NCBI GenBank assembly: GCA_017960525.1
Contig: JAGCZA010000020.1
Coordinates: 1-45,968, forward strand
DNA: 45,968 nt
Direction of reading: 5' to 3'
Origin: Prevotella sp.
GTDB taxonomy: Bacteria > Bacteroidota > Bacteroidia > Bacteroidales > Bacteroidaceae
Shown here: positions 1-45,968 of the stretch, piece after piece
How the letters are laid out: every line of letters starts with the position of its first letter
Numbering within the stretch: position 1 is the first letter of the stretch
Translations under genes and position numbers: made by a program
The notes under the pieces: generated by a model
The model's input: the letters and a program-made list of their open reading frames with translations, nothing else
The model's database searches: none
Told to the model about the DNA's origin: nothing

Positions 1-98
1 AATCGTCTAAATCAATAAGCCAATGAGCGGATAAACGAACACTATCGCGAGCCGTAGCCCTCTTCTGAGGGTTAGAATCTGAAAGAATCAATTTCTAA
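1..98. other. Left edge without an intact gene
   Basis: All three plus-strand frames are closed by stops within the first 34 bases, and the frame that continues the kinase remnant downstream is closed again at 96-98. On the minus strand a frame is open from position 94 to the window edge and ends in residues such as SVRLSAHWLIDLDD, but I do not recognise it. A small hairpin (AGCCCTC, loop TTCT, GAGGGTT) lies near 56-73. The segment could be the flank of an insertion that cut the following kinase gene. Confidence 0.35.
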
Positions 99-254
99 GG
101 AACGGCTTCCACTCGAATTTATGAATTAATAGAAGTTACCTGTAACGTTCCGCAGAATGTGGTTAAGGAGAAACAGCTTCAGTTGCTTGATGAACATTGG
201 ACGGCTGAGGTATGGGATAATTTCATGGAATGTCTAAACGATAATACACGATAA
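99..254 (+). pseudogene. C-terminal remnant of a HipA-like kinase
   Basis: The frame is open from 99 and ends with TAA at 252-254, one base before the ATG of the DUF3037-like gene. The last residues include VPQNVVKEKQLQLLDEHWTA and WDNFMECLNDN, which resemble the extreme C-terminus of the HipA-like kinases that travel with DUF3037 proteins in Bacteroidetes. Upstream the frame is stopped at 96-98 and at 24-26, so no kinase body is present. Either the gene was cut by an insertion or deletion, or a frameshift lies near 99. The family name is inferred from these few residues and the neighbour, not from a catalytic motif. Confidence 0.4.
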
Positions 255-255
255 T

Positions 256-591
256 ATGAGATACAGCATTATTTACGCAGTCATCCGCCCCGAGATTTCC
301 GAGCGCATCAGCGTGGGCCTGATTATCGTCGATGGTGATAAGGTGGATGTTCGCTATTCACAGCAGAAATTGGACGCTCTGCGAGGCCTCTTTCCGCAGA
401 AGGAATATGAGTTCGTGTCGCAGGTGGTCACTTCAATGCCGACAGACGGCAGCGTCAATAGCGTTGCAGCCATCGACTACCTTACGCGCTATTCCAACAA
501 CCTGATTGCCGTATCACCTCTGCAAACCATCGACATCGAACCAACGGAACAGAGCAAAAACCGCCTGTTCCGAAACTATATTCATGCCTAA
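256..591 (+). CDS. DUF3037-like small protein
   Basis: This 111-aa protein begins MRYSIIYAVIRPEISERISV and has the features I associate with DUF3037 proteins: an N-terminal beta strand with YAVIRP, a GLIIVDGDKV strand pair, and a conserved DYLTRYSNN segment near residues 74-82. DUF3037 genes usually sit directly behind a HipA-like kinase gene, and here the start codon lies one base after the stop of what looks like such a kinase remnant. The biochemical role of DUF3037 is unknown to me. With the kinase broken, this gene may be a leftover partner. A strong hairpin terminator follows at 712-742. Confidence 0.6.
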   Translation: MRYSIIYAVIRPEISERISVGLIIVDGDKVDVRYSQQKLDALRGLFPQKEYEFVSQVVTSMPTDGSVNSVAAIDYLTRYSNNLIAVSPLQTIDIEPTEQSKNRLFRNYIHA

Positions 592-711
592 AGATGGAAC
601 AATAAAGGGTCAGTCGCTAATTCCGGTACACATTGCTTAAATCATGCATCCATTGATGACTTACAACCATTACTAAATGCGACAGATTTCCTTATAGACC
701 ACATCTGAGAT

Positions 712-742
712 AAAAGTCACCCCCTTGCGAGGTGACTTTTTT
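712..742 (+). terminator. Intrinsic terminator after the DUF3037-like gene
   Basis: A perfect 10-bp stem (AAAAGTCACC / GGTGACTTTT) with a 9-nt loop ends in a run of six T. The 592-711 stretch before it holds no gene I can support. Confidence 0.8.
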
Positions 743-849
743 CGTTACACATCCTGCATTTCAGCCTTCATTTACCACTTTTCTGCTAAAATCACATATA
801 ATTTAGCAATTTTTTATATAAAATATATGGTGGATTGAAGATTTTTGTG

Positions 850-857
850 TATTTTTG
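850..857 (+). promoter_or_regulatory. -7 box (TATTTTTG) for the 1084-10195 gene pair
   Basis: TATTTTTG matches the Bacteroidetes TAnnTTTG box. A well-spaced -33 TTTG is not evident; the nearest TTG (835-837) is only 12 bp away, so this is a weaker call than the other promoters in the window. It would start a transcript near 865 with an untranslated leader of about 220 nt. Confidence 0.45.
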
Positions 858-954
858 TCGGCGTGTTCTTATGAATACGTCTTATTGGCTCTTACATCAG
901 CGAACTTGCACCTCGGAGATAAACGGGCCAAACAAATCGAACATTTGAGCGTCG

Positions 955-1037
955 TGCGCAAAATGCGCAGACGTTTCTATGGTTCGATTGGGCAGTGCAA
1001 GGCCTTGCTGATGCGTAGATTCGTTCTGCGCATTTTT
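955..1037 (+). promoter_or_regulatory. Structured 5' leader with competing hairpins
   Basis: TGCGCA-AAA-TGCGCA at 955-969 forms a compact hairpin. The overlapping segment AAAATGCGCAGACG (960-973) can instead pair over a distance with 1022-1036 (CTGCGCATTTT core, one bulged T), enclosing a perfect palindrome GCAAGGCCTTGC (997-1008). The long stem ends in a T-run (1033-1037), as an attenuator would. The two folds cannot coexist. That suggests a cis-regulatory leader or a small RNA, but no known riboswitch class is recognised. Confidence 0.4.
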
Positions 1038-1083
1038 CGTTGTATTAGATTTTAATATCATAATAACTAAAACATTAAACGAC

Positions 1084-4000
1084 ATGAAAAGATTTTATTT
1101 CTTAGCAATCCTCGCTAATTTATTGTTTAGCATTGAAGCATTTGCCCAAGATGTTATTTTACAGGACACAGCAGCTTGGGAAGCAAAGTATTATTTCGCA
1201 AGTAGCGGTGGGGAAGGTCCAGCTGATAATTGGTATGAGGAAACTTACCCCGATTCCACTTGGGGCACCATAACTGGCCCTATTTGGCGCTCTAATTGGG
1301 AATATTACTCCACCTATTGGCTACGCAGACATTTTGTAGTTACCGACATTTCGAAATTTGGTGACGGAGATTTCCGCTATTTTTATGATTGCGATGGCGT
1401 TGCTTACCTGAATGGCCGAAAGATTTCAGAGCTTAGAGGAAGTTATGGCTCTTGGAATACTATTACCCTAACTCCATCTGTTTTAGAGGCCGTTCATGAA
1501 GGTGACAATGTCCTTGCTGTACGTGCTACTGACAATGGTGGTGATTCCTTCATCAACTTTGGACTATATTTATGGGAAGAGCCACGTAAATACAGTGAGC
1601 TTCATATTGCTGTTGATTCCCTCCAGCATAGCCTTGAAGGAGATACTTCTAACGCGCTTCCTCTTACAGTAGTGGAAGCCACCAAATTGTTGGAAAGAGT
1701 ACAAACAGCTATGGCAAGTTGCGAATACGACAACAATGGCGCAGAGGAGATGACACGAATAATCTATTCAATGATTAATAGACTTAACTATCAACCTATA
1801 TACATTTCTGTAAATGTACCAGGAGCTATGGGTGATTCTATTCTCAGTAAAGTGGAGAACTTTTCAGATGTTATAAGTTTGAAACTGTCTGGAACATTGA
1901 ATGATGCAGACATCACTACCATACAGTCGCGGTTAATGAATTTGTGTGAAATTGATATGACTGATGTCAACATGCCGAATCTACCGAATAGATTGTTCTA
2001 TCAACATCAAGTCTTACAGAAAGTATTTCTCCCAAAGGATATTATTACTATTGGTGAATACGCTTTCTACCAGTGTTATGCCATAAATTATATTGAGTTC
2101 CCTGCCACGCTCACTACTATCAATAGATATGCTTTTTCCGAATGTGACAACCTTCAGGAAGTCATTCTGCCAGAGGAATTGAGCACTTTGGGTGTAGGAG
2201 CTTTCTACTCTTGCGATAACAACAAATACGTAAAGTTACCCTCAACTCTGGTTGCATTAGATGCCTATACATTCTATGATAACTTCAGTTTGAGTAAAGT
2301 GGATTTTGGTATAGGTCTTACCCATATATATGCCTATGCATTCTGCAATTGTCGATCCTTAAAAAAACTGAAGTTCCCTTCTACATTATATTATATTGGT
2401 AACGATGCATTTACAAATAATTTTGCATTGTCTGACATTGAATTTAATGAAGGACTCTTTCAGATAGTAGATAACGCTTTCGTTAATTGCGATGCGCTGA
2501 CTGAGGTGACATTGCCAAGTTCCTTAGTACGTGCAGATGCATCTCCGTTTGATTATTGTGACAATCTAAGAAAAGTAACATGTCTCTCTATTGAACCGCC
2601 TTACATGACCGACCAGATTCCATACGGGCTTAGTATGGAAGGACGTGAACTCTATGTTCCCGCACTCTCCATCAACGTCTATAAGCAAACTACGGGATGG
2701 GACAGATTCCCAACTATCAAGCCCATTGACTATCTGCCAGAGAACATAACTGTTCGTGGCAATTTGAAACTCACATTGCCTGACTCTATTCCCAGTAGCT
2801 ACAAACCTAACGTAAGTATAATTTGGGGTGCTGATCCCAATTACAATTACGGTAGCCTTACGGTTAATGGTAAGGGTGTACTGTCTATGTCAAGATTCAC
2901 GATGCTGTGGGATTCATATTGCCAATACGAACAATACAATAGAAATCTGAATTATTGCTCTTTATTGAACAATTCTCATCTGCGTGCCGATAACGTTGAT
3001 ATTAACATTGATATGCGTCATAACAACTGGACTTTCATTTCTTTACCTTTTGATGTGAGTGTTTCGGAGATACAAACCACAACTTCTGGTGCAACGAACT
3101 GGATTATACGTAAATATGACGGACAGAAGAGGGCTTTGGGGGAAACATCGGAAACATGGGTAAAAATGAATACTGATGACATCCTTCATTCGGGTGAAGG
3201 ATATATTATTCAGGGTAGCTGTAACGTTGGCAACGATGGACGAAATTGGAGCAGATATAATATGAATGCCGTCAACAACACAAATAAGAACAATATCTTT
3301 CGCACCACAGATGTCATAGTGACATTGAACGAATATGAAAGCGAGTTCGCCCACAACCGCAGCTGGAATCTGATAGGCAATCCCTATCCCTGCTACTACG
3401 ACACCCGCTTTATGGACTTTGAGGCTCCCATTACTGTATGGAATATGCGTAGCAGCACATACGAAGCATACAGTCCTTCAGATGATTCTTATATCCTCTG
3501 CCCTGGTGAGGCATTTTTCGTCCAGCGTCCTGTTGCAAATGGGAATATAGTATTCAGTAAAGATGGTCGCCAGACTAATCGCGACGTGAGGGCACTTGAA
3601 AGCAATGCAAGAGCGAATATAGTCTCCAGAAACACAGCTACACGCACAATTATCAACCTGAGTATTTCCAATAGCAATAGTACTGACCATACCCGTATCG
3701 TGCTTAATGATCAAGCCACGATGCAATATGAGCTTGACAAGGATGCAAGCAAGTTTATGAGTACCGATGCGTCTGTTCCTCAAATATACACAACCTCCAA
3801 TGGCGTGAACTATGCCATCAACGAGCGGCCTGCAGCAGACGGATTTGCAAATTTGTGTGTTTACATTGGCTCTGACGATTTCTTCACCATCACCCTTGAC
3901 AATGAGGTGGATGGGTGCCAAGTGGTTCTTGAAGATAAGGTGGAAGGAAAGAAAGTAGTGCTGACAAAGGAAGCCGGATATACGTTCTTGGCGAAAGGTG

Positions 4001-4179
4001 GAACATACACCAACCGCTTTGTTCTTCACTTTATTGATGAGACCATGGGTATTAAAGAATTCATCTCAGACATCCAGAACAATGGTGCTATCTTCACAAC
4101 AGAAGGCATCAGGACGATGTCGCAATCGAAGAAGGGCATCTACATACAGAATGGTAAGAAAATCATGTTGAACAAGTAA
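1084..4179 (+). CDS. Secreted BspA-like LRR protein with jelly-roll N-terminus
   Basis: This 1031-aa protein begins with a signal peptide (about residues 1-21, ending AFAQ). Residues 22-165 resemble the galactose-binding jelly-roll domain found at the front of GH2 enzymes (YWLRRHFVV, GDNVLAVRATDNGG) but no catalytic domain follows. Residues about 240-550 are LRR_5 (BspA-type) repeats with the pattern AFxxCxxLxxVxLPxxLxxI, closing with a YVPALSINVYK cap. A beta-rich region with NLIGNPYPCYYD follows. The C-terminal 25 residues (KKGIYIQNGKKIMLNK) look like the short Prevotella T9SS-type tail. It is probably a cell-surface adhesin or binding protein. It is co-directional with the 2000-aa gene 13 bp downstream, suggesting an operon. 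The substrate cannot be told from sequence. Confidence 0.75.
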   Translation: MKRFYFLAILANLLFSIEAFAQDVILQDTAAWEAKYYFASSGGEGPADNWYEETYPDSTWGTITGPIWRSNWEYYSTYWLRRHFVVTDISKFGDGDFRYFYDCDGVAYLNGRKISELRGSYGSWNTITLTPSVLEAVHEGDNVLAVRATDNGGDSFINFGLYLWEEPRKYSELHIAVDSLQHSLEGDTSNALPLTVVEATKLLERVQTAMASCEYDNNGAEEMTRIIYSMINRLNYQPIYISVNVPGAMGDSILSKVENFSDVISLKLSGTLNDADITTIQSRLMNLCEIDMTDVNMPNLPNRLFYQHQVLQKVFLPKDIITIGEYAFYQCYAINYIEFPATLTTINRYAFSECDNLQEVILPEELSTLGVGAFYSCDNNKYVKLPSTLVALDAYTFYDNFSLSKVDFGIGLTHIYAYAFCNCRSLKKLKFPSTLYYIGNDAFTNNFALSDIEFNEGLFQIVDNAFVNCDALTEVTLPSSLVRADASPFDYCDNLRKVTCLSIEPPYMTDQIPYGLSMEGRELYVPALSINVYKQTTGWDRFPTIKPIDYLPENITVRGNLKLTLPDSIPSSYKPNVSIIWGADPNYNYGSLTVNGKGVLSMSRFTMLWDSYCQYEQYNRNLNYCSLLNNSHLRADNVDINIDMRHNNWTFISLPFDVSVSEIQTTTSGATNWIIRKYDGQKRALGETSETWVKMNTDDILHSGEGYIIQGSCNVGNDGRNWSRYNMNAVNNTNKNNIFRTTDVIVTLNEYESEFAHNRSWNLIGNPYPCYYDTRFMDFEAPITVWNMRSSTYEAYSPSDDSYILCPGEAFFVQRPVANGNIVFSKDGRQTNRDVRALESNARANIVSRNTATRTIINLSISNSNSTDHTRIVLNDQATMQYELDKDASKFMSTDASVPQIYTTSNGVNYAINERPAADGFANLCVYIGSDDFFTITLDNEVDGCQVVLEDKVEGKKVVLTKEAGYTFLAKGGTYTNRFVLHFIDETMGIKEFISDIQNNGAIFTTEGIRTMSQSKKGIYIQNGKKIMLNK

Positions 4180-4192
4180 TCAATCAAAGAAT

Positions 4193-7100
4193 ATGAACGT
4201 TTCAATTAAGCGAGAGCAGAGGGGACTTGTTCCCTCTGCCGAGCCTGAGAAAAGTCGGCTGCAAGCCAACAGACTATTAAGCATTATGCTCGTATGTCTG
4301 CTACAGGTATCGCTGGCTGTTGCTTCTGCGTTCAATCTGAGCGTTGAGGTAACGCCTGTCGGTGCTGGTTCGCTCAACACAAGTGGCGGCACATACGAAG
4401 AAGGCAGCAGTATCTATCTGCGAACATACGGCAATACGGGCTATGTGTTCAAAGGATGGTATGAGGGTGAGACACTACTCTCATCGTCGGCGAGCTTCAA
4501 CTACACTATGCCATCAAAAGACATAATGGTGCAAGCAAAATATGAATATGACCCCGCAGTACCTGGCAACCCAGCTATGCCCGACACAACTACCTATTAT
4601 ATGTTTACCGCTCAGGTTTCACCTTTAGGTGCTGGGTCATTGAACACGACGAGTGGCAGATATGCAGCAGGAGCAACGGTCAACCTACGTGCCTATGCAA
4701 ATACTGGCTATCAGTTTGTGGGGTGGCAAAATGAGGCGGGCGAGATGCTTTCGTCATCTGCGTCGTATAACTATACCATGCCACGCCATGCCTCCCAGTT
4801 AACTGCACTTTACCTATACGACCCGACTGAGCCAGCCAATCCTGACTCAATGGCTACTCGTTATACGGTGACAGTAGCCTGTAAGCCCTTGGGAAGTGGC
4901 ACGTTCAACACAACAAGTGCGAAGGCAGAAGAAGGGGGCAACTTGCGCCTGTATGCCTACACTAATACTGGTTTCCGATTCCTGCACTGGGAGAACGAGA
5001 CAGGCGAGACTATCTCTACAGAGCAAAATTTCTATTATGTCATTCCTCATGGCAACTCAAAGGTCTATGGCATCTTTGAATATGACCCTGCCGTACCAAG
5101 CAACCCGAGCAAGAACTACTGGAACAAGGAAATGGGCGAGCTGATCGTAGACGACTTCACCACGGGGCGACTTAATGATGCCGTCTCTGCGACTATCAGC
5201 GGCAGCGACCGCAGCGAGGTGGCCATGATTACCGTGGCTGGCGTGATGAATGACAATGATTTTGGCATAGCCAACGACTATACCAATTGCACATTGCTTG
5301 ACCTAAGCCGTGTGACGGGTGTAACAGCAGTGCCATCCTATGCTTTTGACTACACAAACTTGGAGTCAGTGTATCTTCCCGCCACCATTGAGGCAATAGG
5401 TTATCGGGCTTTCTATGAGTGCAAGCAGTTGTCATCGCTCATTGTATATGCCATGACACCGCCGACGCTTGAAAGCCAAGTCTTCACCAATATTCCTGAA
5501 GGTCTCATTGTGTATGTTCCTGCTTCTGCCATTTCGCAATACCAAGAATCTGACGGGTGGAAAGACTTTACTATTTTGCCTATTCAGGAGGACATTCGCT
5601 GTATTACGGTATCTTTGCCCGAAGGCACCAATTCTTCCAACTATGCTCAGATGTGGTTGGAACTGGCCAACACCAAGAGCGGCCAGCGCATGCATTATGT
5701 TATGACCGACCGCACGCAATACACCTTTGCCAACATCATCCGCAACACGTCGTGGAACGTCACGCTACGCAATGAGCGGGGAGATGTGTTTGGGCAGATT
5801 GACAACGTGGAGGTGAAGGACGAGGATGTCAGCGTCACATTTGCTTCATTATCGAAGCCGCAAAACGTTATGCTTTCAGTTATGACACCTGATGGAAAAG
5901 ACGTAACAGGGGAGACACAAATAACATGGACAGATGCACAAGGCAATTATGTGGCACAAGGGGCATCACTCTCTGGCCTGCCTTTAGGCTATCAGGTGAA
6001 CTACCGCATAATGCTTTCCCAAGAATTGGCTATGGCTTACAATACACCAGTAGTGTCTGATTATACATTGCAGGAGAAAGGCAATATTATCACGTGCCAG
6101 CTACAAGCCATCAAGGAAGTACTGCTTTCTGGTAAGGTGAAAGATGCCTCTACTGGTGTCCCACTAAGCGGAGCAGTTGTTAGTGCATCGCAGACTTTTG
6201 GCGGTAAATACAGTAAGACATTGAATGCCAAGACCGACGGCAATGGCCTGTTCACGATGATGGTTTCAAATGTTCCCACCTCTTTAGCCGTTGCAGCTAC
6301 TGATTACGTCAGCCAGACACTTGATTTCTCCAACAACGAGTTTGACGGATTAACCGAGTTCTCTGTTTCTGATGTGTCGCTGAAGTCCATTACGGGTGCC
6401 ACCATTGCCATTAACTTCACTTATACGCCATGTGAAGGTGAGACTCAGAGTTGGTACAGCGACTACCAGAACGTGAACTATGAGTTGTTTAATGTCACAA
6501 AGAATAAGTCAGTCAGCCAGTACAGCGTACAGTACCCACAGATTGTGCTCTTGGAGGAAGTGGATGATGGTGACGAACTGCGCCTAACAGCCACAAGCCG
6601 TACCAATTCCTTTATGCCTGTGACGGCGACAGCCACCATTGAAGAGCAGAAAGCAACGGCTACATTTGACATCGTGGAGTTAGGTAAGATACATTCGTCG
6701 TTCCAGACCACTGGCAATGCCACCGTTGTAGGCTCACTGTACGATGCTGCTGGCAAGTTGGTGAAGACGTATAACTATTCTGACGCATCGCTGACCATCA
6801 GTGACCTTGCCGACGGCAACTATACGTTATTATCAATGGGCAGTAGCCGATTGTTCAATACAATCTACGACTTGGCACAACTGCCACAGACGGGGCTTGT
6901 CGAAGGTATGGACTATGTGGTAAATCAGGCAGAGGTAAAGAGCGGCCAAGTCTCGGCCATTAACATCAACGAGGTGCCAAAACTTGATGAGAGCAAGCTT
7001 TACTACACTGGCGACAACACGTCGTTTACGGTGAACAAGCCAAGCATCGTGGTGGGTAATTACCTCACATTGACTGGTCGCATCGACTTCAAGCCAGCTT

Positions 7101-10100
7101 ACGCTACGAGTGTCAGCAACGTGCAGATGATAGTTGACTGGCCAGAGTCGTGCGAGTTCGTGGAGAACTCCGTTATGGTGGGCAATTGTATCAGCAGCTA
7201 TACGCTCAACGGCAATCGCATCACCATCCCCATGACCCGCTACACCGACCGTGTGCGCTTCTGCATCATCCCCACCCTCGGCGGTGAGTATGCCCCTAGT
7301 GCCTTCGTCCAGTTCGACCTCAACGGTGAGACGATAACACAGCCCATCGGCTCAGCAAATTATACTGCCAAGGATTTGTCTATTAACGTACCGTCTACAG
7401 TAGCCAAGACATCAGTTTCCATTAGTGGTACATCTATAGGTGCATCTACCATTGATATTTACGACAATGATGTGCTGATAGGGCAGACAACCTCTTTGGC
7501 AAATGGTCTATGGACAGCAGAGGTTGATTTGTATGATCCAGGAGAATATTCAATACACGACATTTATGCAAAAGTGACAACAAAAAGAGGCATGGGATTG
7601 ACTACGGAGGTTGAAGAGCTTATTTACAATCCAAAAAGTGTTGTTGTGTCATCTGTTGAAATGATTAATATAGCTCATGGTCCTTCGTCATTGGACTTGT
7701 TGGAATATAGAACAATCTTTGATTTCATCAGGCCATCTACTAATTCTCAAACTTATTGGTACTGGCCAACTTACCCGGACTTTACATTTGTGGTGAATTT
7801 TACAAATAATGAACCTACCCTGTCTAATGTTTCCTTGGATGTCAAAACCACTTCTAACACAATTATAAATATCCCCGCATATTATGATGACAACAAAAAC
7901 AAGTTCTATGCTACACATCAATTTTCTAGTAATGACCTGCCTGTCAATGTAAGTGTAAATTATGATTATGTGGATTATAGCATTCTTGACTCGGCAGCAG
8001 TTGTCGGTACGTTTTTATATGAAAACAAGAAAACGCGGATAGAGAACATTAAGGAAGAGAACGACACTCTTAGTTATAAGTTAGTATATGCGGATGGCAG
8101 AGTGCCTGAATACTGCTATTTTTATAGAGCATCAAAATTAGAGGCAAGCAATATCTATGACAAGTTATCATGTATTGATGGTGAACCTCTTATCTTGTCT
8201 GATGGACGGTTCTATTATAGTGATACAGAGAGCGCCTTGACCCAGGAAAACATAGATAGTATCACTGTTTTCATAATGCAAAACGCTGGAGGGTACATTT
8301 CTAACAGGAGACAAGAAGTTTCAATAACACATGAGGCAGATGATATGGATGGTAGTATATGGACTCCTTATAAATGGAAGACATGGGATGACATTCCGAA
8401 AAATGTAAGGCCAATATGGGAGATGGCTGCACAAAGGATATCGTGTGGTCCAGAATATGCTATGTCTATAAATGATATATTAAGAAGAATACCTGTAACT
8501 CAGTTTTGCAAAAATGCTGCTATGGGCATAGCGGTTGCAACTTATGTGCAATCCGTGACTCCATCAGGAAATGCTCTTGCTAATATAGAATCAATGCGTC
8601 AATCAGGTGGCTCTTATGTAAATGTTGCCAAAACAGCTGTTGAATTGAAGTCTGCCCAAAAATCATTGATAGACCAAATAGCTTCATTTCCAATTTGTTC
8701 AGGGGCTACAAATGGCAATGGCAATAACAATCAGGACGCTAACTTTCTCATGGATCCTTCTGGCTATGTCTATGAAGGTGTTCCTTCTAACCGTCTCCAA
8801 GGTGTGACGGCAACAGCTTATTTTAAAGAAATGGTTGAAGATATGTATGGCGACCTGCACGAGAAAATTGTGAAATGGGATGCAGAAAAATATGCTCAGG
8901 AGAATCCTCTCTTTACCGATGAGTATGGAATGTATGCGTGGGATGTTCCCAATGGTCTCTGGCAAGTGAAGTTCGAGAAGGAAGGATATGAGACGACCTA
9001 CTCGGAATGGTTACCTGTGCCCCCACCACAGCTTGATATCAATATCGCCATTAAGCAGAACGTACAGCCGGAGGTAAAAAACACCCGCGCCTACGTGGAT
9101 GCTGTGGAAGTGGAATTCGACAAATATATGATGCCCGAACTGCTGACTGCGGAGAATATCATGGTGATGCAGAACGGCACAACCGTTGAGGGTACTGTGG
9201 AACTGTTGAATGAAGAGGTGTCATACGAAGGTGAAGAGGAAACCTTTGCCTCGAAGATACGCTTCAATGCCGTTGAGCCATTCACAGAGCAGGAAATCGT
9301 GCTGATGGTACACAACCGCGTGAAGAGCTATGCCGGCATACGGATGCAGGACGACTACCAACAGACATTTGCCATTGAGCAGGAAATCAAGCAGATTGTC
9401 TGTGACTCTCTTGTGACAATTGGCTATGGCAAGACCTCTTCATTCGTTGTCTCAGTTCTCCCCGCGTCGGCCTCCAAGGGAAAGGTGCTGACCGTCAAGA
9501 CCTCTTCGCCCATGATTCTCAGCGTAGAAACAGGACAGGTGACTATCGGCAATGATGGCACAGCCAAGATAACTGTAAGTGGTGAACTGCCTGGCACAGC
9601 GGCCTTGACATTCTCAGTAGAGGGTACAGACAAGGAAGGCTTGACCATCGTCAGCGTGGAAGTAAACAAGACTGTCGCTACGCCGACGGCCAGCATTGCC
9701 TCCGGCACTATGGTAGAGAAAGGCACAGCTATTACGCTTACATGCGAAACTGAAGGTGCCACTATCTACTACACTCTTGATGGTTCTTGTCCTTGTGAAA
9801 ACACAGAGGCCCGTAAAGTGTATGACGGAACACCTATCATCATCAACGAGAGCGTGACCATTAAGGCAATTGCAATCGCTCCCGATATGTCAGAAAGTGA
9901 TGTTGTAGAATTCACGTATATTGTAACTGAAGCTAAAGGCGTTGAGGAGTTGGCTATTGATAGTCAAGTTCAAATCTATCCTCTCCCGGTGCGCGACAAG
10001 GTGAACATCTCTGCCGGTGGAAAGGTCATCAAGCGTGTAACAGTTTCATCAATGAATGGCATACTTGTTGCATCAAGTAATAATGTTTCGACTACTGTCA

Positions 10101-10195
10101 CACTTGATGTTAGCACTATTGCAACTGGAATTTACATCATCAACATTCAAATCGAAGATAGTTCATATAGCCGCATAATTTTGAAAGCCGATTGA
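4193..10195 (+). CDS. Giant multidomain T9SS surface protein
   Basis: This protein has 2000 aa. An N-terminal hydrophobic segment (LLSIMLVCLLQVSLAVASA) follows a long charged stretch; a start at 4286 (Met32) would give a conventional signal peptide. Three InlB-B/Flg_new-like repeats span about 48-305 (GYxFxGWxxE, SSSASxNYTMP), each followed by a YDP-x-PxNP linker. An LRR_5 patch (about 370-460), a carboxypeptidase-regulatory-like domain (about 644-712), Ig-like segments, a DEYGMYAWDVPNGLW / VPPPQLDI domain near 1580-1620, a big Ig-like region and a chitobiase C-terminal-like domain (1832-1905, ATIYYTLDG) follow. The end (from about 1919: IYPLPVRDKVNIS ... GIYIINI) is a T9SS type A sorting domain. 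DNA from about 7370 to 8750 is clearly more AT-rich than its flanks, so the gene looks chimeric. It is probably a surface adhesin; a terminator follows at 10204. Confidence 0.75.
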   Translation: MNVSIKREQRGLVPSAEPEKSRLQANRLLSIMLVCLLQVSLAVASAFNLSVEVTPVGAGSLNTSGGTYEEGSSIYLRTYGNTGYVFKGWYEGETLLSSSASFNYTMPSKDIMVQAKYEYDPAVPGNPAMPDTTTYYMFTAQVSPLGAGSLNTTSGRYAAGATVNLRAYANTGYQFVGWQNEAGEMLSSSASYNYTMPRHASQLTALYLYDPTEPANPDSMATRYTVTVACKPLGSGTFNTTSAKAEEGGNLRLYAYTNTGFRFLHWENETGETISTEQNFYYVIPHGNSKVYGIFEYDPAVPSNPSKNYWNKEMGELIVDDFTTGRLNDAVSATISGSDRSEVAMITVAGVMNDNDFGIANDYTNCTLLDLSRVTGVTAVPSYAFDYTNLESVYLPATIEAIGYRAFYECKQLSSLIVYAMTPPTLESQVFTNIPEGLIVYVPASAISQYQESDGWKDFTILPIQEDIRCITVSLPEGTNSSNYAQMWLELANTKSGQRMHYVMTDRTQYTFANIIRNTSWNVTLRNERGDVFGQIDNVEVKDEDVSVTFASLSKPQNVMLSVMTPDGKDVTGETQITWTDAQGNYVAQGASLSGLPLGYQVNYRIMLSQELAMAYNTPVVSDYTLQEKGNIITCQLQAIKEVLLSGKVKDASTGVPLSGAVVSASQTFGGKYSKTLNAKTDGNGLFTMMVSNVPTSLAVAATDYVSQTLDFSNNEFDGLTEFSVSDVSLKSITGATIAINFTYTPCEGETQSWYSDYQNVNYELFNVTKNKSVSQYSVQYPQIVLLEEVDDGDELRLTATSRTNSFMPVTATATIEEQKATATFDIVELGKIHSSFQTTGNATVVGSLYDAAGKLVKTYNYSDASLTISDLADGNYTLLSMGSSRLFNTIYDLAQLPQTGLVEGMDYVVNQAEVKSGQVSAININEVPKLDESKLYYTGDNTSFTVNKPSIVVGNYLTLTGRIDFKPAYATSVSNVQMIVDWPESCEFVENSVMVGNCISSYTLNGNRITIPMTRYTDRVRFCIIPTLGGEYAPSAFVQFDLNGETITQPIGSANYTAKDLSINVPSTVAKTSVSISGTSIGASTIDIYDNDVLIGQTTSLANGLWTAEVDLYDPGEYSIHDIYAKVTTKRGMGLTTEVEELIYNPKSVVVSSVEMINIAHGPSSLDLLEYRTIFDFIRPSTNSQTYWYWPTYPDFTFVVNFTNNEPTLSNVSLDVKTTSNTIINIPAYYDDNKNKFYATHQFSSNDLPVNVSVNYDYVDYSILDSAAVVGTFLYENKKTRIENIKEENDTLSYKLVYADGRVPEYCYFYRASKLEASNIYDKLSCIDGEPLILSDGRFYYSDTESALTQENIDSITVFIMQNAGGYISNRRQEVSITHEADDMDGSIWTPYKWKTWDDIPKNVRPIWEMAAQRISCGPEYAMSINDILRRIPVTQFCKNAAMGIAVATYVQSVTPSGNALANIESMRQSGGSYVNVAKTAVELKSAQKSLIDQIASFPICSGATNGNGNNNQDANFLMDPSGYVYEGVPSNRLQGVTATAYFKEMVEDMYGDLHEKIVKWDAEKYAQENPLFTDEYGMYAWDVPNGLWQVKFEKEGYETTYSEWLPVPPPQLDINIAIKQNVQPEVKNTRAYVDAVEVEFDKYMMPELLTAENIMVMQNGTTVEGTVELLNEEVSYEGEEETFASKIRFNAVEPFTEQEIVLMVHNRVKSYAGIRMQDDYQQTFAIEQEIKQIVCDSLVTIGYGKTSSFVVSVLPASASKGKVLTVKTSSPMILSVETGQVTIGNDGTAKITVSGELPGTAALTFSVEGTDKEGLTIVSVEVNKTVATPTASIASGTMVEKGTAITLTCETEGATIYYTLDGSCPCENTEARKVYDGTPIIINESVTIKAIAIAPDMSESDVVEFTYIVTEAKGVEELAIDSQVQIYPLPVRDKVNISAGGKVIKRVTVSSMNGILVASSNNVSTTVTLDVSTIATGIYIINIQIEDSSYSRIILKAD

Positions 10196-10203
10196 AGTTT
10201 AAT

Positions 10204-10233
10204 AGAAAAGCCTCCCACTATGGAGGCTTTTCT
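10204..10233 (+). terminator. Intrinsic terminator after the 2000-aa gene
   Basis: A perfect 12-bp stem (AGAAAAGCCTCC / GGAGGCTTTTCT) with a 6-nt loop sits 9 bases after the stop codon. The A-tract on the left arm would also make it work for minus-strand transcripts. Nothing further is recognised between 10234 and 10457. Confidence 0.8.
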
Positions 10234-10457
10234 AAATCGATTATCCCTTCAATTTGACAGTTGCCTAATCAAGCAGATTGGGCAACTGTCCCGTATAGCA
10301 ATCAGGCTGTTTTCGCTTTTAGCCAAATATTACAGTCCCTCACAACGCTTATTCTCTGAGGCACGATTTCGGTTAATCAAAAATAATATGCTCTTTGAAA
10401 TAATAAAGTGGAGGGTTGGAACGTTACAATAATAAAGTAACAAATTCCAAATGGCCT

Positions 10458-10571
10458 ATGCAAATATTTACTTATGAAGAAATGAACCCAAGCGAGAAAG
10501 TCATCCGCTTGATTAAGCAAATCGCTTACACGTACAGAGTTGTAAACCAGCAGGCATTCTGCCTCAACTAA
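10458..10571 (+). CDS. 37-aa small protein upstream of rpe
   Basis: ATG at 10458 opens a 37-codon frame closed by TAA at 10569-10571. The peptide starts MQIFTYEEMNPSEKVIRLIK and ends in QAFCLN. It is basic, predicted helical, and has no signal peptide. It resembles short Bacteroidales hypothetical proteins carrying the same EEMNPSEK...IAYTYR pattern, though this recognition is from memory. It sits 25 bp before rpe on the same strand and could be a leader peptide or a small regulator. An overlapping start at 10451 gives only 8 codons. Function is unknown. Confidence 0.5.
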   Translation: MQIFTYEEMNPSEKVIRLIKQIAYTYRVVNQQAFCLN

Positions 10572-10596
10572 CAAGAACTACAACAGAAACAGAAAA

Positions 10597-11259
10597 ATGA
10601 CACTTGTATCACCATCTATGCTCGCGGCCGACTTCCTGAACCTCGGCCGCGAGATTGAAATGATAAACAATTCGGAGGCCGACTGGCTGCACCTCGACGT
10701 GATGGATGGCAATTTCGTGCCCAACATCTCGTTTGGTTTTCCTGTACTACAGGCTGTGGCCAGCGTGTGCAAGAAGCCGCTCGACGTGCATTTCATGATT
10801 GAACGGCCTGAGCGCTATATCCGTGAGACGGCCAAGTTAGGGGCTATGATGATGAACGTTCACCAGGAGGCCACGCTCCATCTGCACCGCACCGTGCAGG
10901 AGATTCACAATGCCGGTATGAAGGCAGGCGTGACGCTCAACCCCTCAACACCTGTCGAGACGCTTACGGACATCATCGGTGACGTGGATATGGTGCTCCT
11001 GATGAGTGTGAACCCCGGCTTCGGAGGCCAGAAGTTCATCGAGCACACCATCCAGAAGGTGAAGCGGCTCCGCCAACTGATAGTGGAATCGGGGTCGAGT
11101 GCGCTCATCGAGGTGGACGGCGGCGTTCAAGCTGAGACCGCCCCACGGCTGGTGGAAGCCGGCGTGGACGTGCTGGTGAGCGGCAGCTATGTGTTCAAGG
11201 CACCAGACCCCAAGCTGGTCATCAGCCAGTTGCGCAGCCTGGGAGAGGCGCTTCGCTAG
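10597..11259 (+). CDS. rpe: Ribulose-phosphate 3-epimerase
   Basis: This 220-aa cytosolic TIM-barrel enzyme interconverts D-ribulose 5-phosphate and D-xylulose 5-phosphate in the non-oxidative pentose phosphate pathway. The full set of family motifs is present: SPSMLAADF at the N-terminus, HLDVMDGNFVPN with the catalytic Asp and metal-ligand His, LDVHFMI, the MSVNPGFGGQKF phosphate-binding segment, and EVDGGV with the second catalytic Asp. Length and start match the family. It lies 49 bp ahead of iorB with a short AT-rich filler (GTGAATAGTGAAAAGTGAAT) between them. Confidence 0.95.
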   Translation: MTLVSPSMLAADFLNLGREIEMINNSEADWLHLDVMDGNFVPNISFGFPVLQAVASVCKKPLDVHFMIERPERYIRETAKLGAMMMNVHQEATLHLHRTVQEIHNAGMKAGVTLNPSTPVETLTDIIGDVDMVLLMSVNPGFGGQKFIEHTIQKVKRLRQLIVESGSSALIEVDGGVQAETAPRLVEAGVDVLVSGSYVFKAPDPKLVISQLRSLGEALR

Positions 11260-11308
11260 TGAATAGTGAAAAGTGAATAACGAATAGATTATAGTGTAAA
11301 AATTATAT

Positions 11309-11878
11309 ATGAAGACAGATATTATACTTTGCGGCGTGGGGGGGCAAGGCATCCTTTCAATCGCCACCATTATCGGCGAGGCTGCTATGCGTGAGAATCT
11401 TTACATTAAGCAGGCTGAGGTGCACGGTATGAGCCAGCGCGGCGGCGACGTGCAGTCGAACCTGCGCATCAGCAGCCAGCCCATCGCCAGCGACCTCATC
11501 CCTCGTGGTGGGGCCGATGTCATCATTTCCATGGAGCCGATGGAGGCACTTCGCTATCTGCCTTGGCTGAAGAAAGACGGCTGGGTAATCACCAGCAGTG
11601 CGCCTTTCAAGAACATTCCGAACTATCCCGATATGGAGGTCATCGAGGCCGACCTTGCCAAGTTGCCAAACGTCATCAGCCTTGACATAGAGAAATTGGC
11701 AAAGGACAATGGCATCAGCCGCTCGGCCAATGTCATACTGCTTGGTGCCGCACAGAAAGCTCTGGGCATCGACTACCAGAAACTTGAGGAAGCCATACGC
11801 CGCGTGTTCGGACGCAAGGGCGAGACCGTGGTCGAGGCCAACATCAAGGCTCTGGCCCTGGGGCGCGAGGCGCAGTAA
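11309..11878 (+). CDS. iorB: Indolepyruvate ferredoxin oxidoreductase, beta subunit
   Basis: This 189-aa protein has the gamma-type pyruvate/ketoisovalerate oxidoreductase fold. It starts with CGVGGQGIL and contains QAEVHGMSQRGGDV, both signatures of IorB. The IorAB complex oxidatively decarboxylates aryl pyruvates such as indolepyruvate to aryl-acetyl-CoA with ferredoxin as acceptor, in amino-acid fermentation. The thiamine-diphosphate-binding alpha subunit (iorA), commonly adjacent, is not in this window: rpe lies upstream and uvrA is convergent downstream, so iorA must lie elsewhere if the complex is functional. Confidence 0.88.
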   Translation: MKTDIILCGVGGQGILSIATIIGEAAMRENLYIKQAEVHGMSQRGGDVQSNLRISSQPIASDLIPRGGADVIISMEPMEALRYLPWLKKDGWVITSSAPFKNIPNYPDMEVIEADLAKLPNVISLDIEKLAKDNGISRSANVILLGAAQKALGIDYQKLEEAIRRVFGRKGETVVEANIKALALGREAQ

Positions 11879-11919
11879 ATATCAATTGATTATCAGAAAA
11901 CTATATTGTCCAAGTTTGA

Positions 11920-14724
11920 CTACAGGTTGAGCTTGGACTTTAAGTATTGTCCCGTGATGCTGTCGGGGCACTTTGCCACCTCTTCAGGTGTGCCGCAGGC
12001 AACGAGGCTGCCGCCTCGGTCGCCGCCTTCAGGGCCAAGGTCTATCACGTGGTCGGCCATCTTGATGACATCCAGGTTGTGCTCTATTATCAGGATGGTG
12101 TGGCCACGCTCGATGAGGGCGTTCATCGACTGCAACAACCGGCTGATGTCGTGGAAGTGAAGGCCTGTAGTGGGTTCGTCAAAGATGAATAGGGTGGGGT
12201 CTTGGCGCTCCTGGCCGATGAAGTAGGCCAGTTTCACGCGCTGGTTCTCGCCGCCGGAGAGCGAACTGGAGTTTTGGCCCAGCTTGATGTAGCCCAAGCC
12301 TACGTCGTCCAGGGTTTTTAGGCGTTTCACAATGGCTGTCTCGCTGGCGAAGAACTCCAAGGCTTCGGAAATCGTCATGTTCAGCACGTCGTCGATGTTC
12401 CTGCCTTTGTAGCGCACGTCGAGGATGTCGTGCTTGAAGCGATGGCCGTGACAGGCTTCGCACTCCAGCACGAGGTCGGCCATAAACTGCATCTCGACAG
12501 TAATGGTGCCCGCGCCCTTGCACTCGTCGCACCGCCCGCCGTCGGCATTGAACGAGAAATACTGCGACGTGAAGCCCATCTGCTGTGCCAGCGGCTGCTC
12601 GGCATAGAGGTCGCGGATGGCATCATAGGCTTTCACGTAGGTGGCAGGGTTGGAACGTGTGGAACGGCCAATGGGGTTCTGGTCTACAAACTCCACGCGC
12701 TTCACGGCATCAATGTCGCCACCAAGCCCGCCATATTCGCCTGGGGCATCGTAGACTTCGCCCAGACGACGCTTCACGGCGGGGTAGAGAATGCCCTTGA
12801 TTAGGCTCGACTTGCCACTACCGCTGACACCCGTCACCACGGTCATCACATTAAGCGGAATCTGAACGTCGATACCCCGCAGATTGTTCATCCTGGCCTG
12901 GCGGATGTCGATGTGGAGGTTCCAGGGGCGGCGGCTTTGGGGTACGGCCAGCACCTCATGGCCGAGAAGGTAGCGGAGGGTGTAACTGCGGCTTTCCTTA
13001 GTCTTCGACTCCCTAAACGCCTGAACTTCTCCTTCATACACAATCTCCCCCCCCAGCCGTCCGGCATCTGGGCCAACGTCGATGAGGTAGTCGGCAGCGC
13101 GAATAATCTCCTCGTCGTGCTCAACGACAACCACAGTGTTTCCCAATGCCTGCAGTTGCTTCAGCACCTTTATCAGCCGGTCCGTGTCGCGGGAGTGGAG
13201 ACCTATGGACGGTTCGTCAAGGATATAAAGCGAACCAACCAGCGATGAACCGAGCGACGTGCACAAGTTGATGCGCTGGCTCTCGCCGCCGGAAAGGGAG
13301 TTCGACTGGCGGTTCAAGGTGAGGTAGCCCAGGCCGACATCGACCAGAAACTGCAGGCGCGAGGTAATCTCGGTGAGCAGCCTGCGACCTATCTCAGCCT
13401 CATAGTCAGGCAAAGTGAACTGGTCGAACCATTGCTTCAGTCTTGCGACGGGCATCTCCACCAGGTCGGTGATGCTGCGTCCTCCAATCTTCACATAGTT
13501 GGCTTCGGCCTTAAGGCGTGTGCCACGACATTTGGGGCAGGTGGTTTTGCCGCGATAGCGTGCCAGCATCACGCGATACTGAATCTTGTATTGGTTGTCC
13601 TTCACCATCTGGAAGAATTGGTCAATGCAGGGCTTCTCCTTCAGACGACGGTCGCTGGGCAGTCCGTGCCACAGCCAGTCTTTCTGCTGTTGTGTCAGAT
13701 TGTAGTATGGCTCGAAGATAGGGAAGTCATCGTTGGCTGCGTGCTGTATGAACCAGCTTTTCCACTCGCCCATCTTGTCGCCATGCCAAGGCTGCACGCA
13801 ACCGTCGTAGACCGAGAGCGACGTGTTGGGGATGACCAGATGCTCATCGATGCCGATAATCTTGCCAAACCCCTCGCACTCAGGACAAGCACCTGCCGGT
13901 GAGTTGAACGAGAAGAGTTGGTCGGTAGGCTCCTCGAAAGTGATGCCGTCGGCCTCGAAGCGGGTGGAGAAGTCGTAGACAATGCCGGATGGCAACACCA
14001 TCAGCCTCATTTCGCCCTGTCCCTCATAAAAAGCTGTCTCGGCAGAGTCGACCAGACGGTCGATGGTCTCCTTGTCGGCAGAGGCAGACAGGCGGTCGAT
14101 GACGAGAAATAGCTTCTCACTCTGCCAATCGTCAGAATTGTGGGAAGAGAGCCAGTCGTCAATCCTGACGATTTCTTCTCCGTCAAAGATGCGGCTGTAA
14201 CCCTGTAGCAGGCTGGCTTTCAGCTGCTGCTCAATAGTGCGATGATTTGGAACGATGAGTGGTGAAAGGACAACGAACTTCGTTCCAGGCGAAAACTCTT
14301 GGAAACAGCGCACCACGTCTTCAGTGGTGTGCTTCTTCACCTCCTGACCGCTGATGGGCGAATAAGTGTGGCCAATGCGTGCAAAGAGCAGGCGCAGGTA
14401 CTCGTAGATTTCTGTCGACGTGCCAACGGTGGAGCGCGGATTGCGGGCAATGACCTTCTGCTCGATAGCAATGGCTGGAGGTATGCCGCGAATGAAGTCG
14501 CACTCCGGCTTGTTCATACGCCCCAGGAACTGACGGGAATAACTGGAGAGGCTTTCCACATAACGTCGCTGACCTTCGGCATAGAGAGTGTCGAAGGCCA
14601 GCGATGATTTTCCGCTTCCGCTGACGCCGGCAATAACGATGAACTTGTTGCGTGGTAGGCGCACGTCAACGTTTTTCAGGTTGTTTACCCTGGCGCCTTT
14701 AATCTCAATGTACTCTTGGCTCAC
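11920..14724 (-). CDS. uvrA: UvrA excinuclease ATPase, first paralogue
   Basis: This 934-aa protein is the damage-recognition ATPase of nucleotide excision repair. Two ABC ATPase halves are present: Walker [10 protein letters not shown] at 33-41 and again near residue 640, signature motifs [11 protein letters not shown] and LSGGENQRVKLA, and Walker B segments [11 protein letters not shown] and LFIFDEPTTGL. Zinc-site cysteines are intact (CPECEGFG, CPKCRGTRL, and the C-terminal CDEC...CEAC pair). Length matches E. coli UvrA. A second complete paralogue is at 25376-28225 on the other strand; two UvrA copies are common in Bacteroidetes. It starts 3 bp after the GH43 stop and is probably cotranscribed with it. 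Confidence 0.93.
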   Translation of the reverse strand: MSQEYIEIKGARVNNLKNVDVRLPRNKFIVIAGVSGSGKSSLAFDTLYAEGQRRYVESLSSYSRQFLGRMNKPECDFIRGIPPAIAIEQKVIARNPRSTVGTSTEIYEYLRLLFARIGHTYSPISGQEVKKHTTEDVVRCFQEFSPGTKFVVLSPLIVPNHRTIEQQLKASLLQGYSRIFDGEEIVRIDDWLSSHNSDDWQSEKLFLVIDRLSASADKETIDRLVDSAETAFYEGQGEMRLMVLPSGIVYDFSTRFEADGITFEEPTDQLFSFNSPAGACPECEGFGKIIGIDEHLVIPNTSLSVYDGCVQPWHGDKMGEWKSWFIQHAANDDFPIFEPYYNLTQQQKDWLWHGLPSDRRLKEKPCIDQFFQMVKDNQYKIQYRVMLARYRGKTTCPKCRGTRLKAEANYVKIGGRSITDLVEMPVARLKQWFDQFTLPDYEAEIGRRLLTEITSRLQFLVDVGLGYLTLNRQSNSLSGGESQRINLCTSLGSSLVGSLYILDEPSIGLHSRDTDRLIKVLKQLQALGNTVVVVEHDEEIIRAADYLIDVGPDAGRLGGEIVYEGEVQAFRESKTKESRSYTLRYLLGHEVLAVPQSRRPWNLHIDIRQARMNNLRGIDVQIPLNVMTVVTGVSGSGKSSLIKGILYPAVKRRLGEVYDAPGEYGGLGGDIDAVKRVEFVDQNPIGRSTRSNPATYVKAYDAIRDLYAEQPLAQQMGFTSQYFSFNADGGRCDECKGAGTITVEMQFMADLVLECEACHGHRFKHDILDVRYKGRNIDDVLNMTISEALEFFASETAIVKRLKTLDDVGLGYIKLGQNSSSLSGGENQRVKLAYFIGQERQDPTLFIFDEPTTGLHFHDISRLLQSMNALIERGHTILIIEHNLDVIKMADHVIDLGPEGGDRGGSLVACGTPEEVAKCPDSITGQYLKSKLNL

Positions 14725-14727
14725 TTT

Positions 14728-15768
14728 TTATTTTTTCTGGCTGTCCGACCATTTCTTCAGACGGTTGTACTCCTTCTTCGTCAGGCGCATGAAGGAACCG
14801 TGCTGCGGGCCGGTGACACCCTCTATGTCTACAGGGTCGTGGAAATTGCGAAGATTCTCATTGGCCTTGCAGATGCGGTAGTGCTTGGGGTTGTCGCTGT
14901 ACTGGATGTAGGCCACGCGCCAAGTCTTGTCGCCGATGAGCTGGAAGGCACTCGAACCCTCGCAGTTCTTGCGACCCTCAAACGACACGTAGTCGTTCTC
15001 GACCGGCTCACCCCAACCGCTGGTCAGTTGCTTCGACGTGGCGGTGTAGATGCCAGGCTTGCCCCCTTCCTTCTTGATGAGCATGTGGTAGAGACCGTCG
15101 TCTAGCAGATTGATGTCGGCATCGATAGTGGCATAGCCCCAGTCGAAGAGCAATTTGGGCTGTGTCAGCTTAGTGAACGACTTGTCGGCGTATGAATAGT
15201 ACATACGGTCGTAGCCCTCCTCAGGACGATTCAGCATAGAGTAGTAAATCATATAGCCACCCTTGTCGCCGTTCTCCCAGACGTAGTTCGGATCCCAGAA
15301 TATCTGCGGTGCCCATACGCGGTTGATGGTCGACCAATCCTTGTAGACGCTCTGGGCCTGCGGGTTGCAGAAGATACTGGTACCCTTGCGGTAGTCGAAG
15401 GTGACGCTGGTCCAATTGATAAGGTCATCGCTCTTCATCAAGTCGATACCATAGTTGTCCCATTTGTGGCTCTTTGCCACACACATGTCTGTGGTCACCA
15501 TCACGAATCCCTTGCCGTTCCAGGAGCGGGTGATGTAAGCGTCTCGCTGTCCGCCCTCGATGCGTGCGTGCACCTTGGGGTCTATGACGGCATCGCCGCC
15601 AATGATGTCCTCATAGTGATAGCCGTCGCGGCTCAAAGCGTAGGCAGTATACTCGCCCCGGTCGCTCATGTGGCAGTACAGGTAGCCGTAGGTGCCCTTC
15701 TGTGGGTTTTGGGCATTGGCGACAAGGCACATCAATGCCAGGCTGGCCAGTGTTGATAGTCTTTTCAT
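14728..15768 (-). CDS. Secreted GH43-like five-bladed propeller glycosidase
   Basis: This 346-aa protein has a signal peptide (MKRLSTLASLALMCLVANAQ). The body shows the features of family 43 glycosidases and relatives: QRDAYITR supplying a candidate catalytic Asp, WAPQIFWDP, TIDADINL as the pKa-modulating Asp segment, and KNCEGSSAF carrying a candidate general-acid Glu. Such enzymes act on arabinose-, xylose- or galactose-containing glycans in the periplasm or outside the cell. The exact subfamily and substrate cannot be read by eye. It lies between the partner-switch genes and uvrA, 35 bp after the kinase gene. Confidence 0.72.
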   Translation of the reverse strand: MKRLSTLASLALMCLVANAQNPQKGTYGYLYCHMSDRGEYTAYALSRDGYHYEDIIGGDAVIDPKVHARIEGGQRDAYITRSWNGKGFVMVTTDMCVAKSHKWDNYGIDLMKSDDLINWTSVTFDYRKGTSIFCNPQAQSVYKDWSTINRVWAPQIFWDPNYVWENGDKGGYMIYYSMLNRPEEGYDRMYYSYADKSFTKLTQPKLLFDWGYATIDADINLLDDGLYHMLIKKEGGKPGIYTATSKQLTSGWGEPVENDYVSFEGRKNCEGSSAFQLIGDKTWRVAYIQYSDNPKHYRICKANENLRNFHDPVDIEGVTGPQHGSFMRLTKKEYNRLKKWSDSQKK

Positions 15769-15803
15769 CTTCGTTTTACGTGTTTGATTGTTAGTGTTTT
15801 TTT

Positions 15804-16676
15804 TTACATAGGCAAAGTGTAAACAAAGCGGGCTCCGTCTGTATAGTCGGTGTCGAGGACGATGTTGCCGCCTAGGCGGCGGGCAATGGAGCGGGCCACG
15901 GTGAGACCAATGCCCGTACCGTCGTAATACTCATCGAGCTGGACAAACTCGTTGAAGATGCGCTCTGCTTCTTCAGGGGGGACACCAATTCCGTTGTCTT
16001 CTACGGTGAAGGCCAGCATCGTTCCCTCGTCTTCCAGTGACAACTTCACCACAACTTTCTTGTCGTTGGCTGTTTCGGTAGTGGCCAATGCAGCCTCGGC
16101 AGGACGGGTGAACTTCATAGCATTGTCGAGCAATAGCACCAATGCACGAGTGGCCTGCTGTAAGTTGGTGTGAAGCATAGCGACGTCGGTGCCTTCGCCC
16201 ATCTGTAGGTCGAAAGTCAGGTGGGTGGCCATAGTTATGCGGCTCTCATCGGCGGCCTGGGCTGCAATCTGCACGGCAGGCACGTCGTCGGTGCGTTCTA
16301 TCTCTTGGTCACTGCCTGCATCGGCCAGTTCCAGCATCTTGTTCACAAGGCTGGTGATGCGGTTGGTGTTGTCGGCAATGCCTTGGCTCACTTCTTGCTG
16401 GGTGGCATCGTCGAGTTCCATACCCGGTGTTGTGAGAATCTGGGTGAAGCCGCTGAGAATGTTCAAAGGTGTACGAATCTCGTGCGAAATCTGCTGGATG
16501 AAGTCGGTTTTCATGCGCGACGACTCCATAGCCTGGTCGTAGAGCTTCAGGGCCTCTTCATAGCCTTGGCCCATATTCTCAAACATCATGTTCAGCTGTT
16601 CATATTCTTCTTGCAGCAGCATGTATTCTTGTTTCAGCTGCTCGTATTCGCTGAGCAATTGCTGTTGGTCGTCCAT
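15804..16676 (-). CDS. Cytosolic sensor histidine kinase with coiled-coil N-terminus
   Basis: This 290-aa protein has no transmembrane segment. Residues 1-50 are a Q/E/L-rich coiled coil. The H box ISHEIRTPLN places the phospho-acceptor at His65. The ATPase domain has an N box (LLLDNAMKFT), a G1 box (VEDNGIGVP) and a G2 box (GTGIGLTVAR). No receiver domain and no response-regulator gene are adjacent. It starts 9 bp after the STAS gene, so it belongs with the STAS and HATPase genes in one transcript and may feed a signal into that partner-switch module. Confidence 0.88.
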   Translation of the reverse strand: MDDQQQLLSEYEQLKQEYMLLQEEYEQLNMMFENMGQGYEEALKLYDQAMESSRMKTDFIQQISHEIRTPLNILSGFTQILTTPGMELDDATQQEVSQGIADNTNRITSLVNKMLELADAGSDQEIERTDDVPAVQIAAQAADESRITMATHLTFDLQMGEGTDVAMLHTNLQQATRALVLLLDNAMKFTRPAEAALATTETANDKKVVVKLSLEDEGTMLAFTVEDNGIGVPPEEAERIFNEFVQLDEYYDGTGIGLTVARSIARRLGGNIVLDTDYTDGARFVYTLPM

Positions 16677-16685
16677 AGGCAGGCT

Positions 16686-16994
16686 TTATGCTTTTTGTTC
16701 CACAGTCATAAACTTGGTGAAGCCAGTCATAGCCAGCACTTTGTAAATTTCCGGACTCACGTTGGTCATCTTGAACTTGCCCTTCTGCATCATTACTTTG
16801 CGCATGGTTTTCTGTATGATGCGCAGACCTGAACTGGCCATATAGTTGAGTTCTTCGCAGTCCATTTCCAGATCTACTCCAGCCTCTACCAGTGCTGGCT
16901 CTATGTCTTTCTCAAACTGGGGTGCGTTCATTGTGTCGATACGCTTGTCGGTCTTAATGATGGTCTTGCCACCTTCTTTTAAAATCTGTGTCAT
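16686..16994 (-). CDS. STAS-domain anti-sigma factor antagonist (RsbV/SpoIIAA-like)
   Basis: This 102-aa single STAS domain carries the conserved phosphorylation region YMASSGLRII, placing the candidate phospho-serine at residue 54 or 55. In this family the unphosphorylated protein binds an RsbW-like kinase and releases its target. The likely kinase partner is the adjacent gene at 17018-17431, 23 bp upstream in the same operon. No sigma factor is encoded nearby, so the regulated target is unknown. Confidence 0.85.
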   Translation of the reverse strand: MTQILKEGGKTIIKTDKRIDTMNAPQFEKDIEPALVEAGVDLEMDCEELNYMASSGLRIIQKTMRKVMMQKGKFKMTNVSPEIYKVLAMTGFTKFMTVEQKA

Positions 16995-17017
16995 ATTATA
17001 TTATTGAGTCAATTATT

Positions 17018-17431
17018 TTACTTTTTAATTTCTTTCTTCATTGTCAGGAGGTTGCGCCCCTCAAGTCGCTGGTAGGTTACTTTGTTCATAATGTTTTTTA
17101 CGATGAAAATACCCATTCCCCCCAAATCGCGCTCTGCGGGATTTACATCCATATCGGTGTCTTCCTTTAGGGTAGGGTCAAATTCCTCTCCTTGGTCGCT
17201 CAAGACGAAGGCCAGCTCCTTGCCGTCACATTCGGCTACCAGCTCTATCTCAGCTTCCGTGCCTTGGGGGTAGGCATAGAAGATGACGTTAGTCACCATC
17301 TCTTCCAACACAAGATTCAAGTTCATCTGCAGCTCCATGTCAAGACCTAGCTCCTCGCCTATCTGCTCGACAAAGGCTGCCACATGATCCAGCTCATCAA
17401 TTTGGTTTTTTATTTTGATTTCCTTTCTCAT
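17018..17431 (-). CDS. RsbW-like anti-sigma serine kinase (HATPase)
   Basis: Starting at the ATG 17431 (MRKEIKIKNQ) the protein is 137 aa, normal for the RsbW/SpoIIAB-like HATPase_c_2 family. It has the N box LVLEEMVTNVIFYA, DQGEEFDP as G1-like loop and DLGGMGIFIVKNIM as G2. A longer open frame reaches 17521, but its extra 30 residues are not family-like and overlap an inverted repeat, so the shorter start is chosen. Together with the STAS protein it forms a candidate partner-switching pair. Confidence 0.82.
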   Translation of the reverse strand: MRKEIKIKNQIDELDHVAAFVEQIGEELGLDMELQMNLNLVLEEMVTNVIFYAYPQGTEAEIELVAECDGKELAFVLSDQGEEFDPTLKEDTDMDVNPAERDLGGMGIFIVKNIMNKVTYQRLEGRNLLTMKKEIKK

Positions 17432-17466
17432 ATTGTATTGGTTTTTAGTTAATTCTTTTATCCATC

Positions 17467-17507
17467 TTGCCTCAGCACTACCGTTTTCCCGGCGAGCGCT
17501 GAGGCAA
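17467..17507. repeat. Intergenic inverted repeat before the HATPase gene
   Basis: A 10-bp perfect inverted repeat (TTGCCTCAGC / GCTGAGGCAA) with a 21-nt loop sits between the lipoprotein stop and the HATPase start. There is no T-run on the minus strand, so it is more likely a processing or regulatory hairpin than a terminator. Confidence 0.5.
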
Positions 17508-17547
17508 TGTTCATACGTCAAGGTATGATGTTTTTGCTTGTCTTCGG

Positions 17548-18423
17548 TTAGTCTGTCTGGATGATAAGGAAGTTTGAAACGCTCCAGAAACGATCGGGCG
17601 CCAGTATGCGCAACACGGTGTTCTTACCATTCTTCTCCATCTTGTACGACTCTTCCGGCATCGGTGTCAATATCTGCGGGTTCTTGCCTGGAATGTCAAG
17701 CTTGTGCAGGTCGCGGATATCTATGCGGTCAAAGAGGTCTTTTTCGACATTGCCATACTCCACCTTTTTCTTCTTCAGGCCTCCACCTGAGATCAGTCCA
17801 AGTTTCTTCAGTTCGTCCTTGGTTCCCATCTTGATGAAGCCTTCGTTGATGGTCTCGTCCTGTGAAGAGATAAGTTTCTCCTGCTCATTGATAAGTTCAG
17901 CCTGGCGTGTGTTTTTCTGACGTAGTGAGAGTGTCAGGCTCTTCAGCTCCTCGATGCTTATGTTCTGGTTGTCCAGCTCTTCACGCATCGTACTTATAAC
18001 CTTGTCTTTGTATGCCAGCTGCTCTTTCAGCGCAGTAACGACAGTTTTCAGTTTTGCTGCATTTCCCTCTGCTTCAGAGAGTTTCTTCTCCAACTCGTCT
18101 ATCCGCAGGCTCTGCTTGTGAAGTGTTTCCTGAAATACCTGCAGGTTTTCCTTTATCTGTTTGCGGCTCAAGACCGGACTCTCGTTGGGCGTGCTGTTTG
18201 GCTGCAGGATGCGGTCTAACTGGTTCTCTTGTTGCGAAATGCTGTCGAGACCTTCGGCAATAACGGCCAGATAGCCGCTCAAGTCCTCATAGTCGCCGAG
18301 GCGTTGGTTGTACTGAGCCTGAATGGAGTCAAGCTGATGCTGTAATGCCTGTTCCTTGCCGCTGTTGCACGAAATGGTAAAAAGTACAGATGCTACTGCG
18401 CACCAAAAAGAAACTTTCTTCAT
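17548..18423 (-). CDS. Coiled-coil lipoprotein (Cbp1-like)
   Basis: This 291-aa protein has a lipoprotein signal with lipobox-like FTISC (candidate Cys19). Residues about 20-200 are heptad-rich coiled coil (LDSIQAQYNQ, ELEKKLSEAE, INEQEKLISS). A conserved-looking C-terminal domain follows (KDELKKLGLISGGG, VEKDLFDRIDIRDLHKLDIPG, DRFWSVSNFLIIQTD). The layout resembles Bacteroidetes lipoproteins labelled Cbp1-family collagen-binding adhesins, a name I would use with caution. It is anchored in the envelope, probably the outer membrane. It is the first gene of the minus-strand run that continues to the HATPase, STAS and kinase genes. Confidence 0.65.
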   Translation of the reverse strand: MKKVSFWCAVASVLFTISCNSGKEQALQHQLDSIQAQYNQRLGDYEDLSGYLAVIAEGLDSISQQENQLDRILQPNSTPNESPVLSRKQIKENLQVFQETLHKQSLRIDELEKKLSEAEGNAAKLKTVVTALKEQLAYKDKVISTMREELDNQNISIEELKSLTLSLRQKNTRQAELINEQEKLISSQDETINEGFIKMGTKDELKKLGLISGGGLKKKKVEYGNVEKDLFDRIDIRDLHKLDIPGKNPQILTPMPEESYKMEKNGKNTVLRILAPDRFWSVSNFLIIQTD

Positions 18424-18566
18424 TTTTCTGAAGTTTTATTTGCCTACCTATACTCCCAAATTCGGCGTGAATAACTGGTTTTTACCTTGGTCTTGAAAGC
18501 CAGAGGACGTAGGAGTTTCTTCTCAAACGGCAAAGCCGTAGAAACGCCCTCCCTGATTGAACGGGG

Positions 18567-18598
18567 CAAAGTTACAAACTTTTTCCCGACTGACCAAA
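18567..18598 (-). promoter_or_regulatory. Promoter of the lipoprotein/partner-switch operon
   Basis: On the minus strand TTTG (18595-18598), a 20-bp spacer and TAACTTTG (18567-18574) fit the Bacteroidetes consensus exactly. The predicted leader is about 135 nt and includes a small ACGGC-AAA-GCCGT hairpin. Confidence 0.75.
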
Positions 18599-18641
18599 AA
18601 AATCTGCGTTTTTCTGTGAAAACAGTCTTTTGGCTTGACTC

Positions 18642-19598
18642 TTACGGCAGTTCCTTCACCGTGGGGAAGTCTTTCCAAAACTTGTCTCTATAGTAAGTGT
18701 TGGTCATCCCATTGGGTACATAGACGGTGGCTTTGTATTCATCGAAGGCATTTTCGATGATGGGCGGATATTTCTTTCCGCAGTTGATGGTCGTCAGACT
18801 GCTGCATCCGGCAAAGGCATCTTTCTGTAGACGTTCTACGCTTTTCGACAAAGTGAGTTCCCTCAATGATGAGCATCCTTTGAACATGCCCGGCTTGACA
18901 AAGCGCACCCCCTGAGGAATTTCCACCGTCTCAAGTCCCTGACAGTCCTTGAAAGCCTCTTCTCCAATCTCTTTCATCCGTTCAGGGAATGAAATCTTCT
19001 TCAAATTTGTACAACCAGCAAAAGCCTGTGGGGCAATGTATCGCACATCCTCAGGAATAACGGTATTGACACACCCTGCCACCAGCATTAATTCTCCTTT
19101 CCAGCTGCAAATGATGGCGTTGCAATTGCCACGCGAGTCATAATGGGTGTTGGCTGTGTCCACCTTAATTTCCTGTAAAGCAGGACAATAAGAGAGAGCG
19201 CCGTCTTCAATCGTAATCACATAGGCAGGAATGGTAATGGCTGTAAGCCCGTCACTATGTGCAAAAGCTCCAGCATGTATTTCTGTCAGGCCGACAAAAT
19301 GCTGTAACTCGCTGAACGTTGTCAGCTTGCTGCTCTGGAAGGCAGTGCCCAGCTCTTTCACTTTCGATGCGTCGATGCTCGACATTTCTGTGGCGTCAGC
19401 CTCTATCCACCCTTGTTGTCGGGCAATGGTGATAAGCGGCTCGTTGGTCTGAATTGTGGCTATCACCACATCGTCCACCTCAGGACCTTTCTCTTCGTCG
19501 GGCTGGCCGACATAGTTGATACCAAGGAAACAAAGGGCAAAGATGGCTAATGCAGCCACTCCGCCGATAAACCAAGTCTGTTTGAAAAAAGGTGTCAT
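18642..19598 (-). CDS. Membrane-anchored BspA-like LRR protein
   Basis: From ATG 19598 (MTPFFKQTWFIGG) the protein is 318 aa. A frame 26 codons longer exists, but its start lies upstream of the predicted transcription start, so it is rejected. Residues about 8-29 form one hydrophobic helix (GGVAALAIFALCFLGINYV) without a clear cleavage site, so the protein is probably anchored. The rest is LRR_5 repeats (AFAGCTNLKKISFPERMKEI, AFKDCQGLETVEIPQGV, MFKGCSSLRELTL) ending in a YVPNGMTNTYY cap. It is likely envelope-exposed with a binding role; the ligand is unknown. Confidence 0.75.
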   Translation of the reverse strand: MTPFFKQTWFIGGVAALAIFALCFLGINYVGQPDEEKGPEVDDVVIATIQTNEPLITIARQQGWIEADATEMSSIDASKVKELGTAFQSSKLTTFSELQHFVGLTEIHAGAFAHSDGLTAITIPAYVITIEDGALSYCPALQEIKVDTANTHYDSRGNCNAIICSWKGELMLVAGCVNTVIPEDVRYIAPQAFAGCTNLKKISFPERMKEIGEEAFKDCQGLETVEIPQGVRFVKPGMFKGCSSLRELTLSKSVERLQKDAFAGCSSLTTINCGKKYPPIIENAFDEYKATVYVPNGMTNTYYRDKFWKDFPTVKELP

Positions 19599-19625
19599 AC
19601 GTTTGTTGTTTTTGAAAAATCGCTG

Positions 19626-19656
19626 CAAAGTTAAACAAATAAAATGAAATGACAAA
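19626..19656 (-). promoter_or_regulatory. Promoter of the anchored LRR gene
   Basis: Minus-strand TTTG (19653-19656), 19-bp spacer and TAACTTTG (19626-19633). It lies about 28 bp before the ATG at 19598 and supports that start. Confidence 0.75.
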
Positions 19657-19722
19657 ATAAAAGTTTGTTCAGACATTGCAAGCCGTTAAGTTTTGTTTTT
19701 TTTTCTTTCTTTTTGTTTGCTG

Positions 19723-19755
19723 TTGCAGGATTGTTAAAGGAATTGACTAATTTTG
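19723..19755 (+). promoter_or_regulatory. Promoter of the aminopeptidase P gene
   Basis: TTG (19723-19725), 22-bp spacer and TAATTTTG (19748-19755), 22 bp before the ATG at 19778. The -33 spacing is slightly long. Confidence 0.6.
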
Positions 19756-19777
19756 CACCAAGTTAATTATAGTTATT

Positions 19778-21175
19778 ATGTTCAATAAGGAAACCTATAT
19801 CTGCCGCCGTGCTGAATTAAAGCGGCATATTGGCTCAGGCATCATCCTGCTGCCCGGTAACAATGAGAGTCCGGCCAACTATCCGGCAAATGCCTATTCG
19901 CCTATGCGCCAAGACTCCACGTTCCTCTATTATTTTGGCCAGCACCGCGAGGGTCTCTTCGGTCTCATCGATGTTGATAACGACGAGGAGTGGCTTTTCG
20001 GTGATGATATCGATATTGAGGACATCGTGTGGATGGGCTTCGTGCCCAGCGTGGCAGACCTTACCGCCGAGGTGGGCATCACGAAGACCGCCCCGATGGC
20101 GCGACTGAAAGAAATCGTAAATCGCAAATCAGTAAATCGCAAATTTCTTTTCCTGCCGCCTTACCGCTACGACACTAAGATTCAGTTGATGGACTTGCTG
20201 GGCATCCACCCCAACGAGTTGAAGGAGAAGGCGTCCGTCGACCTTATCAAGGCCGTGGTGAAGATGCGCTCAAAGAAGGAACCGCAAGAGATTGAGGTCA
20301 TAGAGCGGGCATGCAATGTCGGCTACGAGATGCACACTAAGGCGCAGCATCTCATCCAAGCTGGTGTGACTGAGCGATTCATCGGCGGACAGGTCGACGG
20401 TATCGCACGTTCCAAGGCGCAGGGTGTCAGCTTCGCCACCATCTTCACCCAGCACGGTGAGATTATGCACGGTTGCCCCAGCGATGCTTTGCTTGAGGAC
20501 GGACGTCTGGCCCTCTGCGATGCCGGCTGCGAACTGGATGACTATTGTTCCGACCATACCCGCACCATGCCCGTTAGCGGTAAGTTTACAGACAAGCAAC
20601 GGGAAATCTACAGCATCGTAGTGGAGTGCCATGACCATGTGCTCAACGTGGCGCGTCCTGGCGTGAAATACATGGATGTGCACTTTGCCGTCTGCCGTCT
20701 GATGACCGAGCGGCTAAAGGAACTTGGCCTGATGAAGGGCGATGTGGACGAGGCAGTACGTGCTGGTGCTCACGCTATGTTTCTGCCCCACGGACTTGGT
20801 CACATGCTTGGAATGGACGTGCACGATATGGAGGGTCTGGGCCAGATTTACGTGGGCTTCGACAACGAGACACGTCCCAACCTCGAGCAGTTCGGCACCA
20901 ACTGTCTGCGCATGGGCCGCCGCCTGGAGCCGGGCTTTGTGGTCACCGACGAGCCGGGCATCTACTTCATCCCGCAGCTCATCGACCAGTGGCGAGCCGA
21001 GAACCATTGTGCCGACTTCCTCTGCTTCGACAAAATCGAGACCTACAAGGACTTTGGCGGCATCCGCATCGAGGACGACCTCCTCATCATGGAAGAGAGC
21101 TGCCGCTTCCTCGGCACCAAGCGCATACCTTACCACCTCAAGGATATTGAGGAAACTATGCAACTGTCGTTTTAA
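19778..21175 (+). CDS. pepP: Xaa-Pro aminopeptidase P (M24B)
   Basis: This 465-aa cytosolic metallopeptidase removes N-terminal residues preceding proline. An N-terminal creatinase-like domain (FLYYFGQHREGLFGLID) is followed by the pita-bread catalytic domain. Expected dinuclear metal ligands can be seen: Asp pair in LCDAGCELDDYCSDHTRT, His in HGLGHMLGMDVHD, Glu in TDEPGIYF and Glu in GIRIEDD. The linker between the domains contains a 15-bp tandem duplication encoding the repeated residues VNRK. It has its own promoter and is followed 16 bp later by the methyltransferase gene, which may rely on this transcript. Confidence 0.92.
   Translation: MFNKETYICRRAELKRHIGSGIILLPGNNESPANYPANAYSPMRQDSTFLYYFGQHREGLFGLIDVDNDEEWLFGDDIDIEDIVWMGFVPSVADLTAEVGITKTAPMARLKEIVNRKSVNRKFLFLPPYRYDTKIQLMDLLGIHPNELKEKASVDLIKAVVKMRSKKEPQEIEVIERACNVGYEMHTKAQHLIQAGVTERFIGGQVDGIARSKAQGVSFATIFTQHGEIMHGCPSDALLEDGRLALCDAGCELDDYCSDHTRTMPVSGKFTDKQREIYSIVVECHDHVLNVARPGVKYMDVHFAVCRLMTERLKELGLMKGDVDEAVRAGAHAMFLPHGLGHMLGMDVHDMEGLGQIYVGFDNETRPNLEQFGTNCLRMGRRLEPGFVVTDEPGIYFIPQLIDQWRAENHCADFLCFDKIETYKDFGGIRIEDDLLIMEESCRFLGTKRIPYHLKDIEETMQLSF
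20117..20146 (+). repeat. 15-bp tandem duplication inside pepP
   Basis: GTAAATCGCAAATCA is followed directly by GTAAATCGCAAATTT, in frame. It resembles simple AT-rich filler repeats seen between genes rather than the surrounding GC-rich coding sequence. Confidence 0.7.
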
Positions 21176-21191
21176 GAGAATAAGAAAGGGG

Positions 21192-22226
21192 ATGAAAGCC
21201 ATAGAAGAAGGTTTGCGATACCACCTAATACTTGGTGATTGCCTTTCCGTTTTGAAAGAAATGGAAAGTGGAAGTGTAAATTGTATTATCACTTCCCCAC
21301 CTTATTGGGGCATGCGTTCCTACGATAATGAAGACGATGAGCATGAAATAGGCAATGAAAGTTCATTTAGCCTTTATGTTGAGAAATTGACAGCAGTTTT
21401 TCACGAAGCAAAAAGGGTGTTGACCAGCGATGGGTCTTTTTGGCTGAACATTGGGGATAAATATGTAAATAAAGAGTTACTTGGTATGCCTTGGCGAGTT
21501 GCAATAGCCCTGATGGACGATGGTTGGATTATGCGTAACGATGTCATCTGGCATCAACTTAAGGGAACTCAAAGTTGTAAGGATCGACTTAGAGACAGTT
21601 ATGAACATTTATTCCATTTTGTCAAATCAAAGAAGTACTATTATGATGCTGATTCGATTTTGATAAAGCCATCACGTTTGCCCGTAATTACAGACCATAG
21701 TACAACGTCGTCTACAGGTGTGTCCGGGAAAAAATACAGAAAGCAGATTCGGGATAGTAAGGAACTTACGGAACAAGAAAAGATAAACGCAGAAAAAGCC
21801 CTTGATGGAGTACTGGCCGAGATAAAGGCTGGTATAGTAAATGACTTTCGAATGACAATCAGAGGCGAGCAAAGGGCTTGGCATAGTGATAACACTAAAA
21901 TAAGTGGAAGAGCAAAGGAATTGGTTAACAGAGGCTTTTACATTATGAAGATACATGCCAAGGGGCACTTGCCTAACGATGTTTGGAACATTGTTACCGA
22001 GGACACATGGCGAACTGACAGCCATTGCGCCGTTTATCCAGAAGAATTGTTGCGTATTCCTATTCTCTCTACATGTCCAGAGGGTGGCATTGTCCTTGAC
22101 CCATTCATTGGAACTGGCACTACCGTTTCTGCCGCAATCAAATTAGGACGGAGAGGCATTGGTATAGATCTCAGCCCAAACTACATTAAAACATCGAAGG
22201 AAAGAGTAATGCAGATACTATTATGA
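21192..22226 (+). CDS. Beta-class DNA methyltransferase of an RM system
   Basis: From ATG 21192, preceded by AAAGGGG, the protein is 344 aa. Motif IV TSPPYWG (residues 34-40) comes before the AdoMet-binding motif DPFIGTGTT (about 302-310), the order of beta-class enzymes. SPPY is typical of N4-cytosine methyltransferases, though some N6-adenine enzymes share it. The open frame extends much further upstream, but that part is a shadow of pepP. Codon use is AT-rich compared with pepP and the C1 peptidase, suggesting transfer. The stop overlaps the endonuclease start (ATGA), so translation is probably coupled. Confidence 0.9.
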   Translation: MKAIEEGLRYHLILGDCLSVLKEMESGSVNCIITSPPYWGMRSYDNEDDEHEIGNESSFSLYVEKLTAVFHEAKRVLTSDGSFWLNIGDKYVNKELLGMPWRVAIALMDDGWIMRNDVIWHQLKGTQSCKDRLRDSYEHLFHFVKSKKYYYDADSILIKPSRLPVITDHSTTSSTGVSGKKYRKQIRDSKELTEQEKINAEKALDGVLAEIKAGIVNDFRMTIRGEQRAWHSDNTKISGRAKELVNRGFYIMKIHAKGHLPNDVWNIVTEDTWRTDSHCAVYPEELLRIPILSTCPEGGIVLDPFIGTGTTVSAAIKLGRRGIGIDLSPNYIKTSKERVMQILL

Positions 22227-23098
22227 AAGAAATAAAGAAACTTCCAATAGAAGTATTTGGCTACGATGTGACTATAGACAATGACGATGCTCTTTTAGCA
22301 CATAGCCAGCAATATTGCCGTTTCCTTAAAGGATCATGCAACAAGCCCAGAAAAAGTGAGCCTGAAAAAAAAGTCGGTATCTGTACTTTGGGGGCTTCAC
22401 TCAAAGGGGGAATAATAAAGCCCGTCATTGTGTGTCCGCAAAGATTTAAGGAAGATTTAATGTTTGACACAATACGCAAGAAATATCTTACTTCATGGAA
22501 AAATGTAAAATGGGTTCAAGAAGTGAACATTGGTTCTGGCGGTAGTGTTGATTACGTGGCTGTTGAACTGGATGCACATGGTGTAGTACGTGATTTCCTT
22601 TGCGTTGAGATTCAAGCCGCAGGCACTACAGGTTCGCCTTATCCATATGTTAAAGAATTGCTTGAAGATGGTCATTTTTCTGGTACACGTCATAGTTATG
22701 GCATTAACTGGGCTAATGAATTCTCTAAGACAATGATGCAGCAGGCATTTAAGAAAGGTAAAATAGTAGAGAGTTGGAAGCGCAAGATTGTATTTGTGGT
22801 TCAAGATATTGCTATGGAATACTTGATTACAGCAACTGACTGCTCACTTCTTACTGGCCCTGATCCAAACAGTCCTGTTGATTTCTGCTCTTTCTCCCTT
22901 GTTTCTACTGATGACAAATACTGGAATTTGAATTTTGACCAGATAAAGAGCACGTCTATTGCAGGTATTAGTTTGATGCTTGGTGGAGCTAATGTAAACG
23001 AGTATCTTACGGAAGAAGACTTCATAGGGAATATCATAAGAAAAGGCATCATAGATGGTGTTTTTGAAAAGAACCAATATACAAAGGATTATTTATAA
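22223..23098 (+). CDS. NotI-like type II restriction endonuclease
   Basis: This 291-aa protein overlaps the methyltransferase gene by 4 bp. Four cysteines near the N-terminus (32, 39, 54, 71; YCRFLKGSC, VGICTLG, VIVCPQ) resemble the metal-binding Cys set of NotI-family endonucleases. VDYVAVEL followed by FLCVEIQAAGTTGS gives a PD-(D/E)XK-type core with Asp110, Glu129 and Gln131, the E-x-Q variant known from NotI. Recognition sequence cannot be deduced. The gene is AT-rich like its partner. It would cleave unmodified foreign DNA. Confidence 0.72.
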   Translation: MKEIKKLPIEVFGYDVTIDNDDALLAHSQQYCRFLKGSCNKPRKSEPEKKVGICTLGASLKGGIIKPVIVCPQRFKEDLMFDTIRKKYLTSWKNVKWVQEVNIGSGGSVDYVAVELDAHGVVRDFLCVEIQAAGTTGSPYPYVKELLEDGHFSGTRHSYGINWANEFSKTMMQQAFKKGKIVESWKRKIVFVVQDIAMEYLITATDCSLLTGPDPNSPVDFCSFSLVSTDDKYWNLNFDQIKSTSIAGISLMLGGANVNEYLTEEDFIGNIIRKGIIDGVFEKNQYTKDYL

Positions 23099-23129
23099 TT
23101 ACTAAACAATAAATAGATTAGAAACAACG

Positions 23130-24332
23130 ATGAAAAAGATTCTGACACTCGCCCTCTTGGCCACGATGGCTGTGAGCGCACAGGCAGAGGAGAAGAAAGA
23201 CTCTGTCAATCCGAACAAACCAGTTTTTACTATTATTAAGGAGAACCCCATCACCTCGGTGAAGGACCAGAACCGCAGCGGCACCTGCTGGGACTACTCA
23301 ACCCTGTCGTTCTTCGAGGCCGAAATCCTGAAGGCTACGGGCAAGACCTATGACCTTTGCGAGAGTTTTGTGGCCAACAAGACCTATATGGAGCGGGCCA
23401 TCCAGGTGGTGCGCTACCACGGCGACTGCCAGTTTGCACAGGGTGGTTCGGCAGAGGACGTGCTGGCTACGATGAAGACACACGGTATCTGCCCAGAGGA
23501 CGCAATGCCTTTCCCTGGCTCACTCTATGGCGATTCGCTGAACAACTTCAATGAGTTCTTCTCGCTCTTGGAGCCATACGTGGCCGCCATTTCCAAGAGT
23601 TCGGCAAAGAAAATCTCGAACCAATGGAAGGTGGGCTTGCAGGGCATCCTCGACGCCTATCTGGGTAAGTGCCCCGAGACGTTCAAGTACGAGGGCAAGG
23701 AGTACACCCCGAAGTCCTTTATGGCTTCGCTGGGCATCAATCTTGACGACTATGTCAGCATCACCAGTTACACGCACCATCCCTTCTATACTGGCTTCGC
23801 CGTGGAGGTGCAGGACAACTGGCGCTTCCCCTTGTCGTACAATCTGCCTATGGACGAGATGATGCAAGTCATCGACAATGCCGTTGCCAATGGCTACACC
23901 ATTGCCTGGGGTGGCGATGTCTCTGAGGACGGCTTCACCCGCAAGGGCCTCGCTTACGCCATCGACGGCAAGGCCACTCAGAGCCTACGTGGCAGCGATA
24001 TGGCCAAGTGGCTGAAACTGGCTACAACTGAGAAGCGCAACGTCATCGACTCCCTTGGCGTGAATGTGCCGGAAATTACCGCCACACAGGAGTTGCGCCA
24101 GGAGCGCTTCGACAACTGGGAACTGACCGACGACCACGGTATGCTTATCTATGGTGTGGCCAAGGACCAGAAAGGCAAGGAATATTATATGGTAAAGAAC
24201 TCGTGGGGCGAGACCGGCGACTACAAGGGCACTTGGTATATGACCAAGACCTTCATCGCCGCCAACACGATGGACTTCCTGGTGAACAAGAATGCCATTC
24301 CCAAGTCTATCCGCAAGAAATTGGGTATTTAG
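23130..24332 (+). CDS. Secreted C1 (papain/bleomycin hydrolase-like) peptidase
   Basis: This 400-aa protein has a signal peptide (MKKILTLALLATMAVSAQA). It keeps the papain-superfamily catalytic set: Gln47 and Cys53 in DQNRSGTCWDYS, His near 334 in LTDDHGM, and Asn near 356 in MVKNSWG. The layout and length fit the PepC/bleomycin hydrolase branch, here exported to the periplasm or surface. No Bacteroidetes-type promoter is seen in the 31 bp after the endonuclease gene, so the inserted RM pair may now supply its transcript. Confidence 0.9.
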   Translation: MKKILTLALLATMAVSAQAEEKKDSVNPNKPVFTIIKENPITSVKDQNRSGTCWDYSTLSFFEAEILKATGKTYDLCESFVANKTYMERAIQVVRYHGDCQFAQGGSAEDVLATMKTHGICPEDAMPFPGSLYGDSLNNFNEFFSLLEPYVAAISKSSAKKISNQWKVGLQGILDAYLGKCPETFKYEGKEYTPKSFMASLGINLDDYVSITSYTHHPFYTGFAVEVQDNWRFPLSYNLPMDEMMQVIDNAVANGYTIAWGGDVSEDGFTRKGLAYAIDGKATQSLRGSDMAKWLKLATTEKRNVIDSLGVNVPEITATQELRQERFDNWELTDDHGMLIYGVAKDQKGKEYYMVKNSWGETGDYKGTWYMTKTFIAANTMDFLVNKNAIPKSIRKKLGI

Positions 24333-24387
24333 CTTGCTGATTTGAGTGTTTTTTTTGAATCTTCCGCTAGCTTAACCAAAGCCGGAA

Positions 24388-24469
24388 TTTGGACGAACCA
24401 AACCAACAGTTTGGACGAACCAAACTCCCACTTTGGACGAACCAAACTCCCACTTTGGACGAACCAAAT
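24388..24469. repeat. Four tandem 22-bp units with a palindromic core
   Basis: Units begin at 24388, 24410, 24432 and 24454. Each carries TTTGGACGAACCAAA, an inverted repeat TTTGG-ACGAA-CCAAA, followed by a 6- to 7-bp spacer (mostly CTCCCAC). The core is identical in all four units; the spacers vary. The 22-bp period is about two helical turns, so the dyads would lie on one face of the DNA. It could be an operator array, a protein-binding satellite or a set of RNA hairpins. Confidence 0.85.
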
Positions 24470-24541
24470 TTTCAGACTGTTGCCGCCCCTGCTTGACAGA
24501 GCTGGCGAAGGATGAATGTTATTAATAATTTAGTTCCTTAT

Positions 24542-24567
24542 GTCACTTTCACTCCCTCTTCACTCCA
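24542..24567. repeat. Solo copy of the S23-element repeat arm
   Basis: GTCACTTTCACTCC followed by CTCTTCACTCC matches the inner half of the right inverted-repeat arm at 33908-33957. No matching inverted partner and no S23 gene are nearby, so it is either a relic or a free unit of the same repeat family. Confidence 0.6.
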
Positions 24568-24619
24568 ATAAAACTGGAGCTTGCGGAAGTTAAAATAGTT
24601 ATAAGTTGTGCAAAATACA

Positions 24620-25363
24620 ATGAGTAGAATAACGAAATCGTGCTGGTGTCTGCTTCTTGCGTTGCTGTCAGCTCCTTTGCTGGCAGTTGGGCAGAAAGTA
24701 GACCCGCAGGCCTACTACATCGATGAGGATGGCGAAGAGCAGGTGACGCGAGAGGTGAACAAGGGCGAGGCTCCGCTCGATGTCACCTTTCGTGCCAACC
24801 CTTCGGATATGGACGGCTACACGCCTTCCTTCGAATGGCATTTCAGGCAGCAGACGCTCACCGAGGGCACCATCGATCTGTTTGTGCGCTACGAGGAGGA
24901 CACGCAGTACACCTTCCGCGAGTCGGGTACCTACAATGTCGTTCTGAAGACGCGGTTAGAGCAGGACGGGGCCGAACTCGACTCCGTCACCATCGTTGTC
25001 ACCATCCCTGAGAGCAAGCTGGAGTTCCCCAACGCTTTCTCGCCCAACGACGACGGCACCAACGACCGTTATGGCGCTTACGGCGTGAACGACCCTGAGA
25101 GTCCCAAGCACTGGAAAAGCATCGTCGATTTCCATGCCTACATCTTCAACCGCTGGGGGCAGAAACTCTACGAGTGGCACGACCCTGCCGGTTACTGGGA
25201 CGGCAAGTACAACGGCAAGGATGTGCGCGAAGGGGTCTACTTTGTGCTTGTCAAAGCCAAGGGGGCCGACGGGAAGGTCTACGACATCCGCAAGGATGTG
25301 AATCTGCTGCGCGGCTACAGAGAGAAAGAAAGTGGCGGCGACAGCGGAGGGTCAACGGAATAA
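24620..25363 (+). CDS. PKD-like protein with T9SS type B sorting domain
   Basis: From ATG 24620 the protein is 247 aa with signal peptide MSRITKSCWCLLLALLSAPL; a GTG four codons upstream is also open. A PKD-like fold (GEAPLDVTFRANP, TYNVVLKTRL) is followed by the gliding-motility-type C-terminal domain: FPNAFSPNDDGTNDRY, YIFNRWGQKLYEW, WDGKYNGKDVREGVYFVLVKA. That domain directs export by the type IX system, type B. The protein is probably surface-attached; its specific role is unknown. It precedes uvrA by 12 bp and is likely cotranscribed with it. Confidence 0.8.
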   Translation: MSRITKSCWCLLLALLSAPLLAVGQKVDPQAYYIDEDGEEQVTREVNKGEAPLDVTFRANPSDMDGYTPSFEWHFRQQTLTEGTIDLFVRYEEDTQYTFRESGTYNVVLKTRLEQDGAELDSVTIVVTIPESKLEFPNAFSPNDDGTNDRYGAYGVNDPESPKHWKSIVDFHAYIFNRWGQKLYEWHDPAGYWDGKYNGKDVREGVYFVLVKAKGADGKVYDIRKDVNLLRGYREKESGGDSGGSTE

Positions 25364-25375
25364 CACTCATCGTTT

Positions 25376-28225
25376 ATGGACAAGATATGCGTCTACGGAG
25401 CACGTGTTCACAACCTGAAGAATATCGACGTTGTGATACCCCACCAGTCGCTCACCGTCATCACCGGACTGAGCGGTTCGGGCAAGTCGTCGCTGGCTTT
25501 CGACACCATTTTCGCCGAAGGCCAGCGGCGCTACATTGAGACCTTCTCGGCCTACGCCCGCAACTTCCTTGGAGGTCTGGAACGTCCTGATGTAGACAAG
25601 ATCACGGGGCTTTCGCCCGTCATCAGCATCGAGCAGAAGACCACTAACAAGAACCCGCGCTCGACCGTTGGCACCACTACTGAGATTTACGACTATATGC
25701 GACTGCTCTTCGCCCGCGCCGGCAAAGCCTACAGCTATGTCACGGGTGAGCCGATGGTGAAGTACACCGAGGAGCGTGTCATCGAAATGATTCTCAATGA
25801 CTACGCCGGGCGCAAGATTTTCCTCCTGGCGCCACTGGTACGCTCCCGCAAGGGCCACTACCGCGAACTCTTTGAGGCCATGCGCCGGAAGGGCTATCTC
25901 ACCATGCGCGTCGACGGGCAGATAGTGGAGATAGAGCGGGGCATGAAGGTGGACCGCTACAAGAACCACGACATTGAGGTGGTCATCGACAAGATGAAGG
26001 TTGACACCACCAAGGATACCGAGAGGCTGAAGAAGAGCGTGCAGATGGCCATGAAACAGGGTGAGGGACTGGTCATGGTCTATGACACTGAGACCGCTCA
26101 GGCTAAATACTTCTCGCGCCGGCTGATGTGCCCAACGACCGGCATCAGCTACAGCGACCCGGCGCCAAACAACTTCTCGTTCAACTCGCCGCAGGGTGCC
26201 TGCCCCCATTGCAAGGGGCTGGGTGTCATCAGCGAAATCGACCTCTCAAAGGTGATGCCCGACACCAAGAAGAGCATCCACGACGGTGGCATCGTTCCTT
26301 TAGGAAAATATAAGAACCAACTCATTTTCTGGCAGATAGACGCTATTCTCAAGCGGTTTGAATGTGACTTGCGAACCCCGATCGGCCAGATTCCCGATGA
26401 GGCGATGAACGAGATTCTCTATGGTTCGCTGGAGAATGTGCGCATCGACAAAGAGCTGGTCCACACCACCAGCGACTATTTCGTTGCCTTCGATGGCATA
26501 GTGAAGTATTTGCGCGATGCGATGGAGGCCGACGAGAGTGCCAACGGCCAGAAGTGGGCCAGCCAGTTTATGGCCGAGAGCAAGTGCAAGGAATGTCAAG
26601 GGCAGCGGCTCAACCGTGAAGCCCTCTCCTATAAGATTTGGGACAAGAACATCGCCCAGCTCTCGGATATGGACCTCGACGAGCTGCGCCAGTGGCTGGA
26701 ACAGGTCGAGCCTCACCTTGACGAGAAGCAGCGGCAGATTGCCGCCGAGATTCTGAAGGAGATACGCACGCGGCTGGACTTCCTTCTCGACGTGGGTCTC
26801 GACTACTTGTCACTGGGCCGGCAGTCGGCCTCGCTCTCTGGCGGCGAAAGCCAGCGCATACGCCTGGCCACGCAAATCGGATCGCAGCTGGTCAATGTGC
26901 TCTACATCCTCGACGAGCCGAGCATCGGACTGCACCAGCGCGACAACCAGCGGCTCATCCATTCGCTGAAGCAGCTGCGCGACCTGGGCAATACTGTTAT
27001 CGTAGTGGAGCACGACAAGGATATGATGCTCGCCGCCGACTATATCATCGACATCGGCCCCCGTGCCGGACGAAAGGGTGGGGAAGTGGTGTTTCAAGGC
27101 ACCCCCGAAGAGATACTCCATGCTGACACCCTCACCGCCCGCTACCTGAAGACCGAACCTTTGCAAACTGCAGTCTCTCAACCCTCAACTCTCAACCCTC
27201 AACTCTCAACCCTCAACTCTCAACCCTCAACTCTCAACTCTCAACAGATTACTCTAAGGGGCTGTTCCGGCAACAACCTGAAGCACATCGATGTCACCTT
27301 CCCCTTGGGCAAGCTCATCGTGGTTACTGGCGTCAGCGGCAGCGGCAAGTCGACGCTCATCAACGAGACCCTGCAGCCCATCCTCTCGCAGCACTTATAC
27401 CGCTCGCTCAAACGCCCGCTGCCCTACGACAGCATAGAGGGGCTGGAACTCGTCGACAAGGTGGTCGACGTAGACCAAAGTCCCATAGGCCGCACGCCGC
27501 GCTCAAACCCTGCCACCTATACGGGTGTCTTCGCCGACATACGCTCGCTCTTCGTCGCCCTGCCAGAGGCCAAAATCCGAGGCTATAAGCCCGGACGATT
27601 CTCGTTCAACGTGAAGGGAGGAAGGTGCGAAACCTGTGGCGGCAACGGCTACAAGACCATCGAGATGAACTTCCTGCCTGACATTCAGGTGCCCTGCGAG
27701 GAGTGTCACGGCAAGCGCTACAACCGTGAGACGCTGGAGGTGCGGTACAAGGGCAAGTCGATTGCCGACGTGCTCGACATGACCATCAACCAGGCTGTGG
27801 AGTTCTTTGAAAATGTCCCCGACATACTCCGAAAAATCAAAACCATACAGGATGTCGGACTTGGATATATCAAGCTCGGACAGCCCTCAACCACCTTGAG
27901 CGGCGGCGAGAGCCAGCGGGTGAAACTGGCCGCTGAACTGAGCAAGCGCGACACGGGGCGCACCATCTACATCCTCGACGAGCCTACCACTGGCCTTCAC
28001 TTCGAGGACATCCGCATCCTCATGCAGGTGCTCCACAAACTGGTGGAGCGGGGCAACACCGTCATCGTCATCGAACACAATCTCGACGTCATTACTCAAG
28101 CCGACCACATCATCGACATGGGGCCTGAGGGTGGTCGTCGCGGCGGCAACATCCTCGTAGAGGGCACCCCTGCCGAAGTGGCCCGCAGCGGGGTGGGCTA
28201 CACCTCCCAGTATCTCCCGACATAG
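25376..28225 (+). CDS. uvrA: UvrA excinuclease ATPase, second paralogue
   Basis: This 949-aa protein is a complete UvrA: Walker [10 protein letters not shown] and GVSGSGKST, signatures [12 protein letters not shown] and [12 protein letters not shown], Walker [12 protein letters not shown] and [11 protein letters not shown], and zinc-site cysteines [17 protein letters not shown] and CETC...CEEC. It differs from the first paralogue by a Gln/Pro/Ser/Thr/Leu/Asn-rich linker at about residues 600-624, encoded by a run of 7-bp repeats between the two ATPase halves. Because 7 is not a multiple of 3, slippage by one unit would shift the frame and remove the second half. It follows the T9SS gene by 12 bp and is convergent with the GH2 gene. 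Confidence 0.93.
27177..27245 (+). repeat. Heptanucleotide microsatellite (CTCAACY) inside uvrA
   Basis: Nine complete CTCAACC/CTCAACT units plus a six-base partial unit run without interruption. The first eight alternate C and T in the last position, and the last units are all T type. The run falls exactly in the linker between the two ABC domains. Confidence 0.95.
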
Positions 28226-28241
28226 TGTCTGAGGGGGTGCG

Positions 28242-30464
28242 TCATTTTAGGGCGATAGTGATATTGGCAGCAGGCAGGGGGCTTTTGACAATGACCTTTG
28301 CCTGCCCTGCTTTCTGGGTGCTGCGCACAGCGACGATGGCGCGGCCTTTCCAGGTCTTCACGCGAGGTGAGGTGTAAGGCTCTGTGTCCTTCAGGTCGGC
28401 ACTCGCTGCGGCCATCAGCCGCGCTTTTCCGCTGATGCTGACCTCGCAGGGGATGGCTGCCTCAGGACAGACGTTGCCCAGCCGGTCGACCACCTCGATG
28501 GTGATGTATGCTAAGTCCTGTCCGTCGGCCTTCATCATCAGTTTGTCGGCAGTCAGGCGCAGGCGGGCTGGTTCGCCGGCTGTAGTGAGGGCGACCGTTT
28601 TTCCGCCAGCCTCGGCGCGAAGGGTGCCTGGCTGGTAGTCGATGGTGAAGACGGCCATGAACTGCGTATCGCGCCCCACCGCTTTCCTGCCCACCTCCTT
28701 GTCGTTCAGGTAGAGCGTCACTTCGGGGGCTTTTGTATAGACTTCCACCTCGATGGGTTTGCCTTCCCATCCCGGCCAGCTCCAGCTTTCCCACGTGGGC
28801 CATACGCTCCAGGCCGTCTCCTTAATAGTTCCGTGATAGCCATTCGGCTCGCCTACGGCCATATACAGCTTCGCGTCAGTCTGCCACAGCATTTCCCTGT
28901 AGTGGCTGATGGGTTTGCGCCAGCCGGTGATGTCCACATCGCCGCAGTAGGCTCCGTGCCAGTCGGGCTGTCCGCCGTCGACGTAGTGCTCGCCCTCGCG
29001 CTCGCCCTTATAGTAGTAACGGCCAATGCCCGACTCTCCCAAATAGTCGAGGCCCGTCCAGACGATGTCGCCCACCACGTAGGCATAGTCGTTGGTGATG
29101 GCCCAGTTCCTGAAAGCGTCACGGGGGTAGCTCTCCGTCTGCCAGATGACGCGCTTAGGGTCGCGCTGGTGGTCGCTGTCGTGCTTGTGAATCATGTAGT
29201 TGTAGCCCACCACGTCGAGCACCTCTGCGTGGGGGTCATAGATGTCCCAGTCGCTGTCCCAGGCACAGAGAGCCTCGGTGACGGGTCGTGTGTCGTCTTC
29301 TTCGAGGATGGCCTTCTTCAGCTTGCGGGCGGTGGTGACGACGCGGATGTCCTTGCGCTCGATGACCTCGTTACCAATGCTCCAGCAGATGATGCTGGGG
29401 TGGTTGCGGTCGCGCTTCACCATCGCGTGAAGGTCTTCGCGGTAGCAGGAGTCGATGAGCGTCGAGTAGTCGTAGGGAGTCTTCGCCGTTCGCCATCCGT
29501 CGAAGGCTTCGTCGATGACGAGCATACCTATGGAGTCGCAGGCGTCGAGAAAAGCTTGAGACGGGGGATTGTGGCTGGTGCGTATGAGGTTGAAGCCTGC
29601 TTCCTTCATCTGCCTGACCTTGCGAGTTTCGGCAGCGTCGAAAGCCATTGCGCCCAGCATGCCGTCGTCGTGGTGCAGGCAGGCACCATTGATGAGCACC
29701 CTCTTGCCGTTGAGCACAAACCCCCTCTCTGCGTCGAACGAGAAGGTGCGTATGCCATAGCTGACCGGCACCGCGTCACCCTCGGCCTCGATGGTTGTAT
29801 GGTAAAGATAGGGGTCTTCTGGCGACCACAGGTGGGGTTGCTCCACGTGGATGGTCTTCTCTATCGGCCTGCGCGAGCCGTCCTCCATCACCACCTCGGC
29901 CTTGATGTTCACCGTGTGGATGTCGGGCGTGGTCACGCGGACGCTCCACTCGTCGATATGGCGGCGCTTCAACGTCAGAAGCCACACGTGGCGGTAGATG
30001 CCCGAACCGCTGTACCAGCGGCAGTTGGGCTGCTGCGAGTTGTCCACCTTCACCACCACCTCGTTCAACCGCTGGTCCCGGTAAAGCAGCCGGGTCACAT
30101 CGACGGTGAACGGCGTATAGCCGTAGGCGTGCTGACCCGCTTTCTTGCCGTTAACAAACACCTCGGCACGCTGGTAGACGCCCTCGAAGTGCAGCATCAC
30201 CACTTCGCTCTGGGGCGTGGCAAAGGTTTTCCGATACTCGCCCGTGCCGCCCTGATACCAGCCGCCGCCCGTGCCGGTGGCACCCGTCGCTGGGTCGGGA
30301 GCCGAGCAGATGTCCCAGTCGTGGGGCAGGTCTACCGCGATGCTTACGCCGTTTCTCACAAACTGCCATCCTAAGTCGAACAGCTGCCGCCGTCCGTCAC
30401 CATGTGCCATCGCACCAAGCATCGCCGTCAGGCAGACAGCCATCGTTACACATCTTTTCATCAT
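28242..30464 (-). CDS. Secreted GH2 beta-galactosidase-type glycosidase
   Basis: This 740-aa protein has a signal peptide (MMKRCVTMAVCLTAMLGAMA). The GH2 domain order is present: jelly-roll sugar-binding domain (GGTGEYRKTF, EGVYQRAEVFVNGKKAG), Ig-like domain, and TIM barrel starting at VLNGKRVLINGACLHHD. The candidate acid/base Glu is in SIGNEVIER (about residue 363), and WQTESYPRD (about 442) carries the nucleophile candidate. C-terminal domains resemble the DUF4982/Ig-like tail of Bacteroidetes GH2 enzymes. It probably removes beta-linked sugars from glycans in the periplasm; exact substrate is open. It is convergent with uvrA and has its own promoter. Confidence 0.9.
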   Translation of the reverse strand: MMKRCVTMAVCLTAMLGAMAHGDGRRQLFDLGWQFVRNGVSIAVDLPHDWDICSAPDPATGATGTGGGWYQGGTGEYRKTFATPQSEVVMLHFEGVYQRAEVFVNGKKAGQHAYGYTPFTVDVTRLLYRDQRLNEVVVKVDNSQQPNCRWYSGSGIYRHVWLLTLKRRHIDEWSVRVTTPDIHTVNIKAEVVMEDGSRRPIEKTIHVEQPHLWSPEDPYLYHTTIEAEGDAVPVSYGIRTFSFDAERGFVLNGKRVLINGACLHHDDGMLGAMAFDAAETRKVRQMKEAGFNLIRTSHNPPSQAFLDACDSIGMLVIDEAFDGWRTAKTPYDYSTLIDSCYREDLHAMVKRDRNHPSIICWSIGNEVIERKDIRVVTTARKLKKAILEEDDTRPVTEALCAWDSDWDIYDPHAEVLDVVGYNYMIHKHDSDHQRDPKRVIWQTESYPRDAFRNWAITNDYAYVVGDIVWTGLDYLGESGIGRYYYKGEREGEHYVDGGQPDWHGAYCGDVDITGWRKPISHYREMLWQTDAKLYMAVGEPNGYHGTIKETAWSVWPTWESWSWPGWEGKPIEVEVYTKAPEVTLYLNDKEVGRKAVGRDTQFMAVFTIDYQPGTLRAEAGGKTVALTTAGEPARLRLTADKLMMKADGQDLAYITIEVVDRLGNVCPEAAIPCEVSISGKARLMAAASADLKDTEPYTSPRVKTWKGRAIVAVRSTQKAGQAKVIVKSPLPAANITIALK

Positions 30465-30490
30465 CTTGTAGAAACTTTCAGATTATGAAG

Positions 30491-30524
30491 CAAAAATAGC
30501 AATAATTATCAAACAAGTACCAAA
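30491..30524 (-). promoter_or_regulatory. Promoter of the GH2 gene
   Basis: Minus-strand TTTG (30521-30524), 22-bp spacer and TATTTTTG (30491-30498), 27 bp before the start codon. Spacing is slightly long. Confidence 0.6.
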
Positions 30525-30585
30525 GAATTGGAGAATTTCAACAAAAACAGCACGCTTTTTATAGTTTTTTACACAAGAGTATTTG

Positions 30586-30816
30586 TCACAACGTCACGTC
30601 TTCGCTCATATTGCAAAAAGCATCAAGGATTTTGTGCCGCCATTCGAAAGACGTGTTCACAGCCATGTCACATTCCTCGGTAGTCTTGCACATGGGCAAC
30701 TTGTTCACCATACAGTTATGTACTTCTTCCATATCTCCAGAGACTTCCGGCTGCCAGCGGTGGTTGTTTTTGTGCGGACAACGAAGGACTTCCTTTAGAA
30801 CTGCGATACTGTTCTT
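30586..30816 (-). pseudogene. Fragment of an IS1595-like transposase
   Basis: A 76-codon minus-strand frame without a proper start, bounded by stops at 30817-30819 and 30586-30588, contains CPHKNNHRW and, near its end, MAVNTSFEWRHKILDAF. The last segment resembles the zinc-ribbon and helix-turn-helix portion of IS1595/ISXO2-like transposases (TxFxWRHKIL). The DDE catalytic part is missing and no terminal repeats are seen. It is a decayed remnant within the 540-bp gap between the GH2 and HU genes. Confidence 0.55.
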
Positions 30817-30917
30817 CTACGGAGACTTGGATTTGTACTGACCAACACAAAATCTCGTAGAACCGAAATAATTATTGAAATAATTAACGTAATATTGATT
30901 AAAGAATGTTATTCGCC

Positions 30918-30949
30918 TTTGTTAATTGGTTGTTTCCGTTTTACCTTTG
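30918..30949 (+). promoter_or_regulatory. Promoter of the HU/moxR operon
   Basis: TTTG (30918-30921), 20-bp spacer and TACCTTTG (30942-30949) match the consensus fully. The start codon of the HU gene is 55 bp downstream. Tight spacing of the next genes suggests one transcript through moxR. Confidence 0.8.
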
Positions 30950-31004
30950 CATCATAAAAAGAAAAGGAAGACGAGGAATCTGACATCTTTGGACATATTG
31001 TACG

Positions 31005-31292
31005 ATGAATAATAAGGACTTCATAACAGCATTGGCCAGCCGAACAGGTATGCGCAACAGCGAGACACAGCGGCTGGTGGACACCATTGTGGGAGCAATG
31101 GGCGACCATTTCCTGGATGGCGATGCCGTCCAGTTGCCAAACCTGGGAACCTTCGAGGTGAAGAAGAAGTTGGAGCGCATCATTGTCAATCCCACCACAG
31201 GCCAGCGTATGCTTGTGCCGCCAAAGTTGGTATTGGGCTTCAAGCCAAGCACGGAGTGGAAAGACAAGATTAAGAAAGGAGGGAACAACTGA
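31005..31292 (+). CDS. HU-family DNA-binding protein
   Basis: This 95-aa single HU/IHF domain contains MNNKDFITALASRTGM, the core LPNLGTFEVKKK and the DNA-binding arm ERIIVNPTTGQRMLVPP followed by GFKPSTEWKDKI. It bends and compacts DNA without strong sequence preference. The stop overlaps the start of the next gene (TGATG), which encodes a second HU domain on a membrane protein, so translation is likely coupled and the two may form a heterodimer. Confidence 0.9.
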   Translation: MNNKDFITALASRTGMRNSETQRLVDTIVGAMGDHFLDGDAVQLPNLGTFEVKKKLERIIVNPTTGQRMLVPPKLVLGFKPSTEWKDKIKKGGNN

Positions 31293-32416
31293 TGGGCAAA
31301 ATTATGATGAGCGACCTGGCTGGTGTGCTGGCCGAGCGACACCATCTGGGCAAAGACCAGGCCCAGCAGTTTCTTGCCGCCATCGTGGAGACCATTCGCG
31401 ATGGCGTGGCTGACGACGGTCTCGTCAAAATAAAAGGACTTGGCACATTCAAACTCGTTGACGTCGATGCCAGAGAAAGCATCAGCGTCAATTCTGGCGA
31501 GCGTGTGGTCATCGACGGCCATAGCAAACTGACGTTCCTGCCCGACTTGGCTATGAAGGAACTGGTGAACAGACCTTTTGCACAGTTCGATACCGTGATA
31601 CTGAACGAGGGCGTCAACTTCGATGAGACCTCGATTAATGACGATGATGAAGAGGCAGAGCCAGAGACTATCCTCGAAGAACCTGTCGCTCCTGTCGAGG
31701 AGCCAGTCGTGCAACCTGATGAGGAACCCGTGGCGCAGCCCGTTGAAGAGCCTGTGGTGCAGCCTGTTGAGGAGGCACCTGTGGCGCAGGTCGTTCAGGA
31801 GCCCGAGCCAGTTGCTCCTGTAGAGGAACCGAAAGAAAAGCCTGCTAAGAAACCTGCTGAGGTACCCGCTTGGGGATATGTGGAGGAATCCCAAGAGGAA
31901 TCTGACGAGGATTATGTCGACGAGGGAGAATCCTCGCGTTGGTGGCTCTGGTTGCTGTTGGCCATCGTCGCCTGTGCCGCCAGTTTTGCTGGAGGTTATC
32001 TGCTGGGTCGCTCGTCATCGAACAATGCCAGCGTGGACGCTACTACCTCTGTGCCCGTAATGCCAACTGATACCATCGTAGCACCTGCTCCTGCTGACAC
32101 ATTGGCTAAAGATACAACTACTGTCGATACGGTGAAGCAAGCCCCCGCTCCTGCTGCCGATGAGGAATGGAAGAAATACGACGCGATGGACAATCGCGTG
32201 CGCTTGGGAGCTTACCGCATCGTTGGCACCGACCAGGTGGTCAAGGCTCGCAAGGGTGACACCACCAAGCGCATTGCCCGCCGCACGCTGGGCGAGGGGA
32301 TGGAGTGTTATATTGAAGTGTACAACGGCATCAGCGGGCGCGACACACTGAAAGCTGGCCAGGAAGTGAAGCTTCCCAAATTGGTGTCGAAAAAGAAATT
32401 TTCATCTAAAAAATAA
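31292..32416 (+). CDS. HU domain - transmembrane - LysM-like protein
   Basis: This 374-aa protein has three parts. Residues 1-95 are an HU-like domain (MMSDLAGVLAERHHLGKDQA, VKIKGLGTFKLVDV). Residues about 100-215 are acidic and Pro/Val/Glu-rich, with repeated EEPVxQPVEEP units. One transmembrane helix follows (about 217-241, WWLWLLLAIVACAASFAGG). The periplasmic end (about 304-365) looks like LysM: VKARKGDTTKRIARRTLGEG, CYIEVYNGI, LKAGQEVKLP. The arrangement predicts a cytosolic DNA-binding head and a peptidoglycan-binding tail. It is coupled to the HU gene upstream and lies 6 bp before moxR, suggesting a link to the envelope functions of the Bat cluster. Confidence 0.8.
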   Translation: MGKIMMSDLAGVLAERHHLGKDQAQQFLAAIVETIRDGVADDGLVKIKGLGTFKLVDVDARESISVNSGERVVIDGHSKLTFLPDLAMKELVNRPFAQFDTVILNEGVNFDETSINDDDEEAEPETILEEPVAPVEEPVVQPDEEPVAQPVEEPVVQPVEEAPVAQVVQEPEPVAPVEEPKEKPAKKPAEVPAWGYVEESQEESDEDYVDEGESSRWWLWLLLAIVACAASFAGGYLLGRSSSNNASVDATTSVPVMPTDTIVAPAPADTLAKDTTTVDTVKQAPAPAADEEWKKYDAMDNRVRLGAYRIVGTDQVVKARKGDTTKRIARRTLGEGMECYIEVYNGISGRDTLKAGQEVKLPKLVSKKKFSSKK

Positions 32417-32422
32417 ATAAGA

Positions 32423-33418
32423 ATGGCAGAAAACATTGACATCCGCGAATTGAACATACGGATTGAACAGCAAAGTGGCTTCGTCACCAATCTGGTGGCA
32501 GGCATGGACCGCGTCATCGTCGGTCAGAAACATTTGGTAGACTCATTGCTCATCGGCCTGCTTAGCGACGGCAACATCCTGTTGGAGGGCGTGCCCGGCC
32601 TGGCCAAGACGCTGGCTATCAAGACGCTCTCGCAACTCATCGACGCCAAGTATAGTCGCATCCAGTTTACGCCCGACTTGTTGCCCGCCGATGTGACGGG
32701 TACGATGATTTACTCGCAGAAAGACGAGAAGTTCCTCACCAAGAAGGGACCAGTGTTTGCCAACTTCGTGCTGGCCGATGAAATCAACCGCGCCCCTGCC
32801 AAGGTGCAGAGTGCACTGCTTGAGGCCATGCAGGAGAAGCAGGTGACTATTGGCAGCGAGACTTTTGACCTGCCCAGCCCGTTCCTGGTGATGGCCACAC
32901 AGAACCCCATCGAGCAGGAGGGTACCTATCCGCTGCCCGAGGCCCAGGTGGACCGCTTCATGCTGAAGGTGGTCATTGGCTATCCGTCGATTGACGAGGA
33001 GAAAAAGATTATCCGTGAGAATATCGGCAGTGGACTGCCCCAAGTGACACCCGTCACTACGGCCAAAGACATCCTGAAAGCCCGCGAGGTGGTGCGTGAG
33101 GTCTATCTCGACGAGAAGATTGAGCAGTACATCGCTGACATCGTCTTTGCCACCCGCTTCCCCGACCGTTACGGTCTGAAAGACCTGAAGGACATGATTT
33201 CCTTCGGTGGCTCGCCCCGTGCCAGCATCAACCTGGCCAAGGCTGCCCGTGCCTACGCCTTCATCAAGCGTCGCGGCTACGTGGTGCCCGAGGATGTGCG
33301 CGCTGTGGCCCACGATGTTCTGCGCCACCGCATCGGCCTGACCTACGAGGCTGAGGCCAGCAACGTCACGAGCGAGGAAATTGTCTCAAAGATTATCAAT
33401 AAGGTGGAGGTGCCTTGA
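32423..33418 (+). CDS. moxR: MoxR-family AAA ATPase
   Basis: This 331-aa AAA+ ATPase has Walker A GVPGLAKTLA, Walker B FVLADEINRAPAKVQ, the sensor-1 segment VMATQNPIEQEGTYPLPEAQ and the C-terminal lid FGGSPRASINLAKAARAYA. MoxR proteins act as chaperone-like partners of VWA-domain proteins; here BatA and BatB are the expected partners. It is the first Bat-cluster gene. The next cluster gene (DUF58) is normally adjacent, but a 534-bp repeat-flanked element starts 6 bp after this stop. Confidence 0.95.
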   Translation: MAENIDIRELNIRIEQQSGFVTNLVAGMDRVIVGQKHLVDSLLIGLLSDGNILLEGVPGLAKTLAIKTLSQLIDAKYSRIQFTPDLLPADVTGTMIYSQKDEKFLTKKGPVFANFVLADEINRAPAKVQSALLEAMQEKQVTIGSETFDLPSPFLVMATQNPIEQEGTYPLPEAQVDRFMLKVVIGYPSIDEEKKIIRENIGSGLPQVTPVTTAKDILKAREVVREVYLDEKIEQYIADIVFATRFPDRYGLKDLKDMISFGGSPRASINLAKAARAYAFIKRRGYVVPEDVRAVAHDVLRHRIGLTYEAEASNVTSEEIVSKIINKVEVP

Positions 33419-33423
33419 TTAAT

Positions 33424-33471
33424 GGAGTGAAAGGGAAGTGAAGATGGAGTGAAAGTGGAGTGAAAGTGACG
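33424..33471 (+). repeat. Left inverted-repeat arm of the S23 element
   Basis: Four units (GGAGTGAAAGG, GAAGTGAAGAT, GGAGTGAAAGT, GGAGTGAAAGTGACG). The inner 14-15 bases are the exact reverse complement of the inner end of the right arm. Confidence 0.85.
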
Positions 33472-33502
33472 ATACTTTGTAACTCAGTAAAGAATAGATG
33501 TA

Positions 33503-33883
33503 ATGGCATTGTATAGTTTTGAAAACGTAGTGGCTTGGCAAAAGGCACATACTTTTACGGTGAGTGTCTATACCATTACTCGAGATTTCCCTAAAGAGGA
33601 ATTGTATGGCTTGACTTCACAATTCCGCAGAGCAACAGTCTCTATTGAGGCCAATATAGCTGAGGGGTACAAGAAACTGAGCAAGGCAGACAAGTTGCGT
33701 TTCTTTAACATTTCTCAAGGAAGCCTTGAAGAGTGCCGTAACTACATTCTTCTTTCACGTGACCTTAAATTTATTAATGACGAGGGCATACAATTGCTTT
33801 ATCAACAGATTGAGCAGGCCAGTTGGTTTTTAAACAAATACTGCCAAGGAATTATTAATAACAATGGAATACAAGATGAATGA
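33503..33883 (+). CDS. Four-helix-bundle protein (S23/TIGR02436 family)
   Basis: This 126-aa protein is all-helical with the family pattern FENVVAWQKAHTFTVSVY, FPKEELYGLTSQFRRATVSI, EANIAEGYKKLSKADKLRFF and ISQGSLEECRNYILLSRDL. S23 proteins are encoded in intervening sequences of 23S rRNA genes and elsewhere in Bacteroidetes; Avd, the accessory protein of diversity-generating retroelements, shares the fold and oligomerises to bind nucleic acid. Here it is cargo of an inverted-repeat element inside the Bat cluster. It is more AT-rich than moxR and DUF58, which supports transfer. Its own role is unknown. Confidence 0.88.
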   Translation: MALYSFENVVAWQKAHTFTVSVYTITRDFPKEELYGLTSQFRRATVSIEANIAEGYKKLSKADKLRFFNISQGSLEECRNYILLSRDLKFINDEGIQLLYQQIEQASWFLNKYCQGIINNNGIQDE

Positions 33884-33907
33884 AAGGGAAGGTGGACGAA
33901 AATGTAA

Positions 33908-33957
33908 CGTCACTTTCACTCCTCCTTCACTCCTCTTTCACTCCCCCTTCACTCCCC
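33908..33957 (-). repeat. Right inverted-repeat arm of the S23 element
   Basis: Four CACTCC-type units (CGTCACTTTCACTCC, TCCTTCACTCC, TCTTTCACTCC, CCCTTCACTCCCC). The arm ends 6 bp before the DUF58 start and so forms its immediate 5' untranslated region. Confidence 0.85.
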
Positions 33958-33963
33958 AGAAAT

Positions 33964-34833
33964 ATGGAAACAAGTGAAATTATTAAGAAAGTCCGGAAAA
34001 TTGAAATCAAGGCCCGTGGTCTGAGCAATAACATCTTTGCAGGCCAGTATCACACGGCTTTCAAGGGGCGCGGTATGGCCTTCTCTGAGGTGCGAGAGTA
34101 CCAGTATGGCGACGACGTGCGTGACATCGACTGGAATGTGACCGCCCGCTTCAACAAGCCCTACGTGAAGGTGTTTGAGGAGGAGCGTGAGCTGACGGTG
34201 ATGCTGCTGATTGATGTCAGCGGCTCGCTCGATTTCGGCACACAGCACCAGATGAAGCGCGATATGGTGACAGAGATTGCCGCCACGCTGGCTTTCTCGG
34301 CCATCCAGAACAACGACAAAATCGGTGTCATCTTCTTCTCGGACAAGATAGAGAAATACATCCCGCCGAAGAAAGGCCGCAAGCACATCTTGTATATCAT
34401 ACGCGAACTGCTCGACTTCCATGCCGAGAGTCCGCGTACTGATGTGGCCCAGGCCATCGAGTTCCTGACTGGTGTGAGCAAGCGCCGCTGTACCGCTTTT
34501 CTGATGAGCGATTTCTACGACCGCCAGAGTTTCCAGCAGCAACTCACCATTGCCAGCCGCAAGCACGACGTGGTGGCCATTCAGGTCTATGACCGTCGTT
34601 CCTCCGAACTGCCCAAGGTGGGACTGATGAAGGTGGTCGATGCCGAGACGGGCTTTGAGCAGTATGTGGACACCAGCAGCCGAAAGTTGCGCGACAGCTA
34701 CCGCCGCTACTGGATGAAGCGCCAGGACGACTTGCACGAGACTTTTGCCAAGAGCAATGTAGATAGTGTCAGCATATCCACCGACGGTGACTATGTGAAG
34801 TCGCTAATGGGCCTGTTCAAGCAGAGAGGATAA
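33964..34833 (+). CDS. DUF58 protein of the Bat cluster
   Basis: From ATG 33964 (METSEIIKKVRKIEIKARG) the protein is 289 aa, typical for short DUF58 proteins. The open frame extends to 33880, but the extra codons translate the repeat arm and are rejected. Family motifs are seen: FKGRGMAFSEVREYQYGDD, RDIDWNVTARFNKPYVKVFEEERELTV, and a VWA-like LIDVSGSLDFGT. DUF58 proteins occur with MoxR and Bat proteins and are thought to form part of the same envelope complex. It is convergent with the inserted ATPase gene, 8 bp apart. Confidence 0.92.
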   Translation: METSEIIKKVRKIEIKARGLSNNIFAGQYHTAFKGRGMAFSEVREYQYGDDVRDIDWNVTARFNKPYVKVFEEERELTVMLLIDVSGSLDFGTQHQMKRDMVTEIAATLAFSAIQNNDKIGVIFFSDKIEKYIPPKKGRKHILYIIRELLDFHAESPRTDVAQAIEFLTGVSKRRCTAFLMSDFYDRQSFQQQLTIASRKHDVVAIQVYDRRSSELPKVGLMKVVDAETGFEQYVDTSSRKLRDSYRRYWMKRQDDLHETFAKSNVDSVSISTDGDYVKSLMGLFKQRG

Positions 34834-34841
34834 CGGTAAGG

Positions 34842-36440
34842 TCACTCTTTCACCTTTACCATCTCGTAGTCTTCTATGGTGCGGCGGTCCTCGCTGATGT
34901 TCAGCCCTACAGCCCAGACGGGGCGGGCATCAGCGGCGAAGTGCGCGGCGTAGTCCTTCGTCAGGATTTGCTCCTTGGCTTCTTCGGCACTCTTATTGAA
35001 CTTGAACTCCAGGATGTAAATGGCATCGGCAAGTTTCAGCGCTATGTCGAAACGTCCGTCGCTGGTCTGGCCTTCGGCCTCCACGTCGGCACCGATGCCA
35101 ACCATCAGTGAGTAGAACAGGGCCTCGTAGAACTGCTCGTTCTGGTTCTTGTCCGTGATGCTGTAAGGTATGCCGGCATACCAGCGCCGCACGCTTTCGA
35201 GAAACTGCTCGAAAGTGGTCTTCTTCAGCCTCAAGTCCCAAAAAGCATTGTTCATCTGGTTACGGCTGCCGATGTATTCGGCACAAAAATACTGGTAGAG
35301 TGAGCGCGAGAATCCACGGTACACCTCTTCATTGGGGAATCCCAATGTATATCGTCCTGTTTCCCAGTTGAAAGCTTTGATGGTGAGATAGCCGCTTTGG
35401 AAGAGTACAGGTATGGGGTCACTGATGCGCTCCGTCGGGGCGTCAAACGTTTCCATGTCGGTCTCAAAGCCTTCCAGTTCGGGTATGGCGAGCTGTTTCA
35501 CACGGAGCAGGCTGATGAGCGACGATGGCGTGCCTGTGCCGAACCAGTAGCTGTCTATCCAGCCTTTCTCAAAGGCATAGAACAGGCTCCAAGGATTGTA
35601 GATGTCGGTCATCTGGTCAGTGAAATGATAACCGTCGTACATCCGTTTCAGTTCGGCCACTGTCTCGTCGTAGGTTATCGGGCGGCGGCGGCGACGACCA
35701 ATGGCCTCCGCCAACCACTCTATGTCAGGCTTCAGCTGAGTGAACAGCTCCTCCTCGGTGATGCCACAGATGCCCTCATATTCCGGGTCAAAGGTCAGGA
35801 TGTTCAAGTTGTTCAGCTCGCTGAAGACGGAGAGCTGCGAGAACTTGGAGATACCCGTGAGGAACACGAACTTCAGATATTGCGCCTGCGACTTCAGCGG
35901 TGAGAACAGGTCGCGCACGCGCTGCCGCAGATGGTCTTGCAACTGCGGGTCGTGCAGGGTGTCGAGCATCGGCGCGTCGTACTCGTCGATGAGTATCACC
36001 ACAGGCCGCTGCGTCGATTCGTAGGCCGCCCTGATGATGGCCGACAGCCGGTCGCTGAGTTTTTCGCCTTTGCCGTTGGGCAGGCCATAGTCCCGCTCAT
36101 ACCATTTTAGGATGCCGCCGCAGATGTCATCCACGCTGGTCTCGTCGTAGTACTTGCCGTTGCTTAGGCCCAGCCTTAGCACGGGATATTCCGTCCATTC
36201 CGTCTCCATCTGCTCAATGGCCAGTCCCTTGAACAGCTCCTTGCGGCCCTCGAAATAGGCCTGTAACGTACTTATCAGCAATGACTTGCCGAAGCGTCGC
36301 GGACGGCTCAGAAAGAAATTGACACCTTCCGAGTGGGCCAATTTATAAACATACGCCGTCTTGTCAACATAGACGCATTTGCGATTAATGATGTGGGGGA
36401 ACCACTGCTGCCCGATACCATATCCTCTTTTTACTGCCAT
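34842..36440 (-). CDS. AAA-ATPase with C-terminal PD-(D/E)XK nuclease
   Basis: From ATG 36440 (MAVKRGYGIGQQWF) the protein is 532 aa; a TTG eight codons upstream lies inside the -7 box and is rejected. The N-terminal AAA-ATPase-like domain (PF09820 type) has Walker A SRPRRFGKSLL and Walker B VVILIDEYDAPM. The C-terminus carries SDGRFDIALKLADAIYILEFKFN, a PDDEXK_9-type nuclease core. This family is strongly expanded in Bacteroidetes and its role is unsettled (mobile or defence-like). The gene is on the opposite strand to the Bat genes on either side and is therefore probably an insertion. Confidence 0.88.
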   Translation of the reverse strand: MAVKRGYGIGQQWFPHIINRKCVYVDKTAYVYKLAHSEGVNFFLSRPRRFGKSLLISTLQAYFEGRKELFKGLAIEQMETEWTEYPVLRLGLSNGKYYDETSVDDICGGILKWYERDYGLPNGKGEKLSDRLSAIIRAAYESTQRPVVILIDEYDAPMLDTLHDPQLQDHLRQRVRDLFSPLKSQAQYLKFVFLTGISKFSQLSVFSELNNLNILTFDPEYEGICGITEEELFTQLKPDIEWLAEAIGRRRRRPITYDETVAELKRMYDGYHFTDQMTDIYNPWSLFYAFEKGWIDSYWFGTGTPSSLISLLRVKQLAIPELEGFETDMETFDAPTERISDPIPVLFQSGYLTIKAFNWETGRYTLGFPNEEVYRGFSRSLYQYFCAEYIGSRNQMNNAFWDLRLKKTTFEQFLESVRRWYAGIPYSITDKNQNEQFYEALFYSLMVGIGADVEAEGQTSDGRFDIALKLADAIYILEFKFNKSAEEAKEQILTKDYAAHFAADARPVWAVGLNISEDRRTIEDYEMVKVKE

Positions 36441-36455
36441 AGCCGTATCTGAATT

Positions 36456-36522
36456 TTGCTGCAAATATACACATTTCCCGCCGAATGGCCAAAAGTTTTC
36501 CTGAAAACCTTTGGCCGCGTCG
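36456..36522. repeat. Palindromic promoter module, copy 1
   Basis: About 67 bp nearly identical to 38031-38098, including CATTTCCCGCCGAATGGCCA. It contains a 30-bp near-palindrome (36487-36516, 13 of 14 arm positions complementary) whose left arm holds the -33 box of the promoter at 36462-36493. Confidence 0.9.
36462..36493 (-). promoter_or_regulatory. Promoter of the AAA-ATPase/nuclease gene
   Basis: Minus-strand TTTG (36490-36493), 20-bp spacer, TATATTTG (36462-36469). The palindrome covers the -33 box and about 25 bp upstream of it, as an operator or activator site would. It supports the ATG at 36440. Confidence 0.8.
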
Positions 36523-36536
36523 CCTTTTAATCCTTA

Positions 36537-38000
36537 TCAAAAACAAATCTCCTTCCTCGTGATGCCATTTTTCCGGCGTACTATCTTCAGGCCACGTTTA
36601 CCTGTAGCCAGCCTTCCGTCGAGGTTATAGCGGCTTGCGGCAGAATTGTCCCTGCTGGTGCCGGCCTCTGCGATGCCCGACGGCTCATATTCTTCTATCC
36701 AGAATCTGCTCCACCAGTTGTTGTCATCTTGCCGCTGGTATTTTTCTTTGCATCCCTGTGGTACGTAGATGGTACAACTTGACGGCAGCCAGAAGTTGTT
36801 CCCCGATGGCCAAAACACCCACACCTTTCCTGGAACAGGCTCTTCGCGTTCAGTATAGATGCTGCGCAGACCGTAGCAGTCGGAGAAAGTTGACTCGCCA
36901 ATGGTTTCCACACTGGCGGGTATGACCACCTTCTCCAATTTCCCACAGCAGAAGAAAGAGTGGTCCAGCGTAGTGGTGCCCTCGGCAATGGTCACGGTGC
37001 CGGTACGACCGCAGGGGCAGTGGAGCAGTTGCGCACCGTCCTTTGAATAGACTATGCCGTCGATACTCTTATACGTCGGGTTGGACTCGTCCACCTGTAT
37101 GTCGGTCATGCCGTAGTCGAACCATAGCGCACTATTTTCCATCTTTGTTACGCTGGCTGGTATGTTGATGGTCTTTAGGCTGTTGCAGTCCCAGAACACG
37201 TTGTAACCCAGATAACTCACGGTGGAGGGGATTTCCAACGCCTCCAAATGCGTGCAATGGGCAAAGAGGTAGGAGGACAGTTCCTCCACGCCCTCAGAAA
37301 TGTTCACATGGCGCAATTGGCTGCATCCCTCAAAAGCAGAAGAGCCAATCTCACGTACCGTTTCGGGCAGTTGAAGTTCGGTGAGGTGGCTGCATCCCTT
37401 AAATGCCGAACCTATGATGGTCGTAACGCCTTGCGGAACACTGTAAGCCCCCTCTTTACCAGCCGGATAGACGAGCAGCTGCAATCCGTCTTTCGTGAAA
37501 AGCACACCGTTGCGGCTGCTGAACCGTGTGTTGCCCTCGTCCACCTCTATCGCCGTCAGTAGTGGACGGTTATTCAGCAGCCAATAATCGAGCTGCATAT
37601 CCTTCCCAATCGTGAACACACCGCCTTTCCCTCTGGGCCATCCCAGCAGGGTACCGTCCTTGGAGAAGAGCAAACCGTCCTGTGATGACAGTGAGCGGTT
37701 GTCAGTGTCTACGACGACGGCTTTCAGGTTGTTATTTTGGAAGAAACCATGATCCACCCTGTCCACATAGGCCGTCTCACCATCCCATTCGATGGTGGCG
37801 GGCACGAAAAGCGTGTCAGGAGCACAATTCCAGTAGAGGAGTTCTACCCTCACATCATCGCTCTCGTCTTCATCGTCCCAGAACTCCTGATAGTAGTTGT
37901 CGCCAATCTTAGTGGATAAACCATTGTAATAAACAATAGCTTCTATGTTAGTCAGGGCACAGAGGCAAATGCAAGAAATCAGTAATCTCTTCATAGCCAT
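36537..38000 (-). CDS. Secreted BspA-like LRR protein with short T9SS-type tail
   Basis: This 487-aa protein has signal peptide MAMKRLLISCICLCALTNIEA (a second in-frame ATG is at 37994). LRR_5 repeats run from about residue 65 to 410 (AFKGCSHLTELQLPETVREI, AFEGCSQLRHVNISEGVEEL, TFSDCYGLRSIYTE), with three inserts of the form SxDGxLFSKDGTxLxxxPxGKxG, typical of BspA relatives. The C-terminus (RYNLDGRLATGKRGLKIVRR) resembles the short Prevotella secretion tail. It is likely surface-exposed, with a binding role. It lies opposite to the Bat genes and uses the same palindromic promoter module as the neighbouring ATPase gene. Confidence 0.82.
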   Translation of the reverse strand: MAMKRLLISCICLCALTNIEAIVYYNGLSTKIGDNYYQEFWDDEDESDDVRVELLYWNCAPDTLFVPATIEWDGETAYVDRVDHGFFQNNNLKAVVVDTDNRSLSSQDGLLFSKDGTLLGWPRGKGGVFTIGKDMQLDYWLLNNRPLLTAIEVDEGNTRFSSRNGVLFTKDGLQLLVYPAGKEGAYSVPQGVTTIIGSAFKGCSHLTELQLPETVREIGSSAFEGCSQLRHVNISEGVEELSSYLFAHCTHLEALEIPSTVSYLGYNVFWDCNSLKTINIPASVTKMENSALWFDYGMTDIQVDESNPTYKSIDGIVYSKDGAQLLHCPCGRTGTVTIAEGTTTLDHSFFCCGKLEKVVIPASVETIGESTFSDCYGLRSIYTEREEPVPGKVWVFWPSGNNFWLPSSCTIYVPQGCKEKYQRQDDNNWWSRFWIEEYEPSGIAEAGTSRDNSAASRYNLDGRLATGKRGLKIVRRKNGITRKEICF

Positions 38001-38030
38001 TTGTGTTTTTTTATCAACTGTGGTTCATTT

Positions 38031-38098
38031 TTCTGCAAAAATACACATTTCCCGCCGAATGGCCAAAAGTTTTCCTGAAAAAATTTGGCCGCGTCGAC
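38031..38098. repeat. Palindromic promoter module, copy 2
   Basis: Second copy of the 67-bp module; its 30-bp near-palindrome is at 38061-38090. Differences from copy 1 are a handful of bases, mainly in the right arm of the palindrome (AAAATTTGGCC instead of AACCTTTGGCC). Confidence 0.9.
38036..38067 (-). promoter_or_regulatory. Promoter of the 487-aa LRR gene
   Basis: Minus-strand TTTG (38064-38067), 20-bp spacer, TATTTTTG (38036-38043), the same geometry as in copy 1 of the module. Confidence 0.8.
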
Positions 38099-38186
38099 TT
38101 TTTACTAAGTATTTTGTGCTAAATGTGTCTTCCTTCGTATAGAATCGTTATAAACATTAATATCTGCGTAAAAGTTCGTTAATTGT

Positions 38187-38218
38187 TTTGGAAATGTCGG
38201 CAAATTGGGCTACCTTTG
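38187..38218 (+). promoter_or_regulatory. Promoter of the BatD-like/batA block
   Basis: TTTG (38187-38190), 20-bp spacer, TACCTTTG (38211-38218). The predicted leader is about 60 nt. It rules out the TTG start at 38183 and supports ATG 38285. Confidence 0.8.
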
Positions 38219-38284
38219 CACGCGCTTCTTAAAAAGGAGTTGCAGCCTGGCTATGGCTGCATAAGCGAACAAAACAAAGAAGAA

Positions 38285-39370
38285 ATGAAAGCAAAGGGCA
38301 GATGGGTAATGATAATGTGCTTGTCATTTATCATTTACCATTTTTCATTTAGCCATGCGGTGGCCCAGGTCAAAGTGGAGTCGTCGTTGAGTGCGGTGGA
38401 AATGCTTGTAGGCCAGCAGGTGCAGGTGACAGTCACAGCCACCACCGGCGAGAATGCCGTGGTGGAGTTCCCCAAGGAGACGATGCTCCCGGCGGGGATA
38501 GAGTTTCTGGGAGCTGTGGAGATGCCTACAGAGAAGGTCGATGGCGGTCAGGTGAACCACAGCCGAGGCTATGTGTTCACCTCGTTTGACGACACGCTTT
38601 ATTATATCCCGCCCTTCACTATTAAGGTGGACGGCAAGAACTATCAGACCAACAAATTGGCCCTGAAGGTGCTCACCGTCGATGTGGACACCACCGACTT
38701 TGAGAAGTATTACGGCCCGAAGACCGTGCAGGACAATCCCTTCAGTTGGGAACTCGACCAGTGGGCTGTGCCTTTCTGGCTCAGTGTCCTTATGCTGGTG
38801 CTGATGGCAGTGGCTTGGTATCTCTGGCTGCGTCTGCGCGATAACAAGCCCGTCATCGCCCGTCCGCGCTTCGTGCGCCGTCTGTTGCCTCACCAGAAGG
38901 CTATGCGTGCCATTGAGGAAATCAAGGCCGAGAAGATGCAGACCGCCGAAGACCCCAAGGAGTACTACACGCGACTGACCGACACCCTGCGCAAGTATAT
39001 CGAGGAACGCTACGGCTTCTATGCGATGGAAATGACCAGTTCGGAGATTATCGAAAAGTTGACACAGGCCGACCCGGAGTCTCTGGACGAGTTGCGCTCG
39101 CTCTTCCAAACTGCCGATTTAGTGAAGTTCGCCAAGTATTCGACGCTCCTTGGCGAGAACGATGCCAACCTGGTGAGTGCCATTGACTTCATCAACCGCA
39201 CCAAGGTGGAACTCCCGCCCAGCGAGCAAGTGGTGAAGACCGAACTTACCGAGGAAGAGAAGCAGACCAAGAAGAGTCGTACCACGCTGAAGACCGCCAT
39301 TGCCGTGCTGTGTATTGCTGCCGCCGTGCTGTTCGGCTATATCATCTATAGTGTCATTGATTTATTATGA
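38285..39370 (+). CDS. BatD-like membrane protein of the Bat cluster
   Basis: From ATG 38285 the protein is 361 aa, with a signal peptide (CLSFIIYHFSFSHAVAQ), a beta-rich periplasmic domain like the N-terminus of BatD (VKVESSLSAVEMLVGQQVQV, IPPFTIKVDGKNYQTN), a transmembrane helix (about 160-180, VPFWLSVLMLVLMAVAWYLW), a helical cytosolic region (DPKEYYTRLTDTLRKYIEERYGF) and a C-terminal hydrophobic segment. Bacteroidetes Bat clusters carry such a protein between DUF58 and batA. The signal-peptide DNA is made of TCATTTA/TCATTTACCA filler repeats. Its stop overlaps the batA start (ATGA). Confidence 0.8.
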   Translation: MKAKGRWVMIMCLSFIIYHFSFSHAVAQVKVESSLSAVEMLVGQQVQVTVTATTGENAVVEFPKETMLPAGIEFLGAVEMPTEKVDGGQVNHSRGYVFTSFDDTLYYIPPFTIKVDGKNYQTNKLALKVLTVDVDTTDFEKYYGPKTVQDNPFSWELDQWAVPFWLSVLMLVLMAVAWYLWLRLRDNKPVIARPRFVRRLLPHQKAMRAIEEIKAEKMQTAEDPKEYYTRLTDTLRKYIEERYGFYAMEMTSSEIIEKLTQADPESLDELRSLFQTADLVKFAKYSTLLGENDANLVSAIDFINRTKVELPPSEQVVKTELTEEEKQTKKSRTTLKTAIAVLCIAAAVLFGYIIYSVIDLL

Positions 39371-40389
39371 ATATAGAATTTGCCAATAGAGAATATCTGC
39401 TCCTGCTCCTGCTCATCATACCCTACATCCTGTGGTATGTGATGTTGCGGAAGAAAAGCGAACCTACCATCCGCATGGCCGACACCCACGTGTTCCGCTA
39501 TGCGCCGCGCTCATGGCGCGTGATGCTTATGCCCTTGCAGATGGTGCTGCGCATCATTGCCTTCACGCTGCTTGTCATCGCCTTGGCCCGCCCGCAGACC
39601 AGCGACTCGCTGAAAAACGAGACCGTCGAGGGCATTGACATTATGATGGCGATGGACGTATCGACGTCGATGCTTGCCGAGGACTTGCAGGATCTCGGAC
39701 GGGGCATCAAGAATCGCATAGAGGCAGCGAAGAACGTGGCCGCCGAGTTCATTGCAGGCCGTCCCAACGACAACATCGGTCTGACAATTTTCGCCGGAGA
39801 GGCGTTCACGCAGTGCCCTATGACCATCGATCACGGCGCCCTGCTGTCACAGTTAGAGAACGTGCGCACTGACATTGCCGCACGCGGCCTGATTGAGGAC
39901 GGCACCGCCATCGGAATGGGCCTGGCCAACGCCGTGAGCCGACTGAAGGACTCGCAGGCCAAGAGCCGCGTCGTCATCCTCCTCACCGACGGTTCCAACA
40001 ACCGTGGCGACATCTCGCCTATGACTGCCGCCGACATAGCCCGCAGCCTGGGCATCCGTGTCTATACCGTCGGCGTGGGCACCAACGGCACTGCCCGCTA
40101 CCCGCTCAATGTGGGTGGCAGGACGCAGTACATGCAGATTCCTGTGGAGATTGACACCAAGACACTCGGCGACATTGCCCGCAGCACCAACGGCAAGTTC
40201 TACCGTGCCACCAACACCAAGGAGTTGCGGCAGATTTACCACGAGATTGACCAGCTGGAGAAGTCGAAGATTGACGTGCAGCTCTACAGCCGCCACTATG
40301 AGGATTACCAGAAATTTGCACTCGGCGCATTGATAGCATTGCTGCTGGAGGTGCTTTTGCGTATTACCATATTCCGGCGAATACCTTGA
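39367..40389 (+). CDS. batA: BatA VWA-domain membrane protein
   Basis: This 340-aa protein has two N-terminal hydrophobic helices (LLLLLLIIPYILWYVML and LRIIAFTLLVIALARP), a VWA domain with an intact MIDAS set (MDVSTSM near residue 96, EDGTAIGMGL, LLTDGSNN) and a C-terminal helix (ALGALIALLLEVLLRI). In Bacteroides fragilis Bat proteins were linked to aerotolerance; in general they are inner-membrane proteins served by MoxR. It overlaps the BatD-like gene by 4 bp. Its usual neighbour batB is displaced 3.9 kb downstream. Confidence 0.93.
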   Translation: MNIEFANREYLLLLLLIIPYILWYVMLRKKSEPTIRMADTHVFRYAPRSWRVMLMPLQMVLRIIAFTLLVIALARPQTSDSLKNETVEGIDIMMAMDVSTSMLAEDLQDLGRGIKNRIEAAKNVAAEFIAGRPNDNIGLTIFAGEAFTQCPMTIDHGALLSQLENVRTDIAARGLIEDGTAIGMGLANAVSRLKDSQAKSRVVILLTDGSNNRGDISPMTAADIARSLGIRVYTVGVGTNGTARYPLNVGGRTQYMQIPVEIDTKTLGDIARSTNGKFYRATNTKELRQIYHEIDQLEKSKIDVQLYSRHYEDYQKFALGALIALLLEVLLRITIFRRIP

Positions 40390-40420
40390 TTTACTTCATA
40401 CAACTAAATACCCAACACTT

Positions 40421-43075
40421 ATGAAATCAAGCCTATTACTACTCTCCGCCATCACCACCGTTTTGATGGCCGCAGCCGGTGGCCAGCGTGCCACGGCGCA
40501 GACCCTGCAGGTGCACCACGCTGACGGCACGACCACCGACCACGTGCTGGGTACTGGCACAAAATTGCTGTTTCAGGACGACCGCGTGCTTCTCGCCTCG
40601 CCCTCGCAGACCCTCGACTTTGCCAAGTCCGATGTGCTCGCCTTCACTTATCATTATTCAAAGTACGACTTGAACGGAGACAATGTCATAGACAAGAAAG
40701 ACCTGACATCCGTGGTCGAGACCATTTCCGGCCTTCACGGCAAGTCTCGACGTGAGGCAGACGTGAATGGCGACGGCGTGGCCAACATCGGCGATATCAT
40801 CGACGTAATCAACGTGATGGCCAATGGCGAAAAGAGCGTCGCCACATATACACCGACTCTTGGCAGCGGCACCATCGGCGATGCCTTCTTCATCTACTGC
40901 AACGACGGGCTGTTCAACGCCTTCTTCCGCGAAGAGATAGACTCCATCGGCTTTTCCCACTACGATGCCGACAGCCTGCGCTACAACAAGATTGCATCGC
41001 AGGTGGTATATACCCCCGACAGCACCTATATGATTCCGCTTGTGGCTATCGACAGCGTGGGGTTTGTGACACCTAAGACAGAGTACAAGCCAGGCGTTAT
41101 CCCACTCATAGGAAATATAAGAGATTATGTCGTTTCGTCAGACTCTATGACGGTGTTCTTCAGGCAGGATACCCCTTTAGCCATTCTCCCAAGGATTGGC
41201 GACAAATTGGTGACGGAAGAAATCAGTGATGTGTTCCGCTCTGGATTCATCGGTCAGGTGGAGAGCATAGAAACAGTGGACGGGAAAATAGCTTTTCACT
41301 GTTCAAAGGTCGATTTCGAGGATGTATTTGAGTACTATTATTTTGTCACCCAAGGCGATGTGAATGCGAGCAGCAGGAGGGCAAGTGACGGTGGTCAGTT
41401 GATTGAAAACACTTGGGAGCGTACATATAGCCCAGGAACAATGAATTTCCCGCTGACCAACTACATTACCCCATATATTTACCCTGACCCGGCTGGTGAT
41501 TTGGCTTTTCAAATTGAAAACCGACAGAATATCAGCTTTACGCCCACGTTCAAGGTGAAATTTGTCAGGATTGTGTCCCCGAAGTTGGGAACCGTCGTCA
41601 GCCTTGACATTACGGAGGATGATGTCATAAAGGAAGATGTCAATATTTCTGGTGTGCTCAACTGGTCTCATGATTTCGACGCAGTGGACATTCCACTCGT
41701 TGAACTGGGCATTCCCTTCCTGTGGCTGTACGCCAGGGCCGGCGGCTTTGTCAGTGCCGAGGCTTCTGTCAGCATGGAGCAGCACTGGAGCCAGTCCTAC
41801 AGATATACATTCCACCTTGAGGCGGGGTCGAGAAGTTTCTATGTGCCACATGCATCCATCAACGGCATACAACTGACCAATGACCATGGTGGCCAGGCAA
41901 TGGTAAAAGGAGAGGCAAGCCTTGGTATTTTCGCTGAATTGGGTGTGGAGTTTGCCGACAGGAATATTGCCAGTGTGGCATATAGGGGTGAGGTAGGAGT
42001 AAGTATCAGTGGTGGCGTGATGCTTTATAAGAAAGATATAGAGAATGCGCTACATTCCACCGACTTATACAAGACTTTGCAAGGTGACGAGATAAAGCTG
42101 AAGGGGTTCTTCAAGACAGGGCTTCCTGTGAAGCTATTATGGTTTGGATGGCCCAATGAGCACAAGAAAAAGGAGAAAGAGTTTGCACGGGTCAGCCTTG
42201 TGCCCAATTTTTCCGACACCAAGCTGGAAAGAGACAAGGACGAGAAATCCACTTTGTTTGCGCAGACGAAGGTAAGCGGCGCTTGTTTCCCTGTAGATTT
42301 GGGTTTCACCCTTTTTGAAAAGGAGAGCACCGAAGGAAAGACAAGTTATGCTCGGAGTGGATATATGGGGCCATCAACCGAATTGTATTCCTCATTCTTC
42401 AATATGTCAACATCAGAGAAGTACGAGGTATATCCTACAGTCAAGCTGATGGGTATAGAAATGCTTGCCGAGCCAAAGGGTGAGGAAAAGGGCGAGACCT
42501 CCTGCCCCGACGAGAACCACCCGCATGCGATTGACCTGGGCCTTCCTTCTGGCACGAAGTGGGCGTGCTGCAACGTGGGGGCCAGCACGCCGGAAGGGTA
42601 CGGGAACTACTACGCCTGGGGGGAGACAAGCCCGAAGAGCGTGTACAACTGGGCTACTTACAAGTATGGTTACTACAACTACGATGGAGATTATAGTCAC
42701 TTGGTGAACATCGGCTCCGACATCGCCGGCACCGGCTACGATGCCGTGACTGCCAACTGGGGCAGTCCTTGGCGGATGCCGTCGTGGTCTCAGATAAAAG
42801 AGCTGGTGAACAACACGACCTCAACTTGGACTACTCAGAACGGTGTGAGCGGTCGTAAGTTCACTGGCAGTAACGGCGGCACGGTGTTCCTCCCCGCTGC
42901 GGGCTACCGCTGGAATGACGAGTTGAACGACGCTGGCTCGTACGGTTACTACTGGTCGTCGTCGCTCTACGAGAGCCTCCCGTACCTCGCCTACAGCCTC
43001 TTCTTCCATTCGGGCCTCGCGGACTGGTACCGCTACAACCGCTACGGCGGTCGGTCCGTGCGCCCAGTGCGTTAG
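40421..43075 (+). CDS. Secreted dockerin / FISUMP C-type-lectin-like protein
   Basis: This 884-aa protein has a signal peptide (MKSSLLLLSAITTVLMAAAGG ... ATAQ). Residues about 80-135 look like a dockerin type I pair (DLNGDNVIDKKDL, DVNGDGVANIGDI). A large central beta-rich region is not recognised. From about 695 a FISUMP-type domain begins (HAIDLGLPSGTKWACCNVGA, YYAWGET, WRMPSWSQIKELV), a C-type-lectin-like fold, ending in YYWSSSLYESLPYLAY and GRSVRPVR. The last about 55 codons resemble the variable region of diversity-generating retroelement targets. It lies 31 bp after batA with no promoter seen, so it may use batA transcripts. It is probably a surface ligand-binding protein inserted in the Bat cluster. 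Confidence 0.72.
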   Translation: MKSSLLLLSAITTVLMAAAGGQRATAQTLQVHHADGTTTDHVLGTGTKLLFQDDRVLLASPSQTLDFAKSDVLAFTYHYSKYDLNGDNVIDKKDLTSVVETISGLHGKSRREADVNGDGVANIGDIIDVINVMANGEKSVATYTPTLGSGTIGDAFFIYCNDGLFNAFFREEIDSIGFSHYDADSLRYNKIASQVVYTPDSTYMIPLVAIDSVGFVTPKTEYKPGVIPLIGNIRDYVVSSDSMTVFFRQDTPLAILPRIGDKLVTEEISDVFRSGFIGQVESIETVDGKIAFHCSKVDFEDVFEYYYFVTQGDVNASSRRASDGGQLIENTWERTYSPGTMNFPLTNYITPYIYPDPAGDLAFQIENRQNISFTPTFKVKFVRIVSPKLGTVVSLDITEDDVIKEDVNISGVLNWSHDFDAVDIPLVELGIPFLWLYARAGGFVSAEASVSMEQHWSQSYRYTFHLEAGSRSFYVPHASINGIQLTNDHGGQAMVKGEASLGIFAELGVEFADRNIASVAYRGEVGVSISGGVMLYKKDIENALHSTDLYKTLQGDEIKLKGFFKTGLPVKLLWFGWPNEHKKKEKEFARVSLVPNFSDTKLERDKDEKSTLFAQTKVSGACFPVDLGFTLFEKESTEGKTSYARSGYMGPSTELYSSFFNMSTSEKYEVYPTVKLMGIEMLAEPKGEEKGETSCPDENHPHAIDLGLPSGTKWACCNVGASTPEGYGNYYAWGETSPKSVYNWATYKYGYYNYDGDYSHLVNIGSDIAGTGYDAVTANWGSPWRMPSWSQIKELVNNTTSTWTTQNGVSGRKFTGSNGGTVFLPAAGYRWNDELNDAGSYGYYWSSSLYESLPYLAYSLFFHSGLADWYRYNRYGGRSVRPVR
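42907..43075 (+). other. Candidate DGR variable region (VR)
   Basis: Codons here are strongly biased to NNC forms that single-base changes at adenines of AAC codons can produce: TAC ten times, CTC five times, plus GAC, TTC, AGC and CGC. They are interspersed with fixed TCG/GGC/TGG codons, and the tail GGTCGGTCCGTGCGCCCAGT is the constant end seen in Bacteroidetes targets. No template repeat or reverse transcriptase is visible in the window. Confidence 0.45.
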
Positions 43076-43154
43076 AACTGCCCGTGCATCCTTTCCCCAA
43101 CGCGAATCAAAACGCAACGTGAAAATCGAAATCATTTTCCTGACGCAGGCCTGT

Positions 43155-43199
43155 GGGCGGGGCCGCGCCCCCAAGGGCGCGTTGAGGCCCCGTCCGCCC
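43155..43199. repeat. GC-rich compound hairpin downstream of the 884-aa gene
   Basis: Outer arms GGGCGG-GGCC (43155-43164) pair with GGCC and CCGCCC (43186-43199, 4-nt bulge), enclosing an inner hairpin GCGCCC-CCAA-GGGCGC (43165-43180). It lies 80 bp after the stop. It has no T-run, so it may be a factor-assisted terminator, or a cruciform of the kind found beyond DGR variable regions. Confidence 0.65.
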
Positions 43200-43208
43200 G
43201 TTCCGCTA

Positions 43209-43320
43209 GATTTGCAATCCGGCGGAATCGAATATAAGCATTTGTAATGCTGAAACATATTGATGCAGTTGAATAATGGCATTACAAATGCCTATATTCA
43301 GTTCGTCGGGATTGCAAATC
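43209..43320. mobile_element. 112-bp MITE-like palindrome with 42-bp inverted arms
   Basis: Left arm 43209-43250 and right arm 43279-43320 are inverted copies: GATTTGCAATCC and the 21-bp block starting GAATATA match (one mismatch), with an equal 9-bp non-matching spacer. The centre is 28 bp. Local hairpins are also possible (CGTCGGGATT-GCA-AATCCCGACG at the right end). No transposase is encoded; the form is that of a non-autonomous or REP/RAYT-type element. Confidence 0.75.
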
Positions 43321-43415
43321 CCGACGAACTGAGCAAGTCGCCTCTTGAGAGCATGGCTTTCCTGGCCGATGTGAAACACCAGATAGCCGCACTGGTGTGA
43401 AAAATGAGAAAATTG

Positions 43416-43447
43416 TTTGGAGTTTCAGCTGAAAATGCTTATCTTTG
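43416..43447 (+). promoter_or_regulatory. Promoter of the toxin-antitoxin pair
   Basis: TTTG (43416-43419), 20-bp spacer, TATCTTTG (43440-43447), 31 bp before the antitoxin ATG. A full AGGAGG ribosome site at 43466-43471 is unusually strong for this window. Confidence 0.8.
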
Positions 43448-43478
43448 CACCGCAATTAAAGATTAGGAGGATAATAAT

Positions 43479-43610
43479 ATGCCGAAAGAAGTATGGGAGA
43501 GCCTCCCCTTAGAGGTTAGGAAATATTTGGTACAGAAAAGGGAGGAAGCCTCCATGAAGTACCAAGGGTCAATGACGTGTGAGAAATATGGCGTATATAT
43601 GAGGGACTGA
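43479..43610 (+). CDS. 43-aa VapB-like antitoxin candidate
   Basis: ATG 43479 with AGGAGG eight bases upstream opens a 43-codon frame ending in TGA 43608-43610, which overlaps the vapC start as TGATG. The protein starts MPKEVWESLPLEVRKYLVQK and is charged and probably helical. I do not recognise an AbrB, MetJ/Arc or Phd fold, so it is named VapB only by its position, size and coupling to a PIN toxin. It is much shorter than usual VapB proteins (about 70-90 aa). Confidence 0.65.
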   Translation: MPKEVWESLPLEVRKYLVQKREEASMKYQGSMTCEKYGVYMRD

Positions 43611-44032
43611 TGAGATACCTTATCGACACTTGCATCTTCATCCATTACGCCATCGACAGAGACTTGCTCTCTGACGATGTGTTGGCTATACTTACGGATT
43701 ATGACAACACAATTTGTGTGAGTGCGGAGACCCTTCGTGAGCTGGTGGTTCAGTTCAACAACAAGAAAGCTGTCTCTAAATACTGGAAGACATCCCGGCA
43801 AATGTTAGACTCCATCCGAAATGAGTTCTTCATCGACGTCCTTCCCCTCAGAGAAGCTCACATGAAGACTTATTCGGAGATGGAGATTAATTGGCGGGAG
43901 GATCACAAAGACCCATCCGACCACGTAATTATAGCTCATGCTATTACTGAGCGCATCCCGCTTATCTCTGATGATGGTAAGTTTGAGTTTTACCGCCGTC
44001 AGGGGCTTGAATTAATACTTAATAAGAAATAG
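43610..44032 (+). CDS. vapC: PIN-domain ribonuclease toxin (VapC-like)
   Basis: This 140-aa PIN domain shows the expected acidic residues: Asp6 in YLIDTCIFI, Glu40/Glu44 in SAETLREL, Asp in DPSDHVIIAHA, and Asp in LISDDGKFEFY. VapC toxins are Mg-dependent RNases that cut tRNA or rRNA and are neutralised by the partner antitoxin. Translation is coupled to the small ORF upstream. It is AT-rich relative to the Bat genes and lies between batA and batB next to a MITE-like palindrome, so it was probably acquired. Confidence 0.88.
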   Translation: MRYLIDTCIFIHYAIDRDLLSDDVLAILTDYDNTICVSAETLRELVVQFNNKKAVSKYWKTSRQMLDSIRNEFFIDVLPLREAHMKTYSEMEINWREDHKDPSDHVIIAHAITERIPLISDDGKFEFYRRQGLELILNKK

Positions 44033-44191
44033 CAATTGCTTGAGTGGACTATATGTTAGTCTGTCATGGCTTCGCCCCAACATATACGCCGCATTTTATT
44101 TGAAGGCGTCGGTTTCCTTTACCATTATGGCTATTACTTGAGTGGGATGAGAAAATATGTTTTTCATCCAAAGTTAAACTTTGCGTAAATG

Positions 44192-44223
44192 TTTGGCTAT
44201 GTCGATAATTCTTACTACTTTTG
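44192..44223 (+). promoter_or_regulatory. Promoter of the batB/batC block
   Basis: TTTG (44192-44195), 20-bp spacer, TACTTTTG (44216-44223), 51 bp before the batB ATG. Between vapC and this promoter (44033-44191) nothing else is recognised apart from a short direct repeat CTTGAGTGG (44039, 44136). Confidence 0.8.
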
Positions 44224-44274
44224 CGGCGCAAAAAACGATTATTCGTTTTATTCGTTGTTAGAAATAGAAATAAT

Positions 44275-45300
44275 ATGTTTGAAAGTTTCCGATTTGAAAG
44301 CCCCCAATACCTGTGGCTGCTCATTGTAGTGGCCGTTCTGGCTGCCATTCGCTTCATCACCTATTTCAACCAGCGCAAGCGGCTGAAGAAGTTTGGTGAC
44401 CCTGAACTGCTGAAGCAGCTCATGCCCGACGTGTCACGCTGGCGCCCCTTCTTCAAGTTCTGCCTGTTGGAGCTGGCGCTGGTGTGCATCATCCTGATGC
44501 TCGCCCGGCCCCAGGAGGGCAATGGCCTGTCGCAGGAGAAGCGCCAGGGCATCGAGACGGTCATCTGTATCGACGTCAGTAACTCGATGATGGCCCGTGA
44601 CGTGAGTCCCGACCGACTGCAACGTGCGAAGATGATGGTTGAGAACATGGTGGAGCGGTTCACCAACGACAAGCTGGGTCTGATTGTCTTTGCCGGCGAT
44701 GCCTTTGTGCAGCTGCCCATCACCAGCGACTATGTCTCGGCCAAGATGTTCCTCAGCAATATCAACACCTCGATGATACGCAACCAGGGCACCGACATTG
44801 CCGCTGCCATCAAGATGGCCAACCACTGCTTCACTCAGAAAGAGCACGTAGGCAAGGCTATCATCGTCATCACCGACGGTGAAGACCACGAAGGGGGCGT
44901 GACCGAGGCAGCGCGTCAGGCCCACGAGAACGGCCGCAACATCTATGTCCTGGGCATCGGCTCCACCAACGGTGCGCCTATTCCCGACCCGGACACTGGC
45001 GGCTATATGACCGACAACAAGGGCGAGACCGTCATGTCGCGCCTGAACGAGGATATGTGCCGTGAGATAGCCCAGGCTGGTGGCGGCGCATACATCCACG
45101 TAGACAACAACAGCAGTGCACAGCGACTTCTCGACGAGGAGCTGGACAAGTTGGAAAAGGGCGAGACCACCGTCTACAGCGACTATGAAGACCATTTCCA
45201 GGTGTTTGGCTTCATCGCCCTGTTCCTGATTGTTCTTGAGGTGTGCTTGCTCGACCGCAAGAATCCGTTGCTGAAGAACATTAAAATCTTTAAGAAATGA
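44275..45300 (+). CDS. batB: BatB VWA-domain membrane protein
   Basis: From ATG 44275 (MFESFRFESPQYLWLL) the protein is 341 aa; an upstream TTG at 44221 lies in the -7 box and is rejected. N-terminal helices (LWLLIVVAVLAAIRFI, FCLLELALVCIILMLARP) flank the start of a VWA domain with an intact MIDAS (CIDVSNSMMA, GTDIAAAI, VITDGEDHEGG). A C-terminal helix follows (VFGFIALFLIVLEVCLL). It is the paralogue of BatA. It has its own promoter, unlike the usual batA-batB readthrough, and overlaps batC by 4 bp (ATGA). Confidence 0.92.
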   Translation: MFESFRFESPQYLWLLIVVAVLAAIRFITYFNQRKRLKKFGDPELLKQLMPDVSRWRPFFKFCLLELALVCIILMLARPQEGNGLSQEKRQGIETVICIDVSNSMMARDVSPDRLQRAKMMVENMVERFTNDKLGLIVFAGDAFVQLPITSDYVSAKMFLSNINTSMIRNQGTDIAAAIKMANHCFTQKEHVGKAIIVITDGEDHEGGVTEAARQAHENGRNIYVLGIGSTNGAPIPDPDTGGYMTDNKGETVMSRLNEDMCREIAQAGGGAYIHVDNNSSAQRLLDEELDKLEKGETTVYSDYEDHFQVFGFIALFLIVLEVCLLDRKNPLLKNIKIFKK

Positions 45301-45968
45301 AAAACTATTCAGATAATAGATGGATAAAGCCGCTTGGCTTGCTTCTTCTCGTTTTCTCCTTGACCATAGGAGAGGCTTATGCCGACAACCGTCAGGCACG
45401 CAAGCTGATAAGGCATGGCAACAGCCAGTTCCGCATCAATAAGCGGCACGAGGCACAAGTGGATTATTTCAAGGCCGTCAGTGCCGACAGCACCGACGCA
45501 CGGGCGCAGTACAATCTGGCCACGTCGATGTTCCCCGAGAACTTCAAGCTGGTGCGCGAAGAGCAGCGCGACACGATGGTGCAGACCTTTATGAAGGCGG
45601 GCGAGTTGGAGCAGAACCCTTACCGCAGAGCACAGGCCTACCATAATATGGGGGTGGTGCTGCAGGGGGCGAAGGACTTCCAGAAAGCCATCGAAGCCTA
45701 CAAGCAGGCGTTGCGTAACAACCCCAGCGACGATGAGGCACGCTACAATCTGGTGCTCTGCCAGCGGCAACTGAAGAACGATGGCAATGGCGGCGGTGGC
45801 GGTCAGGACAACCAACAGGAGGACAAGCAGAAGCAGGAAGAGCAGCAGAAGCAGGAACAACAGCAGAAGCAGGACGAGCAAAAACAAGAACAGCAACAGA
45901 AACAGCAGATGAGCAAGGAGAATGCCGAGCAACTGTTGAATGCTGCCCTGCAAGAAGAAAAACAAACC
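45297..45968 (+). CDS. batC: BatC TPR protein, 3' end outside the window
   Basis: ATG 45297 overlaps the batB stop and the frame stays open to the window end (224 codons visible). It begins with a signal peptide (IKPLGLLLLVFSLTIGEAYA), followed by TPR units (AQYNLATSMF; AYHNMGVVLQGAKDFQKAIE, AYKQALRNNPSDDEARYNLV) and a long Gln/Lys/Glu-rich low-complexity stretch from about residue 168. This is the layout of BatC in Bacteroidetes. The usual next gene would be batD, outside this window. Confidence 0.88.
   Translation, partial: MKNYSDNRWIKPLGLLLLVFSLTIGEAYADNRQARKLIRHGNSQFRINKRHEAQVDYFKAVSADSTDARAQYNLATSMFPENFKLVREEQRDTMVQTFMKAGELEQNPYRRAQAYHNMGVVLQGAKDFQKAIEAYKQALRNNPSDDEARYNLVLCQRQLKNDGNGGGGGQDNQQEDKQKQEEQQKQEQQQKQDEQKQEQQQKQQMSKENAEQLLNAALQEEKQT

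What the first reader, a model, noticed from the sequence alone, without database searches (positions are those of the whole stretch)
33424..33957. S23 four-helix-bundle gene as cargo of a 534-bp inverted-repeat element
The gene is framed by about 48-bp inverted arms of four GGAGTGAAAGT-like units, and the unit fits exactly between two Bat genes. S23 proteins are known from rRNA intervening sequences and as Avd in diversity-generating retroelements, but an rRNA-independent element with its own satellite-like arms would be a distinct class of small mobile or RNA-forming element. Transcribed, the arms would pair and loop out the S23 message between moxR and DUF58, possibly allowing excision from RNA.
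Basis: partly seen in the sequence, partly recalled or inferred. Interest (0 to 1): 0.85.

Follow-up and report, generated by a model that had tools for sequence, protein, structure and literature searches.

The report
Mobile S23 gene with hairpin arms
A 534-base unit, one small S23-type protein gene between two mirror-image arms of short repeats, sits inside a bacterial operon; related units sit in many other operons of two bacterial phyla, at places that are empty in relatives, which suggests a small mobile element and a possible origin for some long-unexplained short repeats.

Summary
In detail: window 33424-33955 holds two 55-nt arms, 84% complementary, around an intact S23 gene between moxR and a DUF58 gene. 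It is not a one-off. All 10 S23 loci of this genome have inverted arms of short repeats, with a different unit at each locus. Of 193 testable loci in the Bacteroidota sets, 139 have arms scoring at least 18; none of 306 host-DNA pairs do. On average a left arm matches its own right arm far better than other loci's. The unit is mobile: nearest relatives lie at gltX-kdtA, with similarity between the sites confined to arm-S23-arm, and a Nostocales plasmid site exists occupied and empty at 97-98% identity. At 78 of 88 sites S23 points the same way as both neighbours, at 1 against both. I read it as the 23S rRNA intervening-sequence element living in mRNA operons. How it moves is unknown.

The parts
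33424..33478 (+). left arm: four 11-nt units (33424-33434, 33435-33445, 33446-33456, 33457-33467) plus inner 11-mer GACGATACTTT (33468-33478)
   Evidence: I1, D3, D4; periods 11 and 22; unit borders read
33503..33883 (+). S23 / four-helix-bundle gene, 126 aa, intact
   Evidence: related chain 2gsc_A E 6e-16
33901..33955 (+). right arm: inner 11-mer AATGTAACGTC (33901-33911) plus four 11-nt units (33912-33922, 33923-33933, 33934-33944, 33945-33955), reverse complement of the left arm at 84%
   Evidence: (I1, D1)
32423..33418 (+). upstream host gene, moxR-type AAA ATPase
   Evidence: PF07726 217.8 bits
33964..34833 (+). downstream host gene, DUF58
   Evidence: PF01882 264.3 bits

Best explanation
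This is a small mobile element whose only gene encodes an S23 (intervening-sequence type) protein, bounded by inverted arms of short tandem repeats. Shown: the arm-S23-arm unit is discrete, occurs at many sites, is present or absent at the same site in relatives, sits mostly in the sense orientation between genes of operons, keeps S23 under purifying selection, and keeps its two arms matched to each other while the repeat unit changes between loci. Inferred: when the host operon is transcribed, the arms pair into a long stem with S23 in its loop and RNase III cuts the stem, as is reported for an S23 intervening sequence in 23S rRNA, so the operon mRNA is divided and the insertion is tolerated; S23 is made from the operon transcript and acts in the element's own spread, probably by binding its RNA or hairpin. 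Arms are kept alike mainly at the DNA level (copying between arms) rather than by wobble-tolerant RNA pairing. The enzyme that moves it is not identified.
For: Unit and mobility: the window copy (L041) against L042 at gltX-kdtA aligns only over 1422-1866, 1907-1955 and 1924-1962 of L041, that is arm to arm, with unrelated flanks; the S23 proteins are 81% identical. In the window's own genome gltX-kdtA is bare TGAATG (L255), and G223, which has the gltX copy, has no S23 at moxR-DUF58 (L088). Nostocales plasmids: L281/L282 carry the unit where L302-L305 (97.5-98.2% in the search rows) read straight through, with GTAAT on both sides of the insert; a second site L283/L314/L315 against L310-L313 and L290; a third L284 against L307-L309. 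In the second operon L290 has a different S23 unit one gene further on, behind the same protein WP_104899637.1 that follows S23 in L283, and related plasmids match L290 over about 70% without it. Orientation (strands read from the longest open frames): 105 of 139 armed elements with both neighbours co-directional, 3 opposed; by site 78 to 1 of 88, p 2.6e-22; annotated cyanobacterial plasmid loci 9 to 1 of 10. Arms: own against cross scores 25.3 against 9.8 in 99 loci, 27.9 against 12.3 in 68 loci; the best register beats every register 4 or more nt away by >5 in 107 of 139; at one site own 25.9 against other-species 13.2 (cluster c0). Constraint: dN/dS 0.027-0.159 in the 7 of 15 pairs where dS was not saturated; in the 7 of 10 pairs whose third codon positions are only 0.36-0.51 identical, arms are 0.74-0.93 identical, unrelated arms 0.61, sd 0.21. 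RNA fold z -6.7. Known parallel: the Coxiella 23S rRNA IVS has a 28-bp terminal stem, an S23p ORF, RNase III excision, and heptameric tandem repeats beside the ORF (passages of PMC4990558).
Against: No G-U excess among arm mismatches (148 G-U type, 186 A-C type, p 0.043 the other way; in operon-sense elements 120 against 147). No transcript data. A systematic search for target-site duplications in Bacteroidota found nothing (>=5 nt shared own 63 of 139, 45%; cross pairs 44%); in plasmids a 5-bp repeat is clear at one site, confounded by arm-like sequence at the second, not clear at the third. Copy number does not follow reverse transcriptase or Y1 transposase. Most copies at shared sites look vertically inherited (24 label changes, 16 the least possible, 76.8 shuffled; unfinished quick tree), so jumps are rare. 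Own partner is the best of all in only 62 of 99 and 26 of 68, since many loci of one subfamily share similar units. 26 of 193 loci score <14, and the phylum-wide sample is weaker (7 of 30 >=18, 16 of 30 >=14).
Confidence: 0.68

Rival explanations
1. Host module: S23 and its arms are a resident regulatory part of these operons (attenuator or mRNA processing site with its binding protein), not a mobile element.
For: Purifying selection on S23, conserved arms, mostly vertical inheritance at sites, sense bias.
Against: Relatives at unrelated operons with arm-to-arm similarity only, empty sites at 97-98% identity, no S23 at moxR-DUF58 in 29 of the 30 loci read, different S23 subfamilies at one site (parA-parB: L004 against L054/L113).
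Confidence: 0.15
2. Non-autonomous DNA passenger: the arms are hairpin ends recognised by a transposase acting in trans (MITE-like), and RNA folding is incidental.
For: Inverted ends, clean insertion, one clear 5-bp duplication, mismatch pattern without G-U excess, an S23 unit inside another duplicated block in G116.
Against: Arm sequences differ widely between loci, which a sequence-specific transposase would not bind; the one-sided sense orientation (78 to 1) is not expected from DNA insertion alone, unless antisense copies are lost; Y1_Tnp does not track copy number; other transposases not tested.
Confidence: 0.3
3. Chance association: short tandem arrays are common between genes in these genomes and S23 genes merely land beside them.
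For: Arrays without S23 occur in the window and at moxR-DUF58 in relatives.
Against: The arms are inverted, locus-specific and in register; 0 of 306 host pairs reach 18.
Confidence: 0.03
4. Retroelement part: S23 is the Avd of a diversity-generating retroelement and the arms are its repeats.
For: S23 and Avd are reported as homologous (passage of PMC10053308); phrog Avd E 0.0015.
Against: DivGenRetAVD 27.2 bits, below its cut-off of 80; no RVT_1 match in this 94% complete genome.
Confidence: 0.02

Closest known systems
S23-encoding intervening sequence (IVS) of 23S rRNA (Coxiella, Leptospira)
   Same: S23 ORF as the only gene, terminal inverted repeat forming a stem inside a transcription unit; the Coxiella IVS also has GACAGAT heptamer repeats of variable number beside the ORF (passages of PMC4990558)
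   Different: Lies between protein genes of many different operons, not in rRNA; arms are arrays of 7-11-nt units that differ between loci; S23 is under purifying selection here, described as undergoing reductive evolution in Coxiella; RNase III step untested here
Cyanobacterial short tandemly repeated repetitive (STRR) heptamers
   Same: 7-bp tandem units between genes that can form hairpins, function 'still not known' (passage of PMC2670836); CAGGAGT, TTAGCTG and GGTGTAG arrays form the arms of S23 in Nostocales plasmids
   Different: The passages I saw describe STRRs as arrays alone; the link to S23 arms is my inference from 10 plasmid loci
TAACTGA heptamer arrays of Beggiatoaceae, Cyanobacteria and Bacteroidetes
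   Same: Intergenic heptamer repeats in the same phyla (passages of PMC4679880)
   Different: One fixed heptamer, direct repeats; that paper holds no mention of S23, four helix or intervening sequence
Avd of diversity-generating retroelements
   Same: Related four-helix bundle (passage of PMC10053308)
   Different: No reverse transcriptase match in this genome; below the Avd model cut-off
MITEs, including Correia elements cut by RNase III at their inverted repeats (passage of PMC10969869)
   Same: Short, inverted ends, mRNA context
   Different: Encodes a conserved protein; arm units not shared between many copies
REPIN / RAYT systems (recalled)
   Same: Inverted repeats flanking one small gene
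   Different: S23 is not known as a nuclease or transposase; repeats are locus-specific

Membership tests
23S rRNA IVS with S23 ORF | encodes an S23 / PF05635 protein | tested here: met
   119.3 bits, cut-off 33.8
23S rRNA IVS with S23 ORF | terminal inverted repeats forming a stem around the ORF | tested here: met
   55 nt, 84% complementary; fold z -6.7
23S rRNA IVS with S23 ORF | lies inside a 23S rRNA gene | tested here: not met
   between moxR and DUF58; no Rfam match at gathering score in the window
23S rRNA IVS with S23 ORF | cut out of the transcript by RNase III | not testable with these tools
   needs RNA data
Diversity-generating retroelement | reverse transcriptase | tested here: not met
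   0 RVT_1 matches in G000, 94% complete
Diversity-generating retroelement | Avd equivalog | tested here: not met
   27.2 bits, cut-off 80
Diversity-generating retroelement | template and variable repeats | not tested
   no dedicated search
Transposon / MITE | discrete unit found at unrelated sites | tested here: met
Transposon / MITE | target-site duplication | tested here: inconclusive
   GTAAT at one plasmid site; no excess in 139 Bacteroidota elements
Transposon / MITE | own or trans-acting transposase | tested here: inconclusive
   none encoded in the unit; Y1_Tnp and RVT_1 do not track copy number in 60 genomes; other transposases not tested
Anti-phage defence protein | match to a PADLOC model | tested here: not met
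   0 families

The most novel reading that the evidence does not exclude
S23 elements are a widespread class of single-gene mobile elements (Bacteroidota and Cyanobacteria at least) that settle in the sense direction in operons and carry self-matching, changing tandem-repeat arms; many intergenic heptamer arrays of these phyla, including cyanobacterial STRRs, are their arms or the scars they leave, and the reported link of S23 to CRISPR operons is largely insertion.
Probability: 0.4. Interest if true: 0.9.

Novelty: new variant of a known kind. Interest (0 to 1): 0.8.

Why it matters
S23 genes, annotated in the plasmid records as 'four helix bundle protein' or 'S23 ribosomal protein' and present in 114 of 148 genomes of the phylum, have no known role that I know of outside rRNA and DGRs. 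If they are cargo of mobile elements that live inside protein operons, this gives them a context, makes empty-site comparison and RNase III assays directly applicable, and offers an origin for short tandem repeats whose function was called unknown (passage of PMC2670836). It also warns that guilt-by-association links, such as 23S rRNA IVP in a figure legend on CRISPR association (PMC10910872), may reflect insertion: two of the ten plasmid loci fetched here sit between cas genes.

Tried and rejected
G-U test for RNA-level selection: negative. Systematic target-site duplications in Bacteroidota: negative; an apparent CTTAA repeat at L173 is no better than chance. Dependence on reverse transcriptase or Y1 transposase: no association. 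Instant homogenisation of the arms: rejected, because between close relatives left-left similarity exceeds left-right (for example clusters c5, c10, c15); that comparison includes some non-arm sequence. Within-genome recent copies: G116 has two 99.5% identical 1070-bp copies, but the copied block is larger than the S23 unit, so it shows hitchhiking, not its own movement; I read the host block as RAYT-like by eye, while the family scan gave E 0.0067, below cut-off, and no Pfam match. Phages: no S23 match. The tree is the quick tree; the careful search did not finish. Literature: 10 searches found no paper linking non-rRNA S23 genes with tandem inverted arms; I saw their listings, passages of 9 papers and one abstract with outline. 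The library lacks most subscription papers and holds no bioRxiv preprints.

One search dropped 3 of 196 unique elements with <150 nt on a side; broken copies (L010/L011) fail the length filter. Neighbour strands outside the plasmids come from longest open frames, not annotation.

Full report
What is there. The window carries moxR (32423-33418), then a left arm of four 11-nt units plus an inner 11-mer (33424-33478), an intact 126-aa S23 gene (33503-33883), a right arm that is its reverse complement at 84% (33901-33955), and a DUF58 gene from 33964. The arms start 5 nt after one gene and end 8 nt before the next. The S23 protein matches PF05635 and TIGR02436 above their cut-offs and the solved chain 2gsc_A. 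Over armed elements S23 is AT-richer than its flanks (median GC 0.40 against 0.53).

Not chance. The arm score here is 32.5. Thirty other genes of the window average 8.9; the highest, 17.5, is a direct repeat with an internal palindrome. 2232 random pairs reach at most 16. 306 host-DNA pairs taken at the same spacing from S23 loci reach at most 17.5, and DUF58 flanks in 28 other loci 15.0.

The rule in this genome. TIGR02436 gives 11 rows, which are 10 loci, since L010 and L011 are pieces of one broken gene; L008 has one stop inside. Inverted arms of short repeats were found at all 10, weakest at L006 (50 nt at 74%). The units differ: GAGAGGT, GGAGTGAAAGT, TTGACCA, GAGAGTT, AAAAAAT, an AT-rich unit, AAATGAT-like, AGTGAAG, ACTATTT-like, GGAGTTCAG-like (read by eye). 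Of ten neighbouring frames scanned, nine have a Pfam match: two methylmalonyl-CoA mutase genes at one site, a ParA, an FMN-binding and a 2Fe-2S protein, a class-V aminotransferase, a histidine kinase, KduI and a short-chain dehydrogenase.

The rule elsewhere. TIGR02436 is in 52 of 60 genomes of the genus and 114 of 148 of the phylum, and in 0 of 14 control genomes. In 99 unique genus loci the left arm scores 25.3 against its own right arm and 9.8 against others'; 79 of 99 reach 18; own is best of all partners in 62. In 68 loci of the window's subfamily, nearly all from named records, among them Segatella buccae, Hoylesella loescheii and Marseilla massiliensis, 58 reach 18, own 27.9 against 12.3, own best in 26. 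The phylum-wide set is weaker: 7 of 30 at 18, 16 of 30 at 14, own 14.8 against 9.6. Pooled and de-duplicated: 139 of 193 at >=18, 28 at 14-18, 26 below. Of 133 left arms long enough, 97 are periodic beyond 200 shuffles, at periods 7 to 11. An inner motif G[AC]C[AG][AT]N stands in both arms in 37 of 83 armed members of the window's subfamily, 0.3 expected from shuffles.

Mobile. The nearest relatives are L173, at the same moxR-DUF58 site, and L042 and L172 at gltX-kdtA. Between L041 and L042 the DNA similarity starts at the first base of the left arm and ends 2 nt past the right arm (9 nt in one overlapping repeat alignment). gltX-kdtA is a bare TGAATG in the window's genome. moxR-DUF58 lacks S23 in 29 of the 30 loci read there (8 of these a bare TGAATG overlap); these 30 are the best matches among 224 matching genomes of 249. 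Sharper still, in Nostocales plasmids one site is occupied in two plasmids fetched and empty in four fetched (97.5-98.2% identity in the search rows), 428 bp shorter, with GTAAT once in the empty form and on both sides in the occupied form; a fifth, L306, holds only what looks like a remnant. Two further sites have occupied and empty forms. At the second the 5-nt repeat TTCTA resembles arm sequence, at the third no repeat is clear. In the second operon a different S23 unit with AAAAGGG arms sits one gene further on in L290, while related plasmids match L290 over about 70% without it.

Sense orientation. Of 139 armed elements 105 have both neighbours co-directional with S23 and 3 have both opposed (17 divergent, 9 convergent, 5 undecided). 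By distinct site, over 188 elements with readable neighbours: 78, 1, 5, 4 of 88. Strands come from the longest open frames. In the ten cyanobacterial plasmid loci fetched, of 29 records found, the annotation gives 9 co-directional and 1 opposed. All ten show short-tandem inverted arms, own scores 14.5-29.5; own exceeds the best cross score in 6 of 10, the others sharing their unit with another locus.

How the arms evolve. The arms match in register: the best register beats any 4 or more nt away by more than 5 points in 107 of 139. At sites shared between species, own pairing beats other-species pairing (25.9/13.2, 20.3/11.5, 18.8/10.0, 27.6/16.8 in the four largest clusters), while very close relatives do not differ. 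So both arms change together, but slowly. Mismatches are not biased to G-U on the S23 strand (148 against 186), also in operon-sense elements (120 against 147). I conclude that DNA-level copying, not wobble-tolerant RNA selection, is the simplest account of the matching. Yet in the 7 of 10 pairs whose third codon positions are only 0.36-0.51 identical the arms are 0.74-0.93 identical (unrelated arms 0.61, sd 0.21; free end gaps inflate both), so something seems to select for them. S23 itself has dN/dS 0.027-0.159 in the 7 of 15 pairs with unsaturated dS.

How it probably works. Inference: in the operon transcript the arms pair and RNase III trims the stem, as reported for the Coxiella IVS (passages). 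This frees S23 mRNA and separates the host cistrons, so a sense insertion between genes is tolerated. S23 then serves the element. Which enzyme inserts it is open: this genome has no RVT_1 hit, S23 copies do not track RVT_1 (mean 3.09 with, 3.76 without) or Y1_Tnp (4.03, 2.80) in 60 genomes, and 7 genomes with 4 or more S23 rows have neither; several of these genomes are incomplete.

Comparison and novelty. It works like the S23 intervening sequences of 23S rRNA but fails their defining location, so it is a variant, not a member. It is not a DGR. The cyanobacterial heptamers in the arms look like STRRs; PMC2670836 (passage) says these are usually 7-bp repeats, can form hairpins, and have no known function. 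That S23 arms are their source is my proposal, resting on ten plasmid loci. Ten literature searches found no such description, within the limits of the library.

Noticed in passing
L253 2243-2629 and L273, gltX-kdtA boundary; short forms by eye in L275, L276, L279, L280; similar motifs at moxR-DUF58 in L073, L084: A second small element family: a DUF559 gene (PF04480 121.6 bits, tested in L253 only) between GCCCCC/GGGGGC inverted repeats at the same gene boundary, with apparent cargo-less remnants.
   Followed up: partly
moxR-DUF58 intergenic stretches L075, L076, L079, L080, L083, L085, L088, L097: Relatives without S23 carry short tandem arrays (ACTAGTAGG, AGTGAAA, TAATGCATAATTC) at the very site where the window has S23; L072 is a cargo-less hairpin (score 29, shuffles at most 11).
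   Followed up: partly
window 11257-11287, 27175-27245, 38324-38356: Heptamer arrays without S23.
   Followed up: no
window 24548-24566 (-): A lone GGAGTGAAGAGGGAGTGAA copy of the arm unit with no S23 beside it; a 22-nt array lies just upstream at 24374-24468.
   Followed up: no
window 36537-38000 and about 38040-38110: A BspA-type leucine-rich-repeat gene (PF13306) flanked by a near-identical direct repeat of about 60 nt containing a palindrome.
   Followed up: no
L291 1559-2628 and L292 1579-2648 (G116): Two 99.5% identical 1070-bp blocks 18 kb apart that contain an S23 unit inside what may be a degraded transposase gene (weak match only).
   Followed up: partly
L285 and L289: S23 units between cas10 and a Cmr3-family gene, and between cas6 and cas4, on cyanobacterial plasmids.
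   Followed up: no
L004 against L054 and L113 (parA-parB site): Different S23 subfamilies at the same gene boundary in different genomes, which suggests preferred sites.
   Followed up: partly
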